Source: Fischerella muscicola PCC 7414 (GTDB lineage: Bacteria > Cyanobacteriota > Cyanobacteriia > Cyanobacteriales > Nostocaceae). Taken from it: a stretch of 64,000 nucleotides of DNA. The stretch is taken from the NCBI RefSeq assembly GCF_000317205.1, contig NZ_AJLK01000114.1:1-64000 (forward strand). Reading direction: 5' to 3'. Below are positions 1 to 64,000 of the stretch, in pieces. The first letter of the stretch is position 1; each line of letters begins with the position of its first letter. The notes beneath the pieces were generated by a model, which was given only the letters and a program-made list of their open reading frames with translations, did not search any database and was not told the DNA's origin. A program made the position numbers and the translations under genes.

Positions 1-1234
1 TCAGGTGGGCAACCTTAGCGCTAATTTTGGCTTCAACGCTGGGTGGCTTATCTGGATCGCTGCTAGGGGGCTACCTTGCCTCCACTTTTGGTTGGCGTTG
101 GGCATTTGCGCCTTCACTGAGTATCCTACTCCTAGTGTTGCTGTTGAGGCGATCGCTGCCAAATCTAACTATTCGCTGTACACAACTGATCGACTGGGTA
201 GGCGGTTTACTCTCGTTTTTGGGGCTTGGCTCTATCTTTGTAGGCATGAGCTTGGCAGGAGAATTTGGTTGGTGGGAACCGAAGCGCATGTTTTCCATTG
301 CAGGTTTGGTGATCCCACCGTTTTCGCTCTCGATCGTCCCCGTATTGGTTGCCGTTGGGATGATCACTTTAGGGTTCTTTAGTTTCTGGCAACGACGGCA
401 GGCAAACCGATGTGCAGCTTCCTTACTGCGAGTCGGACTATTGCGTAAGCGAGGATTTGTACTGGGAGTTCTCACTGCGATGCTGCACACAATGATTGTA
501 ACGGGCGTGCAATTCAATCTTTATCAGTTTGTGCCCGTTGCACTGTCGCTGAATCCATTCAAAACGGCGCTCACAATCATACCTTATAACGTAACGATGG
601 TAATCGTGTTAGTTGCGATTGTGAAGTATCTAGTTTTAGGCAACCGTATTCCACCTAAGTATATCGTCTGTAGCGGGATTTGTTTGCTTGCCGCTGGCAT
701 TGGCATACTTTACAGCAGCTTGCATCCCCGAGTTACCTCGCTGGAACTGATGCCGGGATTGCTTGTTATGGGTGTGGGTTCAGGATTATTTTTGTCCTAT
801 ATTATATTAGCGGACTCACTTACTCAGCTGCGTCGATGTATGAGAAACCAGAATGTTCTGGAATTTACAATCCGATTCAGAATTTGGGCAGTTCGTTAGG
901 GAGAGGGGTTCTCGGTACATCGCTCGTATTTTTTGCCTCTCAAAACATTGTTGATAGCATCTTACAAAATCTCGGCAAAACATTGCCACCAGTCCAGCGC
1001 AGTGAAGTCATTGCCGAATTACAACAGATGCTTCAGACGTTTTCTCGAGAAGAACTCAAAGTGGTATTTGCCAACAGACTGCCACCGTCAATTTATCCCT
1101 TGCTGCGATCAATTAACCTTGATGCAGCGACTTCAGGGATCAAAACTTCATTGTTAATCGCACTCGTCCTCATAGGAATTTGTTTTCTGCTTGCCACAAC
1201 TTTACCTGAGCATCCTTCCAATCGCCGTTGTTGA
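1..1234 (+). pseudogene. DHA2-family MFS exporter, 5'-truncated by window edge and frameshifted
   Basis: This is the C-terminal part of a drug:H+ antiporter-2 type MFS transporter of the inner membrane. The first frame is open from the window edge to base 899 and encodes many hydrophobic helices. The second frame carries the family tail, with SGIYNPIQNLGSSLGRG and a last membrane helix, and ends at 1234. The reading frame must change near 797-810, inside an AT-rich run, consistent with loss of one base. Neither frame alone encodes a complete transporter. A sequencing error would look the same, so inactivation is inferred. The missing N-terminus lies upstream of the window. Confidence 0.75.
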
Positions 1235-1309
1235 AGGATTCTTTGACTGCAAGCCGCTAAAATCAAAGCGATCGCGATCATGCTGCTTTTAACTTTGCAT
1301 TCGCTACAG

Positions 1310-2149
1310 TCATCCCTTCACACCGCTACCAGTTTCTGTCGGTACAATGTAGCGTTGTAGAAATAGAAATAATATCATTACTGGCAGAATAGAAATTACT
1401 GAGCCAGCAGCCACTAACCGCCAATCAAGAGAAAAAGTACCCGCTAGTTTCGCTACACCTAAAGGTAGGGTGTACAAGCTTTCATCTTGAATCACAATCA
1501 AAGGCCACAAAAAGTCACTCCAAGAACCAATAAAAACGAAAATTGCCAGAGTGACTAATGCGGGACGAACTGCTGGTAACATTACATGCCACCATATACC
1601 TAACTCTGAACAGCCATCCATACGTGCTGCTTCTTCCATCTCTTTTGGCACACTCATAAAAGCTTGTCGCAACAGAAAAATACCAAAGGCGGAAGCTAGG
1701 CTAGGAAAAATTATGCCTAAATAAGTGTTTCTTAAACCCAACTGGACTGTCAAAATATACAGAGGGATCATCACAATTTGAAATGGAATCATAATTGTGG
1801 AAATAATTGCGATGAAAATCCAGTCTCTGCCTGGAAATGAGAGTTTAGCTAGAGGATAAGCAGCCAAAGCGCAAAACAGTAAATTGAATCCCACAGTTAG
1901 CACAGCGACCAAAGTACTGTTGAATAAGTATTGTCCAAAAGGATTAGATTGCCAAACGCTAACAAAGTTCTCGAAAGTTGGTTGACTTGGCAATAACTGT
2001 GGTGGTGACTGAAAGATATTTTCAGTTTGAGATTTGAGTGCAGTACTTACAAGCCAAAATAAGGGGAAAAGGGTCACTATTGCGATCGCACTTAGTATAA
2101 TGTACGTCCCTATGGTTTTTACTTGTGAGTTGCGACTAGAAAAACTCAT
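1310..2149 (-). CDS. Carbohydrate ABC transporter permease (MalG/UgpE type)
   Basis: This 279-aa inner-membrane permease has about six hydrophobic helices, the first at residues 15-36. The EAA loop that docks the ATPase is at about 172-200 (EEAARMDGCSELG ... LPAVRP). Length and motif fit the MalG/UgpE/LacG half of a binding-protein-dependent sugar importer. The partner MalF-type permease, binding protein and ATPase are not next to it. The next gene upstream on this strand is far away and the flanking genes are unrelated, so it is an orphan in this window. The substrate cannot be told from sequence. Confidence 0.9.
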   Translation of the reverse strand: MSFSSRNSQVKTIGTYIILSAIAIVTLFPLFWLVSTALKSQTENIFQSPPQLLPSQPTFENFVSVWQSNPFGQYLFNSTLVAVLTVGFNLLFCALAAYPLAKLSFPGRDWIFIAIISTIMIPFQIVMIPLYILTVQLGLRNTYLGIIFPSLASAFGIFLLRQAFMSVPKEMEEAARMDGCSELGIWWHVMLPAVRPALVTLAIFVFIGSWSDFLWPLIVIQDESLYTLPLGVAKLAGTFSLDWRLVAAGSVISILPVMILFLFLQRYIVPTETGSGVKG

Positions 2150-2317
2150 ATTATTGATTGTGAATGAAGTTCACCGATATTTGATTTTATTCACATTTGG
2201 CGTGGAAATGGCCCGGTGTCAGATTTGTACCACTACGCAAATTAAACCTGTTGATAGAGTCATAGCAGCGGATCTTAGATAGAAGATGAAGTGGTAGTTT
2301 CTATTACTATATGTTTT

Positions 2318-2608
2318 ATGTCAGTCAGTACGATTGAGGCTGTTGTAACCCAAGCTGCGATCGCATCACTCAATACTTACCAAAAGCATCTGTCTCCTCG
2401 TAAGGGTTTTTCATGTCCCCATCGGTTACTCTATGGGGGTGAGTCTTGTTCTGATTATGTTAAGCGTCTACTGATTAACCACAATTTGCTCACAGCTATA
2501 CAAATGGCTCCCCAAAGATTCAAAGCGTGCAAAATATCTGCTCAGACTCTGCAAAGTCAGCGTGCAGAAGGTGGATGTATCATTATTCCCTGCTGTATAC
2601 CGATTTAA
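2318..2608 (+). CDS. YidD-like membrane insertion efficiency factor (divergent)
   Basis: This 96-aa protein resembles YidD, a small membrane-associated protein linked to YidC-dependent insertion. The core has TYQKHLSP, two of the family cysteines (GFSCPHR and ESCSDYVKR) and a final FKACK. The usual CRFxPTCSxY block is replaced by a longer CPHRLLYGGESCSDY, so it is probably a cyanobacterial paralogue. A GTG at 2291 would add nine residues; the ATG at 2318 is preferred because the homologous region starts soon after it. It stands alone, far from the yidC operon at 40.7 kb. Confidence 0.65.
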   Translation: MSVSTIEAVVTQAAIASLNTYQKHLSPRKGFSCPHRLLYGGESCSDYVKRLLINHNLLTAIQMAPQRFKACKISAQTLQSQRAEGGCIIIPCCIPI

Positions 2609-2657
2609 TTACGCCTGGTGTGAATTATTGCGTGTGGTAGAAAAATCATTTTTTTAT

Positions 2658-2700
2658 CGACCACCGATACACACCGATTAACACAGATGACACAGATGGA
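2658..2700. repeat. Dispersed intergenic repeat, CACAGATG/CATCGGTG family
   Basis: The stretch contains CGACCACCGAT, ACACCGATTAACACAG and ACACAGATGGA. Related copies in either orientation occur near 7749, 7892, 12657-13000, 24553, 27446, 29629, 32931, 49611 and 51775. It lies in the 265-bp gap before ilvA, where nothing else is evident. Confidence 0.7.
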
Positions 2701-2873
2701 TTTTCCGTTGGTGAATGGATGGTACTTGTGGTATGTTTATCGGCTTTTGTTAATTCATGTTAGGGGTACTTTATTTGTGATCACTGATAATTGATAACTG
2801 TTCACTGAGTTGACAGGTACAAAAGTGCCGTAAAATTATCCTCTATCCGGCATCTATCAACCTGTTAACGCCC

Positions 2874-4385
2874 ATGCTCTGTGACTACCTGGTACAAATT
2901 CTGACTGCCCGCGTTTACGATGTTGCCCAAGAAACACCATTAGAACACGCTCCTAATTTATCTGCACGGCTAAATAACAAGCTGCTGCTAAAACGCGAAG
3001 ATATGCAGCCAGTATTTTCCTTTAAGCTGCGTGGCGCTTATAACAAGATGGCAAATCTGCCACCGGATTTACTCGCTCAGGGTGTAATTGCTGCATCCGC
3101 AGGAAACCATGCCCAAGGGGTTGCTCTTGGTGCGCGGGAATTGGGAACACGAGCCATTATTGTCATGCCTGTAACTACACCCCAGGTAAAGATAGATGCA
3201 GTGAGAGCGCGTGGTGGTGAGGTAGTATTACACGGGGATACCTACGATGATGCCTATGCTTACGCTCGTCAACTAGAGGCAGAAAAAGGCTTAACTTTTA
3301 TTCATCCCTTTGATGATCCCGATGTCATTGCTGGACAGGGAACCATCGGGATGGAGATTTTACGGCAATATCAGCAACCGATTCATGCAATTTTTGTGGC
3401 TATTGGCGGGGGTGGATTGATTTCTGGAATTGCGGCTTATGTGAAACGGTTGCGTCCAGAGATCAAGATTATTGGTGTTGAACCAGTAGATGCAGATGCC
3501 ATGTATCAATCGTTGCGAACTGGAAAACGAGTACGTTTGTCTCAAGTTGGCTTATTTGCTGACGGTGTAGCAGTGCGGGAAGTCGGGGAAGAAACTTTTC
3601 GGCTGTGTCAGCAGTATGTGGATGACATCATTTTAGTTGATACAGATGACACTTGTGCCGCGATAAAAGATGTATTTGAAGATACACGATATATTGTAGA
3701 ACCTGCGGGGGCATTAGCGATCGCAGGTGCTAAAGCTTATGTAGAACGAGAACAAATCCAGGGACAAACATTAATTGCTGTTGCCTGCGGTGCAAATATG
3801 AACTTTGATCGCCTCCGCTTTGTGGCAGAACGGGCAGAACTGGGTGAACGCCGTGAAGCGATCTTTGCAGTGACAATTCCGGAGGAAGCGGGTAGTCTGC
3901 GTAAGTTTTGCAAATGTATAGGCAGACGCAACTTAACTGAATTTAACTATCGCATTGCCGATGAAAAAGAAGCTCATATTTTTGTAGGTGTGCAAATCGA
4001 AAATCGTGGCGATCGCGCCAAGCTGGTTGCTACCTTTGAAAGCTGCGGGTTCAAAACAATCGATTTAACCGATGATGAGTTGACAAAATTACACCTGCGC
4101 CATATGGTAGGTGGACACTCTCCCCTCGCTCACAATGAATTGCTTTATCGTTTCGAGTTTCCCGAACGTCCTGGTGCATTAATGAAGTTTGTGGATTCTA
4201 TGAGTCCCAACTGGAATATTAGTATGTTCCACTACCGCAACAATGGGGCAGATTACGGCAGGATTGTGGTAGGGATACAGGTTCCTCCCCATGAGATGGA
4301 AGAATGGCAGGCTTTTTTGGATACTCTCGGCTATCGTTACTGGGATGAAAATAAGAATCCAGCCTACAAGCTGTTTTTGGGGTAG
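2874..4385 (+). CDS. ilvA: Threonine ammonia-lyase, biosynthetic
   Basis: IlvA deaminates threonine to 2-oxobutanoate, the first committed step of isoleucine synthesis. The 503-aa length matches the long regulated form (about 510 aa in E. coli). The PLP lysine is K51 in VFSFKLRGAYNK, and the phosphate-binding glycine loop is GGGGLISG at 178-185. The C-terminal third contains two ACT-like domains, beginning near AIFAVTIPEEAGSLRKF and YRFEFPERPGALMKF, which in the family bind isoleucine and valine. The start is the ATG after a repeat-containing gap. It is monocistronic here. Confidence 0.95.
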   Translation: MLCDYLVQILTARVYDVAQETPLEHAPNLSARLNNKLLLKREDMQPVFSFKLRGAYNKMANLPPDLLAQGVIAASAGNHAQGVALGARELGTRAIIVMPVTTPQVKIDAVRARGGEVVLHGDTYDDAYAYARQLEAEKGLTFIHPFDDPDVIAGQGTIGMEILRQYQQPIHAIFVAIGGGGLISGIAAYVKRLRPEIKIIGVEPVDADAMYQSLRTGKRVRLSQVGLFADGVAVREVGEETFRLCQQYVDDIILVDTDDTCAAIKDVFEDTRYIVEPAGALAIAGAKAYVEREQIQGQTLIAVACGANMNFDRLRFVAERAELGERREAIFAVTIPEEAGSLRKFCKCIGRRNLTEFNYRIADEKEAHIFVGVQIENRGDRAKLVATFESCGFKTIDLTDDELTKLHLRHMVGGHSPLAHNELLYRFEFPERPGALMKFVDSMSPNWNISMFHYRNNGADYGRIVVGIQVPPHEMEEWQAFLDTLGYRYWDENKNPAYKLFLG

Positions 4386-4667
4386 AAAACGCGTGTCTTT
4401 ATGGGAAAAAATAATCTTTGAAACACTACGACAATAAGTACTGCTTTATTGTAATGTCTTTAGTGTTTTGAAACGCACAGGAGTGCAGAGTAAGCGCACC
4501 AGGTAGCAGAGTCTTAACAAAGCTCATTCGCTATGAACTAATGAAATGCTGTACTTAGACATAAATAATTGAATTGACTAGATTGCTCACATAGCGTTAA
4601 TAATGAACTTGATGCGGGAATCATGGTAGTAGGGTGTACTGTTTTAAATTTCTTAGTTTATAAAGCC

Positions 4668-4829
4668 ATGACCCAGACAAGTCTTTTACAACGCGCAAAA
4701 CAAGGAGATGCAGAGGCGATCGCATCTGTAATCAATTACCTCATAAAAGACAAAAAGATTATTGCTAAAGCAAGTGTTAATGTCTTCCTCAAGCGTGCGA
4801 CACGATTTTCTCCATTAAGTAACACTTGA
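4668..4829 (+). pseudogene. Remnant of a cyanobacterial LLQRAKQGDAEAIA-family gene
   Basis: The first 37 codons (MTQTSLLQRAKQGDAEAIA, then a degenerate NYLIKDKKIIAKASV) resemble the N-terminus of a protein family common in filamentous cyanobacteria. The similarity, judged from memory, stops near 4780. From there the bases are the 3' end of the opposite-strand acetyltransferase gene, so the rest of the original gene is missing. An open extension exists back to 4623 but has no family resemblance. It is probably a fragment left by a deletion. Confidence 0.5.
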
Positions 4830-5308
4830 GTTACACTGGCTTCAAAAGAGAAACCCATGCGTTCCCAAAACAGACGCGCCCTTGGATTTTGCTCTTGGAC
4901 TATTAACTTTACCTCGGTTGCTCCTGCTTCCCCGATCCACTTTTCTATTGCTTGCCAAAGTTGTGTACCGTATCCGCTACAGCGATACTCCGGTAGGAGC
5001 AATAGTAGCCCGACAAACCACGTATTTTGCTGGGGATAATCTCGAAGTAACTCTACGACAGCAACCAGTTGCTTGTCTGTCTCGAATCCCAATACTATTT
5101 TGTTGTCAGGTGGTACTGCTGATGGACGAGCCTGCAAAATTTCTCGGGCGGTGTTTTCTGAGGCGGTTTGCTTTTCTACAAGCTCGAAAAAATCATTGCA
5201 GATAATGCAAAATTCAGCCAGCTGCAATATATCTGCTGTGTTTAAAAATCTGGTTGAGAATTGTAGAGAATTTAGATCAGGAGAAAGCATCTGTTGTTTT
5301 GAAGTCAA
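4736..5308 (-). CDS. GNAT-family N-acetyltransferase
   Basis: This 190-aa protein has a GNAT fold. Its acetyl-CoA loop is in LLPEYRCSGYGTQLWQAIEKW (about residues 108-128), followed by VQEQNPRARLFWERMGFSFE, the typical motif-B region. Substrate is unknown. The last 14 or so residues (LTLALAIIFLSFMR) look unlike a GNAT end. They are read from the strand opposite the adjacent gene remnant, suggesting the original stop codon was lost at a deletion junction near 4780. Confidence 0.8.
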   Translation of the reverse strand: MTSKQQMLSPDLNSLQFSTRFLNTADILQLAEFCIICNDFFELVEKQTASENTAREILQARPSAVPPDNKIVLGFETDKQLVAVVELLRDYPQQNTWFVGLLLLLPEYRCSGYGTQLWQAIEKWIGEAGATEVKLIVQEQNPRARLFWERMGFSFEASVTQVLLNGENRVARLRKTLTLALAIIFLSFMR

Positions 5309-5337
5309 ACAAAACGCGATCGCTAATCAGGAGAATG

Positions 5338-5634
5338 TTAAGTTAACAGACTGTAGCGACGGATATCTATTTCATTTGCTACCAAGTCTTGCAATTTAGC
5401 CGCAGCTGTTTGAATATGTGCTGAAGCCAGATGAGCATTTAAGGCGTCATGAGAAGCCCATTCTTCTACAAAGGTAAATTCAGTGGGATCAGACTGATTT
5501 TGCAGCAATTCATATTTTATACAGCCATTCTCCTGGCGAGTAGGTTCAATTATTTCTAATAAGACTGCTTTGATATCTTCGACTTTTTCTGGCTGAGCAT
5601 TTATACGGGCAATTACACGAATTGTATTAGTCAT
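5338..5634 (-). CDS. Antibiotic-biosynthesis-monooxygenase (YgiN-like) domain protein
   Basis: This 98-aa single-domain protein of the dimeric alpha/beta-barrel (ABM) fold begins with IRVIARINAQPEKVEDIK. It contains ENGCIKYELLQNQ and FTFVEEWASHDALNAHLAS, the hallmark strand and helix pair. Relatives act as quinol monooxygenases or small stress-related oxygenases, but the substrate here is unknown. It is divergent from nothing close by and separated from the GNAT gene by 29 bp on the same strand, so the two may be cotranscribed. Confidence 0.85.
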   Translation of the reverse strand: MTNTIRVIARINAQPEKVEDIKAVLLEIIEPTRQENGCIKYELLQNQSDPTEFTFVEEWASHDALNAHLASAHIQTAAAKLQDLVANEIDIRRYSLLT

Positions 5635-5639
5635 TGGTC

Positions 5640-5815
5640 GTCAATAGTTAGTGGTTGTTTGTTGGTTGTTGGTTGTTGATTGTTAGCGTTAGTGTTAGTG
5701 TTCTCCCATGTCCCCCAAGTCGTCTCCCTTGTCTCCCTTGTCTCTCCCACCCCTGACACTCCTCACACTCCTCACACTCCTCACACTCCTCACGCCTCCC
5801 CATCACCCCATCTCT
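5640..5815. repeat. Short tandemly repeated repeats between the monooxygenase and mtnB genes
   Basis: The left part is TTGTTGGTTGTTGG-type heptanucleotides. The right part repeats CACACTCCT four times, then runs into CACCCCATC. The tract overlaps the last codons of mtnB. It holds no convincing gene. Confidence 0.8.
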
Positions 5816-6441
5816 TTGCCAAAAACTCGCTGCGCTGCAACCATATAACGGAAAATATATTCTACTAACTCAATGTAGTTACGAGCTTCTGTGGAGGAAG
5901 CAGCCCAAACTGTGACACCGTGATCGCGGATGAGTAGGGCTGGCAATTGTGGGGGAGTGTTGCTAAATCTTGTTTTGATCTCAGTTGCAATCTGCTGAAC
6001 CTCTAAATGATTAGCAAATATAGGCATCACGCAATCAGGGTTTTCTTCCCATACCCCAAGTCCTTTGAGCATTTCTAGTGGTGGCAAAGGTAAAGCATCC
6101 TCATTGACAAATCGTGAAACTAGATTTGCTTCCACTGAGTGGACATGATAGCAACTTGTGGCTTGTGGAAAAAGGTTATAAATAACCTGGTGAATGGCAG
6201 TTTCAGCGCTAGGCTTGGAGTCTTTTGTGGGTTGTTCTACCTTACCATCAGGATAAACCCGCACAAAGTCATCTATTGCCAATTCTCCTTTCGACTTACC
6301 ACTAGCTGTAATCCAGAAGCTACCATCAGATAAACGTGCTGAGAGATTACCTGCTGTTCCTACCATCCAACCCTGTTGGTAAAAGTGACGGGCAGCAGTG
6401 ATTAACTCAAGACGGGCATCGGTTAGCGTTGGGCTGTTCAT
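5803..6441 (-). CDS. mtnB: Methylthioribulose-1-phosphate dehydratase
   Basis: MtnB dehydrates 5-methylthioribulose-1-phosphate to the diketo compound in the methionine salvage pathway. This 212-aa class II aldolase-fold protein has the zinc ligands H99 and H101 (YHVHS) and H174 (IRDHGVTVW), and the GTAGNLSAR loop near 28-36. It is the last gene of a tight three-gene operon, four bases after the mtnX stop. It ends inside a pyrimidine-rich repeat tract. A cytoplasmic enzyme is expected. Confidence 0.93.
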   Translation of the reverse strand: MNSPTLTDARLELITAARHFYQQGWMVGTAGNLSARLSDGSFWITASGKSKGELAIDDFVRVYPDGKVEQPTKDSKPSAETAIHQVIYNLFPQATSCYHVHSVEANLVSRFVNEDALPLPPLEMLKGLGVWEENPDCVMPIFANHLEVQQIATEIKTRFSNTPPQLPALLIRDHGVTVWAASSTEARNYIELVEYIFRYMVAAQRVFGKEMG

Positions 6442-6445
6442 TATA

Positions 6446-7081
6446 CTAGACAGAATTCCACAATTGTGCTAGATGATCGCGCACTTCTAAAAAATCTTGC
6501 CAGGGAATGTAAGGTTTTTGATTTTCTTCGAGATAATACGCTAGGCGATCGCGAGCAAACACTATCGGTGTTGCTAATGCCATATTTAAATCAGTCAGCG
6601 AATCTCCAATAGCTATTTTCTCATCTGCTGGATACTTTTCCATTACTTGCACTTTCGCAACTAATTCTGTCCCGCCTTCAAACTCTGAATTAGGGTGCAA
6701 ATACTCACCTTTGGTATCGACATCAACAGCGTGGATGGCATGAATTCGTGGCACTAGTTCGCCTAACACAACTTCCACCATACCCCGCAATCCCCCAGAA
6801 ACTACTACCAAAGGCACTTTCTTTACTTCCAAGAAATCCAATAGTTCTGTAAACCCTGGACGAATTGGTTCTTTGCGGGTAAATTCTAAAATTTCCGGGT
6901 AGCAAGCAGATGGAATGGACTCCAAAATCTGCCTGACTCCTGCGCGTAACGTCAGTCGCCGTGCGTACATTTCTGGTATCAGTTGGGCAGAAAGCTGAGG
7001 TGCAAAATGCTTCAGCACAGCCACAAAAGTTTCTGATACCGTAATACTACCGTCAAAGTCGCAAAAAATGATACGTTTCAT
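6446..7081 (-). CDS. mtnX: 2-hydroxy-3-keto-5-methylthiopentenyl-1-phosphate phosphatase
   Basis: MtnX is a HAD-superfamily phosphatase producing the acireductone substrate of MtnD. The 211-aa protein starts with the HAD motif CDFDGSITV (D8 nucleophile, D10), has the motif-II region VVVSGG and motif IV IGDSLTDLNMA. It lies three bases after mtnD and four before mtnB. In some bacteria an enolase-type MtnW precedes MtnX. None is present here, so MtnW may be encoded elsewhere. Confidence 0.92.
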   Translation of the reverse strand: MKRIIFCDFDGSITVSETFVAVLKHFAPQLSAQLIPEMYARRLTLRAGVRQILESIPSACYPEILEFTRKEPIRPGFTELLDFLEVKKVPLVVVSGGLRGMVEVVLGELVPRIHAIHAVDVDTKGEYLHPNSEFEGGTELVAKVQVMEKYPADEKIAIGDSLTDLNMALATPIVFARDRLAYYLEENQKPYIPWQDFLEVRDHLAQLWNSV

Positions 7082-7084
7082 TTT

Positions 7085-7636
7085 TTAAGCAACAGCCTGA
7101 CGCCTGTGAATTGGTGTACCTGTATACTCAGGAACCCAGCCTTCTGTATTGGTAAAATAGCGTACTGCTTTCACTCTTCGCTCTCGTGTGAGATAAAACC
7201 AGTGTTCAGTCCCAGCAGGCACATTGATATACTCTTGTGGTTGCACTGTTAATTCTACCTGGCTGCCATCAGGACGCACAAAGCCAAAAATTCCTTCTCC
7301 AGCAACCACGTAGCGTACTTCATCATCTGCATGAGTATGAATCTTGTCAAACTTTGTTAGCAATCCGTCCAAGTTAGGAGTTTCTGGATGAAGAACAATT
7401 AAATCACGGGATTGATAGCCTGCTGTTTGTTGCAACTGCTCAAAATAGCGATCCAAAGCTACTAATACTTGTTCTTTTTCATCTTCATTGAGGCTATCTT
7501 TTGCCAGTAACTCGTGTAATTGGGAGTCTTCTCCTACAGGCCAATAATTAAGTTGAATATTGAGGGATGCTAGTTCCCGGGAAATATCTTTTAGGTCAGT
7601 GTATACTTTACCGTCTTCTAGTTCTAATATTGCCAT
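7085..7636 (-). CDS. mtnD: Acireductone dioxygenase
   Basis: MtnD oxidises the acireductone to the 2-oxo acid precursor of methionine plus formate. The 183-aa cupin has metal ligands H100, H102 and E106 in KIHTHADDEVRYV, and H145 in AGTEHWFY. It is the first gene of the mtnD-mtnX-mtnB operon. A strong AGGAGG Shine-Dalgarno sits about five bases before the ATG, and a good promoter lies 22-49 bases upstream. The upstream salvage enzymes MtnA and MtnK or MTA phosphorylase are not in this window. Confidence 0.94.
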   Translation of the reverse strand: MAILELEDGKVYTDLKDISRELASLNIQLNYWPVGEDSQLHELLAKDSLNEDEKEQVLVALDRYFEQLQQTAGYQSRDLIVLHPETPNLDGLLTKFDKIHTHADDEVRYVVAGEGIFGFVRPDGSQVELTVQPQEYINVPAGTEHWFYLTRERRVKAVRYFTNTEGWVPEYTGTPIHRRQAVA

Positions 7637-7657
7637 AGTCCACCTCCTGCATGAGAT

Positions 7658-7685
7658 ATTATACGGTAATTCTAGCGAGTTACAA
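7658..7685 (-). promoter_or_regulatory. Predicted promoter of mtnDXB
   Basis: Read on the minus strand, a perfect -10 TATAAT occupies 7658-7663. A TTGTAA -35-like hexamer lies at 7680-7685, separated by 16 bases. The ribosome binding site AGGAGG is at about 7642-7647. Spacing to the mtnD start fits a short leader of roughly 10-20 nt. Confidence 0.55.
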
Positions 7686-7704
7686 GGATATTGCTACTAA
7701 TTAT

Positions 7705-7990
7705 GATTAATCATTATTAGCAATCACCACCTAGCCACAAAAGAAAAATCTATCTGTATTCATCTGTGTTCATCGGTGTGCATCGGTGTTCGTTTTTCAA
7801 AACATAATCCTTGTCACCACCTAACACACCAAAAAAGTAAAGCTTTCGATTAATCATTATTAGCAATCACCACCTAGCCACAAAAGAAAAATCTATCTGT
7901 ATTCATCTGTGTTCATCGGTGTGCATCGGTGTTCGTTTTTCAAAACATAATTCTTGTCACCACCTAACACACCAAAAAACTACAGCTTTC
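7705..7990. repeat. Two tandem copies of a 143-bp unit
   Basis: Copy 1 (7705-7847) and copy 2 (7848-7990) both begin GATTAATCATTATTAG and end in AGCTTTC. They differ at only a few bases. Each contains one copy of the dispersed CATCTGTGTTCATCGGTG repeat. The duplication fills most of the gap between mtnD and the PBP2 gene; 7991-8082 shows nothing recognisable. Confidence 0.95.
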
Positions 7991-8082
7991 AGTGAAATCG
8001 TAGCGACCTTAAACCCACGCGTACTGCGGAATAAGCACATCACAGACGCAGAGAATTCGCTACGAAATCACAAACCATTGTA

Positions 8083-9933
8083 CTAAGGACGATAATTTTC
8101 TGAGTTATTACCCTCAGGCTTGTTGTATTTACCTGGATATTTCTTGTGAAAATAACTTTCCATAACTTGTAACGCCATTGGTCCAGCAACACTACCGCCA
8201 CCACCACCAGAATGTTCTGCAAATGCCACAACCAAAATTTCTGGTTTATCAGCGGGAGCATAACCACCAAACCATGCATGATTGGCTTTAACACCATGAC
8301 GTAACCAAGCTTCGGCGGTTCCAGTTTTACCAGCTACAGGAGGAAGAGTCGGCACATTTAGCGCTTTACCTGTACCTTCACTGACTACCTTCCGCAGTCC
8401 ATCCCGCAGAACTTGGACTGTAGAGGGTTTCATATTGACTGACTCACGCCAAGATTTGGCTTGCTTGTTGTCTTCGAGTAAATGGGGTTGAACTCTGTAA
8501 CCACCATTAGCAGGTACAGCAAACATCACACCAACTTGTAAAGGAGTGGCAAGTAGCGCTCCTTGACCAATTGACATATTCACAGAGTCACCCACAGTCC
8601 AAGGCATTTTCCAGGTTTTCCGTTTCCATGCTTCATCGGGAACAAAACCTTTGGATTCCTCTGAGGTAAATTCAAAACCAGTTTTTTTACCAAACCCATA
8701 CTTGCGCGTCCATTCAATTAAAGTCGGGCCACCAACTCTAGCACCAACTTGATAAAAAAAGGTATCGCTACTCATCGCGATCGCTCGTGCAAATCCCACT
8801 GTCCCAAATCCAGCATGGTTCCACTCATTAAAACGAGTACCGCCAAAATTTAGATAACCATAAGTTGGTAGTATTGTGTCAGGAGAAAATTCACCCGACT
8901 CTAACCCGGCGGTAGTAGTGACAATTTTAAATGTACTTGCTGGGGGATAGGCTCTCAAAGCACGATTGAGTAAGGGATGATTTGCACCCAACAAAATTTC
9001 TTCCAATTCTTTTTGAGAAGGTTTTGGCTTGGAGAAAACATTAGGGTCAAAGGTGGGGTGAGACACCATTGCTAAGATGGCGCCGTTGTGGGGGTTCATG
9101 GCGATGATAGTTCCATTGCGATCGCCTAAAGCTTTTGCTGCTGCTATTTGCAAATCCGCATCTAGGGTTAATCGTAGATCCTCACCAGCTTTTGCCTGTT
9201 TTTGTCCCAAAATCCGTAATGGACGTCCGCTACCATCTACTTCCAATTGCTGACCACCCCATTCACCCCGGAGTAAGTCTTCATAGGCCTTCTCGACCCC
9301 CATCTGACCAATCACATCTCTAAGACGGTAGCCTTCGTGTCTTTTTTGTTGCAACTGTTCGGGAGTTAATTCGCGCGTATAACCTAACACATGTGCAAAT
9401 TCTTTACCGTGTGGATAGTAACGAACTGCATCCGTATGTATTTCCACGCCATCTAGTTCGGTTTCATACTCTTTTAAGGCAGTGATTTCATCTAAACTTA
9501 AATCGCGTTTGATCCGCACTAGTCCAGAATAGTTTGGTTCTCTCTTAGCTTCTTCGAGTTTCTTTTCTATCTCATCTAAGGGAATATTCAGAATTTGAGA
9601 TAAACGTGGTCCTACTCTCGACCAGGAATCCTTTTTCTTATGAGCCATCGGCCACAAATATACAGAATGAGGATAGCGAGTAGTAGCTAAAAGTTTGCCA
9701 TTGCGGTCAAAAATATTACCCCGTTCTGGTTGTTTGTGTAAAAGCCGAATTCGATTAGACTCAGCCCTTTCTCGGAGAGTGGGGCCTTGAACAATTTGCA
9801 AATATACCAACCTCGCTACAATACCGTTTGTCATCAACAGGGTAAACACAATCAAAAATATAGACTGTACGCCCCGTCCAACGGTACGTGATTGTTTATT
9901 ATTGCTGGCTAGAGGAGATTGTAATAAGGACAT
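8083..9933 (-). CDS. mrdA: Penicillin-binding protein 2 (class B transpeptidase)
   Basis: This 616-aa class B PBP cross-links elongation peptidoglycan. An N-terminal membrane anchor spans residues 22-46, with the short NIFDRNGKLLA region after it. The transpeptidase motifs are S333-TFK, S388-SD in place of SxN, and K536-TG. Cyanobacteria often carry two such genes, and the assignment to PBP2 rather than FtsI rests on the dimerisation-domain region and general layout. rodA and mre genes are not adjacent. Confidence 0.9.
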   Translation of the reverse strand: MSLLQSPLASNNKQSRTVGRGVQSIFLIVFTLLMTNGIVARLVYLQIVQGPTLRERAESNRIRLLHKQPERGNIFDRNGKLLATTRYPHSVYLWPMAHKKKDSWSRVGPRLSQILNIPLDEIEKKLEEAKREPNYSGLVRIKRDLSLDEITALKEYETELDGVEIHTDAVRYYPHGKEFAHVLGYTRELTPEQLQQKRHEGYRLRDVIGQMGVEKAYEDLLRGEWGGQQLEVDGSGRPLRILGQKQAKAGEDLRLTLDADLQIAAAKALGDRNGTIIAMNPHNGAILAMVSHPTFDPNVFSKPKPSQKELEEILLGANHPLLNRALRAYPPASTFKIVTTTAGLESGEFSPDTILPTYGYLNFGGTRFNEWNHAGFGTVGFARAIAMSSDTFFYQVGARVGGPTLIEWTRKYGFGKKTGFEFTSEESKGFVPDEAWKRKTWKMPWTVGDSVNMSIGQGALLATPLQVGVMFAVPANGGYRVQPHLLEDNKQAKSWRESVNMKPSTVQVLRDGLRKVVSEGTGKALNVPTLPPVAGKTGTAEAWLRHGVKANHAWFGGYAPADKPEILVVAFAEHSGGGGGSVAGPMALQVMESYFHKKYPGKYNKPEGNNSENYRP

Positions 9934-10213
9934 ACTATTAACTTTGATTACGACTCACTTGATCTGTATACGATTACGCTCTATCACTACCCGTATTGAA
10001 AGAAAATAATTCGAGTAGTATAGACTTGGTATTTTTTGCTGGTATAGAATAAACCAAAATATAATTCAGTATGGAAGTCAATAGACTATGATAATTTGTT
10101 TTTTTACAAAAAAATAAGGTTCATTTGTCACTTTTGACAAATCTTGCAGCAAATCCTCATTTCCAAGTCCTTAATGTTGTCTGTATATTTGGCTAATTCC
10201 TGAACACTCTAAA

Positions 10214-11143
10214 ATGACTTACAGCAAAACTCATCCAGTTGTGAAACCTCCAAAAAGTAAAAATTTACCTCTGAGTTTGGCTGTAAGTTTTATTATTATC
10301 TTATTTCTTTTAATTTTTCAGGATAATGCTACTGTCATTCCTATTTTGGGGTTTCATGGTGTAATTAACAATAAAAATTCTGTTATCCAGCTTGAACAAG
10401 GTAAGATGCATTATCCCCAAAAAGATTTAGAAAAATTTCTAGAATACTTGCTGATTAACGATTATTGGTTTTTAAGTTCACACGATTTATATGAAATTTT
10501 ATCAAATCAAAATCATAGACATTCCGATTTTTTTGTGAAGAAAAAGCCTATTATGATTTCTTTTGATGATGGCTATAGAACAGTATACACAAATTTACTA
10601 CCTATATTAAAAAGATTAGAAAAAAAGTATGGCAAGAAAATAAAAGTAGTTCTATTTATAAATCCAGGTACTTTATATAAGAAAGGTAGTGTTAATTCCA
10701 CTAACTTAAGTTGTCAGGAATTAAGAGAAGGCTTACAACAAGGTTTTTATGATATTCAATCTCATGGTTTAAATCATAAGAACTTAACAAGACTAAGTAA
10801 TAAAAACTTAATTAAAGAATTATTAGAATCCCAAAATGAATTAAGAAAATGTACACATGATTTAGATCCGCAGCAAAAAGTAGCCTCTCATTTTGCCTAT
10901 CCATATGGTGCTTATAATGAGCGAGTCCAAAAATACGTATCTAAATATTATTTGTCAGGTTATTTATACAATAATAAGATTTTGAATAGAAATTTTTTAA
11001 AAAATCAATATGAAATACCTCGTTTATCAGTTAGTCGGCAAGAATCAGTCAAAACTTTAATAGAAAAATTTGATACGACGTTCGATGAGAAATCAATTTT
11101 CGATCAGAAAGTTAACCAAGAAAAAATAAAAACTGAAGAATAA
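10214..11143 (+). CDS. Membrane-anchored polysaccharide deacetylase
   Basis: This 309-aa NodB-type carbohydrate esterase has one N-terminal membrane segment (about 20-36), placing the domain outside the cytoplasmic membrane. Catalytic and metal residues are visible: SFDDG at 116-120, H184 and H188 in SHGLNH, and YPYG at 229-232. The likely substrate is an N-acetylated cell-surface polysaccharide or peptidoglycan. It lies 28 bp before a multi-spanning acyltransferase-like gene and probably forms an operon with it. The gene is notably AT-rich compared with its neighbours. Confidence 0.88.
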   Translation: MTYSKTHPVVKPPKSKNLPLSLAVSFIIILFLLIFQDNATVIPILGFHGVINNKNSVIQLEQGKMHYPQKDLEKFLEYLLINDYWFLSSHDLYEILSNQNHRHSDFFVKKKPIMISFDDGYRTVYTNLLPILKRLEKKYGKKIKVVLFINPGTLYKKGSVNSTNLSCQELREGLQQGFYDIQSHGLNHKNLTRLSNKNLIKELLESQNELRKCTHDLDPQQKVASHFAYPYGAYNERVQKYVSKYYLSGYLYNNKILNRNFLKNQYEIPRLSVSRQESVKTLIEKFDTTFDEKSIFDQKVNQEKIKTEE

Positions 11144-11171
11144 ATTTGTCTAATCTCATATTTAAATTTAT

Positions 11172-12623
11172 ATGCAGCCAAATAATAGTATTAGTAATTC
11201 TAGTTTAAAACGTTACTATGCATTGGATGCACTACGTGGATTTGCGATTTTGGCAATGATTTTATCAGGTACTATCAGCTATGAAATTTTACCAGCTTGG
11301 ATGTACCATGCTCAGGAGCCGCCACCAAACCATATTTTTAATCCTAATCTGCCAGGATTAACTTGGGTAGATATTGTATTTCCCATTTTCTTATTTTCTA
11401 TGGGAGCCGCTATTCCTTTAGCTCTATTAAATCGTTTGGCTAAAGGATTAACAAAAATACAAATTATTTTTTATATTCTCAGACGAGGATTATTACTAGG
11501 AATATTTGCAATCTTCTTGCAACATATTAGACCTTTGGCAATTAATAAAACTCCAACTACACAAACTTGGTGGATAGCTTTACTGGGTTTTTTGATACTT
11601 TTCTTGATGTTCGTGAGGTGGTCTAAAAATCAGAAAATCAGACAATATGCTATTTTGATTACCCCTATTGCTTGGGTAGCCGCTGGTATTCTTGTTTGTG
11701 TGATTAACTATCCAGAGGGAAATGGGTTTTCTGTTTTTAGAAGTGATATTATTCTGATTGTTCTGACAAATATGGCTATTTTTGGCTCATTAGCTTGGTT
11801 ATTTACCAAGAATAATTGGCTGTTACGTTTGGGATTATTAGGTTTTTTAATTGCTTTACGACTATCTGCAACTGTTAAAGGAAGTTGGATTGCAGTGCTT
11901 TGGCAAGCATCGCCTATTTCTTGGATTTTTCGGTTTGATTATTTGAAGTATTTATTGATTGTGATTCCTGGAACGATTGCTGGTGATTTAATTGTAGATT
12001 CGTTAGGGATTTATTTATCCAAGCAACAAGAAGTAAGAAATCAATCAAGATGGCAGGGTTTACGTTTTTATGGCATTCTTTTGTTGATGCTAGCTATTTG
12101 TATAACTTTACTAATTGGTTTGCAAGCTAGATGGTTATGGCAAACAAGTTTAGTATGTGTAGTACTGTGTTTAATTAGTTGGTTTTTATTTGTTAATTTA
12201 ACAAGCCAACAAGAAAGATTAATTAAATCTTTTTATCGGTGGGCAGTTTATTGGTTGATACTTGGTTTACTATTTGAACCTTTTGAAAACGGCATTAAAA
12301 AAGACCCTGCTACATTTAGTTATTTTTTTGTGACTACTGCGATCGCATTCTTTTTATTAATTATTTTGACTGTAATTATAGATATTTTTAATCAACGTCA
12401 ATGTTTGCAGCTACTTATCGATAACGGTCAGAATCCCATGATTGGTTATGTTGCTTTTGGCAATCTTCTTTGGCCTATTTTGAAATTAACTAATCTTGAA
12501 ACTTTTATTTTACCTCATACTCATACTCCTTTCACAGGATTTCTCAAAGGAGTTGTGTATACTCTCATAATTGCTATTTTTGTGAGTTTGTGTACTAAAT
12601 TAAAATTATTTTGGCGGACGTAA
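11172..12623 (+). CDS. HGSNAT/DUF5009-like membrane acyltransferase
   Basis: This 483-aa protein has about eleven hydrophobic segments. Its N-terminus, RYYALDALRGFAILAMI followed by TWVDIVFPIFLFSMGAAIPLAL, matches the family of heparan-alpha-glucosaminide N-acetyltransferase and DUF5009 proteins. These are thought to move acetyl groups across a membrane onto sugar amines. It follows the deacetylase gene by 28 bp and shares its AT-rich composition, so the pair probably edits one surface polysaccharide. The catalytic histidine was not confidently placed. Confidence 0.8.
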   Translation: MQPNNSISNSSLKRYYALDALRGFAILAMILSGTISYEILPAWMYHAQEPPPNHIFNPNLPGLTWVDIVFPIFLFSMGAAIPLALLNRLAKGLTKIQIIFYILRRGLLLGIFAIFLQHIRPLAINKTPTTQTWWIALLGFLILFLMFVRWSKNQKIRQYAILITPIAWVAAGILVCVINYPEGNGFSVFRSDIILIVLTNMAIFGSLAWLFTKNNWLLRLGLLGFLIALRLSATVKGSWIAVLWQASPISWIFRFDYLKYLLIVIPGTIAGDLIVDSLGIYLSKQQEVRNQSRWQGLRFYGILLLMLAICITLLIGLQARWLWQTSLVCVVLCLISWFLFVNLTSQQERLIKSFYRWAVYWLILGLLFEPFENGIKKDPATFSYFFVTTAIAFFLLIILTVIIDIFNQRQCLQLLIDNGQNPMIGYVAFGNLLWPILKLTNLETFILPHTHTPFTGFLKGVVYTLIIAIFVSLCTKLKLFWRT

Positions 12624-12660
12624 AGATTAACTTAGCAGCAAACTCATGATCCATCTGTGT

Positions 12661-12985
12661 GCATCGCCTTGTACGGTGGTCGAGTTTTCAACAAGATTGT
12701 GGCGCAGTGCCAGGAATAATAATCATCGTAGACGCGCAAGCGGCTTCCCGAAGGGTACACAGATGAACACAGATGAACACGGATGGTTTTTGCCTGGGCT
12801 GGCTGTCTTTTTATCGGTGTGCATCGCCTTGTACGGTGGTCGAGTTTTCAACAAGATTGTGGCGCAGTGCCAGGAATAATAATTATCGTAGACGCGCAAG
12901 CGGCTTCCCGAAGGGTACACAGATGAACACAGATGAACACGGATGGTTCGTGCCAGGGTTGACTATCTTTGTTATCTGTGTGTAT
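12661..12985. repeat. Two tandem copies of a 160-bp composite repeat
   Basis: GCATCGCCTTGTACGGTGG starts both copies, at 12661 and 12821. Each copy contains the CACAGATGAACAC repeat and an inner GTAGACGCGC...GGCTTCCCG element. Short open frames here are by-products of the repeat. The whole 12624-13039 gap is repeat DNA. Confidence 0.93.
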
Positions 12986-13039
12986 CGATGTGCAAACCTC
13001 CTCTTCAATTAACGATCAACCACCAACAACGAACAAATA

Positions 13040-15271
13040 TTAAGGCACTTCAATCGAAATCAAGCCATTCTCCGGTAGATAATTGCAAAAACGCCCTTCA
13101 TCTGCAAACGCTAGAATTAAGCGCAGAGTATAGTCTGGTGGAACTTGTAAATCAGCCCACGGGACTGCAATCTCTAAACAACGGTCTAATGCAACTTGCG
13201 CGCGACTGGTACGAGGATGCCATTGATAATGTTCTCCTGCTTCCCGAAATTGAATCGATTGCGTCAGCAAATTGATTTCTAAATGATGATGAAACTGGTA
13301 ATTGACTGGTGCAATATCTGGCACTTCCGCTAAGGGAATAGGGCTATTGTGCATGGTCTTGTCAGGATAAAACCACAGCAAATTTAACTCTGGTGGCAAA
13401 TCCTGTCCTGGCTGACTACCTGCTTTAAAGTCCAGCCTCAGATAAAAATTCAAGTGATCCACCCCATACCACAGACGTTGGATGACGCTGCTGTTGTGCA
13501 TTGTTCCCCGTGCGCCACCTATTTCGATACGTCCAGCTTTATCCCAGTCTTGTTCATCTCCTTTACCGTCTATATTGGGATGAATAAAGCTTTCTGGACG
13601 ATGATCTGTGCGTGCAGCATGAACTTCTACAGGCTGACGTAAGTAGGGAGGTATGGGTTCATTTAAAGCTTTGTAAATACCACACAGATGTTCGCGAAAT
13701 AATTGATCGAAAATCGCATCTTGGTTGGAAGAATGCCCTTCACCAAACCACCAAAACCAGTCAGAACCTTCTGCTGCGTACAATGCTTCCCAAACTGCTG
13801 GGTTGTTTTCTTCGGTTGCTTCTGGATGATTTGCTAAGGTGGCACGTGCCTGTGTCAAGTAATCCCAAGCACGATTTTTGGCAGGATCGCCAATCCAAGT
13901 AGTAAAACTACCATCTACCCAGGAACCACTATGTAGTTGTTTTCCAGGTATAGTTGCTGTTGGTGGGTACTGTTCAAGGAATTCTGAGACGGTGACGAGT
14001 TTGAGATGTGGTTCCCTTTCTAAGGTTGCATACAAAGCTTCTAAAAAGGGTTTGCCATCTTGAGAATAAAATTCCCAACAATTTTCGCCGTCCAAAGCGA
14101 TGGTGACTAACCAAGGTTGTTCGCTTTGGTGTTCTCTTTGCATTTTAGCGATCGCTTGCAGGTGTCCTACCAAATCGGCTGCTGCTTGTTTCGGTGGCAT
14201 GGAACCATAGGTAAAACCAATTAAATCTGATAATCTATGGTCACGGAAGACGATCGCTAAATCACCGGCAGGGGTTTCTAAACGGTATGGTCGATACAAT
14301 AACTCTGGTTGTTGCACATTTCCCGCCCCGTCACGGTGGAAAAAGTGCCGCAGCGTCCATCCCAACACTGCTTCATCTGAGCAAATCCACTTAAATCCTT
14401 GTTTGATAATATACGATAATATTTCTGGACTAACTGACTGTTCCGAGGGCCATAAACCACGGGGTTCTTTCCCAAATCTATCTATATATAAATTCCAGGC
14501 TTTTTGTAAATGTCGGGGAATATCTTCTGACCACTGAAATCGATACTGAGGCAAGGTCATATTTGGTACAGCTACTCTGCCGGAATCAGTATCAGCAAGT
14601 AAGGGCAAAATCGGGTGAGTGTAGGGCGAAGTTAGTACCTCAATTTGCCCTGTTTCTTGCATTTTCCGGTGTTGCGGGATAATGCGGCCAATAATGTCTC
14701 GTTGTTTGGAATAAATACGCTGGCGATCGCTTAAAGTAAAATTTCGACCTTGTTTTAACCACGCAGCAATTTCTGGATCATCCCAAAACAAAGGATCAAT
14801 CCAAGCCAAGTTGTGCCAAGCCAATAAATCGCTATAATCTTGTGCTTGCCAATTTTCCAAACACCAAGCTTGTCCTCTCTCTTGCTTTTGGCTATATAAC
14901 TCACTGTAGCGGGGATGAGGATCAATCATCGTATGATGATTGGCATCAAAAAAGTGTTGGATAATAAATTCTTGCTGTTGCTGAGTGAGTTGTTCTGAAG
15001 GCGTGAGACTAACTTCTAAGTAAGGATCAAAAGCTGTACCAGCTATATAATCTTCTAACTGTAAGATCAGCGATGGTACTAAATTCACGGCTTGGTGTAA
15101 CTTTGGATACTTCTCTAAAAGTAGTACTAAATCCAGATAATCCTTAGTACCGTGTAGACGTACCCAAGGCAAGCGATAATGCTGGGACAAAGAAAGCGAA
15201 ACGCCGCTGCGAGATTTGTACAGCGGCTGATGTTGATGCCAGATAAAAGCGATGTAGAGGGGATGAGACAT
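13040..15271 (-). CDS. Glycoside hydrolase family 57 protein
   Basis: This 743-aa GH57 enzyme acts on alpha-glucans and is probably intracellular, since no signal peptide is seen. Family motifs are HQHQP at 12-16, RGLWPSE at 271-277, WICSDE at 295-300 and LDGENCWE at 393-400. The Glu in the third motif and an Asp in the fourth-motif region are the expected catalytic residues. The C-terminal 180 or so residues look like a beta-rich accessory domain. Family members include amylopullulanases and 4-alpha-glucanotransferases; which applies cannot be decided. Confidence 0.9.
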   Translation of the reverse strand: MSHPLYIAFIWHQHQPLYKSRSGVSLSLSQHYRLPWVRLHGTKDYLDLVLLLEKYPKLHQAVNLVPSLILQLEDYIAGTAFDPYLEVSLTPSEQLTQQQQEFIIQHFFDANHHTMIDPHPRYSELYSQKQERGQAWCLENWQAQDYSDLLAWHNLAWIDPLFWDDPEIAAWLKQGRNFTLSDRQRIYSKQRDIIGRIIPQHRKMQETGQIEVLTSPYTHPILPLLADTDSGRVAVPNMTLPQYRFQWSEDIPRHLQKAWNLYIDRFGKEPRGLWPSEQSVSPEILSYIIKQGFKWICSDEAVLGWTLRHFFHRDGAGNVQQPELLYRPYRLETPAGDLAIVFRDHRLSDLIGFTYGSMPPKQAAADLVGHLQAIAKMQREHQSEQPWLVTIALDGENCWEFYSQDGKPFLEALYATLEREPHLKLVTVSEFLEQYPPTATIPGKQLHSGSWVDGSFTTWIGDPAKNRAWDYLTQARATLANHPEATEENNPAVWEALYAAEGSDWFWWFGEGHSSNQDAIFDQLFREHLCGIYKALNEPIPPYLRQPVEVHAARTDHRPESFIHPNIDGKGDEQDWDKAGRIEIGGARGTMHNSSVIQRLWYGVDHLNFYLRLDFKAGSQPGQDLPPELNLLWFYPDKTMHNSPIPLAEVPDIAPVNYQFHHHLEINLLTQSIQFREAGEHYQWHPRTSRAQVALDRCLEIAVPWADLQVPPDYTLRLILAFADEGRFCNYLPENGLISIEVP

Positions 15272-15487
15272 AGGCTTATTTTGGGATTGGGGAACTCGGG
15301 GCCCCTGGTGGGGATTAGGGGCAACGGGGATCGGGGATCAGGAATCGGGGATCAGGGATCGGAGATCGGGAATTGGGAATTAGGCATTAGTTATTCTCCG
15401 CGTCCTCCTGCTCCCTGCTAAGAGTTCCCTTGTCCTTCTTGTCTGGTTTGTCCCCGATCCCCGTTGCCCTATCCTCTTTCCCCATTC

Positions 15488-15718
15488 CTAAATTACTTGC
15501 TCAACTTCTGCAATTTCAGGAATCATTTCCTTGAGACGACGTTCAATACCCATTCTCAAAGTCATTGTGGAACTTGGGCAAGAACCGCAAGCGCCTTGTA
15601 ACCGCAGTTTGACAATGGGGCCATCGAGTTCTACAAGTTCCACGTTACCACCATCAGACATCAGATAAGGGCGCATCTCATCCAAAACAGTTTCTACGTT
15701 GTCAGCTGTCAGTTCCAT
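15488..15718 (-). CDS. nfu: Nfu-type iron-sulfur scaffold (NifU C-terminal domain)
   Basis: This 76-aa protein is only the NifU C-terminal domain, as in cyanobacterial and chloroplast CnfU. The cluster-binding CxxC is in [18 protein letters not shown] (about 37-54). It assembles and passes on Fe-S clusters, for example to photosystem I proteins. It lies about 220 bp from the GH57 start and is probably monocistronic. Family length and motif are fully conserved. Confidence 0.94.
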
Positions 15719-15820
15719 TTTTTTCAGACCTCTTTTGAGCAGAAATATTTATTTCTATATTTGTTAACTACATCCTAGTACAAGAAGGGTGGGGAGGTGG
15801 GAGGTGAGAGGTGGGGAGAT

Positions 15821-15924
15821 GGGGAACTCACCGGCCCCCACTCCCCCAAGGGAGTGGGGATTAGGGGCAATGGGGAGATGGGGGGCTAGGGGTCCCCACT
15901 TTGTGGGGTTGGGGGGCAATGGGG
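15821..15924. repeat. G-rich modular palindromic repeat
   Basis: The tract is made of three recognisable modules: GGGAACTCACCGGCCCCCACT with its complement-like GGGAGTGGGG, ATTAGGGGCAATGGGGAG, and GGTCCCCACTTTGTGGGG. The same modules occur at 33048-33163 in another order and at 23437-23512 on the opposite strand. Low-complexity GGGAGGTGG-type sequence precedes it from 15788. Confidence 0.85.
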
Positions 15925-15969
15925 AGTGTGGGGACTACCCACTAACGACCAACAAACAACAACCAACTA

Positions 15970-16608
15970 CTAACCAAGAACAATATTTGAGTAATTGAAC
16001 TCAGTATTAGTAGTATTTTTGTCATCTATATACTCTTGTACAACTTGCTTAGTCATGATGTAGTAGTTGCCTATTTTCTCATAGGTATCTGCAAACTTCA
16101 GAATGCTGGTGACTTTGTTGGTTTGGGTGTTGCGGAAAGTAGCCTGATAGGAAATGGGAATATAGCCTTCACCTGTATCCAAACTTTTATAAGTATCTAT
16201 TACAAAAGCCATACGACCCATTGTTCGATTTACCTGACAAACTTGCTTGTCCCGGATTTTGTAATTAGAATCCATTGAGTCAGCTTTGACCAAAATTTCC
16301 ACTGCATCGGTGTTGTCTGTTTCACCAAGAACAAACTCGTGATTGCCATGCGACTCCTCAAAAGAAGTACGTTGGCGGTGAGTGACCATATCCTGTAATT
16401 GAGTGTAAATACCTTCTGCAACTTGCTGATCACTGACTCCTGTAACTTCTATACTCATGTCGTGGTTAATGCGAACTTGACCTGTGTAAACCTCCGCACC
16501 CTGCACCACTTGTACATCTGCACTGTAACCAGGAAAGTTTTTGTCCCAAGTGTAACGGCTTTCGTAAGCAGTTTGGAATAACTCGCGGGCTGTGTCTGGA
16601 GTTGTCAT
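15970..16608 (-). CDS. DUF3386 protein
   Basis: This 212-aa protein is conserved in cyanobacteria and has no assigned function. It starts MTTPDTARELFQTAYESRYTW and contains GYSADVQVVQGAEVYTGQ and YIPISYQATFRNTQTNKVT, a beta-rich layout. There is no signal peptide or membrane segment. It is flanked by repeats and does not form an evident operon. Confidence 0.85.
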   Translation of the reverse strand: MTTPDTARELFQTAYESRYTWDKNFPGYSADVQVVQGAEVYTGQVRINHDMSIEVTGVSDQQVAEGIYTQLQDMVTHRQRTSFEESHGNHEFVLGETDNTDAVEILVKADSMDSNYKIRDKQVCQVNRTMGRMAFVIDTYKSLDTGEGYIPISYQATFRNTQTNKVTSILKFADTYEKIGNYYIMTKQVVQEYIDDKNTTNTEFNYSNIVLG

Positions 16609-16726
16609 ACCACCACATTTGACTTCACTTTTCTCAGTTTAATCTAGTGTGATTAGTCAATTGTCAATTGTCATTTGTCATTTGTGAAAACTTCTTTACT
16701 AATGACTCATGACCAGTGACAAATGA

Positions 16727-18475
16727 CTATTCTTGTGTATTAACTTCACTCGGTGAAACCATGACTGGTTGCTGATACAGTGGTACATTGAAAGTTACTG
16801 TAGAGCCAAGCCCTTCACCCAAACTATAAAAATGTACTTCTCCACCCATAGCCTCTACAAGTTTTTGAGAGATGACAAGTCCTAAACCTGTGCCCCCATA
16901 TTGACGAGTGCGGGAACCATCTACTTGTGAAAATAGTTGAAACAGTTTGTCTTGTTGATCTAGAGAAACGCCAATACCAGTATCTGCCACACGCACTTTT
17001 ACCATACCGGGAAATTCTCGGTCTTGAAATATTACTGTTTTGCGCACTACATCGGCGTTGACAGTCACACCACCTTCATGGGTAAATTTAATGGCGTTGC
17101 CGACTAAATTCAGCATTACTTGCTTGAGGCGTTGGTAGTCACCATAGACAAGAATATCATCCGATGTATCTGGCAAATGCATTTGGAAGCTCAGATTTTT
17201 TTGTTCGGCTTGCAAGCGCATAAAGTTGCCTACATCACTGAAGAGTTCTGCAATACTGACTGGCACTAGTTCCAGTTCCATTTTGTCTGCTTCGATTTTG
17301 GCAAAGTCTAAGATGTCACTGATGACATCCAGCAGATGTAATGATGATTTATGGGCTTCCAAAATAAACTGCTTTTGTTCCTCTGGATCGTCAGCCATCC
17401 CGTCTAAAATTAATTTTAAAAAGCCGATCATCCCGTTAAGCGGCGTTCTAATTTCGTGGGACACGTTAGCGAGAAACTCACTTTTGAGGCGGGATGCTTC
17501 TTCTGCTTGTTGGCGTGCGGCTTCTAGTTCTCTATACAAAGTCGCATGAGCGATCGCAGTCCCTAACTGGTCTGCCACTTCTTTTGCTAGTTCAAGTTCT
17601 GTGGCTGTTACACCATAACATTTATCGCACAGAGTCACAGCAATTAATCCGTTGGGCTGATCTTGATAGCAGGTTGCTACTACCAACATTGTTTCTTGCC
17701 CAAATAGCGGATGTTTAGGGTTTTCTTCTAAAATTGGTTCTAAGGTAGTCAAAGCTCTAGCAAATGCCGGTTCAGCAGCAATATCCACTTCTAAACCCAA
17801 TACAGAACTTAATGCTGGCTGACGATACTCTGCTATAACCTTGAGCTTGTTATTTGACGGTTGGTATGGACAGATAATCGAACGCTTTAGTTGTAGCAGT
17901 TCTCCTAAACTGTCAACAGTCTGTTGCCAAATTACATCCAAGTCTAGAGTACGGCGGATATTTCTGGTAATTTGTGTTACCAATTGTTGATGTTGCTGTG
18001 AACGTAACGCTAATTCCAATTCTGTGGCTGGTTTTGCGATCGCTTCCATTTCTGTTTCGCTGATTGTGGCTTGTAGTAGCCTTCCGATCACCAAAACAGC
18101 GATCGCAGGATTACCCAATGTCGGCAAAATTGGACTAATAATTAACTCCAACTCTATCAACTGCTCTTGATAGCGAAACCAGTATTGACACTTTTCTGGC
18201 ACTAAAGTTGTAAGTATCCGCTGCAACCTTTCTAGGTAAGTAACCTTATCTACTGGGGCAAAAACCGCATCGACATTGGCATCAACAACTTGCTGAGGAT
18301 CAATACCGAACCTTTGGCAGTGTTGCCAATGAAAGGAAAGATATCGCCCTATCCCATCTTGCGTATACACCAACTCGGCTCCCAAATTGGCGGATGAGCC
18401 ATTAGTGTTACTGGTAAAAGTTTCCAGATGTTCAGACACAAAATTTGGCTGTTGGGAATTAGCAGCAATACTCAT
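16727..18475 (-). CDS. Sensor histidine kinase (PAS-like, GAF, HisKA, HATPase)
   Basis: This 582-aa two-component sensor, numbered from the ATG at 18475, has an N-terminal PAS-like region (about 35-140), a GAF domain (about 165-310), a short coiled linker and a HisKA domain. The phospho-acceptor is H340 in SHEIRTPLNG. The N box is at about 460 (NLVGNAIKF). The G boxes are DTGIG at 498-502 and GGTGLGL at 527-533. No receiver domain or membrane segment is seen, so it is likely soluble. No response regulator gene is adjacent. A TTG at 18508 would add 11 residues and is less likely. Confidence 0.92.
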   Translation of the reverse strand: MSIAANSQQPNFVSEHLETFTSNTNGSSANLGAELVYTQDGIGRYLSFHWQHCQRFGIDPQQVVDANVDAVFAPVDKVTYLERLQRILTTLVPEKCQYWFRYQEQLIELELIISPILPTLGNPAIAVLVIGRLLQATISETEMEAIAKPATELELALRSQQHQQLVTQITRNIRRTLDLDVIWQQTVDSLGELLQLKRSIICPYQPSNNKLKVIAEYRQPALSSVLGLEVDIAAEPAFARALTTLEPILEENPKHPLFGQETMLVVATCYQDQPNGLIAVTLCDKCYGVTATELELAKEVADQLGTAIAHATLYRELEAARQQAEEASRLKSEFLANVSHEIRTPLNGMIGFLKLILDGMADDPEEQKQFILEAHKSSLHLLDVISDILDFAKIEADKMELELVPVSIAELFSDVGNFMRLQAEQKNLSFQMHLPDTSDDILVYGDYQRLKQVMLNLVGNAIKFTHEGGVTVNADVVRKTVIFQDREFPGMVKVRVADTGIGVSLDQQDKLFQLFSQVDGSRTRQYGGTGLGLVISQKLVEAMGGEVHFYSLGEGLGSTVTFNVPLYQQPVMVSPSEVNTQE

Positions 18476-18656
18476 GACTCGAGTTGGATAAGACAAATGG
18501 CAACCCAAAAAATATTTTTGGCTGAAGCTGTTTATAGCTTGGCATAATTTTTTTACAGCTTTAGCACTTTTGATAAGTAAATTTTTGGCTGACAGCCCTA
18601 GAAAATCTACACTTCCTCACTCTCCCTGAAACTTAATTTTTTATCTTATGCAGTTA

Positions 18657-18893
18657 CTAATCATTCCATTCGCCTCGTGGTGGTACTGGCATACGTCTAG
18701 GAGTGCGTGTGAGTTCATCATCTCTGGGAACTTCACCTCGTAACCACTGACGAATCGCCACTTCAATTACTTTACTGGGGTCATTGGTTAAATGGCGAAT
18801 TTGCTCCACCAGTTCAGAGTCTAGACGAATTGCAATTTCTACCTTATCGGTTGGAGATTCTTCCGCGTCGGTAATTTTATCTTTCATATTCAT
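18657..18893 (-). CDS. Small ribbon-helix-helix-like protein
   Basis: This 78-aa protein contains VEIAIRLDSELVEQIRHL followed by SKVIEVAIRQWLRGE, the strand-helix-helix pattern of CopG/MetJ DNA-binding proteins. The charged proline-rich tail (RTPRRMPVPPRGEWND) resembles antitoxin or regulator tails. No toxin-sized partner gene is adjacent on either side, so it may be a lone regulator. Function is inferred from pattern only. Confidence 0.65.
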   Translation of the reverse strand: MNMKDKITDAEESPTDKVEIAIRLDSELVEQIRHLTNDPSKVIEVAIRQWLRGEVPRDDELTRTPRRMPVPPRGEWND

Positions 18894-19076
18894 AGTTGCT
18901 AACTCTCAATTCGTTTATCAAAGGCTTTGTGATAAGCTTGTTGTCAGCTCTAGGCAATTGTGACCTGCAATCAGCTGCTTTCGTGTGCATTTTGCAGTTC
19001 TAGATGTTTATTGTACGCTCCCAACCGCTCAATACCAGATGCCATAGATAGACCTTTATATTTTGTCAATGGTCAA

Positions 19077-19310
19077 GAGTCAAGAGTCAAGAGTTAGTGG
19101 TTGGTTGTTAGTTGTTGGTTGTTTGTTGGTTGTTCTTTGTTGGTGGTTAAAGGTTAGTGGTTAGTGGTTAGTGGTTAGTGGTTAGTGGTTAGTGGTTAGT
19201 GGTTAGTGGTTAGTGGTTAGTTAATGATCTACTACTCCTCACACTCCCCACACTCCCCACACTCCCCACCTCCCCACCTCCCCACCTCCCCACACTCCCC
19301 ACCTCCCCCT
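19077..19310. repeat. Heptanucleotide repeat tract with GGTTAGT about ten times
   Basis: Three GTCAAGA units are followed by TTGTTGG-type units. About ten perfect GGTTAGT units follow at 19152-19220, then a CACTCCC/CACCTCC pyrimidine-rich tract to 19310. It occupies most of the gap between the ribbon-helix-helix gene and lepA (18894-19412); no gene is seen in it. Confidence 0.93.
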
Positions 19311-19412
19311 TAACCTTTCCCCTCTAATTACACCGTCTGAGCTAAGAAACCATTAAAATACGTTAAGTATATTTCTGTTTAACCTTGGTTGCTGCTAAAG
19401 CAAAAAAGTATT

Positions 19413-21224
19413 ATGACTGACGTTCCCGCAGCTCGTATTCGGAATTTTTGTATTATTGCTCACATTGACCACGGCAAATCTACTCTTGCTGACCGCTTGC
19501 TGCAAGTCACTGGCACGGTGGACGATCGCCTCATGAAAGAACAGTTCCTCGACAATATGGATCTGGAACGGGAGCGCGGCATTACTATTAAGCTGCAAGC
19601 AGCCCGGATGAACTACACAGCAAAAGATGGTCAACAGTACGTACTAAACCTAATTGATACTCCTGGTCATGTGGATTTTTCGTATGAAGTATCTCGCAGT
19701 TTGGCAGCTTGTGAAGGTGCATTGTTGGTAGTAGATGCTTCCCAAGGTGTAGAAGCACAAACTCTCGCCAATGTTTATTTAGCACTAGAACACAACCTGG
19801 AAATTATTCCGGTGTTGAATAAAATTGACTTACCGGGAGCAGAACCAGATAGAGTCATTGGAGAAATTGAAGAAATTATTGGCTTAGATTGCAGTGGTGC
19901 AATTCTGGCTTCTGCTAAAGAGGGAATTGGGGTTGATGAAATTTTAGAAGCAATTGTAGAACGTATTCCACCACCACGAAATACAGTCAATGAACCTCTA
20001 AGAGCATTGATTTTTGATAGCTACTATGACAGCTACCGGGGTGTGATTGTATATTTCCGGGTGATGGATGGGACTTTGAAGAAAGGCGATCGCATCTACT
20101 TAATGGCGTCTGGCAAGGAATACGAAATTGACGAGTTAGGTGTACTTTCTCCCAACCAAAAGCAAGTTACAGACTTACACGCTGGAGAAGTAGGTTACTT
20201 GGCAGCAGCCATTAAAGCTGTGGCTGATGCCCGCGTCGGCGACACTATCACCCTGGCTAATGCCAAAGCTGCTGAACCCCTATCTGGTTATAAAGAAGCT
20301 AATCCAATGGTGTTCTGTGGCATGTTCCCCATTGATGCAGATCAATTTGAGGACTTGCGGGAAGCATTAGAAAAGCTCAAACTTAATGATGCGGCCCTGC
20401 ATTATGAACCAGAAACCTCTAGCGCCATGGGTTTTGGTTTCCGTTGTGGTTTCTTGGGATTGCTGCACATGGAAATTGTGCAAGAACGCTTGGAACGAGA
20501 ATACAACTTAGATTTAATTATTACTGCTCCTTCAGTAGTTTACCGAGTAACCACCAACAAAGGTGAAGTACTCTACATCGATAACCCTAGTCACTTGCCC
20601 CCTCCCAACGAACGGGAAAAAATAGAAGAACCCTACGTTCAGGTAGAAATGATTACACCAGAGACTTATGTCGGTACTTTGATGGAATTATCACAAAACC
20701 GACGTGGTGTGTTTAAAGATATGAAGTATCTCACCCAAGGACGTACCACACTGACTTACGAATTACCCTTGGCAGAAGTCGTCACTGACTTTTTTGATCA
20801 GATGAAATCGCGATCGCGTGGTTATGCCAGTATGGAATATCACCTGATCGGCTACCGCGAGAATCCTTTGGTGAAGCTAGATATCATGATTAACGGCGAA
20901 CCAGTTGATTCTTTGGCGATGATTGTCCACCGCGATAAAGCTTATGGTGTTGGACGTTCAATGGCTGAGAAGTTAAAAGAACTCATTCCTCGCCATCAAT
21001 TCAAAGTGCCAATTCAAGCCGCTATTGGTAGCAAGATTATCGCCAGTGAACACATTCCCGCCTTACGAAAGGACGTACTTGCTAAGTGTTACGGTGGTGA
21101 CATCAGTCGGAAGAAAAAACTGTTACAGAAGCAAGCCAAGGGTAAAAAGCGGATGAAAGCTGTAGGTACAGTTGATGTTCCCCAAGAAGCTTTTATGGCA
21201 GTGCTGCGGTTGGATCAGCAGTAA
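19413..21224 (+). CDS. lepA: Elongation factor 4 (LepA)
   Basis: LepA is a ribosome-associated translational GTPase. The 603-aa length, from the ATG at 19413, is typical. The G1 loop is AHIDHGKST at 16-24, switch II is [11 protein letters not shown], and NKID follows. The LepA-specific C-terminal domain ends [21 protein letters not shown] 24 bases earlier would add eight residues and is unlikely, since [21 protein letters not shown] is the usual start. It is transcribed alone. Confidence 0.97.
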
Positions 21225-21328
21225 CGCTGGCTTGAAAATAAGGCAGAAGGCAGAGGGCACAAGGGGTTCCCCACAAATTCGTTCTCCGAATCGCGAATTT
21301 GTGGGGGCCCCGCAGAAGGCAGAAGGAG

Positions 21329-21416
21329 GTACTTACGCAATATCCTCTCTAACTCTTATTCCTCTGTGTCCTCTGTGCCTCTGCGGTTTTATTTTCCATG
21401 ACTTGTGCGTAAATTC
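21329..21416. repeat. MITE-like element with ACTTACGCA / TGCGTAAAT ends
   Basis: The right half of the lepA 3' gap is bounded by imperfect inverted ends ACTTACGCA (21331) and TGCGTAA (21406). This matches the fuller copies at 36477-36600 and 62009-62126. The interior is pyrimidine-rich. No coding sequence is seen. Confidence 0.5.
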
Positions 21417-21437
21417 TATCTAATTTTGCCTAACCAC

Positions 21438-23360
21438 CTATTGAATGAGAATGATTGCCTCTTGAACCTTTGCGGAAAGAGCTTTTTGCAACCCTTGCTC
21501 AACTTTGGCAATTAGTTGCTCAAAAGCCTCTTGATTTGCTGTTAGTTGTTCTTGCAGCACTTTCTCTAACTCAGGCTTGATTTGCTTACATATATCGTCG
21601 ATTTTCTTATCATTTAAAAAACTCGGACGTAGCCAACTGGGGACATCAACATTTGTCTTGATTGCTTCTTTGACACCCTGGCGGTTTAGTTCCATGCCTG
21701 CTGCCATCACCGAAGCCCCATATACTAAGGCAATTGGCCAGGTAAAATGTCCGGTGAGGATGAGAGTAATGATGCTGGCGAGAGTACCTCCGCCAATTAC
21801 CACATTGACAATAAATGCTACTGTGTCAGCCAGGATAGCATCACCAATGCGTAACTCTGGGTTGACAAAAGTTGGATCGATGCCTTCCTCAAACCTTAAA
21901 CTACTTCTAGGTATGTGAAACTGACGACAAATCGGATCGGTTTCTGCGGCTAAGTCTGGTTGAATTTGATTATTAAACCAACTGATGCATTGATTATTAA
22001 TAATTTTTTGAGCGCGATCGCTTTTGAGCCACTGTTCTGCTCGTTCTTTCATAGATGTTTCTAAATCAACTAAAGTCCGGATTTGGTTCTTTTGCCAATC
22101 TTTGATACCTGTTCTCACAGCGCTTTCAATCAAATTATCTGCCAGTGGCTTAATTAATAAGTCGACTAACTCCGGGATCTGTCTCTCAATTAAATCTTTG
22201 AGCTTTTGTGATTCAAATAGTTTATTGACTTCTTGTTTGAAGGCAGTTGCACGCAAATCCCATCGTCCGACTCGCGCCAAACCCAGCGCAATACACCGTT
22301 CTGGTTCCGGATCGGGACGCAGGAGGGTTTCTGGTTCAGGAAAAATTTCCTGGCAAATTTGATGTGTAAACTTCATCCGAGATGCGCCGCCAGTCATAAG
22401 TAAAAGTTTCGGCACGATATTTTGTTGATCTAGCTTTTGTTTTGCCTCACTGACGGCGGCGCGAAATGCTTGCATCCAACTCTTTTGCCCGAGTTCGGGT
22501 AAGGGTTGGTTCAAAATTTCCTCCATGATCAATTTGTTGACTTGGGGAATAAAATAAATTTGTTCGTTAATCGACTCAAAACCACGAGCAAAAGATTGAG
22601 AATCGCTGTATAGTTGTTCGTTAGAAAAATAATTTTCTTTGGCTTTGCGGCAAGCAAGTTCACAACGTGCTTGGTGATGGGGATATTCCTTAAATACTTT
22701 TTCGAGTAACGCTTTTTGATCGTGTTTAGCGAGAGTACGTTCAAAAATAGCACGATCAATTAAAGATGCTCCTAAAGCATTACTACCAAAATCTACTGGA
22801 ATTTCATGTAAGCTTTTAACTAGAGTAAAATCAGTAGTTGAAGAACCAATATCAACAATTAGCACCGATGATTTTAGCTTTTCATACTCCAGCCTCCCGG
22901 CTTCCTTGGCTTGCATGAAAGCAGCCCGTGATTCTGGTACGACATTCAGGTGGGGAATACCAGCAGTTTGCAGTAGCTTTTGATATTCTTCCCGTTCGCT
23001 CACTGACCATCCAGAGGGACAACCAACGTAAAAGTAGCTAGTTGTTCCACCTTCAATTTGTTTACTTTCTTGCAAAAGACGGTAATAGGTTGCAACAAAA
23101 GTGCTGATTGTTTTTCTGTAATCTGGGTCGTGATTTGGTTTTTGCTTAAAAGAGATTTGCAGCTGAGTCACACCAGCTTGAATTAAGGCTTGTTCTCCAA
23201 CAAGATAACCAAGTTGGGGATGCCAACCAAGAGCCGTAATTTGATTTTTCTTATTATTAATTTCCAGCATCTGGGGAGGTTCGATGCTCTCCACAATAGC
23301 TTTTGTTACAGCTGTTTCACCATGCCCCAAATCAAAACCAATTGTTTCTAAAATTTCCAT
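21438..23360 (-). CDS. Hsp70-family ATPase with C-terminal membrane segments
   Basis: This 640-aa protein has an actin/Hsp70 nucleotide-binding fold: phosphate-1 GFDLGHGETA (8-17), phosphate-2 LIVDIGSSTTDF (167-178) and adenosine loop LMTGGASRMKF (321-331). It lacks a recognisable DnaK substrate-binding domain. Instead, a helical region is followed by two hydrophobic segments (about 511-537 and 541-557) and a charged coiled tail. The pattern suggests a membrane-attached chaperone or cytoskeletal-like ATPase. The upstream gene on the same strand, 154 bp away, encodes a GrpE-like membrane protein, supporting joint function. Function is unknown. Confidence 0.75.
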   Translation of the reverse strand: MEILETIGFDLGHGETAVTKAIVESIEPPQMLEINNKKNQITALGWHPQLGYLVGEQALIQAGVTQLQISFKQKPNHDPDYRKTISTFVATYYRLLQESKQIEGGTTSYFYVGCPSGWSVSEREEYQKLLQTAGIPHLNVVPESRAAFMQAKEAGRLEYEKLKSSVLIVDIGSSTTDFTLVKSLHEIPVDFGSNALGASLIDRAIFERTLAKHDQKALLEKVFKEYPHHQARCELACRKAKENYFSNEQLYSDSQSFARGFESINEQIYFIPQVNKLIMEEILNQPLPELGQKSWMQAFRAAVSEAKQKLDQQNIVPKLLLMTGGASRMKFTHQICQEIFPEPETLLRPDPEPERCIALGLARVGRWDLRATAFKQEVNKLFESQKLKDLIERQIPELVDLLIKPLADNLIESAVRTGIKDWQKNQIRTLVDLETSMKERAEQWLKSDRAQKIINNQCISWFNNQIQPDLAAETDPICRQFHIPRSSLRFEEGIDPTFVNPELRIGDAILADTVAFIVNVVIGGGTLASIITLILTGHFTWPIALVYGASVMAAGMELNRQGVKEAIKTNVDVPSWLRPSFLNDKKIDDICKQIKPELEKVLQEQLTANQEAFEQLIAKVEQGLQKALSAKVQEAIILIQ

Positions 23361-23436
23361 ATTCTTACTATCTTTTCAGCTGTTACGCTTACAATTTGCA
23401 TCGTTATTAATTATTAGGAAAAGCGTCAAACTCTCT

Positions 23437-23512
23437 CCCCATCTCCTCATTGCCCCCCAACCCTACAAAGTGGGGATCCCTAGCCCCCCATTGCCCCTAA
23501 TCCCCACCTCCC
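23437..23512. repeat. G-rich modular repeat, minus orientation
   Basis: On the minus strand it reads GGGGATTAGGGGCAATGGGG then GGGATCCCCACTTTGTAGGG, the same modules as at 15821 and 33048. It fills the gap between the Hsp70-like and GrpE-like genes. Confidence 0.8.
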
Positions 23513-23514
23513 TT

Positions 23515-24429
23515 TTATTCTCTAGCCTGGGAATACGCTGGTTCAATTACCCGACCACGTCTGAGCAAGCGATCGCCTTTCAATAAAGCAGGAGTTATGG
23601 TGACGTAATCTTTGGTGTCAGGGTCAATACTTGGCTCGAAATCAAAAAAGGCGCGATCGCTTTGGGGATTATTTGGTTGGTAAATTTGCGTACGAATTCC
23701 TTGATCCAGTAAAATCTGGGGTAAAATTTTTGCTAACTCCAGCATCATTTGGGGTCTATCAAGAAATGACGCGCCTATTAGTCTTTGCAGAAAATTTAAT
23801 AGTTCTGGCAGTTCTTCTATAGCGCGATCGTCAAAAGGTTTATTCCCTTCTTCAACTCTAGCGACTGCCAAGTCTATCGTGTTGAGAGCATCCCCCAAAT
23901 TATCTAGAAGAATTTTGCTATCAACTTTTAGGGTTGGTTGGGGTAATTCTCTTAACTCAGGCAAGTTTGAATTATTTTCCTGTTTGTTTTTGTCCAGTTG
24001 CAACACCACTTCTAGTCCGATCAACACAGAAGCTAGTAAAATAGCCATCCACGCACCAGGAGTAGTTTCAGTTAAATAAAACAACCAACCTAAAATACCT
24101 ATATAAATAAGTGCCTTGAGCAGTTTCAAAATTAACCTGTTCGGAGACAACTTTGTAATTTGGTTAGTGATTGGCTTTGCTTCTGGGAGAGTGATTTGAG
24201 AAACTTGAGGCGCAGCGAGAGTAGCAATTGATTGGCGCAGCGCATCTAAAAAAAAGGAAGCCAAACGTACTTGAGCCAAATTTAGCTCACTTATATAAAT
24301 TCTTTCCAGATGATCAATTCTGTTTTGTACCAGCTTCACTACTTGTTCAACACTGGTTGACTCATCAATCTCTGTCTGGAGTTGGTTACGTTCTTCACTA
24401 AAAAGTGTAAATAGTTTTTTCATTACCAA
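23515..24429 (-). CDS. GrpE-like membrane protein, partner of the Hsp70-like gene
   Basis: This 304-aa protein begins with a helical region (10-70), followed by two hydrophobic segments (about 99-119 and 125-145), another helical region, and a C-terminal stretch DYVTITPALLKGDRLLRRGRVIEP. That stretch resembles the GrpE beta domain, where a final G(x)RLLRPAxV pattern contacts the Hsp70 ATPase. Hence it may be a membrane-anchored nucleotide-exchange factor for the adjacent Hsp70-like ATPase. The resemblance is short and was judged by eye. It may start at M3. Confidence 0.55.
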   Translation of the reverse strand: MVMKKLFTLFSEERNQLQTEIDESTSVEQVVKLVQNRIDHLERIYISELNLAQVRLASFFLDALRQSIATLAAPQVSQITLPEAKPITNQITKLSPNRLILKLLKALIYIGILGWLFYLTETTPGAWMAILLASVLIGLEVVLQLDKNKQENNSNLPELRELPQPTLKVDSKILLDNLGDALNTIDLAVARVEEGNKPFDDRAIEELPELLNFLQRLIGASFLDRPQMMLELAKILPQILLDQGIRTQIYQPNNPQSDRAFFDFEPSIDPDTKDYVTITPALLKGDRLLRRGRVIEPAYSQARE

Positions 24430-25001
24430 TACAAAAGTGCTAATTGCCTAACTTAAAAAATTAACGTCTAATCTAAATCTACTCTTGCTGATAATAAATA
24501 ATAGGTAAGAAGACTAATAATCACCAATTACCACTATTGCCACCAACGGAAAATCTATCTGTTTCTATCGGTGTTCATCGGTGTTCATCGGTGGTCGATA
24601 TTATAAAATATAACTTTTGCCACAGCCCTAATCCCCATTAGTAAATCTTTATTTTGTAGGGTGCGTTAGAGCGCAGCGCAACGCACCAAAATGAATGGTG
24701 CGTTACTAACTGAAAATCCTATCCCCTTTACCCCATCCCCTACTTTTAGTTCAAGTAGACATAATTAAACGTAAAATAACACCCAAAAAACTCTGCCACG
24801 AAGAAGATTTTTCTCCCTCCGCCTGTTTTTTAGTTAATACTCCCTTCTCTAATTTAGAGCAGTTCGATTATATCTAAGTAATCCAAAATCCAAAATCTAA
24901 AATAGGTATATTCCATTTGATTTTTTCGGAAATACATTGGAAAGAGCCTGTAAATGTAATTACAGACTCAAAATATTGTTTTCAGCTAAAAATCTTCTTC
25001 C
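24430..25001. other. Repeat-rich gap upstream of the subtilase gene
   Basis: It holds a CATCGGTG dispersed repeat at 24553-24600 and an inverted repeat GGTGCGTT/AACGCACC at 24660-24687. A further GGTGCGTT lies at 24697. From 24720 to 25001 the DNA is AT-rich; no promoter could be placed with confidence. Confidence 0.75.
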
Positions 25002-26810
25002 ATGCAATTGCAATTTGAATCAACAGATATATTTGCTGACATCGACCCTCGGCTACAAAGACTACTTGAACGCAAAAGCCGAGGAATAACTATAGCTGCT
25101 ACTACATCCACTGAAAAAGAAGAAGTTGCAGTTATTGCTAAGGTAAATAACCTGAAGGAATGGCTATCTATGAACGAAGTCTATCCGGGTGCTAACTTGG
25201 GTAGTACGCCCAATGGTGAGCGAATTGTCACAGGTAGAATTCCAGTTTCTCGAATTGAGCATATAAAGCAGTCCGACTGCGTAGTCAGCTTGAAACCAGC
25301 ACAAGCACTAAAATCAACTATAAATATTAATTCTCCAGCGACTGCCGCCATACAAGACCTTTGTTCTCAAAATTCTCCAGAAGAACAGGGTAGTGGTGTT
25401 ATAGTTGGTATTATTGATGTCGGTTGTGACTTTGCTCACAAAAATTTTCGTAATCCTGATGGTTCTACAAGATTGTTAGCTTTTTGGAACCAGGATGGTC
25501 ATTCTAATCCTAAAAGTCCCTATGGATATGGTCAACAATACAAGCGGGATGAGATCAATCAAGCACTTGGGGCAAGTGATCCTTATGCTGCTTTGGGATA
25601 CGAACTAGAAGAAAGGGCGCACGGCACTCATGTCATGGATATTGCCGTTGGTAACGGACAAGGGAGTGGTTTGTCGGGTGTCGCCCCCGCCGCAGATATC
25701 GTGTTTGTTCAACTATCTCAAAATGAATATACTCCCCTGATTGAAAATGGTGAACAAGCCGTAGAAAGTTGTTTTGGCGATACGGTGGCGCTGTTGGAAG
25801 CAATGAGATATATCTTTGATATTGCTGGCGATCGCCCTTGTGTAATTAACATTAGTTTGGGGTTGTATGGTGGACCTCATGACGGTTCAACTTTAGTTGA
25901 ACAGGGTATTGACGCTTTAGTTTCCGAAAAGCCAAACCGAGCTATAGTAATTGCTGCTGGTAATAGCTACGATACAGGCATTCATGCATCTGGAATTGTG
26001 TTGCCCAATCAGCACTTTGATCTCCAGTGGCAAATTCCCCACAAAAATCCCAAACAAAAAGAAATAGAAATATGGTACGACGGGAGCGATCGCTTCCAAC
26101 TAGAAATTATTGCTCCCGATGGTAGTAGTTTGGGTCGGGTGGATTTGGGAGAAAACGGAGAAGTGGTAGACAGTGAAGACAACACCATCATATTTTTTAC
26201 TAACCGCCACTCTGACCCCAATAACGGAGATAACGTTATTTGCGTGTTTATGGAACCTGATTTACCAGGTGGGATTTGGACGCTACGCCTCCACGGTGTT
26301 CATGTCATCAATGGGAAATTTCATGCTTGGATTGAGCGTGAAGATCACAGCCAAACTTGTTTTGTTCCTCCCCACGATAATACCCACACCCTCAACACTA
26401 TTGCCTGTGGATATAAAAGCATCGTGGTTGGTTCCTACGATAACACTAAAACCAATAAGCCCCTATCATTCTTTTCCAGTTCCGGCCCCACACGCGATGG
26501 ACGGCAAAAACCAGATTTGATTGCTCCTGGCCATCACATCTGGGCTGCTGCCTCACGGACAGCGACTCAAGTTATACGTATGTCTGGTACTAGTATGGCT
26601 GCTCCTGTTGTGACTGGGGCAATCGCCTTAATATTTGCCGAAGCCCTTGCCCACAACCAGTCACTCACTATTGAGGAGATTCGTGAGCTTTTAGCGGCTA
26701 GTACCCAAAAGAATTTTCCCATACACAGCCAACCGGAACGTTATGGCTATGGAGCGATCAACCTGAATGCAGCTGTGTCAGCTGTACAAGACAAGTTTAC
26801 TCGGTTATGA
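25002..26810 (+). CDS. Subtilisin-like S8 family serine peptidase
   Basis: This 602-aa peptidase has the catalytic triad D139 (GIIDVG), H207 (AHGTH) and S531 (SGTSMAAP), plus oxyanion N321 (AAGNS). The N-terminal 100 residues look like a propeptide, ending VVSLKPAQALKST. An insertion of about 140 residues (about 325-460) between the oxyanion Asn and the Ser block looks beta-rich. No signal peptide is visible, so it may act inside the cell or leave by another route. It is followed at 71 bp by a small gene resembling its propeptide. Confidence 0.92.
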   Translation: MQLQFESTDIFADIDPRLQRLLERKSRGITIAATTSTEKEEVAVIAKVNNLKEWLSMNEVYPGANLGSTPNGERIVTGRIPVSRIEHIKQSDCVVSLKPAQALKSTININSPATAAIQDLCSQNSPEEQGSGVIVGIIDVGCDFAHKNFRNPDGSTRLLAFWNQDGHSNPKSPYGYGQQYKRDEINQALGASDPYAALGYELEERAHGTHVMDIAVGNGQGSGLSGVAPAADIVFVQLSQNEYTPLIENGEQAVESCFGDTVALLEAMRYIFDIAGDRPCVINISLGLYGGPHDGSTLVEQGIDALVSEKPNRAIVIAAGNSYDTGIHASGIVLPNQHFDLQWQIPHKNPKQKEIEIWYDGSDRFQLEIIAPDGSSLGRVDLGENGEVVDSEDNTIIFFTNRHSDPNNGDNVICVFMEPDLPGGIWTLRLHGVHVINGKFHAWIEREDHSQTCFVPPHDNTHTLNTIACGYKSIVVGSYDNTKTNKPLSFFSSSGPTRDGRQKPDLIAPGHHIWAAASRTATQVIRMSGTSMAAPVVTGAIALIFAEALAHNQSLTIEEIRELLAASTQKNFPIHSQPERYGYGAINLNAAVSAVQDKFTRL

Positions 26811-26881
26811 TATTATGATTCCAGGCATATTTTAACTAAATTTTCCTGTAATGTTATAATGGATGATTTGGTTGTAATCAA

Positions 26882-27169
26882 ATGAATAAAAATCACTTAC
26901 GCTTGATTAAATGTTCAGGCGACAAACTTAAAAAAATAGAACTAAATACAGTGGACTGGGCGCGGCAAAATGAGAGTCCCGACGAGCCAATCGCAGTCAC
27001 TGTAAAGGTGGCTGAGGATGGTTATATACCAAATTTTGTCAACCTCCGCGCTCAAATATCGCCTAAGCTATTCACAGCAACAGTTACAGAAACAGATTTA
27101 CACAGATTAGAAGCAGACCCACGCGTTATATCTTTAGGTACGCCCAGACGTTTACATGCAACAATTTAG
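26882..27169 (+). CDS. Free S8-propeptide-like protein
   Basis: This 95-aa protein has no database function known to me. Its C-terminal half (LFTATVTETDLHRLEADPRVISLGTPRRLHATI, split here for reading as LFTATVTETDLHRLEA and DPRVISLGTPRRLHATI) parallels the end of the upstream peptidase prodomain, which runs VTGRIPVSRIEHIKQ then VVSLKPAQALKSTI. It lies 71 bp downstream on the same strand. A role as inhibitor or folding helper of the peptidase is inferred. The ATG at 26882 follows an AT-rich leader. Confidence 0.6.
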   Translation: MNKNHLRLIKCSGDKLKKIELNTVDWARQNESPDEPIAVTVKVAEDGYIPNFVNLRAQISPKLFTATVTETDLHRLEADPRVISLGTPRRLHATI

Positions 27170-27721
27170 TTTCAGTTCGGCTAGTTTTGTGTAGAAGAGC
27201 ATTCAAACTGAAGGCACTTGTTGTTACGACGTCTATTTTAAATTCATGGTTCCTTCTCTGTTTCTATATAAATTTTTACATTTTTTTACAAGAGGGTGGG
27301 CTATAAGCTCATCCTTTTAATTTTGGGGCTTCGGGGCGATGAATTTAATAAAAATTTTGGAATTGTGATGTGATTTGCGATCGCTACTGATGGCTAAACG
27401 CAGAGTTTTCCTGATACAGCGCTTTTCGTATTAGTCAAAAAAGAATTTATCTGTGTACCCTACGGGAAGCCTATGAGCGCGTCTACATCCGTGTGCATCG
27501 GTGTTCGTTTTAAAAAAAACTAACTTTAGCAAAATGGCTTTGGGGCTACCTTGGATATCTTGGGTTTGCATTGTGCTTTCGGTTAAAAAAATAACATTAA
27601 AAGTTTAACTTGTGACTAAATTTTCTTGCACCTTGGTGGGGGCGATCGCGGCCTGAAAGCCTAAGAAAAATTCACCAACGAAGGTAGACTGAAGATGGAC
27701 TGAGATTTTTGTGGAACAGAC
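27170..27721. other. Gap with one dispersed repeat
   Basis: From 27446 to 27510 there is a TTTATCTGTGTACC...CATCGGTGTTCG repeat interrupted by CCTACGGGAAGCC...GCGTCTAC, a second family nested in the first. The rest shows no gene. HIP1-like octamers occur at 27378 and 27641. Confidence 0.7.
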
Positions 27722-28174
27722 GTGAAAATTGTCAAAGTTACCCAGAATGACTTTAATGAGTGGCTAGATCTAGCTTTACAATTGTGGTCAACTGAATCAG
27801 TCGAACAAATGCAGGCAAGTCTGACAAATATTCTCCAATCTCCTCGTGAAGCTGGATTTCTCATCAGAACTGATCATGGAACAGCGATTGGATTTATGAA
27901 TCTTTCTCTTCGCTATGAGTATGTTCCAGGCGCTACTCAGAGTCCTGTTGCATATGTGGAAGGGATTTATGTGAAAGATGAATATCGAAAACAAGGTGTG
28001 GGTAAATCTTTAATCCAGTATGCCCAAAAGTGGGCACTGGAACATGGTTGTGGAGAACTTGCTTCAGATGCTTTACTAGAAAATAAAGCAAGTTACGAGT
28101 TTCATAGAAAAGTAGGGTTCCAAGAAGTGGAACGAATTGTAACCTTTATCAAGCAAATACCTTCTTGTGAGTAA
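27722..28174 (+). CDS. GNAT acetyltransferase, AAC(6')-like
   Basis: This 150-aa protein has the arrangement of aminoglycoside 6'-N-acetyltransferases of the AAC(6')-I group: YEYVPGATQSPVAYVEGIYV, EYRKQGVGKSLIQYAQKW (acetyl-CoA loop), LASDALLENKASYEFHRKVGF and a final FIKQI. The chromosomal gene need not confer resistance; relatives acetylate diverse amines. It starts at GTG 27722 with no close neighbour. Base composition is ordinary. Confidence 0.82.
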   Translation: MKIVKVTQNDFNEWLDLALQLWSTESVEQMQASLTNILQSPREAGFLIRTDHGTAIGFMNLSLRYEYVPGATQSPVAYVEGIYVKDEYRKQGVGKSLIQYAQKWALEHGCGELASDALLENKASYEFHRKVGFQEVERIVTFIKQIPSCE

Positions 28175-28317
28175 TATTGCTATTGCAAATGATGATGCTT
28201 ACCTTATTGCTAGCATGAAAGTTAAAGGTGCAACTCATATATTGACCCGGTAACAGTGTAGATTTTATTTGCAAGGATGCGATCGCTTTTTTATGGATGT
28301 GAATAGCGATCGTACAT

Positions 28318-28350
28318 AGATCCCCGACTTTTCTAAAAAGTCGGGGATCT
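28318..28350. repeat. 33-bp palindromic repeat (AGATCCCCGAC ... GTCGGGGATCT)
   Basis: Inverted arms AGATCCCCGACTTTT and AAAAAGTCGGGGATCT flank a short centre. A near-identical copy is at 39101-39133. It could form a stable hairpin and act as a terminator after the GNAT gene (144 bp away), or be a dispersed palindrome. The rest of 28175-28744 shows nothing convincing. Confidence 0.85.
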
Positions 28351-28744
28351 GGTCTTTGTGATTCTCACATGGCAAGCATAAAGTAAAACTTGTTTTCTAT
28401 ATTTAGTTATGCGTTATGCGATCGCAAGCAATAATAAACTTTACCCACTTTTGTGTTTTTTAGTATTTGCATCGCCGTGTGATCTAAACGCAACTTCCTA
28501 CAATGCTAATGCATCGACTTACTTAGACTTCGTGGCATTAGTTGGGGAAAAGGTTATTGGGGTTGGGGTCAAGGAAAATAAAAACCCTTTAACCTTTAAC
28601 CTTTCCCCTTTACCCGACTCTTGCAAAAGCGACTTTTGCAAGAGGTCTATATGTTAATGTCTCGAGTTGCAACTTTAAACAAACTCATCTTGTAAAATTT
28701 ACAGGTTAAGTTAATCCTCATCAAAATCTCTCTGCATCCCCACG

Positions 28745-29492
28745 TCATCGTATCACTGTGTCAGCTTTTATATACTTGCGAGCAGTATCAATACCATTAC
28801 ACAGCTCCTTATCTTCTGAATTAACGTTGGGATTATTCAAATAATCATGTACCAAAGTACAACCCCGTGCTAACAAGTCATCAAGATTCAAATTCCACAA
28901 TTTACCTGTACCATCATAACTAGCTGAGGCTTGAAGGAGTAGACACGCCCAAAATTGCAAAGGTCAAACGGTTGTAAACTGGTTTATCTGCCCGGCGATT
29001 ATAACAATCCCGAATGACGGCAAAAAAATCATCGGTGTTAAATGGCAAACTCAGAATACTGTCAATTTCATCGATAAAAATAACTATATTTGTAGTAATT
29101 GCTTCTAGTAAGATCGTGTCCAAAAACTTGCTTAACTTCTGAACTGGTGAAATTAAATTATTTTCTGTCCACCAGGCTTCTAAATCAAAAGTAGTGTAAA
29201 GATTAAAACTACCAATTAAAGTATCAATTACCCCAGCGTACCACTGCTCTGGTGTAATATCTGCCGTGCCAATCGAGGTAATATCAATCACAGCACAGGC
29301 TATGCCCTCTAACTGCAAGCGCTGCATCACTTGTACCCGCAAGCTAGATTTACCCATTTGCCGGGAGTTGAGGACGTAACAAAATTCACCAGCTTTTAAA
29401 CCTGCATACAAGTCTTTGTCAGCTTGACGGGTAACGTAGGTTGGGGCATCTTGGGGGAGACTACCCCCGACTTGATAGTGGTATTGGGTCAT
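28745..29492 (-). pseudogene. AAA-like/WD40 protein gene with internal deletion
   Basis: On the minus strand, bases 29492 to about 28920 encode the N-terminus of an AAA-like (AAA_35) protein: [19 protein letters not shown], then [15 protein letters not shown] and [11 protein letters not shown]. The frame ends just after [10 protein letters not shown] second frame, 28960-28745, then resumes with SYDGTGKLWNLNLDDLLARG, the end of a C-terminal WD40 domain in such proteins. The middle of the gene and the frame link are missing. It neighbours the intact CHAT-AAA gene, which carries the same type of AAA domain. Confidence 0.75.
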
Positions 29493-29628
29493 GTGGGGAT
29501 CGGAGATTGGGGATCGGAAGGGGGACAAAGGGGACAACTTGGAGGACAAGGGAAGGGGAAATAAGGGGACAAGGAGGACACGAAAGAAAATCAGCCCAAT
29601 TACCCATTACCAATTACCCATTACCCAT

Positions 29629-29690
29629 CTATGTTTATCTGTGTTTATCATGTTTATCTGTGTTTATCGCCTTGCACGGTGGTCGATTTT
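29629..29690. repeat. Dispersed repeat, TTTATCTGTG type
   Basis: It contains three TTTATCTGTG/TTTATCATG units and CGCCTTGCACGGTGGTCGA, related to the 12661 unit. The rest of the 29493-29897 gap contains G-rich tracts and a GTAGGCGCGTAAGCGACTTC element near 29833. No gene is seen. Confidence 0.75.
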
Positions 29691-29897
29691 TTATTCCCTT
29701 ATTGTGGGGCAAAAGCCAGTGGGGGGCTAGGCATAGGTTAGGAACGAAACTCAACCTACTATTTTCTATTTTTCTCCTACTTTTCCTTCTGCCTCTTTGA
29801 AGCTTTGAGGTTCCCTCCGGGACGCTGCTTTGTAGGCGCGTAAGCGACTTCTCGTAAGAGTACGGAGGAAACCTCCGATCAAACTTCTCTGTGCCTT

Positions 29898-31619
29898 CTA
29901 ATTAATTCCCAAGCGATCGCAAAAATATTTCCGATACAAATCACACAATGGCATGACATCATTTCCTTGCAGTTTGACTAACCCCATACTACGCAGTTGA
30001 AATGCTTCAGTTGTTCCCACGTCTACTGGTGAATTTGCTGTGATCACTTGTCTAATTGCTGCCAACAATTTGGCATCATTTTCTATATTCAACAAGTGGC
30101 GACGTAGGTGATCACCATAGGGGCCTTCTTCTGTAGGTGCGATTTGTTGTAGTTTTTCTAAAGTCATACGCCGACGCGCGATTTGATACAGTGCTACCCG
30201 TACTAAGTAAGGATGACCGCCCATCAGTTGCATGAGCTGATTGACATCTGCATTACTCCAAGTTATACTATACCTCTGTATTAAATCTTGCACTTGTGCT
30301 TGCGTAAGTTCTGGCAATTCAATCGGCAAACCCACATTAAAAGGCGACTGGTTGATGTTGAGAGGAATGTAAACTTCTTTAGAATGTACAATTACCAGCC
30401 GCAGCTTTTGCCAGAGAGGCTCATTTTTTGCGCGTTCGTGCCAAGAACGCAGCAATCCAAAAAACTCTTGGGCGATTTCGGGATGCTTAAAAACTTCATC
30501 GACTTCATCCAAACCCAAAGCTACAGGATTAGCAATTTCGGCTAATAAATATCGTTGGAAATAATTAGTACATTTATTTTTACTACCTAAAATGCCCTTC
30601 CAATGATCAGTTAACTTATCTGGTAAATTTAACCCGTAGGTGATGCTAGCAGAAAACCACTGTAAAAATTTCTCCGAACTATTGAGAAATTCAGCATCTG
30701 CTTCTTGGAAGTTGATGCATACAGTCTGATAACCTTGTTGTTCGGCATGGTGCAGAATTCGCTTCATCAGGGAACTTTTACCCATTTGCCTTGGTGCTTT
30801 GACGCGAATCAAAGCACCTGTCCTGAGAATTGCTTCGTAACAGTCGGTTTCAATTGGTGGACGTTCGACATAAAAGGCAGAATTTAGAGGCACTTGTCCA
30901 TCCGGTTCTTCGAGGGGAAAAGCAGATGTTGTGGAGTTAGGCGTTACCTGTTCTGGTTTTTTCGGTAGACGAATAACATTGCGATCGCCCCCATCTTCTA
31001 TTTCACCTCGTCCTTGTTCTGGTGAAAGATTGGATGCATGAGATTTTCCAGCTTTGTAAATATTACCTGGGCTTTTTAATACTGGGGTTGAAGACTCTGG
31101 AATACCTTCTAGATCAATAGAAGCACAACCTAACTCGTATGCTTCATCGTAAGTTCTACCAGCACCCAAAGCATCATAAAACCCAACAGCAAATTCGATC
31201 GCTGCCCTATCCCCTATTTTTTGGTTCATGCCAATCACATAATTAATGTGTTGGTGAATTGCTTGGGCTTGAGTTTCAGAATAACAGGCCTTAAAGAATA
31301 CACACTCGACTTTATCTTGAAAAAATCTAAATAGCCTGGCTAAAGATTCTGTACTTACGAGTTGCATCTCCCCAGAATTATTTTCCAATGCCAAGCCTTG
31401 AGCGCCAGCCCCATGTCCAGAAAAATGCACTATTTGTGGTTCATAATCTAATAAAGCACGACGCAAATCGTCAGTACGCACCGCCCATTTGCAGATAATT
31501 TCAAACTGATCACGTCCTTTAGAGCGTTGCAATCCTGCTTCAATTTCCCGCACCTCTTCATCCAAGCGGAGCTTAGATGTATTCTTAGGATTTGCCGATA
31601 TAATTAATATTTTTTTCAC
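29898..31619 (-). CDS. CHAT-domain (caspase-like) protein fused to an AAA-like ATPase
   Basis: This 573-aa protein has an N-terminal CHAT peptidase domain with the expected dyad: H69 in HFSGHG and C112 in FFKACYSE. Residues 185-235 are a linker. The C-terminal AAA_35-type module has RQMGKSSLM (277-285) as phosphate loop and LDEVDEVF as Walker B. It is a nucleotide-regulated protease-like architecture of the kind proposed for bacterial conflict or cell-death systems. No signal peptide is seen. Substrate and trigger are unknown. Its upstream neighbour is hpnH and its downstream one a decayed AAA gene. Confidence 0.82.
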   Translation of the reverse strand: MKKILIISANPKNTSKLRLDEEVREIEAGLQRSKGRDQFEIICKWAVRTDDLRRALLDYEPQIVHFSGHGAGAQGLALENNSGEMQLVSTESLARLFRFFQDKVECVFFKACYSETQAQAIHQHINYVIGMNQKIGDRAAIEFAVGFYDALGAGRTYDEAYELGCASIDLEGIPESSTPVLKSPGNIYKAGKSHASNLSPEQGRGEIEDGGDRNVIRLPKKPEQVTPNSTTSAFPLEEPDGQVPLNSAFYVERPPIETDCYEAILRTGALIRVKAPRQMGKSSLMKRILHHAEQQGYQTVCINFQEADAEFLNSSEKFLQWFSASITYGLNLPDKLTDHWKGILGSKNKCTNYFQRYLLAEIANPVALGLDEVDEVFKHPEIAQEFFGLLRSWHERAKNEPLWQKLRLVIVHSKEVYIPLNINQSPFNVGLPIELPELTQAQVQDLIQRYSITWSNADVNQLMQLMGGHPYLVRVALYQIARRRMTLEKLQQIAPTEEGPYGDHLRRHLLNIENDAKLLAAIRQVITANSPVDVGTTEAFQLRSMGLVKLQGNDVMPLCDLYRKYFCDRLGIN

Positions 31620-31828
31620 GATTAGATTAAATTTTATAAATAGAAAATTTTGATAACAAGTAGTTTTAACTACATCAGATTATCAGTTATTTCTAAAAAT
31701 ATTATTGAAAAGATAAGCCGACTCGTGCAAAGAGAAAACCCAAGAATCACTATAAGGACTCCCCACCTACTCGCTTTACGAGAAGCAAGCTACGGGCTTT
31801 GCCAAGGTGGAGAGGATGTCAAAGAACG

Positions 31829-32842
31829 CTAACCAAAAATACTACCAATAGAACGAACTAAATTTTGTGGTTGCATCGCATCGGTAGCAGCGGTGGGTTC
31901 ATAACCGCAGTGAACCATACAATCTGCACATTTAGGATTACCACTTGCACGTCCATATTTGTGCCACTCGGTCTTTTCCATCAGTTCATCAAAGGTGGCG
32001 TAATGTCCTTCATTTAATAAGTAACAAGGTTTTTGCCAACCCAGAACACTGTAACTTGGACTACCCCAAGGTGAGCATTCATAGTCTTTCTCACCAGTGA
32101 GAAAATCTAAAAATAGTGGGTTATGGTTAAAGTTCCAGTTTTTCTGACCTGCTTTGTAAGGAGCTAAGATTTCTCTAAATAAAGCGCGTGTTTGTTCTCG
32201 TTTGAGAAAATGTTCTTGATCGCTTGCCCACTCGTAACTATAACCAGGGGAAATCATCATCCCATCTACGTTGAGGCTACTCAGAAAATCAAAAAACTCC
32301 TGCATTTGTTTAGAATCGACACCCTCAAAAACAGTAGTGTTAGTTGTGACACGAAATCCTTTGGCTTTCGCAGCACGTATGGCTTGTACCGCAGTGTCAA
32401 AGACACCTTTGCGATTTACACAATGATCATGCCAATCTCGCATTCCATCAAGATGTACACTGAATGTCAAATAAGGTGAAGGTTGAAATTTATCTAAGCT
32501 CTTTTCTAATAACAAGCCATTAGTACACAAGTAAACAAACTTTTTACGCTCAATCAATCCCCGCACAATCTCGTCAATCTGAGGATGCAGCAGTGGTTCC
32601 CCACCGGGAATAGAGACTATAGGCGCACCGCATTCTTCTGCTGCTGCAAAACACTCCTGTGGAGTTAGGTTACGCTTGAGTATATCTGTGGGATGCTGAA
32701 TTTTGCCGCAACCAGGACAGGCAAGGTTGCAACGAAACAGCGGTTCCAACATTAAAACTAGGGGGTAACGCTTACGTCCCTTCAAACGTTGGGTGACGAT
32801 ATATTTGCCAACTTCTAATGCTTGCTGTAGATTAATAGCCAT
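31829..32842 (-). CDS. hpnH: Adenosyl-hopene transferase HpnH (radical SAM)
   Basis: HpnH joins adenosine to diploptene in extended hopanoid synthesis. This 337-aa radical SAM protein has the cluster motif C38-NLA-C42-PG-C45, [11 protein letters not shown] for SAM binding, and a C-terminal cysteine cluster ([12 protein letters not shown]). Squalene-hopene cyclase and other hpn genes are not next to it. Sequence similarity to HpnH is high by eye. It is transcribed in the same direction as thrC, 417 bp away. Confidence 0.93.
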
Positions 32843-33047
32843 CTAAGCTCACTCCCCACTTTTTAAGTTAAATATATTGTGCCGCAAGTCTGTGGTTGTA
32901 GTGGCAGACACTGAGTAGGAAGTGAGAATGAAAAATCGACCACCGATAAACAGTTGGGGAGATGGGGAACTCACCGGTCCCCACGACCGACAGGGAGGAG
33001 CCAGTGCGGTGGACGGGTTTCCCGGCATAAAGCACCTGGCGTTGCGG

Positions 33048-33163
33048 ATTAGGGGCAATGGGGAGATGGGGGCTAGGGGTCCCCACTTTGTGGGGTTGGG
33101 GGGCAATGGGGAACTCACCGGCCCCCACTCCCCCAAGGGAGTGGGGATTAGGGGCAATGGGGA
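33048..33163. repeat. G-rich modular repeat, rearranged copy
   Basis: The modules of 15821-15924 recur here in a different order: ATTAGGGGCAATGGGGAG, then CCCCACTTTGTGGGG, then AACTCACCGGCCCCCACT. A further partial copy and a CGACCACCGATAAACAG repeat lie at 32931-33000. Together they fill 32843-33259 between hpnH and thrC. Confidence 0.85.
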
Positions 33164-33259
33164 GAGAATTGCTCCTTATCACTCCATCACCCCATTGCCC
33201 AAACTATTACGCTTGACCGCAACTTGGCATGAATTAGACTCTGGACTTGGCACAGGACT

Positions 33260-34351
33260 TCAAAATCCCATTGCCGCAGCTACAGCGTGAACTTCCGACT
33301 CAATGCCTTGTTTAAATTGGCTGTTGCTGTGTTTAATGGCTGTATCCGGGTCTTTTAAACCATTGCCAGTGAGGACACAAACTACTGTTGCACCTGTGGG
33401 AACTTGGTCTTTGACTTGCAACAAACCTGCTACAGAAGCAGCACTGGCTGGTTCGCAGAAAATTCCTTCTTCTGATGCCAATAGGCGATAGGCTTCAAGG
33501 ATTTCGTCATCTGTAACAGAGTGAAAATTTCCCATACTGGCTGATTTGACGGCTACTGCTTTTTCCCAACTGGCGGGGTTGCCAATTCTAATAGCTGTGG
33601 CGAGTGTTTCTGGATGGGGTATTGGTTCCCCCTTCACCAGGGGTGCTGCACCGGCGGCTTGGAAACCCATCATCCGAGGCAGGCGATCGCACTTCCCAAT
33701 TTGATGGTATTGACAAAATCCCATCCAATATGCTGTGATATTTCCCGCATTTCCTACGGGAATGCACAGCCAATCGGGAGTATTACCTAGAACATCAACT
33801 ATTTCAAATGCTGCGGTTTTTTGACCTTCTAGACGGTAGGGGTTAACTGAATTCACCAATGTGACTGGATAGCTTTGCGCCATTTCCCGGACAATTTCTA
33901 AGGCACGGTCAAAGTTACCTTTAATTGCCAGTACCTCGGCACCATACAACAGTGCCTGCGCCAATTTTCCCAGTGCTACATAACCATCGGGAATCAATAC
34001 AAAAGCACGCATTCCCCCACGCCGAGCATAGGCGGCGGCTGCTGCTGAGGTGTTGCCTGTACTCGCACAAATTACTGCCTTGGCCCCTGCTTCTTTGGCT
34101 TTGGAAATTGCCATTGTCATACCTCGGTCTTTGAAGCTACCAGTGGGGTTAAGACCGTCATATTTAACAAAAACACGTACTTGTCTGCCAATGCGTTGTG
34201 CGATCGCAGGAACTGGTATCAGAGGTGTGTTTCCTTCTAGCAGGGTGACAACTGGTGTTGTTTCGCTGACAGGCAAGTAGTCGCGATACTGCTCTATAAG
34301 TCCGGGCCAGGGTTGGCGATGAGATGTAGTTGCAGACAGGCTCAAGGTCAC
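33260..34351 (-). CDS. thrC: Threonine synthase
   Basis: ThrC converts O-phosphohomoserine to threonine with PLP. The 363-aa protein has the PLP lysine K74 in [24 protein letters not shown], and a glycine-rich [11 protein letters not shown] loop. It is of the short bacterial type without the long insert of plant enzymes. Its substrate product feeds ilvA at 2.9 kb, though the two are far apart. It is monocistronic. Confidence 0.95.
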
Positions 34352-34605
34352 GAGTTTTCAGGGCTTGTTAAATATTGTTGGGTGTTGGTTGTTGGGTTTT
34401 GGTTGTTTGGAAACCACTAACAAACAACAAATAAACACCAACAAACAACTGTTCGTAGAATGTCAGTTTATCGTTTTAGATGTCTCTGTGGAAAGGTTTA
34501 TGCGACATTTTTTGACACTCCTTAACTGAGAAACTTAACCAGTTCTTTTTGCGCGCTTAACCTCGCTGCGGAATTTATGAGATTGATATTTAACTTTGAT
34601 TTAAT

Positions 34606-35067
34606 TTACGGCTTTGACCCAAAAGGTTTAACCCAACCTCGTTGTATAGCTGCATCAAGAGCGATCGCTGCGATTTTAAACCACAATACACCCTCGAAAG
34701 TCATAACAACAAACGGTAATACATCACCACTACAAGCAAATCCAACATCTATCTGAGCTAATCCTCGTGCCAAACCGAAAGCTAACACTCCTCCATCTTT
34801 GAGTTGCGGGTTTTGGTCTTGACGGATGATATATCGATAAGTAACGCCAAACAACAAACCTGAAAAACTTGCTATTGCGCCACTCACCAAGAACTGTAAA
34901 TTGAGGAGTTCAACTCCCAGGCTGCAAAGTTCAGGAAAGTACTTTGCTAAAACAAGGCTGTTAATCAATGAACTAATCCCAAAAGCTGAGAGTACACACA
35001 AAGCTGCCAAAATTCCTGCTTTTAAGGATTCCAGGCGTTCTACCATCAGATTATCCGAAGTATTCAT
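34606..35067 (-). CDS. Conserved cyanobacterial membrane protein
   Basis: This 153-aa protein has about four hydrophobic segments: 17-37, 57-75, 93-112 and 118-139. The stretch LKDGGVLAFGLARGLAQID between the second and third is characteristic of a family seen in many cyanobacteria with no known function. No other motif is visible. It is transcribed opposite to petN and separated from it by repeat DNA. Confidence 0.75.
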   Translation of the reverse strand: MNTSDNLMVERLESLKAGILAALCVLSAFGISSLINSLVLAKYFPELCSLGVELLNLQFLVSGAIASFSGLLFGVTYRYIIRQDQNPQLKDGGVLAFGLARGLAQIDVGFACSGDVLPFVVMTFEGVLWFKIAAIALDAAIQRGWVKPFGSKP

Positions 35068-35703
35068 GCACAGGTGGGGCGTGGAGAGAGAGGGGGAGGG
35101 TGAGGAGTATTAAAACAACTAACCCTACCCTTACCTTAAGCCACTACCCTGCCTTAAGCCGCTACCTGCCTTAAGCCCTCTGGGTACTCTACCTTGAAGC
35201 CGGGCTTCGCCCGTCTACGGGGGTTCGCATACCCTTACCTTAAGCCCATGAGCGCGTCTACGTGACCCAAAGCCCAGCCACTGTGGTGGACTCTTCTCCC
35301 GGCATAAAGGAGCCACTGCGCCCTTGGGGGTTCCAACAGTTGTAGCAGGTGGCGTCACGTGGCGTCCAAGACTGCGACCCCCTCACCGCTTCTTTGTCTA
35401 CGCGTCTACGTGTCTACGGGTTCGTCAGTCGCTCATGGGGGAGGGAACCCCCTGTTCTGCACGCTGACTCACCACTAACCACTGTAGAGACGTGCCATGG
35501 CACGTCTGGTACAACAACCATCAACCAATAACCACCAACCACTAACAACCAACCACTAACAACCAACAATCAACCAATAACCACCAACCACCAACCACCA
35601 ACAACCAACAATCAATCATCAACCAATAACCACCAACCACTAACCAATTCCCAGTATCATAAATATTGGAGTAGTTTTGTAAATGAGCTTAAGAAGTACA
35701 ACT
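35068..35703. other. Long repeat-rich gap before petN
   Basis: It contains CCTTAAGCC units three times near 35132-35180 and a CGGGCTTCGCCCG hairpin at 35202. A GGGTTCGTCAGTC...GACTCACCA element (35417-35473) also occurs near 46435. A palindrome lies at 35488-35507, followed by about 140 bp of CAACCAC/CAACAAT heptanucleotides to 35645. No gene is seen. Confidence 0.85.
35488..35507. repeat. 20-bp perfect palindrome AGACGTGCCATGGCACGTCT, copy 1
   Basis: Every base is self-complementary. Identical copies are at 40068-40087, 42092-42111 and 43413-43432. Flanks often read AACCAATGTAC on one side. A degenerate copy is at 37340-37358. Confidence 0.97.
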
Positions 35704-35793
35704 ATGGAGATTTTGACACTAGGATGGGTTTCACTGCTGGTTGTTTTCACTTGGTCAATTGCAATGGTAGTTTGGGGTCGTAACGGATTGTAG
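35704..35793 (+). CDS. petN: Cytochrome b6-f complex subunit VIII (PetN)
   Basis: This 29-aa single-helix subunit of the cytochrome b6-f complex reads [20 protein letters not shown] and then MVVWGRNGL, the canonical PetN. An in-frame ATG at 35683 would add seven residues, but the family start is the one chosen. It is too short for most gene finders. A small membrane-protein gene begins eight bases after its stop. Confidence 0.96.
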
Positions 35794-35800
35794 AGGTATC

Positions 35801-35962
35801 GTGGAAAGTCCACTCCTAAATATTTTGGCTTTGGTTGCTCTGGTGCTACTAGTAGTAGTCACTGGAGGAGTTGGTTATCTGACGCTGGCAGATTGGCGCG
35901 ATCGCCGTCTTCAAGAACAAGAAAAACGTGAACTCCGGCGCACCAATCCTAAACGGCGATGA
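35801..35962 (+). CDS. Small single-helix protein downstream of petN
   Basis: This predicted 53-aa protein starts at GTG 35801, seven bases after the petN stop. One long hydrophobic helix (LLNILALVALVLLVVVTGGV) is followed by a strongly basic, charged tail (DWRDRRLQEQEKRELRR). That helix-plus-charged-tail form suits a membrane protein with a cytoplasmic tail. The tight link to petN suggests cotranscription and a possible photosynthetic role. No family was recognised. Confidence 0.65.
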   Translation: MESPLLNILALVALVLLVVVTGGVGYLTLADWRDRRLQEQEKRELRRTNPKRR

Positions 35963-36088
35963 AATTCTACAAATAGAGACGCTTCAACAGTTATCAGTTA
36001 TCAGTTATCAGGTTTGTCTGTTTTCACTAATAACTTTTGACTGATGGTAATGGAGCGTCTCTATAAATTCTGTATGTTTACCGGAAAA

Positions 36089-36265
36089 TTATTGCTTGTG
36101 AGAGTAATCCCAAACTAATGCAATCAGTACTGCTAAACCAGTAATTGCCAAAGCATGGAAAGGGTTTTGTCCTTGACTAACAGCAAAAGATGTAACTACA
36201 CCAGCACCTAAGGCAGCGGTAACAGCAGCAGTAACCAAATTAGATTGGAAATTGCGATTATACAT
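36089..36265 (-). CDS. Small hydrophobic protein, unknown function
   Basis: This 58-aa open frame has an ATG start and reads MYNRNFQSNLVTAAVTAALG and continues hydrophobic, with segments at about 9-28 and 36-51. The composition (Ala, Val, Leu, few charges) and clean ends look coding. No family was recognised. It faces the petN pair convergently, with a repeated ATCAGTTATCAG motif (35993-36020) between. Confidence 0.55.
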   Translation of the reverse strand: MYNRNFQSNLVTAAVTAALGAGVVTSFAVSQGQNPFHALAITGLAVLIALVWDYSHKQ

Positions 36266-36421
36266 ATTTAATCTTTGAGAGTGAATAGTTTTAATTCAAG
36301 GCACTATAATCTCCCTCAAAATAACATTTAGTTTTTTTAGTATTGACCTTTTGGTAAATATCGCAACTAAGCTTTACTTTTGCTTACAAATAAAATCAAA
36401 ATAATCTAATTTCGCTATAAT

Positions 36422-36600
36422 ATAGCCCGCGACTGAAGTGCAGGCTAATAGCTAAAACCCACTTTCATAGTTAACAGTTAGGACTTATGCACCCTCTATA
36501 AATCCTTGGCGTCCTACCTTACGGAAGCCGCTATCGCGTCTAAGGCGTCTTGGCAGTTCAGAACTTAAGCTTTTTGTCGATATTTTGCGTAAGTCCTGAC
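36422..36600. repeat. Two adjoining dispersed elements
   Basis: 36422-36471 is a partial copy of the AGCCCGC...GGCTAATAGCTAAAACCCACT element seen complete at 53118. Then 36477-36600 is a MITE-like element with inverted ends TAGGACTTATGC and TTTTGCGTAAGTCCTGAC. The remainder of 36266-36711 is AT-rich without a gene. Confidence 0.75.
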
Positions 36601-36711
36601 AGTGATCAATAATTGATAACTAATAACTGATATTCAAATTTTGGGTTTACAACATATCAAAATACTATAAAAAAGAATTTTTGACTTCCAAAAAAGTGCT
36701 ATTACTCCCTA

Positions 36712-37245
36712 TTATTGTTCTGTTTCTTCAGTTGTTTGAGTATCATCTTGTTCGTCAATCTTTTGGACATTGCCCGATTTTACCCAACCTTCTTGCTCAC
36801 CATTTTCCAAACGAATTTTTTGCCAATCTTTGTCACTACTTTCCTCTAAAACTATCACTTTTTGATTAAAAGCAACTCCTCCAGTGCGTTCGGAATCCGC
36901 TGTTGGTTCTTTTCGCAAGCGTAAACCCTGCTTCCAGGTTACACGTGCTTTATATGCTCCTGGTGGCAGTGGTTCTGGTGATTCCTCGGGCTTGGGGGTT
37001 TCTTGGGGAGTTGCTTGAGAATCGGGAGTTGGTGAATTTTCTTCTAAAGATACTTGATTGGTTTTTGGTGTTTGAGATTTTGGTGCTTGTGCTTTTACCA
37101 CAGAGTTGTCATTGGCATAAATTGGTTTCGGTGGGGGTGCAGAAACTCGGTTCATGAAATACAGTGCCATAGCAACCCCACCGCCGATTAAAATTGCCAT
37201 TGCTAATATAAACCCGAATATATACTTGAATATTTGAGTCACCAT
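36712..37245 (-). CDS. Membrane-anchored SH3-domain protein
   Basis: This 177-aa protein has one N-terminal membrane helix (about 5-30), a proline- and serine-rich linker (36-95), then a bacterial SH3 domain: VTWKQGLRLRKEPTADSERTG and WQKIRLENGEQEGWV. The tail is acidic and rich in Thr and Glu. It is probably a periplasmic or cell-wall-linked protein. Partners are unknown. It ends 180 bp before the AAA gene on the same strand. Confidence 0.82.
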   Translation of the reverse strand: MVTQIFKYIFGFILAMAILIGGGVAMALYFMNRVSAPPPKPIYANDNSVVKAQAPKSQTPKTNQVSLEENSPTPDSQATPQETPKPEESPEPLPPGAYKARVTWKQGLRLRKEPTADSERTGGVAFNQKVIVLEESSDKDWQKIRLENGEQEGWVKSGNVQKIDEQDDTQTTEETEQ

Positions 37246-37261
37246 AATTTAAAACTTTTTT

Positions 37262-37402
37262 GTTGTTTGGTGTTTGGTGTTTGGTGTTAGTTGTTTGTTG
37301 TTTGTTGTTTGGAATTACCAATCATCAAAATTAATGTATAGACGCGCCATGCACGTCCATACAATAACCAATAACCAACAATCAACAACCAACAATCAAC
37401 AT
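37262..37402. repeat. Heptanucleotide repeats and degenerate palindrome
   Basis: It holds TTGTTTGG/TGTTTGG units, a degenerate AGACGCGCCATGCACGTCC palindrome at 37340-37358, and CAACAATC units. It lies between the SH3 and ycf46-type genes. Confidence 0.85.
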
Positions 37403-37408
37403 AATTCG

Positions 37409-38923
37409 CTATTTTAGCTGGCGTTGGATGCGATCGCTTAAAGGACTGTGTTTCGATGCTAAACGCGCCCTCCCGGCTGCTGCCCATTCTTGTAGTTGTT
37501 GAATTTGTTCGGTGGCAGTGCGGGCTAAGGGTATGATTTGACTGGCAGCTTCTAAAATGTCATCAGTGGTGAAGTCGCGATTTTGGCTAAAACCGATGTG
37601 CATAGCTTCGATTAAAGTTTGCTCTATTTCTGCACCGGAAAAATCGGGTGTTTCATACGCTAACCTGTCGATATCATAACTTTTTATGTTATGGGCGCGT
37701 AGTCTGGATAAATGCACATTGAAAATAGCTTTTCTTTCTTCCTGGGTAGGTAAACCGACGAAGAAAATTTCATCAAAACGTCCTTTTCGTAGCATTTCTG
37801 GTGGTAAAGCTTGGATGTCGTTAGCGGTAGAAACCACAAACACGGGTGAGGTTTTCTCGGCTAACCAGGTAATAAATGTACCAAAAACACGACTTGTTGT
37901 TCCCGCATCTCCTTTGCTACCAAGTCCCGAAAAGGCTTTGTCTATCTCGTCTATCCACAATACACAAGGGGCGAGGGCTTCGGCTACTTGGATCATTTGA
38001 CGTGTGCGGGATTCTGATTCGCCTACCAAACCCGCAAATAATCGTCCTACGTCTAATCGCAGTAGGGGTAAGTGCCAATGATGAGCGATCGCTTTGGCAG
38101 TTAATGATTTACCAGTTCCTTGGATACCCACTAACAGTAAACCGCGTGGGTGCGGTAATCCGTACTGTCTCGCCCGTTCGGTAAATGCGCCTCCCCGACG
38201 GAGTAACCAATCTTTGAGGTTGTCCAATCCGCCGATGTCTGAGATTTGCTCGGTAGCAGGGATAAAATCGAGAATCTGGGTTTGGCGGATAGTTTGGCGT
38301 TTTTCTTCTAGCACCAAATCCACATCTTCTGGTTGTAATTCACCATGAGTCGCGATCGCTCTTGCTAACACCCGGCGTATCCTTTCCATTGATAGCCCTT
38401 GACAAGAGCGCACCAAATCATCTAGAAATCTACTGGAAGGAGAATGACCAGTAGCAATTAACAACCGTTCTACTTCTGAGCGAATTTCGGCAGCATTGGG
38501 TAAAGGAAACTCTACAACTGTCAACACTTCCGTTAAATCATCAGGAATCGCTATTCTCGGTGACAACAGGACAATATTTTTTGGTTGAGACTTGAGGAGT
38601 TTAGCTAAATTACGGAGTTTGCGAGCAATGGCCACATCATCTAAAAAGCGATGATAGTCGCGCAGTATAAATACTCCTGGTGCTGTAGCGGGAATTTTTT
38701 CGACAAATTCTAAAGCTTGCAAAGGGTTACGTCGCCCAAAGCCTTCATCGTTAGGGTTTCCCTGATAGCCATCCACAAAATCCCAAGTATACACTGGGCG
38801 ATTTCCCTGATTTGCTGCTTCTTCCCGTATCGCGGCTTCTAAGCGTTCTTCCTCGTAAGTGGGAATGTAGATCAGGGGATAGCGGGCGCGCAGCAGCAGT
38901 TTGAACTCTTCACGGAAGCTCAT
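37409..38923 (-). CDS. ycf46: AAA+ ATPase, Ycf46 type
   Basis: This 504-aa AAA+ ATPase has the Walker A GIQGTGKS at 266-273, Walker B VLWIDEID at 321-328 and the arginine-rich sensor region FGTFITWL...STANDIQAL...RKGRFDEIFFVG. The N-terminal half lacks a second Walker motif. This matches the Ycf46 family, found in red algal plastids and cyanobacteria and linked to carbon uptake and photosynthesis control. The symbol is by resemblance. Confidence 0.85.
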   Translation of the reverse strand: MSFREEFKLLLRARYPLIYIPTYEEERLEAAIREEAANQGNRPVYTWDFVDGYQGNPNDEGFGRRNPLQALEFVEKIPATAPGVFILRDYHRFLDDVAIARKLRNLAKLLKSQPKNIVLLSPRIAIPDDLTEVLTVVEFPLPNAAEIRSEVERLLIATGHSPSSRFLDDLVRSCQGLSMERIRRVLARAIATHGELQPEDVDLVLEEKRQTIRQTQILDFIPATEQISDIGGLDNLKDWLLRRGGAFTERARQYGLPHPRGLLLVGIQGTGKSLTAKAIAHHWHLPLLRLDVGRLFAGLVGESESRTRQMIQVAEALAPCVLWIDEIDKAFSGLGSKGDAGTTSRVFGTFITWLAEKTSPVFVVSTANDIQALPPEMLRKGRFDEIFFVGLPTQEERKAIFNVHLSRLRAHNIKSYDIDRLAYETPDFSGAEIEQTLIEAMHIGFSQNRDFTTDDILEAASQIIPLARTATEQIQQLQEWAAAGRARLASKHSPLSDRIQRQLK

Positions 38924-39100
38924 AATATTTAGATGTTATTGACGAGTTGTTATTTTACGTAGTCCTTTATTTCATTTTTAAGGTTTGTACTGCTCTTCAC
39001 AACTGTTTTATATTTTTTCTCTGGAGAAGTGAATACATCAAAAGCGAGAGTCAGCAATTCAGTACTTACTAGTCCACCACATTGATGTTAATGGGCTGCT

Positions 39101-39133
39101 AGATCCCCGACTTTTTAGAAAAGTCGGGGATCT
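39101..39133. repeat. 33-bp palindromic repeat, second copy
   Basis: The copy matches 28318-28350 in arms and length. The surrounding gap (38924-39295) also has ATTCCAC/GTGGAAT at 39204-39222 and TTCCCAG/CTGGGAA at 39242-39262, two further hairpins. These lie 3' of yceD and could end its transcription. Confidence 0.85.
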
Positions 39134-39295
39134 GGCCCTTCGCAACCCCTTATAACTTATGTAGTCAATTTACCTTTTCCCGACTTCTGCAACAAGTGGC
39201 TCTATTCCACCTGAAAGTGGAATATAGCCTTCCAAAAACTATTCCCAGCCGGAGACTGGGAACGAAGAAATAGCCAAATGACCAATGACAAATGA

Positions 39296-39802
39296 CTAAG
39301 ATGGAAGTTGCTTTTTCAAAGCTTCTAAAGAAGCCCAGCGACGATCTACAGTCCGAGTAGAGGCTGGATCATGACTTGGTTGAATCCCTGGACAATTGGT
39401 ATCACAAAGTTGGCGCTGAGGAATTTCTAAGCAGACTTGTTCATATAGCCATTCACCAGGGTCAAAATATCCGTGGGGTGACAAAGTTTCTACTAAATCT
39501 TCCACAGCTATTTCCCGTTCTAGAGGCAAAGAAACTTCTTGCTCTACGGTTTCGTCTAACCAAATTATTTCGGAGGTATCAACTACAAGGCGATGATTGT
39601 AATTTTGCAAGCAGCGGTTGCAGGTACAAGTAATGATAGTTTCTGCTTGACCAGATACTTCTAAATAATTACCGCAATGTTGTACACGAACACGGCCGCG
39701 AACTGGTGTTAAGGTATCCAAACCAGACAGAAACTCTTTAACCTGAATCTCCTCTGTCCGCTCCGGTGCTTTGGTTAGCTGCGGAATATAAATTGCGTCC
39801 AT
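39296..39802 (-). CDS. yceD: YceD family (DUF177) protein
   Basis: This 168-aa protein has the YceD/DUF177 core: VRGRVRVQHCGNYLEVSGQ, ITCTCNRCLQNY (cysteine pair) and ISLPLEREIAVEDLVETL-like strands. A second CxxxCP motif (LCDTNCPGI) follows near 137-145. Family members help accumulation of 23S rRNA and are often beside rpmF. Here it lies just downstream of the yidC-jag genes on the same strand. Confidence 0.85.
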   Translation of the reverse strand: MDAIYIPQLTKAPERTEEIQVKEFLSGLDTLTPVRGRVRVQHCGNYLEVSGQAETIITCTCNRCLQNYNHRLVVDTSEIIWLDETVEQEVSLPLEREIAVEDLVETLSPHGYFDPGEWLYEQVCLEIPQRQLCDTNCPGIQPSHDPASTRTVDRRWASLEALKKQLPS

Positions 39803-40209
39803 AGGATTTGTGAGACATTCTCACGAAAAATGATCTTTATATATCAGCTATTTTGCCGATAATATTTCTTTATTTTAACTTTTTTGGGTAGTTAGTTGTT
39901 AGTTGTTAGTTGTTAGTTCTTAGTTGTTAGTTGTGAGCGCCCGACTAGCTGCGTTTTTTTGCCGCTAGCAACAAATGAAACTAGCACATTTTTCAAAGGA
40001 GGGCTAAAAGCTTTGTTATATAAGGCTTATAAAATGTGCAAGTTTAGGAGTGGTTAGTTGTTGTACCAGACGTGCCATGGCACGTCTGTACATTGGTTAG
40101 TGGTGAATACCAACAACCAACATACAACAACCAACAATCAACAACCAACAATCAACAATCAACAATCAACACCCAACCACCAACAATGAACTAACTACCA
40201 ACAATTTCA
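39803..40209. other. Repeat-rich gap between yceD and jag
   Basis: It holds TTAGTTG units at 39889-39930 and the inverted copy of the 20-bp palindrome at 40068-40087. CAACAATC/CAACAACC units follow from 40108 to 40200. No gene is seen. Confidence 0.85.
40068..40087. repeat. 20-bp perfect palindrome, copy 2 (flanks inverted)
   Basis: It is identical to the copy at 35488. Its right flank GTACATTGGTTAGTG is the reverse complement of the left flank of the 42092 and 43413 copies, so the repeat unit as a whole is inverted here. Confidence 0.97.
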
Positions 40210-40731
40210 CTATTCAGGCAATGCCAGGCGTACAACTAAATTACGATGGGGTTCTTTACCCCGGCTGAAGGTTTCTAAATCACTAAACTCTTTTAAAAAG
40301 GTATGGACTAGGCGACGTTCAGCCGAACTGAGGGATTTTATTTCCACTTCTGTTGCGGTAGCCCGGACTTGTTCAGCAGCAGCTTCAGCGATCGCTCGAA
40401 TTTCTGCTTGTCTCCTGACACGATAGCCGTTTAATTCCACCGTGTATGAGGCTTGCTCCTCATGAGGTTGATTTAAGTTGAGAGTAGAATTTGCCAGATA
40501 CTGAATAGCATCTAGCACTACACCATCAGGCCCAATCAAAACCTGCATTTGTTCTGGTGTCAAATTTGTATGATCAATAGTCAACCAGTAATTATCTGGT
40601 TCTTGAGAATCACCCTCAGCGATCGCAGCTACTTCTAAATCGCCTTTAATTTCAGTATTTATCCCAGTAAGTTGCAGCAATGTTTTTAACCACTGCTGCC
40701 CTCTTGCCATCCGAGAATCGGTCATCATCAA
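40210..40731 (-). CDS. jag: Jag/KhpB-like RNA-binding protein (KH and R3H)
   Basis: This 173-aa protein has a KH domain with the loop GPDG (67-70) and a C-terminal R3H domain ([11 protein letters not shown], arginines 139/140 and H143). It belongs to the Jag/KhpB group, which regulates translation of RNAs and often follows yidC. Its start overlaps the yidC stop by four bases (ATGA), so translation is probably coupled. The family is known for RNA binding; its role here is inferred. Confidence 0.92.
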
Positions 40732-41954
40732 CCTGTAGCCTTTTTCTTAGAACTCTTTGGTTCAACTTTCTTAGAACTTTTTGGCTCATTAGAACTCTTT
40801 GGTTCATTAGAACTCTTTGGTTCAACTTTCTTAGAACTTTTTGGCTCAAACGGCAATGTTTTTTGTTGTGCTTCCGCCTGCTTCTCTTGGGTGTCTACAA
40901 TTTTTTGTAATTCCTCTGGTAGAGGTTCACGAGAAAGGATGTAAGTTTGTAGAGTTTGGAAAATATTACCAATCACCATATACATCAACACCCCAGCCGG
41001 TAAGGGGAAGAACAAAAACATCCCGGAAAAGATTACGGGAGTGATTTTGTTGACTGTATCCTGTTGTGGGTTGCCACCACTGGAATTTTGCCCAGAAAGA
41101 ACTTGGCTGACGTAAAGGGTAACGCCAAACAACACTACCATTGTGACAATATCCCAATGAATAGTGCCATCAGGATCAATTGCCCCGACTCTGCCCAAGG
41201 CATCAATAAACAAAAATCCTTTGTCTGCTGCTAATCCTGGAATTGTTCCAGTTATAGTAACGTCTCCTGGCTGGAGGGCTTCAATATTACCTTCAGCATC
41301 AATTTTGATCCTGTCTTCCCCTTTTGTAATTTTCCATTGGGGAACTAACTTACTATCTGGGTGTTCTGCCAATACTTCTTGAAATGGCTTACCGTCAACA
41401 GTCTGATATTGAATCTTGGTATGTTCTCCTACTGCTAATTTGTTACCTCCCGGTAAAATCGCAGTTACCTTAACATGTTCCCCATCCGCAACATAGATGT
41501 TTTGGGGGGCAGTGAGAAAAGCTTGGGGTTGAATTCGTTCGATTTGTTCGGCGGGAAAGATTTGTAAGTTAACTGTGTAGTTAACACTGGCAAAAGGTGA
41601 ACCTCGCAATGTCGCAAATAGCGCTAATAACACTGGCATTTGCAACAGTAATGGCAAACATCCAGCTAAAGGATTACCAAATTCCTTCTGGACGTTGAGC
41701 ATTTCTTCTTGCTGCTTTTGCGGATCGTCCTTATAGCGTTCTTTGATTTCTTGCATTCGTTTTTGCATCAAAGGTTGGACGATTCGCATCCGTCGCATAT
41801 TGCGAATTGAGCCAGCACTTAGAGGGTATAGTGCAAAACGAATAATCAACGTCAAAGCAACAATCGCCAAACCATAACTTGGCACAATGCTATAGAACAA
41901 GTCTATGATTGGCAACATGACGTTGTTGGAAAAAAACCCGATACCAAAATCCAT
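40728..41954 (-). CDS. yidC: Membrane protein insertase YidC/Oxa1
   Basis: This 408-aa insertase places proteins into the cytoplasmic or thylakoid membrane. The core includes [21 protein letters not shown], the [20 protein letters not shown] loop, and a large soluble insert (about 140-280) found in cyanobacterial forms. The C-terminus is a repeated [12 protein letters not shown] tail (about 372-408), probably a ribosome-contacting basic tail. It is adjacent to rnpA and rpmH as in many bacteria. Confidence 0.95.
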
Positions 41955-42002
41955 TATTCTGAATTCAACCTGAGGTAATGTAAATTAACTAGCGATTTTA
42001 GG

Positions 42003-42305
42003 TTGGTTTTTTGTTGGTTGTTGTTTGTTGTTTGTTGTTTGTTGGTTGTTGTTTGGAAGAATTATTGACAACCAACCACTAACCAATGTACAGACGTGCC
42101 ATGGCACGTCTCTACAACAACTAACCAGCAACTACCAACCAGAATTTAAAAATCGGCTGACTGAATATAATTTATCGAAATCAGGATCTGTCTGCGACTG
42201 TAATTCAACTACGGATAGCCGCACATTTATTGAAGATGGGGAGGTGGGGAGGTAGGGAGTTGGGGAGATACTTTCACCCCATCACCCCATCACCCCATCA
42301 CCCCA
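42003..42305. repeat. Heptanucleotide repeats and palindrome upstream of yidC
   Basis: TTGTTTG units (42003-42052) precede a 20-bp palindrome (42092-42111). CACCCCAT units run at 42277-42308. There is no gene between yidC and the PH-domain gene. Confidence 0.85.
42092..42111. repeat. 20-bp perfect palindrome, copy 3
   Basis: The flanks AACCAATGTAC and CTACA match those of copy 4 at 43413. Confidence 0.97.
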
Positions 42306-42698
42306 TCACTTCTTCGCAGCAGCATTAAAATTGGGATTTTTGGCAGTGACTCGTTCAGTGATGTAATCATAGACTTCGCGGAACTTAGGAACAGCCCGCA
42401 GTTCCAGGCGACTACCATCTCTGAGAGTCAACACCATATCTCCCCATAAGCCAATACCACGGGGAACTTTGACGATTTTGACAATTTCTGAGTAAATAAC
42501 GTCACTGCGATCGCGTCCCATCCAACCCCCTGTCACAGAAACTCGGCGATCAGTAATCCGAAAACGCAGCCACAATGCCCTAACAATTGCTCCTACCGTT
42601 AGTGGTATACCCACAATCGTTAAGCCAATTAGTATGTTTATTATTAAATCCCCAATGTGGGGGCCGCCTTCAAAATAAACTTCTTCACGAATGCCCAT
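42306..42698 (-). CDS. PH-domain (YdbS/YdbT-like) membrane protein
   Basis: This 130-aa protein has one or two hydrophobic segments (17-45) followed by a PH-like domain (RITDRRVSVTGGWMGRDRSDVIYSEI). It lies between rnpA and yidC, overlapping rnpA by 14 bases, and so is probably expressed with them. Its function is unknown; an accessory role in membrane insertion is plausible but unproven. Confidence 0.8.
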   Translation of the reverse strand: MGIREEVYFEGGPHIGDLIINILIGLTIVGIPLTVGAIVRALWLRFRITDRRVSVTGGWMGRDRSDVIYSEIVKIVKVPRGIGLWGDMVLTLRDGSRLELRAVPKFREVYDYITERVTAKNPNFNAAAKK

Positions 42699-43104
42699 TT
42701 AATACCTCAGCTTGTGCCAACAACTGCTCTAATTCTTGCAGAAATTGTTGGGTTACGCACTTAGATTCTGCCGCCGCTGGTTTTACAACTACCACTAGCC
42801 GCCATCCTGGAGACAAGTTAGGCAACAATTGATGCAAAGCTGCTGATACTTGCCGCTTGAGGCGGTTACGAACTACTGCCCGTTTACTGACTTTAGTGCT
42901 AATCGAAATACCAATTTTGATTGGAAAAAGTACCGAGTTTGTTGATTGTACATTATCGTGGGCAGTATCAAGAGAAGGTTTTTTCATAGATGATGGCCGT
43001 AAGGCTCTCAAAGTGAAATAAGAACCATGACGGCGAGTACCTTCCCGGAAAACTGCCTGAAAATCTTTTCGGGATTTTAGCCGATTTGCTTTGGGCAAAG
43101 CCAC
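42685..43104 (-). CDS. rnpA: Ribonuclease P protein component
   Basis: RnpA helps the RNase P RNA mature tRNA 5' ends. This 139-aa protein has the RNR motif in VVRNRLKRQVSAAL (R79-N80-R81). An insertion at about 38-60 (SSMKKPSLDTAHDNVQSTN) separates the first strands, giving a longer form than usual (about 115-120 aa). It follows rpmH by 24 bp and overlaps the next gene. Confidence 0.94.
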   Translation of the reverse strand: MALPKANRLKSRKDFQAVFREGTRRHGSYFTLRALRPSSMKKPSLDTAHDNVQSTNSVLFPIKIGISISTKVSKRAVVRNRLKRQVSAALHQLLPNLSPGWRLVVVVKPAAAESKCVTQQFLQELEQLLAQAEVLNGHS

Positions 43105-43128
43105 AACTGCTGTCTAAGTTTCCTTACC

Positions 43129-43263
43129 CTATACGCTTAGGCGATAACGTCCTTTTTTTCTTCTGGCTCGAATCACATTTCTACCATCTGGTGTTTGCAT
43201 CCTGGCACGGAAACCAGATGTTCTCTTCCTCTTTCGGTTTGTTCCCTCTAGAGTTCTCCGCAT
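43129..43263 (-). CDS. rpmH: 50S ribosomal protein L34
   Basis: This 44-aa protein ([20 protein letters not shown] onward, ending [11 protein letters not shown]) is L34, a small basic protein of the large ribosomal subunit. The gene is first in the rpmH-rnpA-PH-yidC-jag string, as in many bacteria. A TATAAT -10 lies at 43310-43315 on the minus strand, 47 bp before the start; no clear -35 was found. Confidence 0.97.
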
Positions 43264-43412
43264 ATTTTTGTCCTCTTCAGCAATTTTTTATAAAAAGCCA
43301 CAATCTATAATTATATCACTTTTTAGCCAAAAGAAGTCATTAGTTATTTGTCATTAACTAAATGTACAGACGCACACTTGTGCAATCCTACCAACACCAC
43401 TAACCAATGTAC

Positions 43413-43432
43413 AGACGTGCCATGGCACGTCT
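43413..43432. repeat. 20-bp perfect palindrome, copy 4
   Basis: Identical to the copies at 35488, 40068 and 42092. It sits nine bases from the stop of the DUF2808 gene, in a short gap shared with rpmH. Confidence 0.97.
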
Positions 43433-43440
43433 CTACACTA

Positions 43441-43962
43441 CTAACTAACACTAAGAATCCAAGTTCCCATGTAACTACGCAACGCAGCTGCATCACCAGG
43501 GCTGACAGTGTAGCAGTTGAAATAATAAATGCCTCCGAAAGCTGGATTCTTGACATTAGAAAGCACAATTTCCACATTACTACCTGCTGGCACAGGCTCT
43601 TGGGGATAAATCATAATTACACCATTTTCTCTATCCCATTTCGCTTCTGTCAGTGCTACTTTTTTGTCTCTTACCCGTACCTCAATCTTTTTAGGATCGA
43701 ATTTTCCTTTGTAATAGTTGGGGTAGCTGACAACAAATTCAGAAGCAGCGACTTTCATTTTTTTGGCAGGAATTCTTAAACGATATCTATCCCAAGCATT
43801 GGTTTGTCCACCAAAATCCAATCGGAAAGGCAGTTGATTTTCACTTTTAACACCACTGAACAGCGTAAACCCTGGCAAACTCTGCGCCCAGCTAACGGCT
43901 GGGAGGCTTGTCAGTAAAAAGCCAGTCACCGCTAAGGCAGAAAATAAACGTCGCATAGTCAA
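43441..43962 (-). CDS. DUF2808 secreted protein
   Basis: This 173-aa protein has an N-terminal signal peptide (MRRLFSALAVTGFLLTSLPA..SWA, cleavage near residue 26) and the DUF2808 domain: YRLRIPAKKMKVAASEFVVS, FDPKKIEVRV and YFNCYTVSPGDAAALRSYMG. It is common in cyanobacteria, with no established role, probably periplasmic. It is monocistronic. Confidence 0.88.
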   Translation of the reverse strand: MTMRRLFSALAVTGFLLTSLPAVSWAQSLPGFTLFSGVKSENQLPFRLDFGGQTNAWDRYRLRIPAKKMKVAASEFVVSYPNYYKGKFDPKKIEVRVRDKKVALTEAKWDRENGVIMIYPQEPVPAGSNVEIVLSNVKNPAFGGIYYFNCYTVSPGDAAALRSYMGTWILSVS

Positions 43963-44542
43963 GCTCCTGTGGCAGAAATAAATGTGTTGTTTCAGTAACT
44001 GGAAGTAAAGGTTCGTAACTAAACTTTACTACTGACTTTATTCAATCTAGACGTCAAAACCTCAACAAAAGTGCCATACTGTCTAGGTGTATGTAATTTT
44101 TTACTGAAAATTTGGTATTTTATTTGACATCAAGCCTACTTATGAGCTAGCGAACAGTGGAGGGGTAGAAAGTTCTCATGCTTACTAACTTATTGATATT
44201 TTTACCAGATATAAAACGCCCTAGAAATTGAGTTGTATTTCTAAATATGTACAAGTTTATCTAAAATTAAGAATTTTGTTATAAAAATTAAGCGACTTGA
44301 ACAGGCGATCGCTAGCAAACTTAAGCTAGATTGGTGGCAGTAAGCATTACTCACAGCAGCAAAAATTCTAATAATTAGGGGAATTAGTTGGTGAGAAATT
44401 AATCGATATTGCACTATGTAAACAAGACACAACAATATTTTGCAATACCTAAAAGAATTTGAAGACATAGATGTAAATTCCGGGGATCAGCATAGGATGT
44501 GCAATAAATAACCTATAAATGCAAGTATATGTATTGCAACAT
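43963..44542. other. AT-rich gap upstream of the structured region
   Basis: It shows no protein-like frame. It does not contain the common heptanucleotide or palindromic repeats. HIP1 GGCGATCGC occurs at 44305. It may hold the promoters of DUF2808 and the transhydrogenase genes. Confidence 0.6.
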
Positions 44543-44667
44543 CCATGAGCGGCACAATTAGGGTTTGTCTAGGTAGGTAGAGTGGGAAAGCGTAGGAATA
44601 ACTAACAGGAAAAGCCAATAGCTGATAGCCCCACCCGTAGACCAGGAGTGCGTCGAAATACTCATGG
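44543..44667 (+). ncRNA. Candidate structured RNA or leader upstream of pntA
   Basis: Four nested complementary pairs can be read: CCATGAG 44543-44549 with CTCATGG 44661-44667; GCAC 44552-44555 with GTGC 44648-44651; GGTTTGT 44562-44568 with GTAGACC 44637-44643 (including G-U pairs); GTGGG 44582-44586 with CCCAC 44630-44634. The order is strictly nested, so one long irregular stem with an apical loop region can form. The element ends 55 bp before pntA. It matches no RNA family I recognise. It may be a 5' leader or an independent sRNA. Confidence 0.35.
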
Positions 44668-44721
44668 GAAAAATTTCACAACTTGCACCAGAAATTAAGT
44701 ATTTAATCTCAAGGAGATTAC

Positions 44722-45885
44722 ATGAGAATAGCAGTTGCTAAAGAAATCGAAGTGTGTGAACGTCGTGTGGCATTAGTTCCCGACATCGTAGCGCGGTTGG
44801 TTAAACAAGGTTTAGAGATTTGGGTAGAAGCTGGTGCGGGTGAACGAGCATTTTTTAATGATGCTGCCTACGAAGCCGCTGGAGCCACAATCATTGCCGA
44901 TAGTGATAGATTATGGTCAGAAGCAGACATTCTCCTCAAAGTTAGCCCTCCACAAGAGCGAGAAGACGGACGCTCAGAAATAGACTTACTCAAAGAAGGA
45001 TCTGTACTGATTAGCTTCCTCAATCCTTTGGGGAATCCAGTCATAGCCCAGAAACTGGCAGCACGCAAAGTCACAGCCTTGAGTATGGAAATGATTCCCC
45101 GTACCACTAGGGCGCAAAGCATGGATGCTTTATCATCACAAGCATCGATCGCAGGTTACAAAGCCGTACTCATCGCCGCTGCCTCACTGCCAAAATATTT
45201 CCCCATGCTGACAACTGCTGCTGGTACGATCGCCCCCGCCAAAATATTTATCATGGGTGCTGGCGTTGCAGGTTTACAAGCGATCGCCACCGCCAGACGT
45301 CTGGGAGCAGTGGTAGAAGCTTTTGATATTCGCCCCGCCGTCAAAGAAGAAGTACAAAGTCTAGGAGCGAAATTTGTAGAAATCAAATTGGATGAAGAAA
45401 CAACCGCCGCCGGTGGTTACGCCAAAGAAATTTCCGAAGCCAGCAAAAAGCGCACTCAAGAAGTAGTCACCGAACACATCAAAAATGCTGATGTCGTCAT
45501 TACCACAGCTCAAGTTCCTGGTAAAAAAGCACCTCTTCTTGTCACAGAAGACATGGTAAAGCAAATGAAACCAGGTTCAGTAATTGTAGACATCGCCGCC
45601 GAACAAGGTGGTAACTGCGCTTGTACTGATCCCGGTAGAGATATTGTTGCCCACGGCGTTACCATTATTGGGCCGATTAATCTACCATCATCCCTCCCAG
45701 TCCATGCTAGCCAGTTATATGCCAAGAACTTGACATCTTTAATGCAACTGCTGATTAAAGACAAAACTGTAGATGTTAACTTTGCCGACGACATTATAGA
45801 TGCAGCCTGCATTACCCACGCCGGTGAAATTCGCTCCACACGAATAAAAGAGGCGTTACAAACCGTAACTTCAGCAGTGAGTTAA
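44722..45885 (+). CDS. pntA: NAD(P) transhydrogenase alpha subunit, domain I
   Basis: This 387-aa protein is the NAD(H)-binding domain I of proton-translocating transhydrogenase. The start has RIAVAKEIEVCERRVALVP, the Rossmann motif GAGVAGLQAIATARRLGA, and the RQD-loop region. As usual in cyanobacteria, the alpha subunit is split and domain II is encoded next. A strong AAGGAG sits seven bases before the ATG. It couples proton movement to NADP reduction. Confidence 0.95.
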   Translation: MRIAVAKEIEVCERRVALVPDIVARLVKQGLEIWVEAGAGERAFFNDAAYEAAGATIIADSDRLWSEADILLKVSPPQEREDGRSEIDLLKEGSVLISFLNPLGNPVIAQKLAARKVTALSMEMIPRTTRAQSMDALSSQASIAGYKAVLIAAASLPKYFPMLTTAAGTIAPAKIFIMGAGVAGLQAIATARRLGAVVEAFDIRPAVKEEVQSLGAKFVEIKLDEETTAAGGYAKEISEASKKRTQEVVTEHIKNADVVITTAQVPGKKAPLLVTEDMVKQMKPGSVIVDIAAEQGGNCACTDPGRDIVAHGVTIIGPINLPSSLPVHASQLYAKNLTSLMQLLIKDKTVDVNFADDIIDAACITHAGEIRSTRIKEALQTVTSAVS

Positions 45886-46065
45886 AAGGAATCGGGGATC
45901 AGGGATCAGGGAGACAAGGAGGACAAGGAAGTAGTCTTTCTTCTTTGTCTACCTACACTCCCCCACCTCCCCATCACCCCATCACCCCATCTCCCCATCA
46001 CCCCATCACCCCTATCCCCACCTCCCCATCATCCTCCTCTCCCCAATACATAAGGATTTGTCAAC

Positions 46066-46353
46066 ATGACAGAAGCATTAATTGCGGCTTTGTTCGTATT
46101 TGTTTTGGCATCGTTTACCGGATTTGAAGTGATCAACAAAGTACCGCCTACTTTGCATACGCCCTTGATGTCAGGCTCAAACGCGATTTCTGGCATCGCC
46201 GTATTAGGGGCAATTGTAGCTTCCGGTGCGAAAGAGTGGAATATCTCAGTTATTCTCGGTTTGATCGCCGTGGTACTAGCAACCATCAACGTGGTGGGTG
46301 GTTTCCTAGTCACAGATCGGATGTTGCAGATGTTTAAAAAGAAGGCAAGTTAG
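46066..46353 (+). CDS. pntAB: NAD(P) transhydrogenase alpha subunit, membrane part
   Basis: This 95-aa protein has three hydrophobic segments, including FVFVLASFTGFEVINKVPP and the HTPLMSGSNAISGIAVLGAI core of domain II. It is the small membrane half of the split alpha subunit. It lies 180 bp after pntA, with repeats between, and precedes pntB. Confidence 0.95.
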   Translation: MTEALIAALFVFVLASFTGFEVINKVPPTLHTPLMSGSNAISGIAVLGAIVASGAKEWNISVILGLIAVVLATINVVGGFLVTDRMLQMFKKKAS

Positions 46354-46354
46354 C

Positions 46355-46560
46355 ACCTGTTGTTTGATGTTTGGTGTTTGTTCTTTGGAATAGTTAACAA
46401 CCAACAATCTACTATCAACAATCAATCCTTCGGGTTCGCCAGTCCCCCATCGTGACGGGAACCGCCTTTTTGGGGGGCTGGACTCACCACCAACAATCAA
46501 CTATCAACAATCAACCACCAACAATCAACCTCCAACAATCAACTATCAACAATCAACAAA
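46355..46560. repeat. Repeats between pntAB and pntB
   Basis: It holds TGTTTGG units, CAACAATC units and a GGGTTCGCCAGTC...GACTCACCA element (46430-46490). The last element also occurs near 35417. It is unusual to find so much repeat DNA inside an operon-like set. Confidence 0.8.
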
Positions 46561-46576
46561 TTACTGTGCTTATCTT

Positions 46577-47983
46577 ATGACTGATTTTCTTCCGACTGGC
46601 ATTCAGTTGACATATTTGGTCGCTGCATCTTTATTTATTCTGGGATTGAAAAAACTGGGTTCACCCGCCACAGCACGACAAGGCAATGTGATTGCGGCTG
46701 TGGGAATGCTGTTGGCAATTGTGGCAACACTGTTGGATCAGCATGTGTTGAACTACGAGATGATTTTGTTGGGATTGGCAATTGGATCGGTACTAGGTGC
46801 GATCGCTGCCTATAAAGTCCAGATGACGGAAATGCCCCAAATGGTGGGTTTACTCAACGGTTTAGGTGGTGCTGCTTCTGCTTTGGTTGCCGTTGCTGAG
46901 TTTTGGCGGTTGTTGCAACACGCTGAAACAGTACCCTTAGATGCCAACATTTCCATGTTGTTGGATGTGTTAATTGGTGGTGTCACCTTTACAGGTAGTA
47001 TGCTGGCATTTGCCAAATTACAAGGAATTATCAGCGGTTCCCCAATTACATTTCCCTTGCAGCAACCATTCAACGCCTTGTTGTTGGGTTCCTATGTAGT
47101 AGGTAGTGGTTTTTTACTTATGGAACCACATAACCTACCAGTATTTTTGGGAATTGTCGCAGTTTCTCTAGTCTTGGGTGTGATGTTTGTCATCCCCATT
47201 GGCGGCGGCGATATGCCAGTAGTAATTTCGCTATTAAACTCATTTTCTGGTTTAGCTGCGGCGGCTGCTGGTTTTGTGGTGATGAACAACATGCTAATCA
47301 TCGCTGGTGCATTGGTGGGAGCATCTGGTATCATCCTCACCGAAATTATGTGTAAAGCGATGAACCGTTCTTTGATCAGCGTACTGTTTGATGCTTTTGG
47401 CAGCAGTGGCGGTGCAGTCGCGGGTACTGCTAGTGGTGGTACAACCGATCAAACTGTCCGCAGCATCGATCCAGAAGAAGGCGCAATGATGCTGGGTTAT
47501 GCTCGTTCTGTAGTGATTGTTCCCGGTTACGGAATGGCAGTAGCGCAAGCACAGCATAGTGTACGTGAATTGGCAGATCAACTGGAACGCATGGGTGTTG
47601 ATGTTAAGTATGCCATCCACCCCGTAGCTGGCAGAATGCCCGGACACATGAACGTATTGCTAGCAGAAGCAAACGTTCCCTATGAACAACTGCACGATAT
47701 GGATGATATCAATCCCCAGTTTGAACAAACAGATGTAGCGCTGGTAATTGGGGCAAATGATGTAGTCAATCCAGCCGCACGCAGTGATAGCAACAGTCCA
47801 ATTTACGGAATGCCAATTTTGGAAGTAGATAGGGCAAAGCACACGATTGTAATTAAGCGTGGAATGAGTGCAGGTTTTGCTGGCGTAGATAATGAGTTGT
47901 TCTACAAAGATAAAACCACGATGCTTTTTGGTAGTGCCAAAGACATGGTGTCAAAGCTAGTTTCTGAGGTGAAGCAACTTTAA
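46577..47983 (+). CDS. pntB: NAD(P) transhydrogenase beta subunit
   Basis: This 468-aa protein contains the rest of the membrane domain (about nine helices) and the NADP(H)-binding domain III near the C-terminus. Motifs include GGGDMPVVISLLNSFSGLAAAAAGF, VVIVPGYGMAVAQAQH and VVLVIGANDVVNP-like ALVIGANDVVNPAA. It completes the pntA-pntAB-pntB transhydrogenase. Confidence 0.96.
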   Translation: MTDFLPTGIQLTYLVAASLFILGLKKLGSPATARQGNVIAAVGMLLAIVATLLDQHVLNYEMILLGLAIGSVLGAIAAYKVQMTEMPQMVGLLNGLGGAASALVAVAEFWRLLQHAETVPLDANISMLLDVLIGGVTFTGSMLAFAKLQGIISGSPITFPLQQPFNALLLGSYVVGSGFLLMEPHNLPVFLGIVAVSLVLGVMFVIPIGGGDMPVVISLLNSFSGLAAAAAGFVVMNNMLIIAGALVGASGIILTEIMCKAMNRSLISVLFDAFGSSGGAVAGTASGGTTDQTVRSIDPEEGAMMLGYARSVVIVPGYGMAVAQAQHSVRELADQLERMGVDVKYAIHPVAGRMPGHMNVLLAEANVPYEQLHDMDDINPQFEQTDVALVIGANDVVNPAARSDSNSPIYGMPILEVDRAKHTIVIKRGMSAGFAGVDNELFYKDKTTMLFGSAKDMVSKLVSEVKQL

Positions 47984-48076
47984 GGTTGAACCCCGCCCTA
48001 ACACCCCCCGCACCTGGGCTAAGGTGTACACACAAGTCGGAAATAGCTAATTAATCAGGGTTTTACCCCACCCTAA

Positions 48077-48099
48077 CCCTCCCCTTGCAAAGGGGAGGG
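48077..48099. repeat. Palindrome CCCTCCCCTT / AAGGGGAGGG after pntB
   Basis: The two complementary arms flank TTGCAA. The palindrome is 94 bp after the pntB stop. It may be a dispersed repeat and could terminate the operon. The rest of 47984-48331 contains GGGGATTAAGGGGGG-type low complexity; no gene is seen. Confidence 0.8.
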
Positions 48100-48331
48100 A
48101 GCTGAATTTCCGTTTTCTCCCCGAATCTTAGGGGGATTAAGGGGGGTAAATTCAAATTGTATATACACAGTAGGCACACTGGGAAGGAAAAGATATTTTT
48201 AGCTCACTTTCAGTTAGACAATAACTAATAACTTTATTGCGATCGCAATTTTGAGTACTCTCTGGGCGGACAGTCAATGATATAAAAAAGGTTAAACCCA
48301 TAACCATTACTCTTTAGCCCAGAAATACGCC

Positions 48332-49105
48332 ATGTGTCAACTGCTAGGAATGAATTGCAATACCCCGACGGATATTTGCTTTTCTTTTGAAGGCTTTGCG
48401 GCACGGGGGGGAAAAACAGATGATCACCGTGATGGTTGGGGTATTGCTTTTTTTGAGGGTAAGGGATGCCGAATGTTTATCGATGCTAAACCCTCGATTA
48501 GTTCTCCCATTGCAGAGTTAGTGCGATACTATCCAATTCATTCCACCCATGTGATAGCCCATATCCGCAAAGCTACCCAAGGTGAAATTGCCCTAGAAAA
48601 CTGCCATCCCTTTCGTCGGGAATTGTGGGGAAGGTATTGGGTATTTGCCCACAACGGTGATCTACCAGAATTTCATCCTACTGCTATGCAATATTATCAA
48701 CCTGTGGGCAATACTGACAGTGAGAAAGCTTTTTGCTTGATTTTAGAAACGATACGTCAAAGTTTTCCTGAAGGTAGACCTTCTTTGGAAAAACTATATC
48801 CTGTTCTTAGAGAAATTACTGATAAAATTTCTGAATTAGGTATTTTTAATTACTTATTGTCAGACGGAGAATACTTTTTTAGTCACTGTTCCACCAAACT
48901 TTGCTACATCATCAGGCAAGCGCCCTTTGCTGCTGCCCACCTGATTGATCAAGACTTAACAGTAGATTTTAGCGAATTGACAAAACCAAGCGATCGCGTC
49001 GCCGTTATTGCTACCACACCCCTTACCGACAACGAAGTCTGGACAATCATCAAACCAGGTGAATTACTAACATTTCAAGATGGATTGCCTTTGCAGTTAG
49101 CTTAA
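48332..49105 (+). CDS. Class II glutamine amidotransferase (YafJ-like)
   Basis: This 257-aa protein is a stand-alone glutaminase of the Ntn type. C2 (MCQLLGMNCN) is the catalytic N-terminal cysteine after Met removal. GWGIAFFEG, IAHIRKATQG and FAHNGDL are family motifs. The acceptor partner and substrate are unknown. It overlaps the next gene, on the opposite strand, by four bases at the stops. Confidence 0.9.
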   Translation: MCQLLGMNCNTPTDICFSFEGFAARGGKTDDHRDGWGIAFFEGKGCRMFIDAKPSISSPIAELVRYYPIHSTHVIAHIRKATQGEIALENCHPFRRELWGRYWVFAHNGDLPEFHPTAMQYYQPVGNTDSEKAFCLILETIRQSFPEGRPSLEKLYPVLREITDKISELGIFNYLLSDGEYFFSHCSTKLCYIIRQAPFAAAHLIDQDLTVDFSELTKPSDRVAVIATTPLTDNEVWTIIKPGELLTFQDGLPLQLA

Positions 49106-49524
49106 TCAAAAACATATTTTTCTGCCACTTTCCAGTAACGAGAAAAGCGCTTCAGGTCTATATAACCGTCATAATCAAAAAATGGTTCTAATTCAAAAAT
49201 TTCCAAATCTATAGAACGTTCTATTTGCTGACAAATACTTTCAAATCGGGGACTAGGACTTTCTGCTGTCGCTACTTTGGTAGCATTATTTTCTTTCGCA
49301 AAAGCTAAAATTTCTTCTGCTACATCGCCACGCCGGATAATTACAGGTAACTCTAGCAAACATTCGTAGATAAAAGCGATGCGTTTGAGGCTAAGTTGCC
49401 ATTCCTCTAGTAATGCATCATCCCAAACCCAGATAGCAGGTGCATCTGGATATTCTTGCAAAGCGGGGTTATGCGGACTCAAGCAGTCTCCGTGTACCCA
49501 GATCACAGGTTTATTCATAAACAC
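49102..49524 (-). CDS. Photolyase N-terminal-fold protein (stand-alone)
   Basis: This 140-aa protein begins VIWVHGDCLSPHNPAL and has APAIWVWDDALL and LPVIIRRGDVAEEILAFAKEN followed by KVATAESPSPRFESI. That is the Rossmann-like antenna-binding domain of photolyases or cryptochromes without the FAD-binding half. A complete short family rather than a truncation is likely, as both ends look clean. Function is unknown. It converges on the amidotransferase gene, with a four-base overlap. Confidence 0.65.
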   Translation of the reverse strand: MFMNKPVIWVHGDCLSPHNPALQEYPDAPAIWVWDDALLEEWQLSLKRIAFIYECLLELPVIIRRGDVAEEILAFAKENNATKVATAESPSPRFESICQQIERSIDLEIFELEPFFDYDGYIDLKRFSRYWKVAEKYVFD

Positions 49525-49608
49525 AATTAAAACAATAAATTTTCAATTAACTGAAATCTATCTTGAAAATAGGGAAGTCTTAACAGGGATTGGGGATTAA
49601 CTTAGCAG

Positions 49609-49690
49609 CAATCTCATGATCTATTGGTGTTTATCTGTGTGCATCTGCGGAAAGTCTGTAGACGTTTTGCGGCTTCCCGTTAGGGTGCGG
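49609..49690. repeat. Composite dispersed repeat upstream of the NAGPA gene
   Basis: It contains GTGTTTATCTGTGTGCATC and then GTAGACGTTTTGCGGCTTCC, the same two families as at 12661 and 27446. No coding evidence is seen in 49525-49779. Confidence 0.75.
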
Positions 49691-49779
49691 AGGTTTCCTC
49701 CGATCGAGCTTTCCAAGACAGTGTTCGTTCAAATTTTGAGTTATTTTTTGAGAGAATTCACGCTCACAACAATTTTTTT

Positions 49780-50679
49780 ATGTACACCAAATATTTATTC
49801 TTAATTTCTATCTTGACAATTACTGTTGTTAGTTTATCTGGTTGCAAACAACTTGAATCTCAAGCTGATACCAAAGTAGTTACAAAATGCCCTGGCAAGG
49901 ATAAAAATTTTAGTATTACTTTTTTGAAAGCCAATAATCGAGGTAAGGAAGATAAAAGAGGAATTAATCATGTGATTATCTTTAATCCTAAATCAGCAGT
50001 ATTAGATTTTAAGGTCAATGTTGGTTTAGCTCACCAACTTTATGCGAAAGATGCCAGAGGTAAACTACGTAAAGAATATGTCCCAAAAATGTTTCATGAA
50101 TTAATTAGCGATAATAATTCTAAATTAAATGGGCTAGAACCACTAGCAGCAATCAACGCCGATTATATAGATATTAATAATAAACCACAAGGTTTAAATA
50201 TTTCCAGAGGTGTAGAATATTCAGGAGAATTTAAAAATAAGCGTTCTTCTTTTGGAATTTCAGGAGGAAAACCACAACAAAGATTAGCTACCATCCAAGC
50301 AGGTAGAAGAAGTAATAATATTCTCAACTATAATATTGTAGGTGGAAATGGCAGATTTTATCGTAACGGTCGCTTTAAAGATATTTGTAAAGATTTAGGT
50401 GAATTTGCTTGTAAGCAAGCCACAAATCGTTCAATAGCAGCTATTACCAACCAAGGATATGTAATTCTTTTAGTAAATGACTTAAAAGCAAATTCAGATA
50501 TAGAAGTATCGGATTTAAATCAAGAGCTTTTACCAAATATGTTCGATGATGTATTAACGGGAATTGCTAACAATAACTGCTTAGGGAATATTCAAGAAGG
50601 TATCTTATTTGATGGTGGTCAGTCTCCTAGATTGTACTATGACAAGAAAATTTATTTTTTGATTTATAAAAAAGATTAG
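49780..50679 (+). CDS. NAGPA-domain (phosphodiester glycosidase) lipoprotein
   Basis: This 299-aa protein has a lipobox ending LSGC22, so it should be a lipoprotein. The domain is that of phosphodiester glycosidases: LAAINADYIDI, LNISRGVEY, SFGISGG, YNIVGGNG and a terminal ILFDGGQSPRLYY. The likely substrate is a sugar phosphodiester at the envelope. The gene is AT-rich. It stands alone between repeats. Confidence 0.85.
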   Translation: MYTKYLFLISILTITVVSLSGCKQLESQADTKVVTKCPGKDKNFSITFLKANNRGKEDKRGINHVIIFNPKSAVLDFKVNVGLAHQLYAKDARGKLRKEYVPKMFHELISDNNSKLNGLEPLAAINADYIDINNKPQGLNISRGVEYSGEFKNKRSSFGISGGKPQQRLATIQAGRRSNNILNYNIVGGNGRFYRNGRFKDICKDLGEFACKQATNRSIAAITNQGYVILLVNDLKANSDIEVSDLNQELLPNMFDDVLTGIANNNCLGNIQEGILFDGGQSPRLYYDKKIYFLIYKKD

Positions 50680-50680
50680 T

Positions 50681-50900
50681 TAGTGGTTAGTTGTTAGTTG
50701 TTAGTGGTTAGTTGTTAGTTATTTGAACAACCAACAACCAACCATCAACACCCAACAATCAACCATCAACACCCAACAATCAACCATCAACACCCAACAA
50801 TCAACAATCAACACCCAACAACCAACCATCAACAACCAACAATCAACAATCAACAACCAACAATCAACAACCAACACCCAACAACCAACTAATACCAAAG
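50681..50900. repeat. Heptanucleotide tract with a 21-bp higher-order unit
   Basis: GTTAGTT units (50681-50720) are followed by CAACAATC/CAACACCC units. A 21-base unit beginning CCATCAACACCCAACA starts at 50742, 50763 and 50784. The open frame through it (NNQQPTINTQQ...) is a result of the repeat. Confidence 0.93.
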
Positions 50901-50936
50901 CTGCGCTAGGCTAGAGGGTGGATCAAAAAAAACACT

Positions 50937-51512
50937 ATGACGCCTTCAGAAATTGCAAGTACGCTAGCAGAATTATTTGGTGAAGCAGATGTCAAGGCGA
51001 TCGCACCCGGTTCTTGGCAAGTAGAAACTTCTACCTTTCGTCTACTGGTACTACTTTCAGATGATGAAAGTTGGTTGCGACTTTTGATACCGATAGTACC
51101 AGCACAACAAGCCCAACCTTTTTTAGAACAGTTTTTAGAAGCAAATTTTGATGATACTCAGCAAGTACGTTATGCCTTACAGCAAGGTGTAGTTTGGGGA
51201 GTATTTCAACATGGCTGCAACAGCTTGGTTGTAGAAGATTTTCGAGATGCGATCGCCAGACTCATTACTTTACATGCTGCTGGTTTAGATGATGCCTTTA
51301 ATCGGCTAGTAGAAAGTCGCATCCGCCAGGTGATTATAGCAGCGAAACTCCAAGGTCAGTCCCTAGAATCGACGATGCAAAACCTGGAACGTTTCTACGC
51401 CGAAGGATTAATGGGAGATGAAAACCAAACTTCGCAAGCAAGAGAAGAAACTCTAGCTGCTTGGCGACGCCAGTTGGAAAGACTTTGGCCAGAAATAGAT
51501 GTGAATGGTTAA
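50937..51512 (+). CDS. Conserved hypothetical protein, chaperone-like fold possible
   Basis: This 191-aa protein has an N-terminal alpha/beta stretch (WQVETSTFRLLVLLSDDESWLRLLIPI) followed by helices, and ends with a charged, helical tail. The order resembles small YbjN or secretion-chaperone folds, but no family was firmly recognised. There is no signal peptide or membrane segment. The next gene overlaps its stop codon (TAATG), which suggests coupled translation. Confidence 0.7.
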   Translation: MTPSEIASTLAELFGEADVKAIAPGSWQVETSTFRLLVLLSDDESWLRLLIPIVPAQQAQPFLEQFLEANFDDTQQVRYALQQGVVWGVFQHGCNSLVVEDFRDAIARLITLHAAGLDDAFNRLVESRIRQVIIAAKLQGQSLESTMQNLERFYAEGLMGDENQTSQAREETLAAWRRQLERLWPEIDVNG

Positions 51513-51697
51513 TGCTAAACGAATACAAGCACAAAACTGCTGATTTATATAGCCTTAGAAGTCATCATTACGATGAAGCACAAGCTAAAACTGAGTATGA
51601 TGCACAACTAGAGGCACTAGTTACAGGAAAAGGAATCTGGAACGATATAACTATATTTTTTACGTTAGGTCGTAAACCAATGGACGACTTTTCATAA
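51512..51697 (+). CDS. Small protein translationally coupled to the preceding gene
   Basis: This 61-aa frame starts at the ATG formed by the preceding stop (TAATG). It reads MLNEYKHKTADLYSLRSHHY, then YDAQLEALVTGKGIWND. There is no recognisable domain. The overlap with the upstream gene is the main support. Confidence 0.5.
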   Translation: MLNEYKHKTADLYSLRSHHYDEAQAKTEYDAQLEALVTGKGIWNDITIFFTLGRKPMDDFS

Positions 51698-51771
51698 TTC
51701 ACAGCCGAACTAATCCTACTTCTATTAATGCTTGAGTCGTAATTTCATATCACGGCAAAATTTATGTATAA

Positions 51772-51810
51772 GAAATCGACCACAGATGCACACAGATGTA
51801 CACGGATAGA
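51772..51810. repeat. Dispersed repeat, CACAGATG type
   Basis: It has CGACCACAGATGCACACAG and TACACGGATAG, another copy of the family seen at 2658 and 12661. It ends 60 bp before moeA. Confidence 0.75.
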
Positions 51811-51869
51811 TTATTTCGTTTGGTTTTAGTCTGAAGTTGGTGTACTCTTTTTAGTTGGAGCTATCTCTA

Positions 51870-53099
51870 ATGCTTTCAGTTAGTGAAGCAGAAGCAACTA
51901 TTTTCAATTTAGTATCACCTCTGGATAACCAGCAGGATATGGAAATTGTCGATTTGTTAGCAGCAGATAGTCGCATTCTTGCTTCTGCGGTTGCGAGTCA
52001 GTTGGACTTTCCCTATTGGGATAATTCCGCGATGGATGGTTACGCAGTACGTTACGCTGATGTACAGCAGGCGACTCAACAACAGCCTGTAATTTTAGAA
52101 ATTGTTGAAGAAATTCCAGCCGGGTATCAACCCCAATCTACAATTCGGCCAGGGCAGGCAGCGCGGATTTTTACTGGTGCAGTCATGCCAGCAGGTGCGG
52201 ATACTGTGGTCATGCAGGAAAATACGCAGCGACAGGAAAAGCGTGTATTAATCCTGACAGCACCTCAAAAACCACAAGAATTTGTTAGACAACGTGCAGC
52301 TTGCTATGAAGCCGGGACACAATTATTACCACCAGGCATTATGTTACATGGGTCAGAAATTGCTGTTTTAGCGACTGCCCAGTGTACACAAGTCAGTGTT
52401 TATCGCCGTCCACGAGTAGCAATTTTTTCTACAGGAAATGAACTCGTCCCCCCAGAAAACCCCCTGCAACCAGGACAAATCGTCGATTCTAACCAGTATG
52501 CTTTAGCAGCTTTAGTTAGGCAGAGTGGGGCAGAACCATTAATGTTAGGCATAGTCCCAGATGAACCAGCTGCCTTAGAAAAAGCGATCGCCTATGCAGT
52601 ATCCAACGCCGACATAGTGATTTCTTCTGGTGGTGTTTCTGTGGGAGATTATGACTATGTTGAGCAAATTATCAAGTCTTTAGAGGGGAAAATTCAGATT
52701 CAAGCAGTGGCAATGAAACCCGGTAAACCCCTCACAGTTGCAACATTTAGAGATCAAGTAATTTACTTTGGTTTACCAGGAAATCCAGCATCAGCATTGG
52801 TGACATTTTGGCGATTCGTACAACCAACTATCAAAAAAGTTTCTGGGTTGGTAGATGGTTGGCAACCAAAGTTTATTAAAGCATTAAATCATCAGGAATT
52901 GCGATCTAATGGTAAGTGGGAAACTTATTTTTGGGGCAAATTACATTTACAAAACGGAATTTACGAATTTCAGCTTGCTGGTGGCAGTCAAAGTTCTGGT
53001 AATTTAATTAATCTCGCCCAAACTAACGCTTTAGCTGTGATGGCTGTGGGGCAAACATTGATTCCTTCAGGAGAAGAAGTGCAAGTTTTACTCAATTAA
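51870..53099 (+). CDS. moeA: Molybdopterin molybdotransferase
   Basis: MoeA inserts molybdenum into molybdopterin. The protein (409 aa from the ATG at 51870) has PYWDNSAMDGYAV, RIFTGAVMPAGADTVVMQE, the MPT-binding STGNEL, the SSGGVSVGDYDYV loop and GLPGNPASALVTF. An earlier TTG at 51855 is less likely; a GGAG precedes the ATG. No other moa/moe genes are in the window. Confidence 0.95.
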   Translation: MLSVSEAEATIFNLVSPLDNQQDMEIVDLLAADSRILASAVASQLDFPYWDNSAMDGYAVRYADVQQATQQQPVILEIVEEIPAGYQPQSTIRPGQAARIFTGAVMPAGADTVVMQENTQRQEKRVLILTAPQKPQEFVRQRAACYEAGTQLLPPGIMLHGSEIAVLATAQCTQVSVYRRPRVAIFSTGNELVPPENPLQPGQIVDSNQYALAALVRQSGAEPLMLGIVPDEPAALEKAIAYAVSNADIVISSGGVSVGDYDYVEQIIKSLEGKIQIQAVAMKPGKPLTVATFRDQVIYFGLPGNPASALVTFWRFVQPTIKKVSGLVDGWQPKFIKALNHQELRSNGKWETYFWGKLHLQNGIYEFQLAGGSQSSGNLINLAQTNALAVMAVGQTLIPSGEEVQVLLN

Positions 53100-53117
53100 T
53101 GTGAGTTCGATAGATTT

Positions 53118-53270
53118 CATTAGCCCAACATCCCGCCCTCAAATAAATTTGGGGCTAATAGTTAAAACCCACTCCAAGTAGGTTGAAGGGCTGATTTATT
53201 CAGTCTACTTTAAGTAGACTTGGGCTATTAGCCAGAAAATTTATTCTCTGGCGGGAAATAGGGCAGGTGC
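53118..53270. repeat. Multi-arm palindromic element (complete copy)
   Basis: CCCGCC (53132-53137) pairs with GGCGGG (53250-53255), GGCTAATAG (53153-53161) pairs with CTATTAGCC (53225-53233), and GTCTACTTTAAGTAGAC (53203-53219) forms an inner hairpin. A partial copy is at 36422-36471. It has the form of a MITE or REP-like element. Confidence 0.85.
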
Positions 53271-53344
53271 AAGATTTGAGCGATCGCCCTCAACACTCAT
53301 TCGACTAACCTAAAATAGACCTAGCAAGCTAGACGAGGGCTGTC

Positions 53345-54031
53345 ATGCTCCAGTACAATCCCTTAGACTGTCTGCCATCCTCGGCAGAACTTCCCGATTC
53401 TGATGACACCCCAGTGGATAACGAACTACAAAATCTGATTCCAAACTTATTAGCAGCAATTTTGGCTTTAGCATGGAGTCAGCGCACTGATTGGTTTTTC
53501 GGTGTAGATATGGCTATCTACTATGCCCCCAGTCAATCGCCCTTAGTACCAGATGGGTTTCTCAGCTTGGGGGTAGAAAGGTTTGTTGACGAAGATGGGC
53601 GTTTAAGTTATGTGCTGTGGGAAGAGGATGGTATTGTCCCAGTTTTTGCATTAGAGGTTGTTTCCAAAACCTACGGTGGCGAGTACGAACAGAAAAAGCT
53701 TGATTATGCGCAATTAGGAATTTTATATTACGCGATTTACGTACCAACTCGCCGCTATCGACGCAAGCGAGAACCTCTAGAAGTTTATCGCTTAGTTGAG
53801 GGAAATTATGTATTACAACCAGGTGCGCGTGTCTGGATGCCAGAAATTGGTTTGGCAATTGGGCGAGAACAGGGAACCTATCAAGGACGCACACGAGAGT
53901 GGTTATACTGGTATGACCAAGAGGGACGAAAATTACCCACACCAGAGGAATTAGCACAACAAGAACGACAACGTGCAGAACATTTAGCGCAAAAGTTGCG
54001 GGAATTAGGAATTGATCCAGACAAAATTTAA
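53345..54031 (+). CDS. Uma2-family (DUF820) nuclease-fold protein
   Basis: This 228-aa protein has the PD-(D/E)XK fold of the Uma2 family, greatly expanded in filamentous cyanobacteria. Conserved parts are D70 in LVPDGFLSLG, E104 in FALEVVSK, and YEQKKLDYAQLGILYYAIYVP. The C-terminus is a charged helix. The role is unknown; a restriction or recombination function has been proposed for the family. It is a single gene. Confidence 0.9.
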   Translation: MLQYNPLDCLPSSAELPDSDDTPVDNELQNLIPNLLAAILALAWSQRTDWFFGVDMAIYYAPSQSPLVPDGFLSLGVERFVDEDGRLSYVLWEEDGIVPVFALEVVSKTYGGEYEQKKLDYAQLGILYYAIYVPTRRYRRKREPLEVYRLVEGNYVLQPGARVWMPEIGLAIGREQGTYQGRTREWLYWYDQEGRKLPTPEELAQQERQRAEHLAQKLRELGIDPDKI

Positions 54032-54039
54032 GACTGGAA

Positions 54040-54180
54040 TTAGTTGTTAGTTGTTAGTTGTTAGTTGTTAGTTGTTGGTTGTTGGTTGTTCTTTAGTAGT
54101 TAGTGGTTAGTTGTTTGTTTTCTCCCTTGTCTCCCCACACTCCCCCATCTCCCTTGTCCCTTTCCAATCCCCAATCCCCA
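54040..54180. repeat. Heptanucleotide repeats TTAGTTG and C-rich tract
   Basis: Four TTGTTAG units and GTTGGTT units, then CTCCCTTGTC/CCCCATCTC runs. It ends just before the kinase gene. Confidence 0.9.
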
Positions 54181-54183
54181 AAC

Positions 54184-56250
54184 TCAATTCTGCACTCGCC
54201 AAATCTTAATAATATTGTCCGCACTACCGCCACTAACAACATTCTGCCCATCTGGACTGATAGCAACAGAATAGATATAACCAGAATCTCTTTTGAGGGT
54301 ACGAATTTCTTTTCCTGTTTTTAGATCCCACAGTTTAATCGTATTGTCACTACTACCACTTACAAGTCTGACTGTATCTAAAGACTTATTTTTAGCAGTG
54401 TTAGGTACAAAGGCAACGGAATTGACTTTATCAGTATGCTCTTTTAAAGTCAGAGTTGCTTTTCCTGTTGCCAAGTCCCACAGTTTAATAGTTTTGTCTT
54501 TACTGCCACTAGCTAGGCTAGTACCATCGGGACTAAAAGCTACAGAAATAATCAAATCAGAGTGTCCTTTCAAGGTGCGGATATTCTTAGCAGTATTGAC
54601 ATTCCATAGTTTAATTGTCTTGTCCCAACTGCCACTGGCAACAGTTTGCCCATCGGGACTAAAAGCTACAGAAGCGATCGCCCTAGAATGTCCAACAAGA
54701 GTGCAAATTTCTTTTCCACTTCCCACATTCCACAGTTTGATTGTCTTGTCTAAGCCAGCAGTAGCAAGAGTTTGCCCATCTGGACTAAAGGCTACAGAAG
54801 TAACCCCAGCTTGATGTCCCTTAAAAGTGCGAATTTCCCTGCCAGTTGCCAGATCCCACAATTTGACTGTTTGATCTGCACTCGCACTAGCAAGAGTTTG
54901 CCCATCTGGACTAAATACCACACCCCAAATCCAGCCGGAATGTCCTTTCAAGGTTTGAATTTCTTTTTGGGTTGCTAAATCCCATATTTTAATAGTTTTG
55001 TCATCACTACCACTAGCCAGCTTTTGCCCATCCGAGTCAAAAGCCACAGAATTAACATCACTAGCATGTCCTTTTAAAGTGCTAGGTTCGTCAGAGTTTT
55101 GGACAATAATATCTTGAGGTGGAACAAAATCAGAAGACTGAGTTGCCTGTTGGCGAGACTGAAAATACCAAACCCCTGCTAATGCCAATATGACAATCAC
55201 AGCATTAACTAACAGGCGATTTTTCAGTTTCTTACTTGATTTTGCAAAAAATCCGCCTCTATTTTCTGGCGAACCTGACAGTATGGTTTCATCAAGTTCT
55301 GGTAATAGCGGTGGTTGACGTGATAAATCTTTAATCACATCATCGGCTAATTGATAGCGTTCTTGAATCTCTATCTTTAGCAGCTTATCTAAAACCCTAC
55401 CCAACTCCATAGAAAGGGCAAGTCCACCTCTACTAGGAGTACTGAAATATTGCCACCAAGATGATACCCAACCATAACCTTGTTGCATCCACAATTTGGA
55501 TGGAGAAGTTCCAGTTAGCAGGTAAAAACAAGTAGCCCCCAAACTAAATAAATCACTCGCTGGATAAGCTTCTCCATCCTGCATTTGTTCAATGGGAGTA
55601 TAGCCGTGTGAACCGATAGTTGTTCCCATTTTTGGCTGCACTGTTGTTGTCAGCAGCTTCGAGGCTCCAAAATCAATTAACACTAGCTCTCCCTTTGAAT
55701 CTCTTTCTAAAGAAGGATGCAAAGATTTACGACGAATAATGTTTTGAGGCTTGATATCTCGGTGAACTACTCCGCGATCATGGATAAATTTAAGAACTGG
55801 CAGTAAATCTAATAAAAGTTCTCGAATTTCTCTTTCGCTAAATCTACCTCGCTGCTGCAATTCTTTGAGTAAATTTTGTCCATCAATATATTGCTGTACT
55901 AAATATAAGTAGTTATCTTGCTCAAAGTAAGCTAGCAGATGAGGAATTTGTGGGTGTTCTCCTAACTCTTGCAATCGTTTGGCTTCTTGTTCAAAAAGCT
56001 GAACCGCTTTTTTTAGCGCCCCCGTATCTTTGACTTTTGGCGCTAATTGCTTAACAACACATTTTTCATTTAGTTTGTCGATATCCTCCGCTAGATAGGT
56101 GATACTAAATCCACCTTCTACAGACAATCTTTCGATAACACGATAGTGACCTCTCAGCAGAGGTACTAGTGGTGTTTTACAATTCTGACAATATTGGCTA
56201 CCATCAGGATTTAAAGGATGTTGGCACTCGGGATTCAGGCAGCAAATCAT
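54184..56250 (-). CDS. Ser/Thr protein kinase with zinc ribbon, membrane helix and seven WD40 repeats
   Basis: This 688-aa protein begins with a zinc-ribbon-like CC..C..C..C segment (3-24), then a protein kinase domain: K67 in VVKQL, HRD at 163-165, DFG at 193-195. One membrane helix is at about 345-363. Seven WD40 repeats from about residue 392 to the end form a propeller on the other side. It is a paralogue of the kinase at 59.5 kb with near-identical N-termini. It is a probable membrane receptor kinase; substrate unknown. Confidence 0.92.
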   Translation of the reverse strand: MICCLNPECQHPLNPDGSQYCQNCKTPLVPLLRGHYRVIERLSVEGGFSITYLAEDIDKLNEKCVVKQLAPKVKDTGALKKAVQLFEQEAKRLQELGEHPQIPHLLAYFEQDNYLYLVQQYIDGQNLLKELQQRGRFSEREIRELLLDLLPVLKFIHDRGVVHRDIKPQNIIRRKSLHPSLERDSKGELVLIDFGASKLLTTTVQPKMGTTIGSHGYTPIEQMQDGEAYPASDLFSLGATCFYLLTGTSPSKLWMQQGYGWVSSWWQYFSTPSRGGLALSMELGRVLDKLLKIEIQERYQLADDVIKDLSRQPPLLPELDETILSGSPENRGGFFAKSSKKLKNRLLVNAVIVILALAGVWYFQSRQQATQSSDFVPPQDIIVQNSDEPSTLKGHASDVNSVAFDSDGQKLASGSDDKTIKIWDLATQKEIQTLKGHSGWIWGVVFSPDGQTLASASADQTVKLWDLATGREIRTFKGHQAGVTSVAFSPDGQTLATAGLDKTIKLWNVGSGKEICTLVGHSRAIASVAFSPDGQTVASGSWDKTIKLWNVNTAKNIRTLKGHSDLIISVAFSPDGTSLASGSKDKTIKLWDLATGKATLTLKEHTDKVNSVAFVPNTAKNKSLDTVRLVSGSSDNTIKLWDLKTGKEIRTLKRDSGYIYSVAISPDGQNVVSGGSADNIIKIWRVQN

Positions 56251-56796
56251 ACTAAAAATAAATTTGCAGCTTGAGTATATATTAATTCATGTCGTATCAT
56301 TTTGCTATTAAGTTACCAAAATAAACTTTCTGACTTAGAAAGAAATCTACTGGTAACTAAGCAATCTAAAATTAAAGTATAGACATTTTTCTATCATCAT
56401 GGTTACTAGCAGAACAGCCGCTGCGATAAGTGCGCTTGTGTACCCAAATTGTATACTGCGAAAGAAGCACGTAAACGAAATTTTTAACTGAACATTGGCA
56501 CAAGTCTGTTAAAAATTTCCTAAATACCACTTTGGTATGATAAAGACTATGCAAAAACAATACAAGCTCTGATGTAGAGTTTACGTATTTCAAATTTTAT
56601 AAAAACAACTATCTAAAGTAGTAAAAACAGGAGGTATTTATTTAAAGTCATAACTTATTAGTAAGTAATGCGAAACTCAAATTATTTCTAAAATTAATCT
56701 CAAAATATAAATAAACTTTAGTAAAAATTTAGCGGCTTCAAAATAAAAGATTGAGTTTTTTTAACTATATTATGAATCGAAAATTTGAGGAGTGAT
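56251..56796. other. AT-rich gap upstream of the PPC gene
   Basis: No known repeat family is evident and no coding frame is convincing. It is the shared promoter region of divergent genes: the kinase-WD40 (minus) and the PPC protein (plus). Confidence 0.55.
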
Positions 56797-58242
56797 ATGT
56801 TCAAAAGAAAAAGCAAAAAAATTTTTTGGCATAAATTTGATTTGGCTTTAATTATTTCTCTTAGTAGCAGTTTGTTAATTACAAATTATCCTCTGCCTAT
56901 CAATGCCTTAGAAATTCCAAAACAATCGCGAGAATTCAAAATTGCCAAAACACCAGATGAGAGAGAGCCAGAAGCAGTAAAACAAGCAATTGAGCAAATT
57001 CCTGTTACGCAACCGTCTCCACCTGCTCAAACTAATCCACCAGTAGAGTCTCCCATTCCCCCCACACCCACATCATCTCCAACTCCAGCATCAACTCCCA
57101 GGCCACAACCTTCTGGCACTGGTTCCCCAACACCGACTCCAACTCCAGCATCTACACCCACGCCACAACCTTCTGGTACTGGTTCCCCAACACCGACTCC
57201 AACTCCAGCATCAACTCCCACACCACAGCCTACTTACCGTCCTTCTCCTGGGAGTACTCAGCCAGCACCGCAGCCAACCTCTCGTCCTTCTCCTGCGAGT
57301 ACTCAACCAGCACCACAGCCTACTTACCGTCCTTCTCCTCCGACTACTCGTCCAGCACCACAGCCTACTTACCGTCCTTCTACACCGAATACACCTAAAC
57401 CAACCAATACTCAACCAGCACCACAGCCGAATTATCGTCCTGCGAATTCTACACGTTCTAGGACTCCCAAGCCAACCAACAATCAGGGTACAAACAATAA
57501 CAGGAATTCTGGTGGTTCACCTGTTTCTGGAAGCAAAATACCTAACGCCAGATCAATTAACTTTGTAGACATTCAATTAGGTGTCTTAGCGCCGGGTGAC
57601 TTTAAATCCCAAGGCAGGTATTTTCACTTTTATCAGTTTGAGGGTCGAGAAAATCAATTAATTCAAATTAGACTTGTGGGTAGTGCTGACCAACGCCGTT
57701 CTAGTAATCTGAACCTCAATCCGTTCATGATTTTGCTTGACCCCAACAATAACGTTCTGGCTAAAAGAAGTAGTGGGGAAACTGGTAGTAATGGGGAAGC
57801 TAAAGATGCATTTTTGTTTGTCAGATTACCTGCTAGAGGTGTGTATACAATCGCAGTTACTAGCCGTAATCCTGGAGAAATAGGACGCTATAGTTTGGCT
57901 TTAAGGAACGACAGAGCTAGTTACACTCTTGATGAATCAGAGCAATTAACAGCAAATGGCTCCAATCTGAGAAAGAATGGCAGCCCTTACAATGTTTCTA
58001 GCTTTGAAGGCAAAAGAGACCAACTTGTAAGCATACGTGTAGATAGCGTCCTAGAACAATTTTCCCCCTATATCGTCCTCCTCAATTCTAAAGGTCAAGT
58101 AATTGCCGCAGATAATGACAAAGATGGTAGATACACAGCGCTGATTGATCGAGCTAAGTTACCTGAAGATGGCACTTACTATGTTGTAGTGATTTCTTCT
58201 GTTCCTCAACGAACAGGTACATATCGATTGACTGTTTTTTGA
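56797..58242 (+). CDS. Proline-rich secreted protein with pre-peptidase C-terminal domains
   Basis: This 481-aa protein has a basic N-terminus and a hydrophobic stretch (about 16-39), likely signal or anchor, followed by a long Pro/Thr/Ser-rich region (about 75-235) of repeated PTPTPASTP and QPTYRPSP units. Two pre-peptidase C-terminal-type domains follow: IQLGVLAPGDFKSQGRYFH and then SYTLDESEQLTANGS. It is probably envelope-located or secreted. The ATG at 56797, after GAGGAGTGAT, is used rather than a TTG 12 bases earlier. Confidence 0.8.
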   Translation: MFKRKSKKIFWHKFDLALIISLSSSLLITNYPLPINALEIPKQSREFKIAKTPDEREPEAVKQAIEQIPVTQPSPPAQTNPPVESPIPPTPTSSPTPASTPRPQPSGTGSPTPTPTPASTPTPQPSGTGSPTPTPTPASTPTPQPTYRPSPGSTQPAPQPTSRPSPASTQPAPQPTYRPSPPTTRPAPQPTYRPSTPNTPKPTNTQPAPQPNYRPANSTRSRTPKPTNNQGTNNNRNSGGSPVSGSKIPNARSINFVDIQLGVLAPGDFKSQGRYFHFYQFEGRENQLIQIRLVGSADQRRSSNLNLNPFMILLDPNNNVLAKRSSGETGSNGEAKDAFLFVRLPARGVYTIAVTSRNPGEIGRYSLALRNDRASYTLDESEQLTANGSNLRKNGSPYNVSSFEGKRDQLVSIRVDSVLEQFSPYIVLLNSKGQVIAADNDKDGRYTALIDRAKLPEDGTYYVVVISSVPQRTGTYRLTVF

Positions 58243-58244
58243 TT

Positions 58245-58312
58245 TAGGTGATTGTTGTTTGTTGGTAGTTGATTGTTTTCCAACCAACTATCAACAAACA
58301 ACTACCAACCAT
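58245..58312. repeat. Heptanucleotide tract
   Basis: TTGTTTG and CAACTAC-type units between the PPC and WD40 genes. It overlaps no gene. Confidence 0.85.
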
Positions 58313-58314
58313 TT

Positions 58315-59367
58315 TTATTGCGCCACCCGCCAAATCTTGATCGTTTTGTCAAGACTACTACTTGCAACAGAAGTGCCATCATTACTAAAGGTGATAGACC
58401 AAACTTTGTCGTCATGTCCGGTAAGGGTGCGAATTTCTTGCCCAGTGTTCACATTCCAAAGTTTGATGCTCTTGTCCCAACTGCCACTAGCCAAAGTGTT
58501 GCCGTCCGGACTAAAGCTGACAGACCAGACTTTGTTGGTATGCCCTGTGAATGTGTAAGTTTCTTTACCAGTTCTCAAATCCCATAGTTTGATCGTGTTG
58601 TCCCAGCTACCACTTGCTAGAGTGTTGTTATTTGGGCTAAAAGCAAGGGAATGAACTGCCTGCTCGTGACCTCTCAACACACGAATTTGTTTTCCTGTGT
58701 TTAAATTCCACACTTTAATAGCGTTGTCAAAATAGCTACTACTAGCAACCGTGTTACCATCGGGACTAATGGCGATCGCATCTACGACATCACAATCTCC
58801 TTTCAGGCTGCGAATTTGTTTGCCTGTGGTGACATCCCACAGTTTAATGCTCTGATCCCAACTGCCACTTACTAAAGCTTTGTTATCTGAACTGAAGGCG
58901 ATAGACTGAACCGAAGCTAAATGTCCCTTTAAGGTACGAATTAATTTTCCTGTTGGCAAATCCCAAAGAATGATGGTATTATCTGCACTGGCGGAAGCAA
59001 GCATTTTGCCATCAGGACTGATAGCAACAGAATTGATCCATTGAGAATGCCCCTTCAAGGTGTGTAATTCTGTTCCTGTTGCCAGATCCCAAATTTTGAT
59101 AGTTTTGTCTGTGCTTGCAGAAGCGACTTTTTTACCATCAGGGCTAATTGCGACAGACCAAACAGAGTTGGCATGTCCTTTTAGGGTGAGAGCGTCGCCA
59201 ATCCCAACATTTACCCACGCCGATTTATCTAGCTGATTAGCGCTTTGAACAGATAAGCTGGTTGCGCCTGGGGCAGACTGCCACAGCCAAGTTCCTCCAG
59301 CTCCTAAAAGCACGATCGCCGCACCCGTTAAAATTTTTATTTTTGAGTAACTCATTTGTACAGACAT
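58315..59367 (-). CDS. Membrane-anchored WD40 repeat protein
   Basis: This 350-aa protein has one N-terminal hydrophobic helix (about 9-30) and seven WD40 repeats (about 62-350), ending IWRV. The helix plus propeller layout equals the C-terminal half of the adjacent kinase-WD40 proteins, but no kinase is present. It lies between two such kinase genes on the same strand. A second ATG at residue 5 may be used. The bound ligand is unknown. Confidence 0.9.
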   Translation of the reverse strand: MSVQMSYSKIKILTGAAIVLLGAGGTWLWQSAPGATSLSVQSANQLDKSAWVNVGIGDALTLKGHANSVWSVAISPDGKKVASASTDKTIKIWDLATGTELHTLKGHSQWINSVAISPDGKMLASASADNTIILWDLPTGKLIRTLKGHLASVQSIAFSSDNKALVSGSWDQSIKLWDVTTGKQIRSLKGDCDVVDAIAISPDGNTVASSSYFDNAIKVWNLNTGKQIRVLRGHEQAVHSLAFSPNNNTLASGSWDNTIKLWDLRTGKETYTFTGHTNKVWSVSFSPDGNTLASGSWDKSIKLWNVNTGQEIRTLTGHDDKVWSITFSNDGTSVASSSLDKTIKIWRVAQ

Positions 59368-59524
59368 TGCAAATTCAGCAGTTGCTTACGTCTCATGCTG
59401 TGAAATTCACAAACCAGAGATTGTATATATTTTTGTGGGGATAAATTTATTTACCCATTGGATGAATGACTTTTCAGATTTATTGGCGAATCTTTAACAT
59501 TACTTTTTATATGTAAAAAAATGG

Positions 59525-61564
59525 TTAACTTGAGACTCGCCAAATTTTGATGGTGTTGTCAAAACCACCACTAACAAGGATGTTGCCATTTTGACTAAAA
59601 GCCAAAGACTGAACTCCGTCGCCGTGTCCTGCTAGGGTGCGAATTACTTCGCCTGTTTTTAGATTCCACAATTTAATAGTCTTGTCGCCACTACCGCTAG
59701 CTAGAGTTTGACCATCTGGACTAAGGGCAACAGACCGAACTCCTCCAGAATGACCTGTGAGGGTACGGATTTGATTTCCGGTTGTCAAATCCCAAATTTT
59801 GATGGTCTTATCATCACTACCACTGATCAGGGTTTTCCCATCCGGCGTGATGGCGAGCGATGTTACAGTTTGAGTATGTCCGGTAAGAGTACGGATTTCT
59901 TGTCCAGTTGTCACATCCCAAACTTTGATAGTTTGATCACGACTACCACTGATTAAAGTTTTTTGATCAGGGCTGAAGGCGATCGCTCGTACCCAAGAAG
60001 TATGACCATTGAGAGTGTGGTTTTCCTGGGCTGTCGTTAAATCCCACAGTTTAATCGTATTGTCATCGCTACCGTTAGCTAAAATATTGCCATCTGGGCT
60101 AATAGCAAGGGTATGAACTGAATTCGTGTGTCCTTCAAAAGTTCGGATTTCCTGTCCTCTGGCCAGATTCCAGAGTTTGATGGTATTGTCCTCACTACCA
60201 CTGATTAAGGTTTGCCCGTCTGGGGTGATGCTAACAACATTAACGCGATCGCTATGCCCTTTAAGAGTAATAATCTCCTGTCCAGTGGCTAGACTCCAGA
60301 GTTTAATACTGTCACCGCTGTTGCTGACAATTGTCTTACCATCTGGGCTAATCGCAACAGACAAAACCGATTTGGAAGGCGATTTGAATGTATGCGCTAA
60401 ATAAAAATTCCCCAATGGTAGTTTAGAAGATTGGGGAAGAATAGCTTCAGTATTTGTTGATGTGTCGTCCGCTTGACCAAAACGAGAAGAAACAGAAATG
60501 TTAAAGTTGTGAGACTGCCGATAAAAGAATTCACCCAACACTATCACCATGACGAAAGAACCAACCAAGAATGAATTTCTCAGCAGTGCATATTTTCTTG
60601 GTATAAATGGCGGTTGGGTGGGTGGTAATATCACCGATGAGTTAGCAACTTCTGTTTTTCGAGCTGATAGCTGCTTCGGCATCAAGTCTCTCAGCACTTG
60701 TTCAGCTGATTGATAGCGCTGCTGCACATCTTTTGCTAATAGTTTATCAATAACTTCAGCCAGTTCATTAGCGATCGGACTCTTCAAATATTGTTGCCAA
60801 TCTTGCACCCAGGCGTAGCCATGTTCTGTCCAAAGTTTAAAAGGAGAAATTCCTGTAAGCAGATGAAAACAAGTAGCCGCTAAACTAAATAAATCGCTGG
60901 CTGGGTAGGCCTTACCGTCTCTAATTTGTTCAATTGCTGAATAGCCGTGTGAACCTATAGAAGTACCCATTTGTATGTGTACTTTCGCCGTTAATTGCTT
61001 AGAAGAACCAAAATCAATCAAGCATAGACGCCCATCACTTTTACGCCGGATAATATTCTGTGGCTTGATGTCTCTATGAATCACTCCTCGTTCATGAATA
61101 AATCTGAGAACAGGTAGTAAATCTAACAAAATTTCTCGAATTTCTTTAGCACTATACCCTCTTTTCTGTTGCAACTCTTTTAATAAGTTCTGTCCATCTA
61201 TGAACTGCTGCACCAAATACAGGTATGTGTTTTCTTCAAAGTAAGCCAATAAAGTTGGTATTTGCGGATGTTCTCCGAGTTGTTGCAGCCGCTGTGCCTC
61301 TCGCTGAAATAGATCCATCGCTTTGGAAAGGGCCCAGCTTTCTTGAAATTTTGGTGCTAATTGTTTGATAACGCAGCGTTCATTGAGTTTATCTATATCT
61401 TCTGCCAAATAGGTTCTACCAAATCCACCCTCATCTGAAAGCACCCGGATGACACGAAAGCGCTTCCGTAACAGCTGCACGAGTGGACTGTTACAAGTTT
61501 GGCAGAACTCCTTTCCATCAGGATTGAGGGGATGTGGGCAATCAGGATTTAAGCAGCAGATCAT
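59525..61564 (-). CDS. Ser/Thr protein kinase with zinc ribbon, membrane helix and seven WD40 repeats (paralogue)
   Basis: This 679-aa paralogue of the 54.2-kb gene has the same order of domains: Cys-rich N-terminus, kinase (K67, HRD at 163-165, DFG at 184-186), membrane helix at about 330-347, then seven WD40 repeats from about 400. The P-loop is DEGGFGRTYLAED. The many near-identical WD40 blades suggest recent duplication or conversion. The kinase domain looks active. Confidence 0.92.
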   Translation of the reverse strand: MICCLNPDCPHPLNPDGKEFCQTCNSPLVQLLRKRFRVIRVLSDEGGFGRTYLAEDIDKLNERCVIKQLAPKFQESWALSKAMDLFQREAQRLQQLGEHPQIPTLLAYFEENTYLYLVQQFIDGQNLLKELQQKRGYSAKEIREILLDLLPVLRFIHERGVIHRDIKPQNIIRRKSDGRLCLIDFGSSKQLTAKVHIQMGTSIGSHGYSAIEQIRDGKAYPASDLFSLAATCFHLLTGISPFKLWTEHGYAWVQDWQQYLKSPIANELAEVIDKLLAKDVQQRYQSAEQVLRDLMPKQLSARKTEVANSSVILPPTQPPFIPRKYALLRNSFLVGSFVMVIVLGEFFYRQSHNFNISVSSRFGQADDTSTNTEAILPQSSKLPLGNFYLAHTFKSPSKSVLSVAISPDGKTIVSNSGDSIKLWSLATGQEIITLKGHSDRVNVVSITPDGQTLISGSEDNTIKLWNLARGQEIRTFEGHTNSVHTLAISPDGNILANGSDDNTIKLWDLTTAQENHTLNGHTSWVRAIAFSPDQKTLISGSRDQTIKVWDVTTGQEIRTLTGHTQTVTSLAITPDGKTLISGSDDKTIKIWDLTTGNQIRTLTGHSGGVRSVALSPDGQTLASGSGDKTIKLWNLKTGEVIRTLAGHGDGVQSLAFSQNGNILVSGGFDNTIKIWRVSS

Positions 61565-62008
61565 TGATTACAAGAGGTACAACTGCGTGGTAAATGAAGT
61601 TAAGGATGCCCTGAAAATTTTTGTATATGACTAATAATCTCTTGTATTATACTAAATTCTATTAAAAGTTTTGTACATTTTATGACTGCAAGCTAGTAGA
61701 TTAATAGACTCAGTAAATATCAAGCTATGTTCTCACAGGATTTTGCGATGTCAAAGCTTGATGTATTAGATATATCATGCCAATCCTGTATGAAAATGCG
61801 CTGACGCGCGATACATAAAAACGAACCACAAAGGACGCAAAGAACACGAAGAGGTATGGAGAGAATTTAGCGCAGCTTCACCAAAAAATAGATTCATATT
61901 GAAATTGATAGTAGTCAGTAATTAAGCACAATCAATAACCTTTATTTATTAGTGCTGCTCAAGCAATTTCAAACTAGTGTCTATAGTACGCATTCATTTA
62001 TTTATTAA
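61565..62008. other. AT-rich gap upstream of the kinase-WD40 paralogue
   Basis: No known repeat beyond AACGAACCACAAAGGACGC at 61821, which resembles the interior of the neighbouring MITE. No gene is seen. Confidence 0.55.
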
Positions 62009-62126
62009 CAGGACTTACGCAAAAACTCTCCTAAGCCTCTTCTCTAACCTACGGGAAGCCGCTACGTGTCTACGTGTTTTTTGCGTCCTTTGTGGTTCGT
62101 TTTTTCATGATTTTGCGTAAGTTCTA
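62009..62126. repeat. MITE-like element with inverted ends
   Basis: CAGGACTTACGCAAAA at the left and TTTTGCGTAAGTTCT at the right are inverted ends. A nested CCTACGGGAAGCCGCTACG unit is inside. Related copies are at 36477 and 21329. It lies 23 bp after the stop of the third kinase gene. Confidence 0.85.
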
Positions 62127-62148
62127 ATTAATTTATATTATTGAAAGA

Positions 62149-63231
62149 TTAATTTGATATATAAATATTTTTTTGCTCAATAGATTTGCGGGCTTTGAGT
62201 TTTGCTTGCCATTCCCGAATAGCGCTTGCAGTCCTTGCTACAGGTGGGATGTATGCATCAGTAAGTTTGTTAACTTTAGTTCCACTTCCTAGTTTTTGGT
62301 TAGTTAAACAGCTAGTTAAAGTTGGCACGTAGGATTCCATACCCAAAGTCCACATCACTTCATCTGCTGACTTAAAACGCTCATCTAAAGAAAATTTGAG
62401 CATTTTATTTAAGACTAGAGCAAAATGTTCGCTAACTTTAACTTGTTTGTGCCAACTAATTTCACCGGAAATTGGATCTTGGTCAAATTCTAAAGGTGAT
62501 TTTCCAGTTAATAGATAAAGACAGGTGACGCCTACAGCATAAATATCACTAGCATAAACAGGACGTAGGGAAAATTGTTCTGGTGGTGCAAATCCCATCG
62601 TTCCTACAAAATGTGTATGGTTGGTTTGAGTCATTGCGCCTGCGGCGTCTAGTAATTCTTCTTTGACTGCACCAAAATCGATCAGCACTAATCTTTGATC
62701 ATCCTCACAACGCAGTAAGTTATGAGGCTTGATATCTCGATGAATAACATGATGTTTGTGAACATAATGCAGTACTGATAGTAGTTCTCGCAAAAACTGC
62801 TTCACCTCAGCTTCACTTTTGGGGCCTTTGCGTTTTACTTCCCATGCCAAATTCGCACCCTGTATGTATTCTTGAACTAGATAAAATTCTCCATTGACTT
62901 CAAAATAGTCTAAAAGCATGGGAATTTGGGAATGGCTGCCAAGTTGAGCTAAAGTTTTTGCTTCTTTTTTAAAATGCATACAAGTGCGTTCTCGGCTTTG
63001 GCGACTTTTCACCTTCGGACAAAGCAGTTTGATCACACATAAAGGATTCCCAGGTAATACTGCATCTTTGGCTAAAAACGTGACACCAAAACCACCTCTA
63101 CCCAAAATGCGTAAAATTTCGTAGCGATCGCGAAATAATTTTGAACAACCACAAAATTGACCAATCTGAGTCTCCTTGAGAATGTCTGCATGAAAACTTG
63201 ATGTCTTGGAAGCAGAAGAAAAGCGATTCAT
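62149..63231 (-). CDS. Ser/Thr protein kinase without WD40
   Basis: This 360-aa kinase (from the ATG at 63231) has the P-loop LGRGGFGVTF, lysine K68 in CVIKL, HRD at 164-166 and DFG at 185-187. A Cys pair (CGCS) precedes the kinase domain. The C-terminal 80 residues are charged and helical. There is no membrane helix or WD40 part. A longer start at 63273 lies in a G-rich repeat and is less likely. It may act with the two kinase-WD40 genes; the link is by location only. Confidence 0.85.
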   Translation of the reverse strand: MNRFSSASKTSSFHADILKETQIGQFCGCSKLFRDRYEILRILGRGGFGVTFLAKDAVLPGNPLCVIKLLCPKVKSRQSRERTCMHFKKEAKTLAQLGSHSQIPMLLDYFEVNGEFYLVQEYIQGANLAWEVKRKGPKSEAEVKQFLRELLSVLHYVHKHHVIHRDIKPHNLLRCEDDQRLVLIDFGAVKEELLDAAGAMTQTNHTHFVGTMGFAPPEQFSLRPVYASDIYAVGVTCLYLLTGKSPLEFDQDPISGEISWHKQVKVSEHFALVLNKMLKFSLDERFKSADEVMWTLGMESYVPTLTSCLTNQKLGSGTKVNKLTDAYIPPVARTASAIREWQAKLKARKSIEQKNIYISN

Positions 63232-64000
63232 TGTACAACTTAGGAAATTGAAAATGAGAAATGGGGAACTCAAGGCTCCCTTTAGGGATGAGGGGCGATC
63301 AGGAATGGGAAGATACCAATCACCAATTATCTATTAGTAATTAATAATTAACCTTAGTTACCAACAATGTTTTTAATGTAACCACAAAATTTTATTTCTG
63401 CCAGTATTATGACTGTATCTTTGCCAAATCCTGACCTGAGGAAACTTCTAATTTAGAATTTAAAATCAAAATTTAAAAAATTGGCAGCGAAATTCCCCGG
63501 ATAGAATTTTTACGTATCCGGTGATTTTCGTAGCCACTACCATTTCACAAAATTCTTGATACAATTCTCCCCTTGTCCCCCTTATCTCATTGGTGGCTAA
63601 ATGTATGAAACTTTGTAGAATTTGGTAGGGTCAGTTATGGACATAGTCTTAACACCGCAAAAATCACCGGATGGTGAGTCAGACAGTGGCATAACAAAAC
63701 GAGGTATGGAGTGATTAAACAATATCTTGCGTACACGGTAGCCTACTACGAGAGAAGCACCGTTAGGCAAGGAGAGGTTTTACTTGATAGGCGTAAAGTT
63801 TGGAACTGATACTAACTGCTTGTTTAATTTATTTTCTTTCAGCCAACTTGAATATATGTAAGTTATACTTAAGTACCTCTTACAACCGTTATTCTCAAGG
63901 AGCCTTTGTATGTTTGTATTTGCAATTACAAAGTAAAACTTTTTCTTTTTCTGCTAATTTAGACTTTCTTACCCGATCTCAGCTTGATTATGTCTTTTGG
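63232..64000. other. Terminal gap of the window
   Basis: A partial G-rich repeat module lies at 63254-63300. A short frame near 63637-63714 (MDIVLTPQKSPDGESDSGIT) is too short to call. An AAGGAG at 63897 precedes an ATG at 63909 that opens only a nine-codon frame. The gene downstream, if any, lies beyond the window. Confidence 0.5.

What the first reader, a model, noticed from the sequence alone, without database searches (positions are those of the whole stretch)
21438..24429. Membrane Hsp70-like ATPase with membrane GrpE-like partner
The ATPase keeps the three nucleotide-binding motifs but has two membrane segments instead of a DnaK substrate domain. Its upstream neighbour has its own two membrane segments and a GrpE-like C-terminal pattern (GDRLLRRGRVIEP). 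This suggests a membrane-bound chaperone pair outside the DnaK/GrpE system.
Basis: partly seen in the sequence, partly recalled or inferred. Interest (0 to 1): 0.65.

Follow-up and report, generated by a model that had tools for sequence, protein, structure and literature searches.

The report
Membrane Hsp70-like ATPase with faithful partner
Many cyanobacteria carry a two-gene unit encoding a membrane-anchored protein built on the ATP-driven engine of the heat-shock chaperone Hsp70 (but lacking its client-gripping part) and a second membrane protein that almost always travels with it; the job of the pair is unknown, and rarer relatives of the engine are linked to a DNA-pump-like ATPase, a protease or an immune-type domain.

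Summary
Window 21438-23360 (-) encodes a 640-aa protein whose residues 5-362 form an Hsp70-type nucleotide-binding domain (hhalign to DnaK 97%, E 1.3e-10; fold match to Hsp70/Hsp110, Z about 18). It has no substrate-binding domain; helices and two hydrophobic (membrane) segments follow instead. Upstream, 23515-24423 (-) encodes a 302-aa protein with its own two segments. The pairing is real: 77 of 80 relatives of the ATPase have the partner directly upstream although tested neighbours differ, and in 386 genomes strong hits of both fall in the same 14. The GrpE reading is not demonstrated: none of 13 partner-family members tested hits Pfam GrpE, and profile comparison with canonical GrpE gives 0.6-1.1%, where four other divergent cyanobacterial GrpE groups give 90-99%. 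Yet the C-terminal GDRLLRRGRVIEP stretch is its best match to GrpE, in register and above all 200 shuffles. Some divergent relatives put the ATPase beside a HerA-type ATPase and a metallopeptidase; one fuses it to a TIR domain. I read it as a membrane-tethered Hsp70-type nucleotide switch with a dedicated, possibly GrpE-like, regulator; client unknown. New variant of a known kind.

The parts
21438..23360 (-). Hsp70-type membrane ATPase gene (640 aa, P0001), stop codon included
23298..23339 (-). phosphate-1 motif, residues 8-21 GFDLGHGETAVTKA
   Evidence: G8 F9 D10 L11 G12 G14 E15 invariant in the 16-sequence alignment A4
22818..22859 (-). phosphate-2 motif, residues 168-181 IVDIGSSTTDFTLV
   Evidence: D170 G172 S173 S174 T175 D177 T179 invariant in A4
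22374..22397 (-). adenosine motif, residues 322-329 MTGGASRM
   Evidence: T323 G324 invariant, A326 S327 M329 nearly so in A4
21723..21848 (-). two hydrophobic segments (residues 505-523 and 528-546), inferred membrane hairpin in place of a substrate-binding domain
   Evidence: hydropathy scan; similarity to DnaK ends at residue 362
23361..23514 (-). 154-bp gap between the two genes; 14 bp is the commonest spacing in relatives (37 of 78 loci)
23515..24423 (-). membrane partner gene (302 aa, P0002), stop codon included
24001..24135 (-). two hydrophobic segments of the partner (residues 97-115 and 123-141)
23539..23595 (-). GrpE-like C-terminal stretch, residues 277-295 TPALLKGDRLLRRGRVIEP

Best explanation
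The two genes make one membrane-bound unit. P0001 is a nucleotide switch with an Hsp70-type ATPase engine facing the cytosol; the part that in DnaK grips peptides is replaced by a helical domain with a membrane hairpin, so ATP binding and hydrolysis would drive a shape change at the membrane rather than a peptide-binding cycle. P0002, a second hairpin protein with helices and a small C-terminal domain, is its dedicated regulator, most likely acting on the nucleotide state or tethering and triggering the ATPase, possibly as a very diverged GrpE-type exchange factor. Shown by computation: Hsp70-type ATPase fold, lack of the substrate domain, hydrophobic segments, near-obligate pairing in the close family, purifying selection. 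Inferred: ATP hydrolysis, membrane insertion, cytosolic orientation of both main domains, physical interaction, nucleotide exchange by the partner, and what the switch controls.
For: hhalign to the genome's own DnaKs 96.95%, E 1.3e-10, residues 5-362 only. A profile of the family finds Hsp70 ATPase domains first among solved structures (5.3e-11; all 60 rows shown of 105). Foldseek and VIA-align give Hsp70/Hsp110 domains on top (Z 18.4, rmsd 4.2, 297 residues). D10, E143, D170 and D177 and the adjacent F71-K72 are invariant in A4; I equate them with the Hsp70 catalytic D10, E175, D199, D206 and K71, an equivalence from recall and inspection (hhalign itself places K72 two columns off the DnaK lysine). 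Partner directly upstream in 77 of 80 loci, same strand, spacing -4 to 408 bp, and further upstream in one more. In 386 genomes of the phylum draw, strong hits of the two families fall in the same 14 genomes, side by side in all 14, with one gene between them in one. Of five window neighbours tested, LepA, the S8 peptidase, ORF 26882 and ORF 15970 were found in none of the 80 flanks and the histidine kinase in one (E 1e-20, over 40% identity), so the pair moves as a unit. Pairing persists in divergent relatives: 12 of 19 loci read, with ATPase identity to P0001 of 27, 34 and 39% in the three such loci measured in A4.
Against: None of 13 partner members tested hits Pfam GrpE and profile comparison with canonical GrpE is 0.6-1.1%, so nucleotide exchange is not evidenced. 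7 of 19 divergent ATPase loci lack the partner beside them (L154, L225, L228, L230-L233), some of them broken or cut genes, so the ATPase domain may work without it. One close relative (L004) has no partner in the 2.4 kb upstream that are held. The ATPase model is of middling quality (pLDDT 69; residues 1-72 under 50). No biochemical data.
Confidence: 0.55

Rival explanations
1. The partner is a true but extremely diverged GrpE, so the pair is a membrane DnaK/GrpE system that handles membrane proteins: a real chaperone pair.
For: Best local match of the partner family to GrpE is its C-terminal stretch, in register with the GrpE C terminus; 0 of 200 column permutations reach the observed score in either of two comparisons; it outscores all 14 other family alignments (P 0.002-0.003 against 0.03-0.055 at best). 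Against divergent GrpEs the match extends over 73-75 columns including the preceding helix. Another GrpE-like protein with two hydrophobic segments beside an Hsp70-like gene exists in cyanobacteria (L163; Pfam GrpE 46 bits).
Against: Absolute hhalign probability stays at 0.6-11% while four divergent cyanobacterial GrpE groups of two or more members reach 90-99% with canonical GrpE; one single sequence (L164) reaches only 15%. 11 of the 14 decoy alignments were shallower than the partner's, so that null is lenient, and column shuffling destroys local order, so that one is lenient too. The GDRLLRR letters are not kept in the wider family. No substrate-binding domain in the ATPase.
Confidence: 0.25
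2. The pair is the core of a conflict or signalling module in which the Hsp70-type switch senses damage at the membrane and releases an effector; the two-gene form in the window uses effectors encoded elsewhere or acts by itself on the membrane.
For: Among 19 divergent loci, 8 carry a HerA/DUF87-type ATPase beside the Hsp70-type ATPase, 5 also a metallopeptidase-like gene, one fuses it to a TIR domain (L230: TIR_2 1.9e-20 plus HSP70 1e-5) and one has a TIR gene as next neighbour (L154, PADLOC hits PDC-S66 8.8e-71 and ThsB 2.4e-45). Work from the Aravind group describes HSP70 plus GrpE genes, some with a further HSP70 domain lacking the peptide-binding domain, in GTPase-centred conflict systems of other phyla (PMC7159879, passage read). 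One copy sits on a conjugative plasmid between two integrase genes.
Against: The HerA homologue is absent from the window genome and from 8 of 9 other genomes tested with the two-gene form; the ninth has only a partial match of 34% identity. PADLOC finds nothing for P0001 or P0002. Viral contigs held no relative. I recognised no effector gene beside the window pair.
Confidence: 0.25
3. It is an actin-like (MreB/FtsA/ParM-type) membrane scaffold ATPase with a membrane anchor partner, as MreB-RodZ, and not an Hsp70 relative in mechanism.
For: Weak Pfam hits to MreB and ParM, below cut-off, for P0001, and above cut-off to MreB (1.8e-10, better than its HSP70 hit of 3.1e-7) for the tandem relative L150.
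Against: Profile search of solved structures and fold search rank Hsp70/Hsp110 domains first; the tandem relative also passes the Pfam HSP70 cut-off.
Confidence: 0.12
4. Adjacency reflects shared ancestry of a block of genome rather than function.
For: Most of the 80 relatives bear names of Nostocales genera (placing of genera partly recalled).
Against: Five tested window neighbours are not kept beside it while the pair stays together in distant lineages and on a plasmid.
Confidence: 0.03

Closest known systems
DnaK/Hsp70 (Pfam PF00012)
   Same: ATPase domain with the phosphate-1, phosphate-2 and adenosine motifs; residues 5-362 align to DnaK 3-371
   Different: no peptide-binding domain; helical region and hydrophobic hairpin instead; only just at the Pfam cut-off (21.1 against 20.6 bits; not listed by hmmscan)
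Hsp110/Sse1 and Ssz1 (atypical Hsp70s)
   Same: top fold matches (Z 17.8-18.4, tied with DnaK); Hsp70-type domains that, as recalled, act as regulators rather than as plain peptide-binding chaperones
   Different: not membrane proteins (recalled); eukaryotic
GrpE (Pfam PF01025) and divergent cyanobacterial GrpE-like proteins
   Same: C-terminal stretch with similar letters in the same register; neighbour of an Hsp70-type gene
   Different: no Pfam GrpE match in 13 members tested; profile probability 0.6-1.1% with canonical GrpE; hydrophobic hairpin and an extra N-terminal helical part
HSP70 + GrpE in GAP1-N2 GTPase-centric conflict systems (Kaur et al. 2020, PMC7159879; passages only)
   Same: Hsp70 and GrpE genes together, some with an Hsp70 domain lacking the peptide-binding domain
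   Different: described there predominantly for actinobacteria and firmicutes with GTPases and FNIII-repeat proteins; no such GTPase seen beside the window pair
HerA/DUF87 ATPases (FtsK-HerA superfamily)
   Same: a DUF87-type ATPase lies beside the ATPase gene in 8 of 19 divergent loci
   Different: no such gene found in the window genome

Membership tests
Hsp70 superfamily, nucleotide-binding domain | sequence and fold similarity over the whole ATPase domain | tested here: met
   Pfam HSP70 just over cut-off, not listed
Hsp70 superfamily, nucleotide-binding domain | three nucleotide-binding motifs | tested here: met
Hsp70 chaperone (DnaK type) | peptide-binding (SBD) domain after the ATPase domain | tested here: not met
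   alignment to full-length DnaK ends at residue 362; the rest is modelled mainly as helices and has two hydrophobic segments
Hsp70 chaperone (DnaK type) | ATP hydrolysis and chaperone activity | not testable with these tools
   needs biochemistry
GrpE | Pfam PF01025 or significant profile similarity | tested here: not met
   11 members at E 10 and two more at E 1: no GrpE hit; 0.6% with canonical GrpE while four divergent GrpE groups of two or more members reach 90-99% and one single sequence 15%
GrpE | C-terminal beta domain | tested here: inconclusive
   model pLDDT 28-48 there; best local sequence match is in register
GrpE | stimulates nucleotide release from its Hsp70 | not testable with these tools
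   needs biochemistry
MreB/ParM actin-like filament proteins | family-level match and filament formation | tested here: inconclusive
   Pfam hits below cut-off for P0001, above for the relative L150; polymerisation not testable; not among the 50 VIA rows shown, which does not exclude it
Known anti-phage defence systems (PADLOC) | a PADLOC family hit | tested here: not met
   0 families for P0001 and P0002 at E 0.1; the partner in the divergent locus L151 has a LeoB hit of 1.1e-5 over its hairpin region

The most novel reading that the evidence does not exclude
An unrecognised cyanobacterial membrane switch system: an Hsp70-type ATPase, stripped of its chaperone domain and anchored in the membrane, works with a dedicated membrane exchange factor as the sensor-and-threshold core of a conflict or export module, whose outputs in different lineages are a HerA-type pump with a metallopeptidase or a TIR effector.
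Probability: 0.2. Interest if true: 0.75.

Novelty: new variant of a known kind. Interest (0 to 1): 0.5.

Why it matters
Hsp70 is usually thought of as a soluble peptide-binding chaperone. Here its engine appears to have been reused as a membrane-tethered switch with its own loyal partner across many Nostocales and related cyanobacteria, and in relatives it is plugged into a pump-type ATPase, a protease or a TIR domain. If the partner does exchange nucleotide it would be a GrpE-like factor beyond the reach of sequence search and a test of how far that function can drift; if not, it is a new regulator of an Hsp70-type motor.

Tried and rejected
A chance or spurious ORF was rejected: dN/dS 0.07-0.17 in eight comparisons and long conserved homologues. 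A heat-shock CIRCE operator upstream of the partner gene (motif recalled): the best match in 81 upstream stretches has 5 mismatches of 18, so no sign of it. A HerA partner in trans in the window genome: none found. Viral copies: 44 pattern matches in the viral collection, none encoding a relative. GrpE among solved structures with the partner profile: one hit only, a designed protein at E 0.67. Foldseek of the partner model: nothing at E 0.001 or better, but the model is too poor to count. MreB families were not among the 50 rows shown by VIA-align, which excludes nothing. The first GrpE profile test used canonical GrpE only and gave 0.8%. The 12-member Pfam scan shows 25 of 39 families only, so I repeated ten members singly. 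Rows changed in the GrpE set: L158 (wrong frame picked) was dropped, L168 and L169 were replaced by the right ORF, and L157 was cut to its last 200 residues. The control used 18 of the 21 divergent GrpE-like proteins; L157, L168 and L169 were left out of its groups. Two divergent ATPase places that lie in pieces (G832, G749) were not read. Literature: 9 searches listed nothing that I recognised as describing this pair; I saw passages of two papers and only listings of the others, and the library is open-access papers only.
Full report
What is there. Two genes on the minus strand of a cyanobacterial genome of 6.9 Mb in 270 contigs. The closest ATPase relatives are in Westiellopsis, Pelatocladus and Fischerella, 91-92% identical. 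The upstream gene, 23515-24423, encodes a 302-residue protein (P0002); the downstream gene, 21438-23360, a 640-residue protein (P0001); 154 bases lie between them. Each gives one match in the genome at E 0.001. The same genome has five strong DnaK-type genes and a canonical GrpE beside one of them, so this pair is additional.

The ATPase. Pfam and NCBIfam give only sub-threshold hits (MreB, ParM, a PRK11678 chaperone model, BeeR and others). In the genome scan the Pfam HSP70 model scores 21.1 bits, just over its cut-off of 20.6, though hmmscan did not list it. Profile methods are clear: hhalign of 23 family members against the genome's five DnaKs gives 96.95% and E 1.3e-10 over 329 columns, P0001 residues 5-362 against DnaK 3-371; a profile of 16 members finds Hsc70 first among solved structures at 5.3e-11, and the 60 rows shown of 105 are all Hsp70-family chains. 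The AlphaFold model (24 sequences, pLDDT 69, first 72 residues under 50) matches Hsp70/Hsp110 domains best (Foldseek E 1e-7; VIA-align Z 18.4, rmsd 4.2, 297 residues). After residue 362 nothing aligns with DnaK: the model shows mainly helices, and a hydropathy scan shows two segments, 505-523 and 528-546. The likely catalytic residues D10, E143, D170 and D177 and the adjacent F71-K72 are invariant in 16 sequences, the other 15 being 24-88% identical to P0001; their equation with Hsp70 catalytic residues is mine, from recall, and hhalign places K72 two columns away from the DnaK lysine. I infer an active ATPase.

The partner. P0002 has N-terminal helices (10-residue pLDDT means 72-91), two hydrophobic segments at 97-141, then helices and a C-terminal part that the model does not resolve. 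Tests of the GrpE reading. Against: no GrpE hit in Pfam for P0002 or ten other members at E 10, nor for two more, L150 and L151, at E 1; profile comparison with canonical GrpE gives 0.6-1.1%. As positive control, four groups of divergent cyanobacterial GrpE-like proteins (9, 3, 3 and 2 members) reach 96, 99, 98 and 90% with the same canonical profile; one single sequence reaches 15%. With GrpE profiles widened by divergent members the P-values are 0.003-0.012 (probability 4-11%) and, against divergent GrpEs alone, the match runs over 73-75 columns from the last helix to the end. Of 14 other gene families from the loci (the ATPase family among them), the best P-values were 0.055, 0.031 and 0.048 in three comparisons, against 0.002-0.003 for the partner family; but 11 of the 14 decoy alignments were shallower than the partner's. 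None of 200 column-shuffled alignments reached the observed score in either of two comparisons; such shuffles also destroy local order, so this is a lenient null. In the wider family the conserved core is roughly F-x-F-E-P-S ... PA-x-x-K ... G-x-V-x-x-P rather than GDRLLRR. Verdict: a resemblance above my nulls but below the standard for homology.

The pairing. A scan of one genome per species returned 91 relatives of P0001, of which the best 80 were kept. P0002 homologues lie on 78 of these 80 loci: 77 directly upstream on the same strand at -4 to 408 bp (14 bp in 37), and one (L003) 2,776 bp upstream behind two inserted genes. In one of the 77 (L007) the partner ORF is interrupted. Of the two misses, L065 has only 217 bases upstream on its contig, and L004 holds 2.4 kb upstream with other genes. 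Five genes of the window neighbourhood were searched in the 80 flanks (up to 6 kb each side; E 1e-20, over 40% identity): four were found in none, one in a single locus. In 386 genomes of the phylum draw 15 pass E 0.001 with the ATPase profile and 15 with the partner profile; 14 of each are strong and they are the same 14 genomes, next to each other in all 14, with one gene between in G527; the fifteenth in each is a weak match in a different genome (G018, G398). The two profiles differed in breadth (A1 and A3). A single-sequence search of 291 genomes of the class gave 7: three strong, one divergent (G264) and three weak. In 388 genomes of the order draw 101 pass E 0.001; 24 of these are weak (E above 1e-6, probably ordinary Hsp70s), leaving 77 (my count from the table); the partner was not searched in that draw. 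One genome of the window's own genus lacks the gene (G828). So the two-gene form is patchy but rarely separated.

Divergent relatives. I read 19 divergent ATPase loci in 17 genomes (5); L221 and L222 are near-duplicates. Partner adjacent: 12 of 19 (L150, L151, L152, L153, L220-L224, L226, L227, L229). HerA/DUF87-type ATPase: 8 of 19 (L150, L151, L153, L223, L224, L225, L226, L232; some cut short). Metallopeptidase-like gene: 5 of 19 (L150, L151, L223, L224, L232); it passes the cut-off of Pfam Peptidase_Mx1 in L151 and has no Pfam hit at E 0.01 in L224. TIR: fused to the ATPase in L230 (TIR_2 1.9e-20, HSP70 1e-5) and the neighbouring gene in L154. L150 carries two ATPase domains in one protein, and L227 a stronger-scoring Hsp70 domain in front of the family's own. 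L153, L154 and L231 show no hydrophobic segment in the ATPase; among the partners L220 shows none at the same threshold. In a tree of 30 ATPases the two-gene form of the window is one clade (100/100); HerA-linked forms do not form one clade, and several deep forks are open with long branches, so whether HerA was lost or gained cannot be said. The HerA gene was sought in 20 genomes: no match in the window genome and in 8 of 9 others with the two-gene form (the ninth, G409, has a partial, 34% match), none in G504 (divergent form) or in the six genomes without the pair, and full matches in the three expected ones.

Known work. Kaur et al. 2020 (PMC7159879; passages only) report HSP70 and GrpE genes, some with an HSP70 domain lacking the peptide-binding part, in GTPase-centred conflict systems predominantly of actinobacteria and firmicutes. 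In the passages I saw, the 2021 follow-up (PMC8195603) adds nothing on this pair. Nine searches of the open-access library listed no paper that I recognised as describing the cyanobacterial membrane pair. In the one annotated record I saw, both genes are 'hypothetical protein'.

Reading. The best-supported mechanism is a membrane-tethered Hsp70-type nucleotide switch with a dedicated membrane regulator. The ATPase fold, the hydrophobic segments and the pairing rest on computation; hydrolysis, membrane insertion, interaction, nucleotide exchange and purpose are inferred. The association of relatives with HerA, a peptidase and TIR makes a conflict or export role worth testing, but nothing ties it to the two-gene form in the window. 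I call it a new variant of a known kind (atypical Hsp70 with a partner).

Noticed in passing
L150, L151, L223, L224 (unnamed cyanobacterial genomes): A conserved block: membrane partner, Hsp70-type ATPase, HerA/DUF87-type ATPase of about 900 aa, and a zinc-metallopeptidase-like gene, plus in three of them (L150, L151, L223) a small protein with hydrophobic segments; L151 has a DUF697-like protein in between.
   Followed up: partly
L230 5165-7591 (-); L154 7080-7760: TIR domain fused to the Hsp70-type ATPase in L230, and a TIR (ThsB-like) gene next to it in L154.
   Followed up: partly
L150 5771-9007 (-); L227 7440-10808 (-): Proteins with two Hsp70-type ATPase domains in tandem; in L227 the first scores far better with Pfam HSP70 than the family's own domain.
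   Followed up: no
L007/L241 (Calothrix brevissima NIES-22 plasmid2, AP018209.1 9838-12743): A copy of the pair on a plasmid typed as conjugative, between two phage-integrase genes; the partner ORF is interrupted, giving a 268-aa annotated protein that lacks the usual C-terminal end.
   Followed up: partly
G000 contigs C196 (L102 2605-5184) and C100 (L103 3741-4403): Two further GrpE-like proteins in the window genome: one beside a gene that by eye holds an Hsp70-like start and repeats, one that by eye is a helix-turn-helix protein with a GrpE-like end.
   Followed up: partly
L163 2504-5147: A Pfam-recognised GrpE-like protein with two hydrophobic N-terminal segments (28-46, 60-78) next to an Hsp70-like gene, a possible parallel case of a membrane GrpE.
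   Followed up: partly
window 21438-23360: Pfam HSP70 scores 21.1 bits (over cut-off) in the genome scan but is not listed by hmmscan at E 10 for the same protein; perhaps a filter effect, worth knowing when counting Hsp70s.
   Followed up: no
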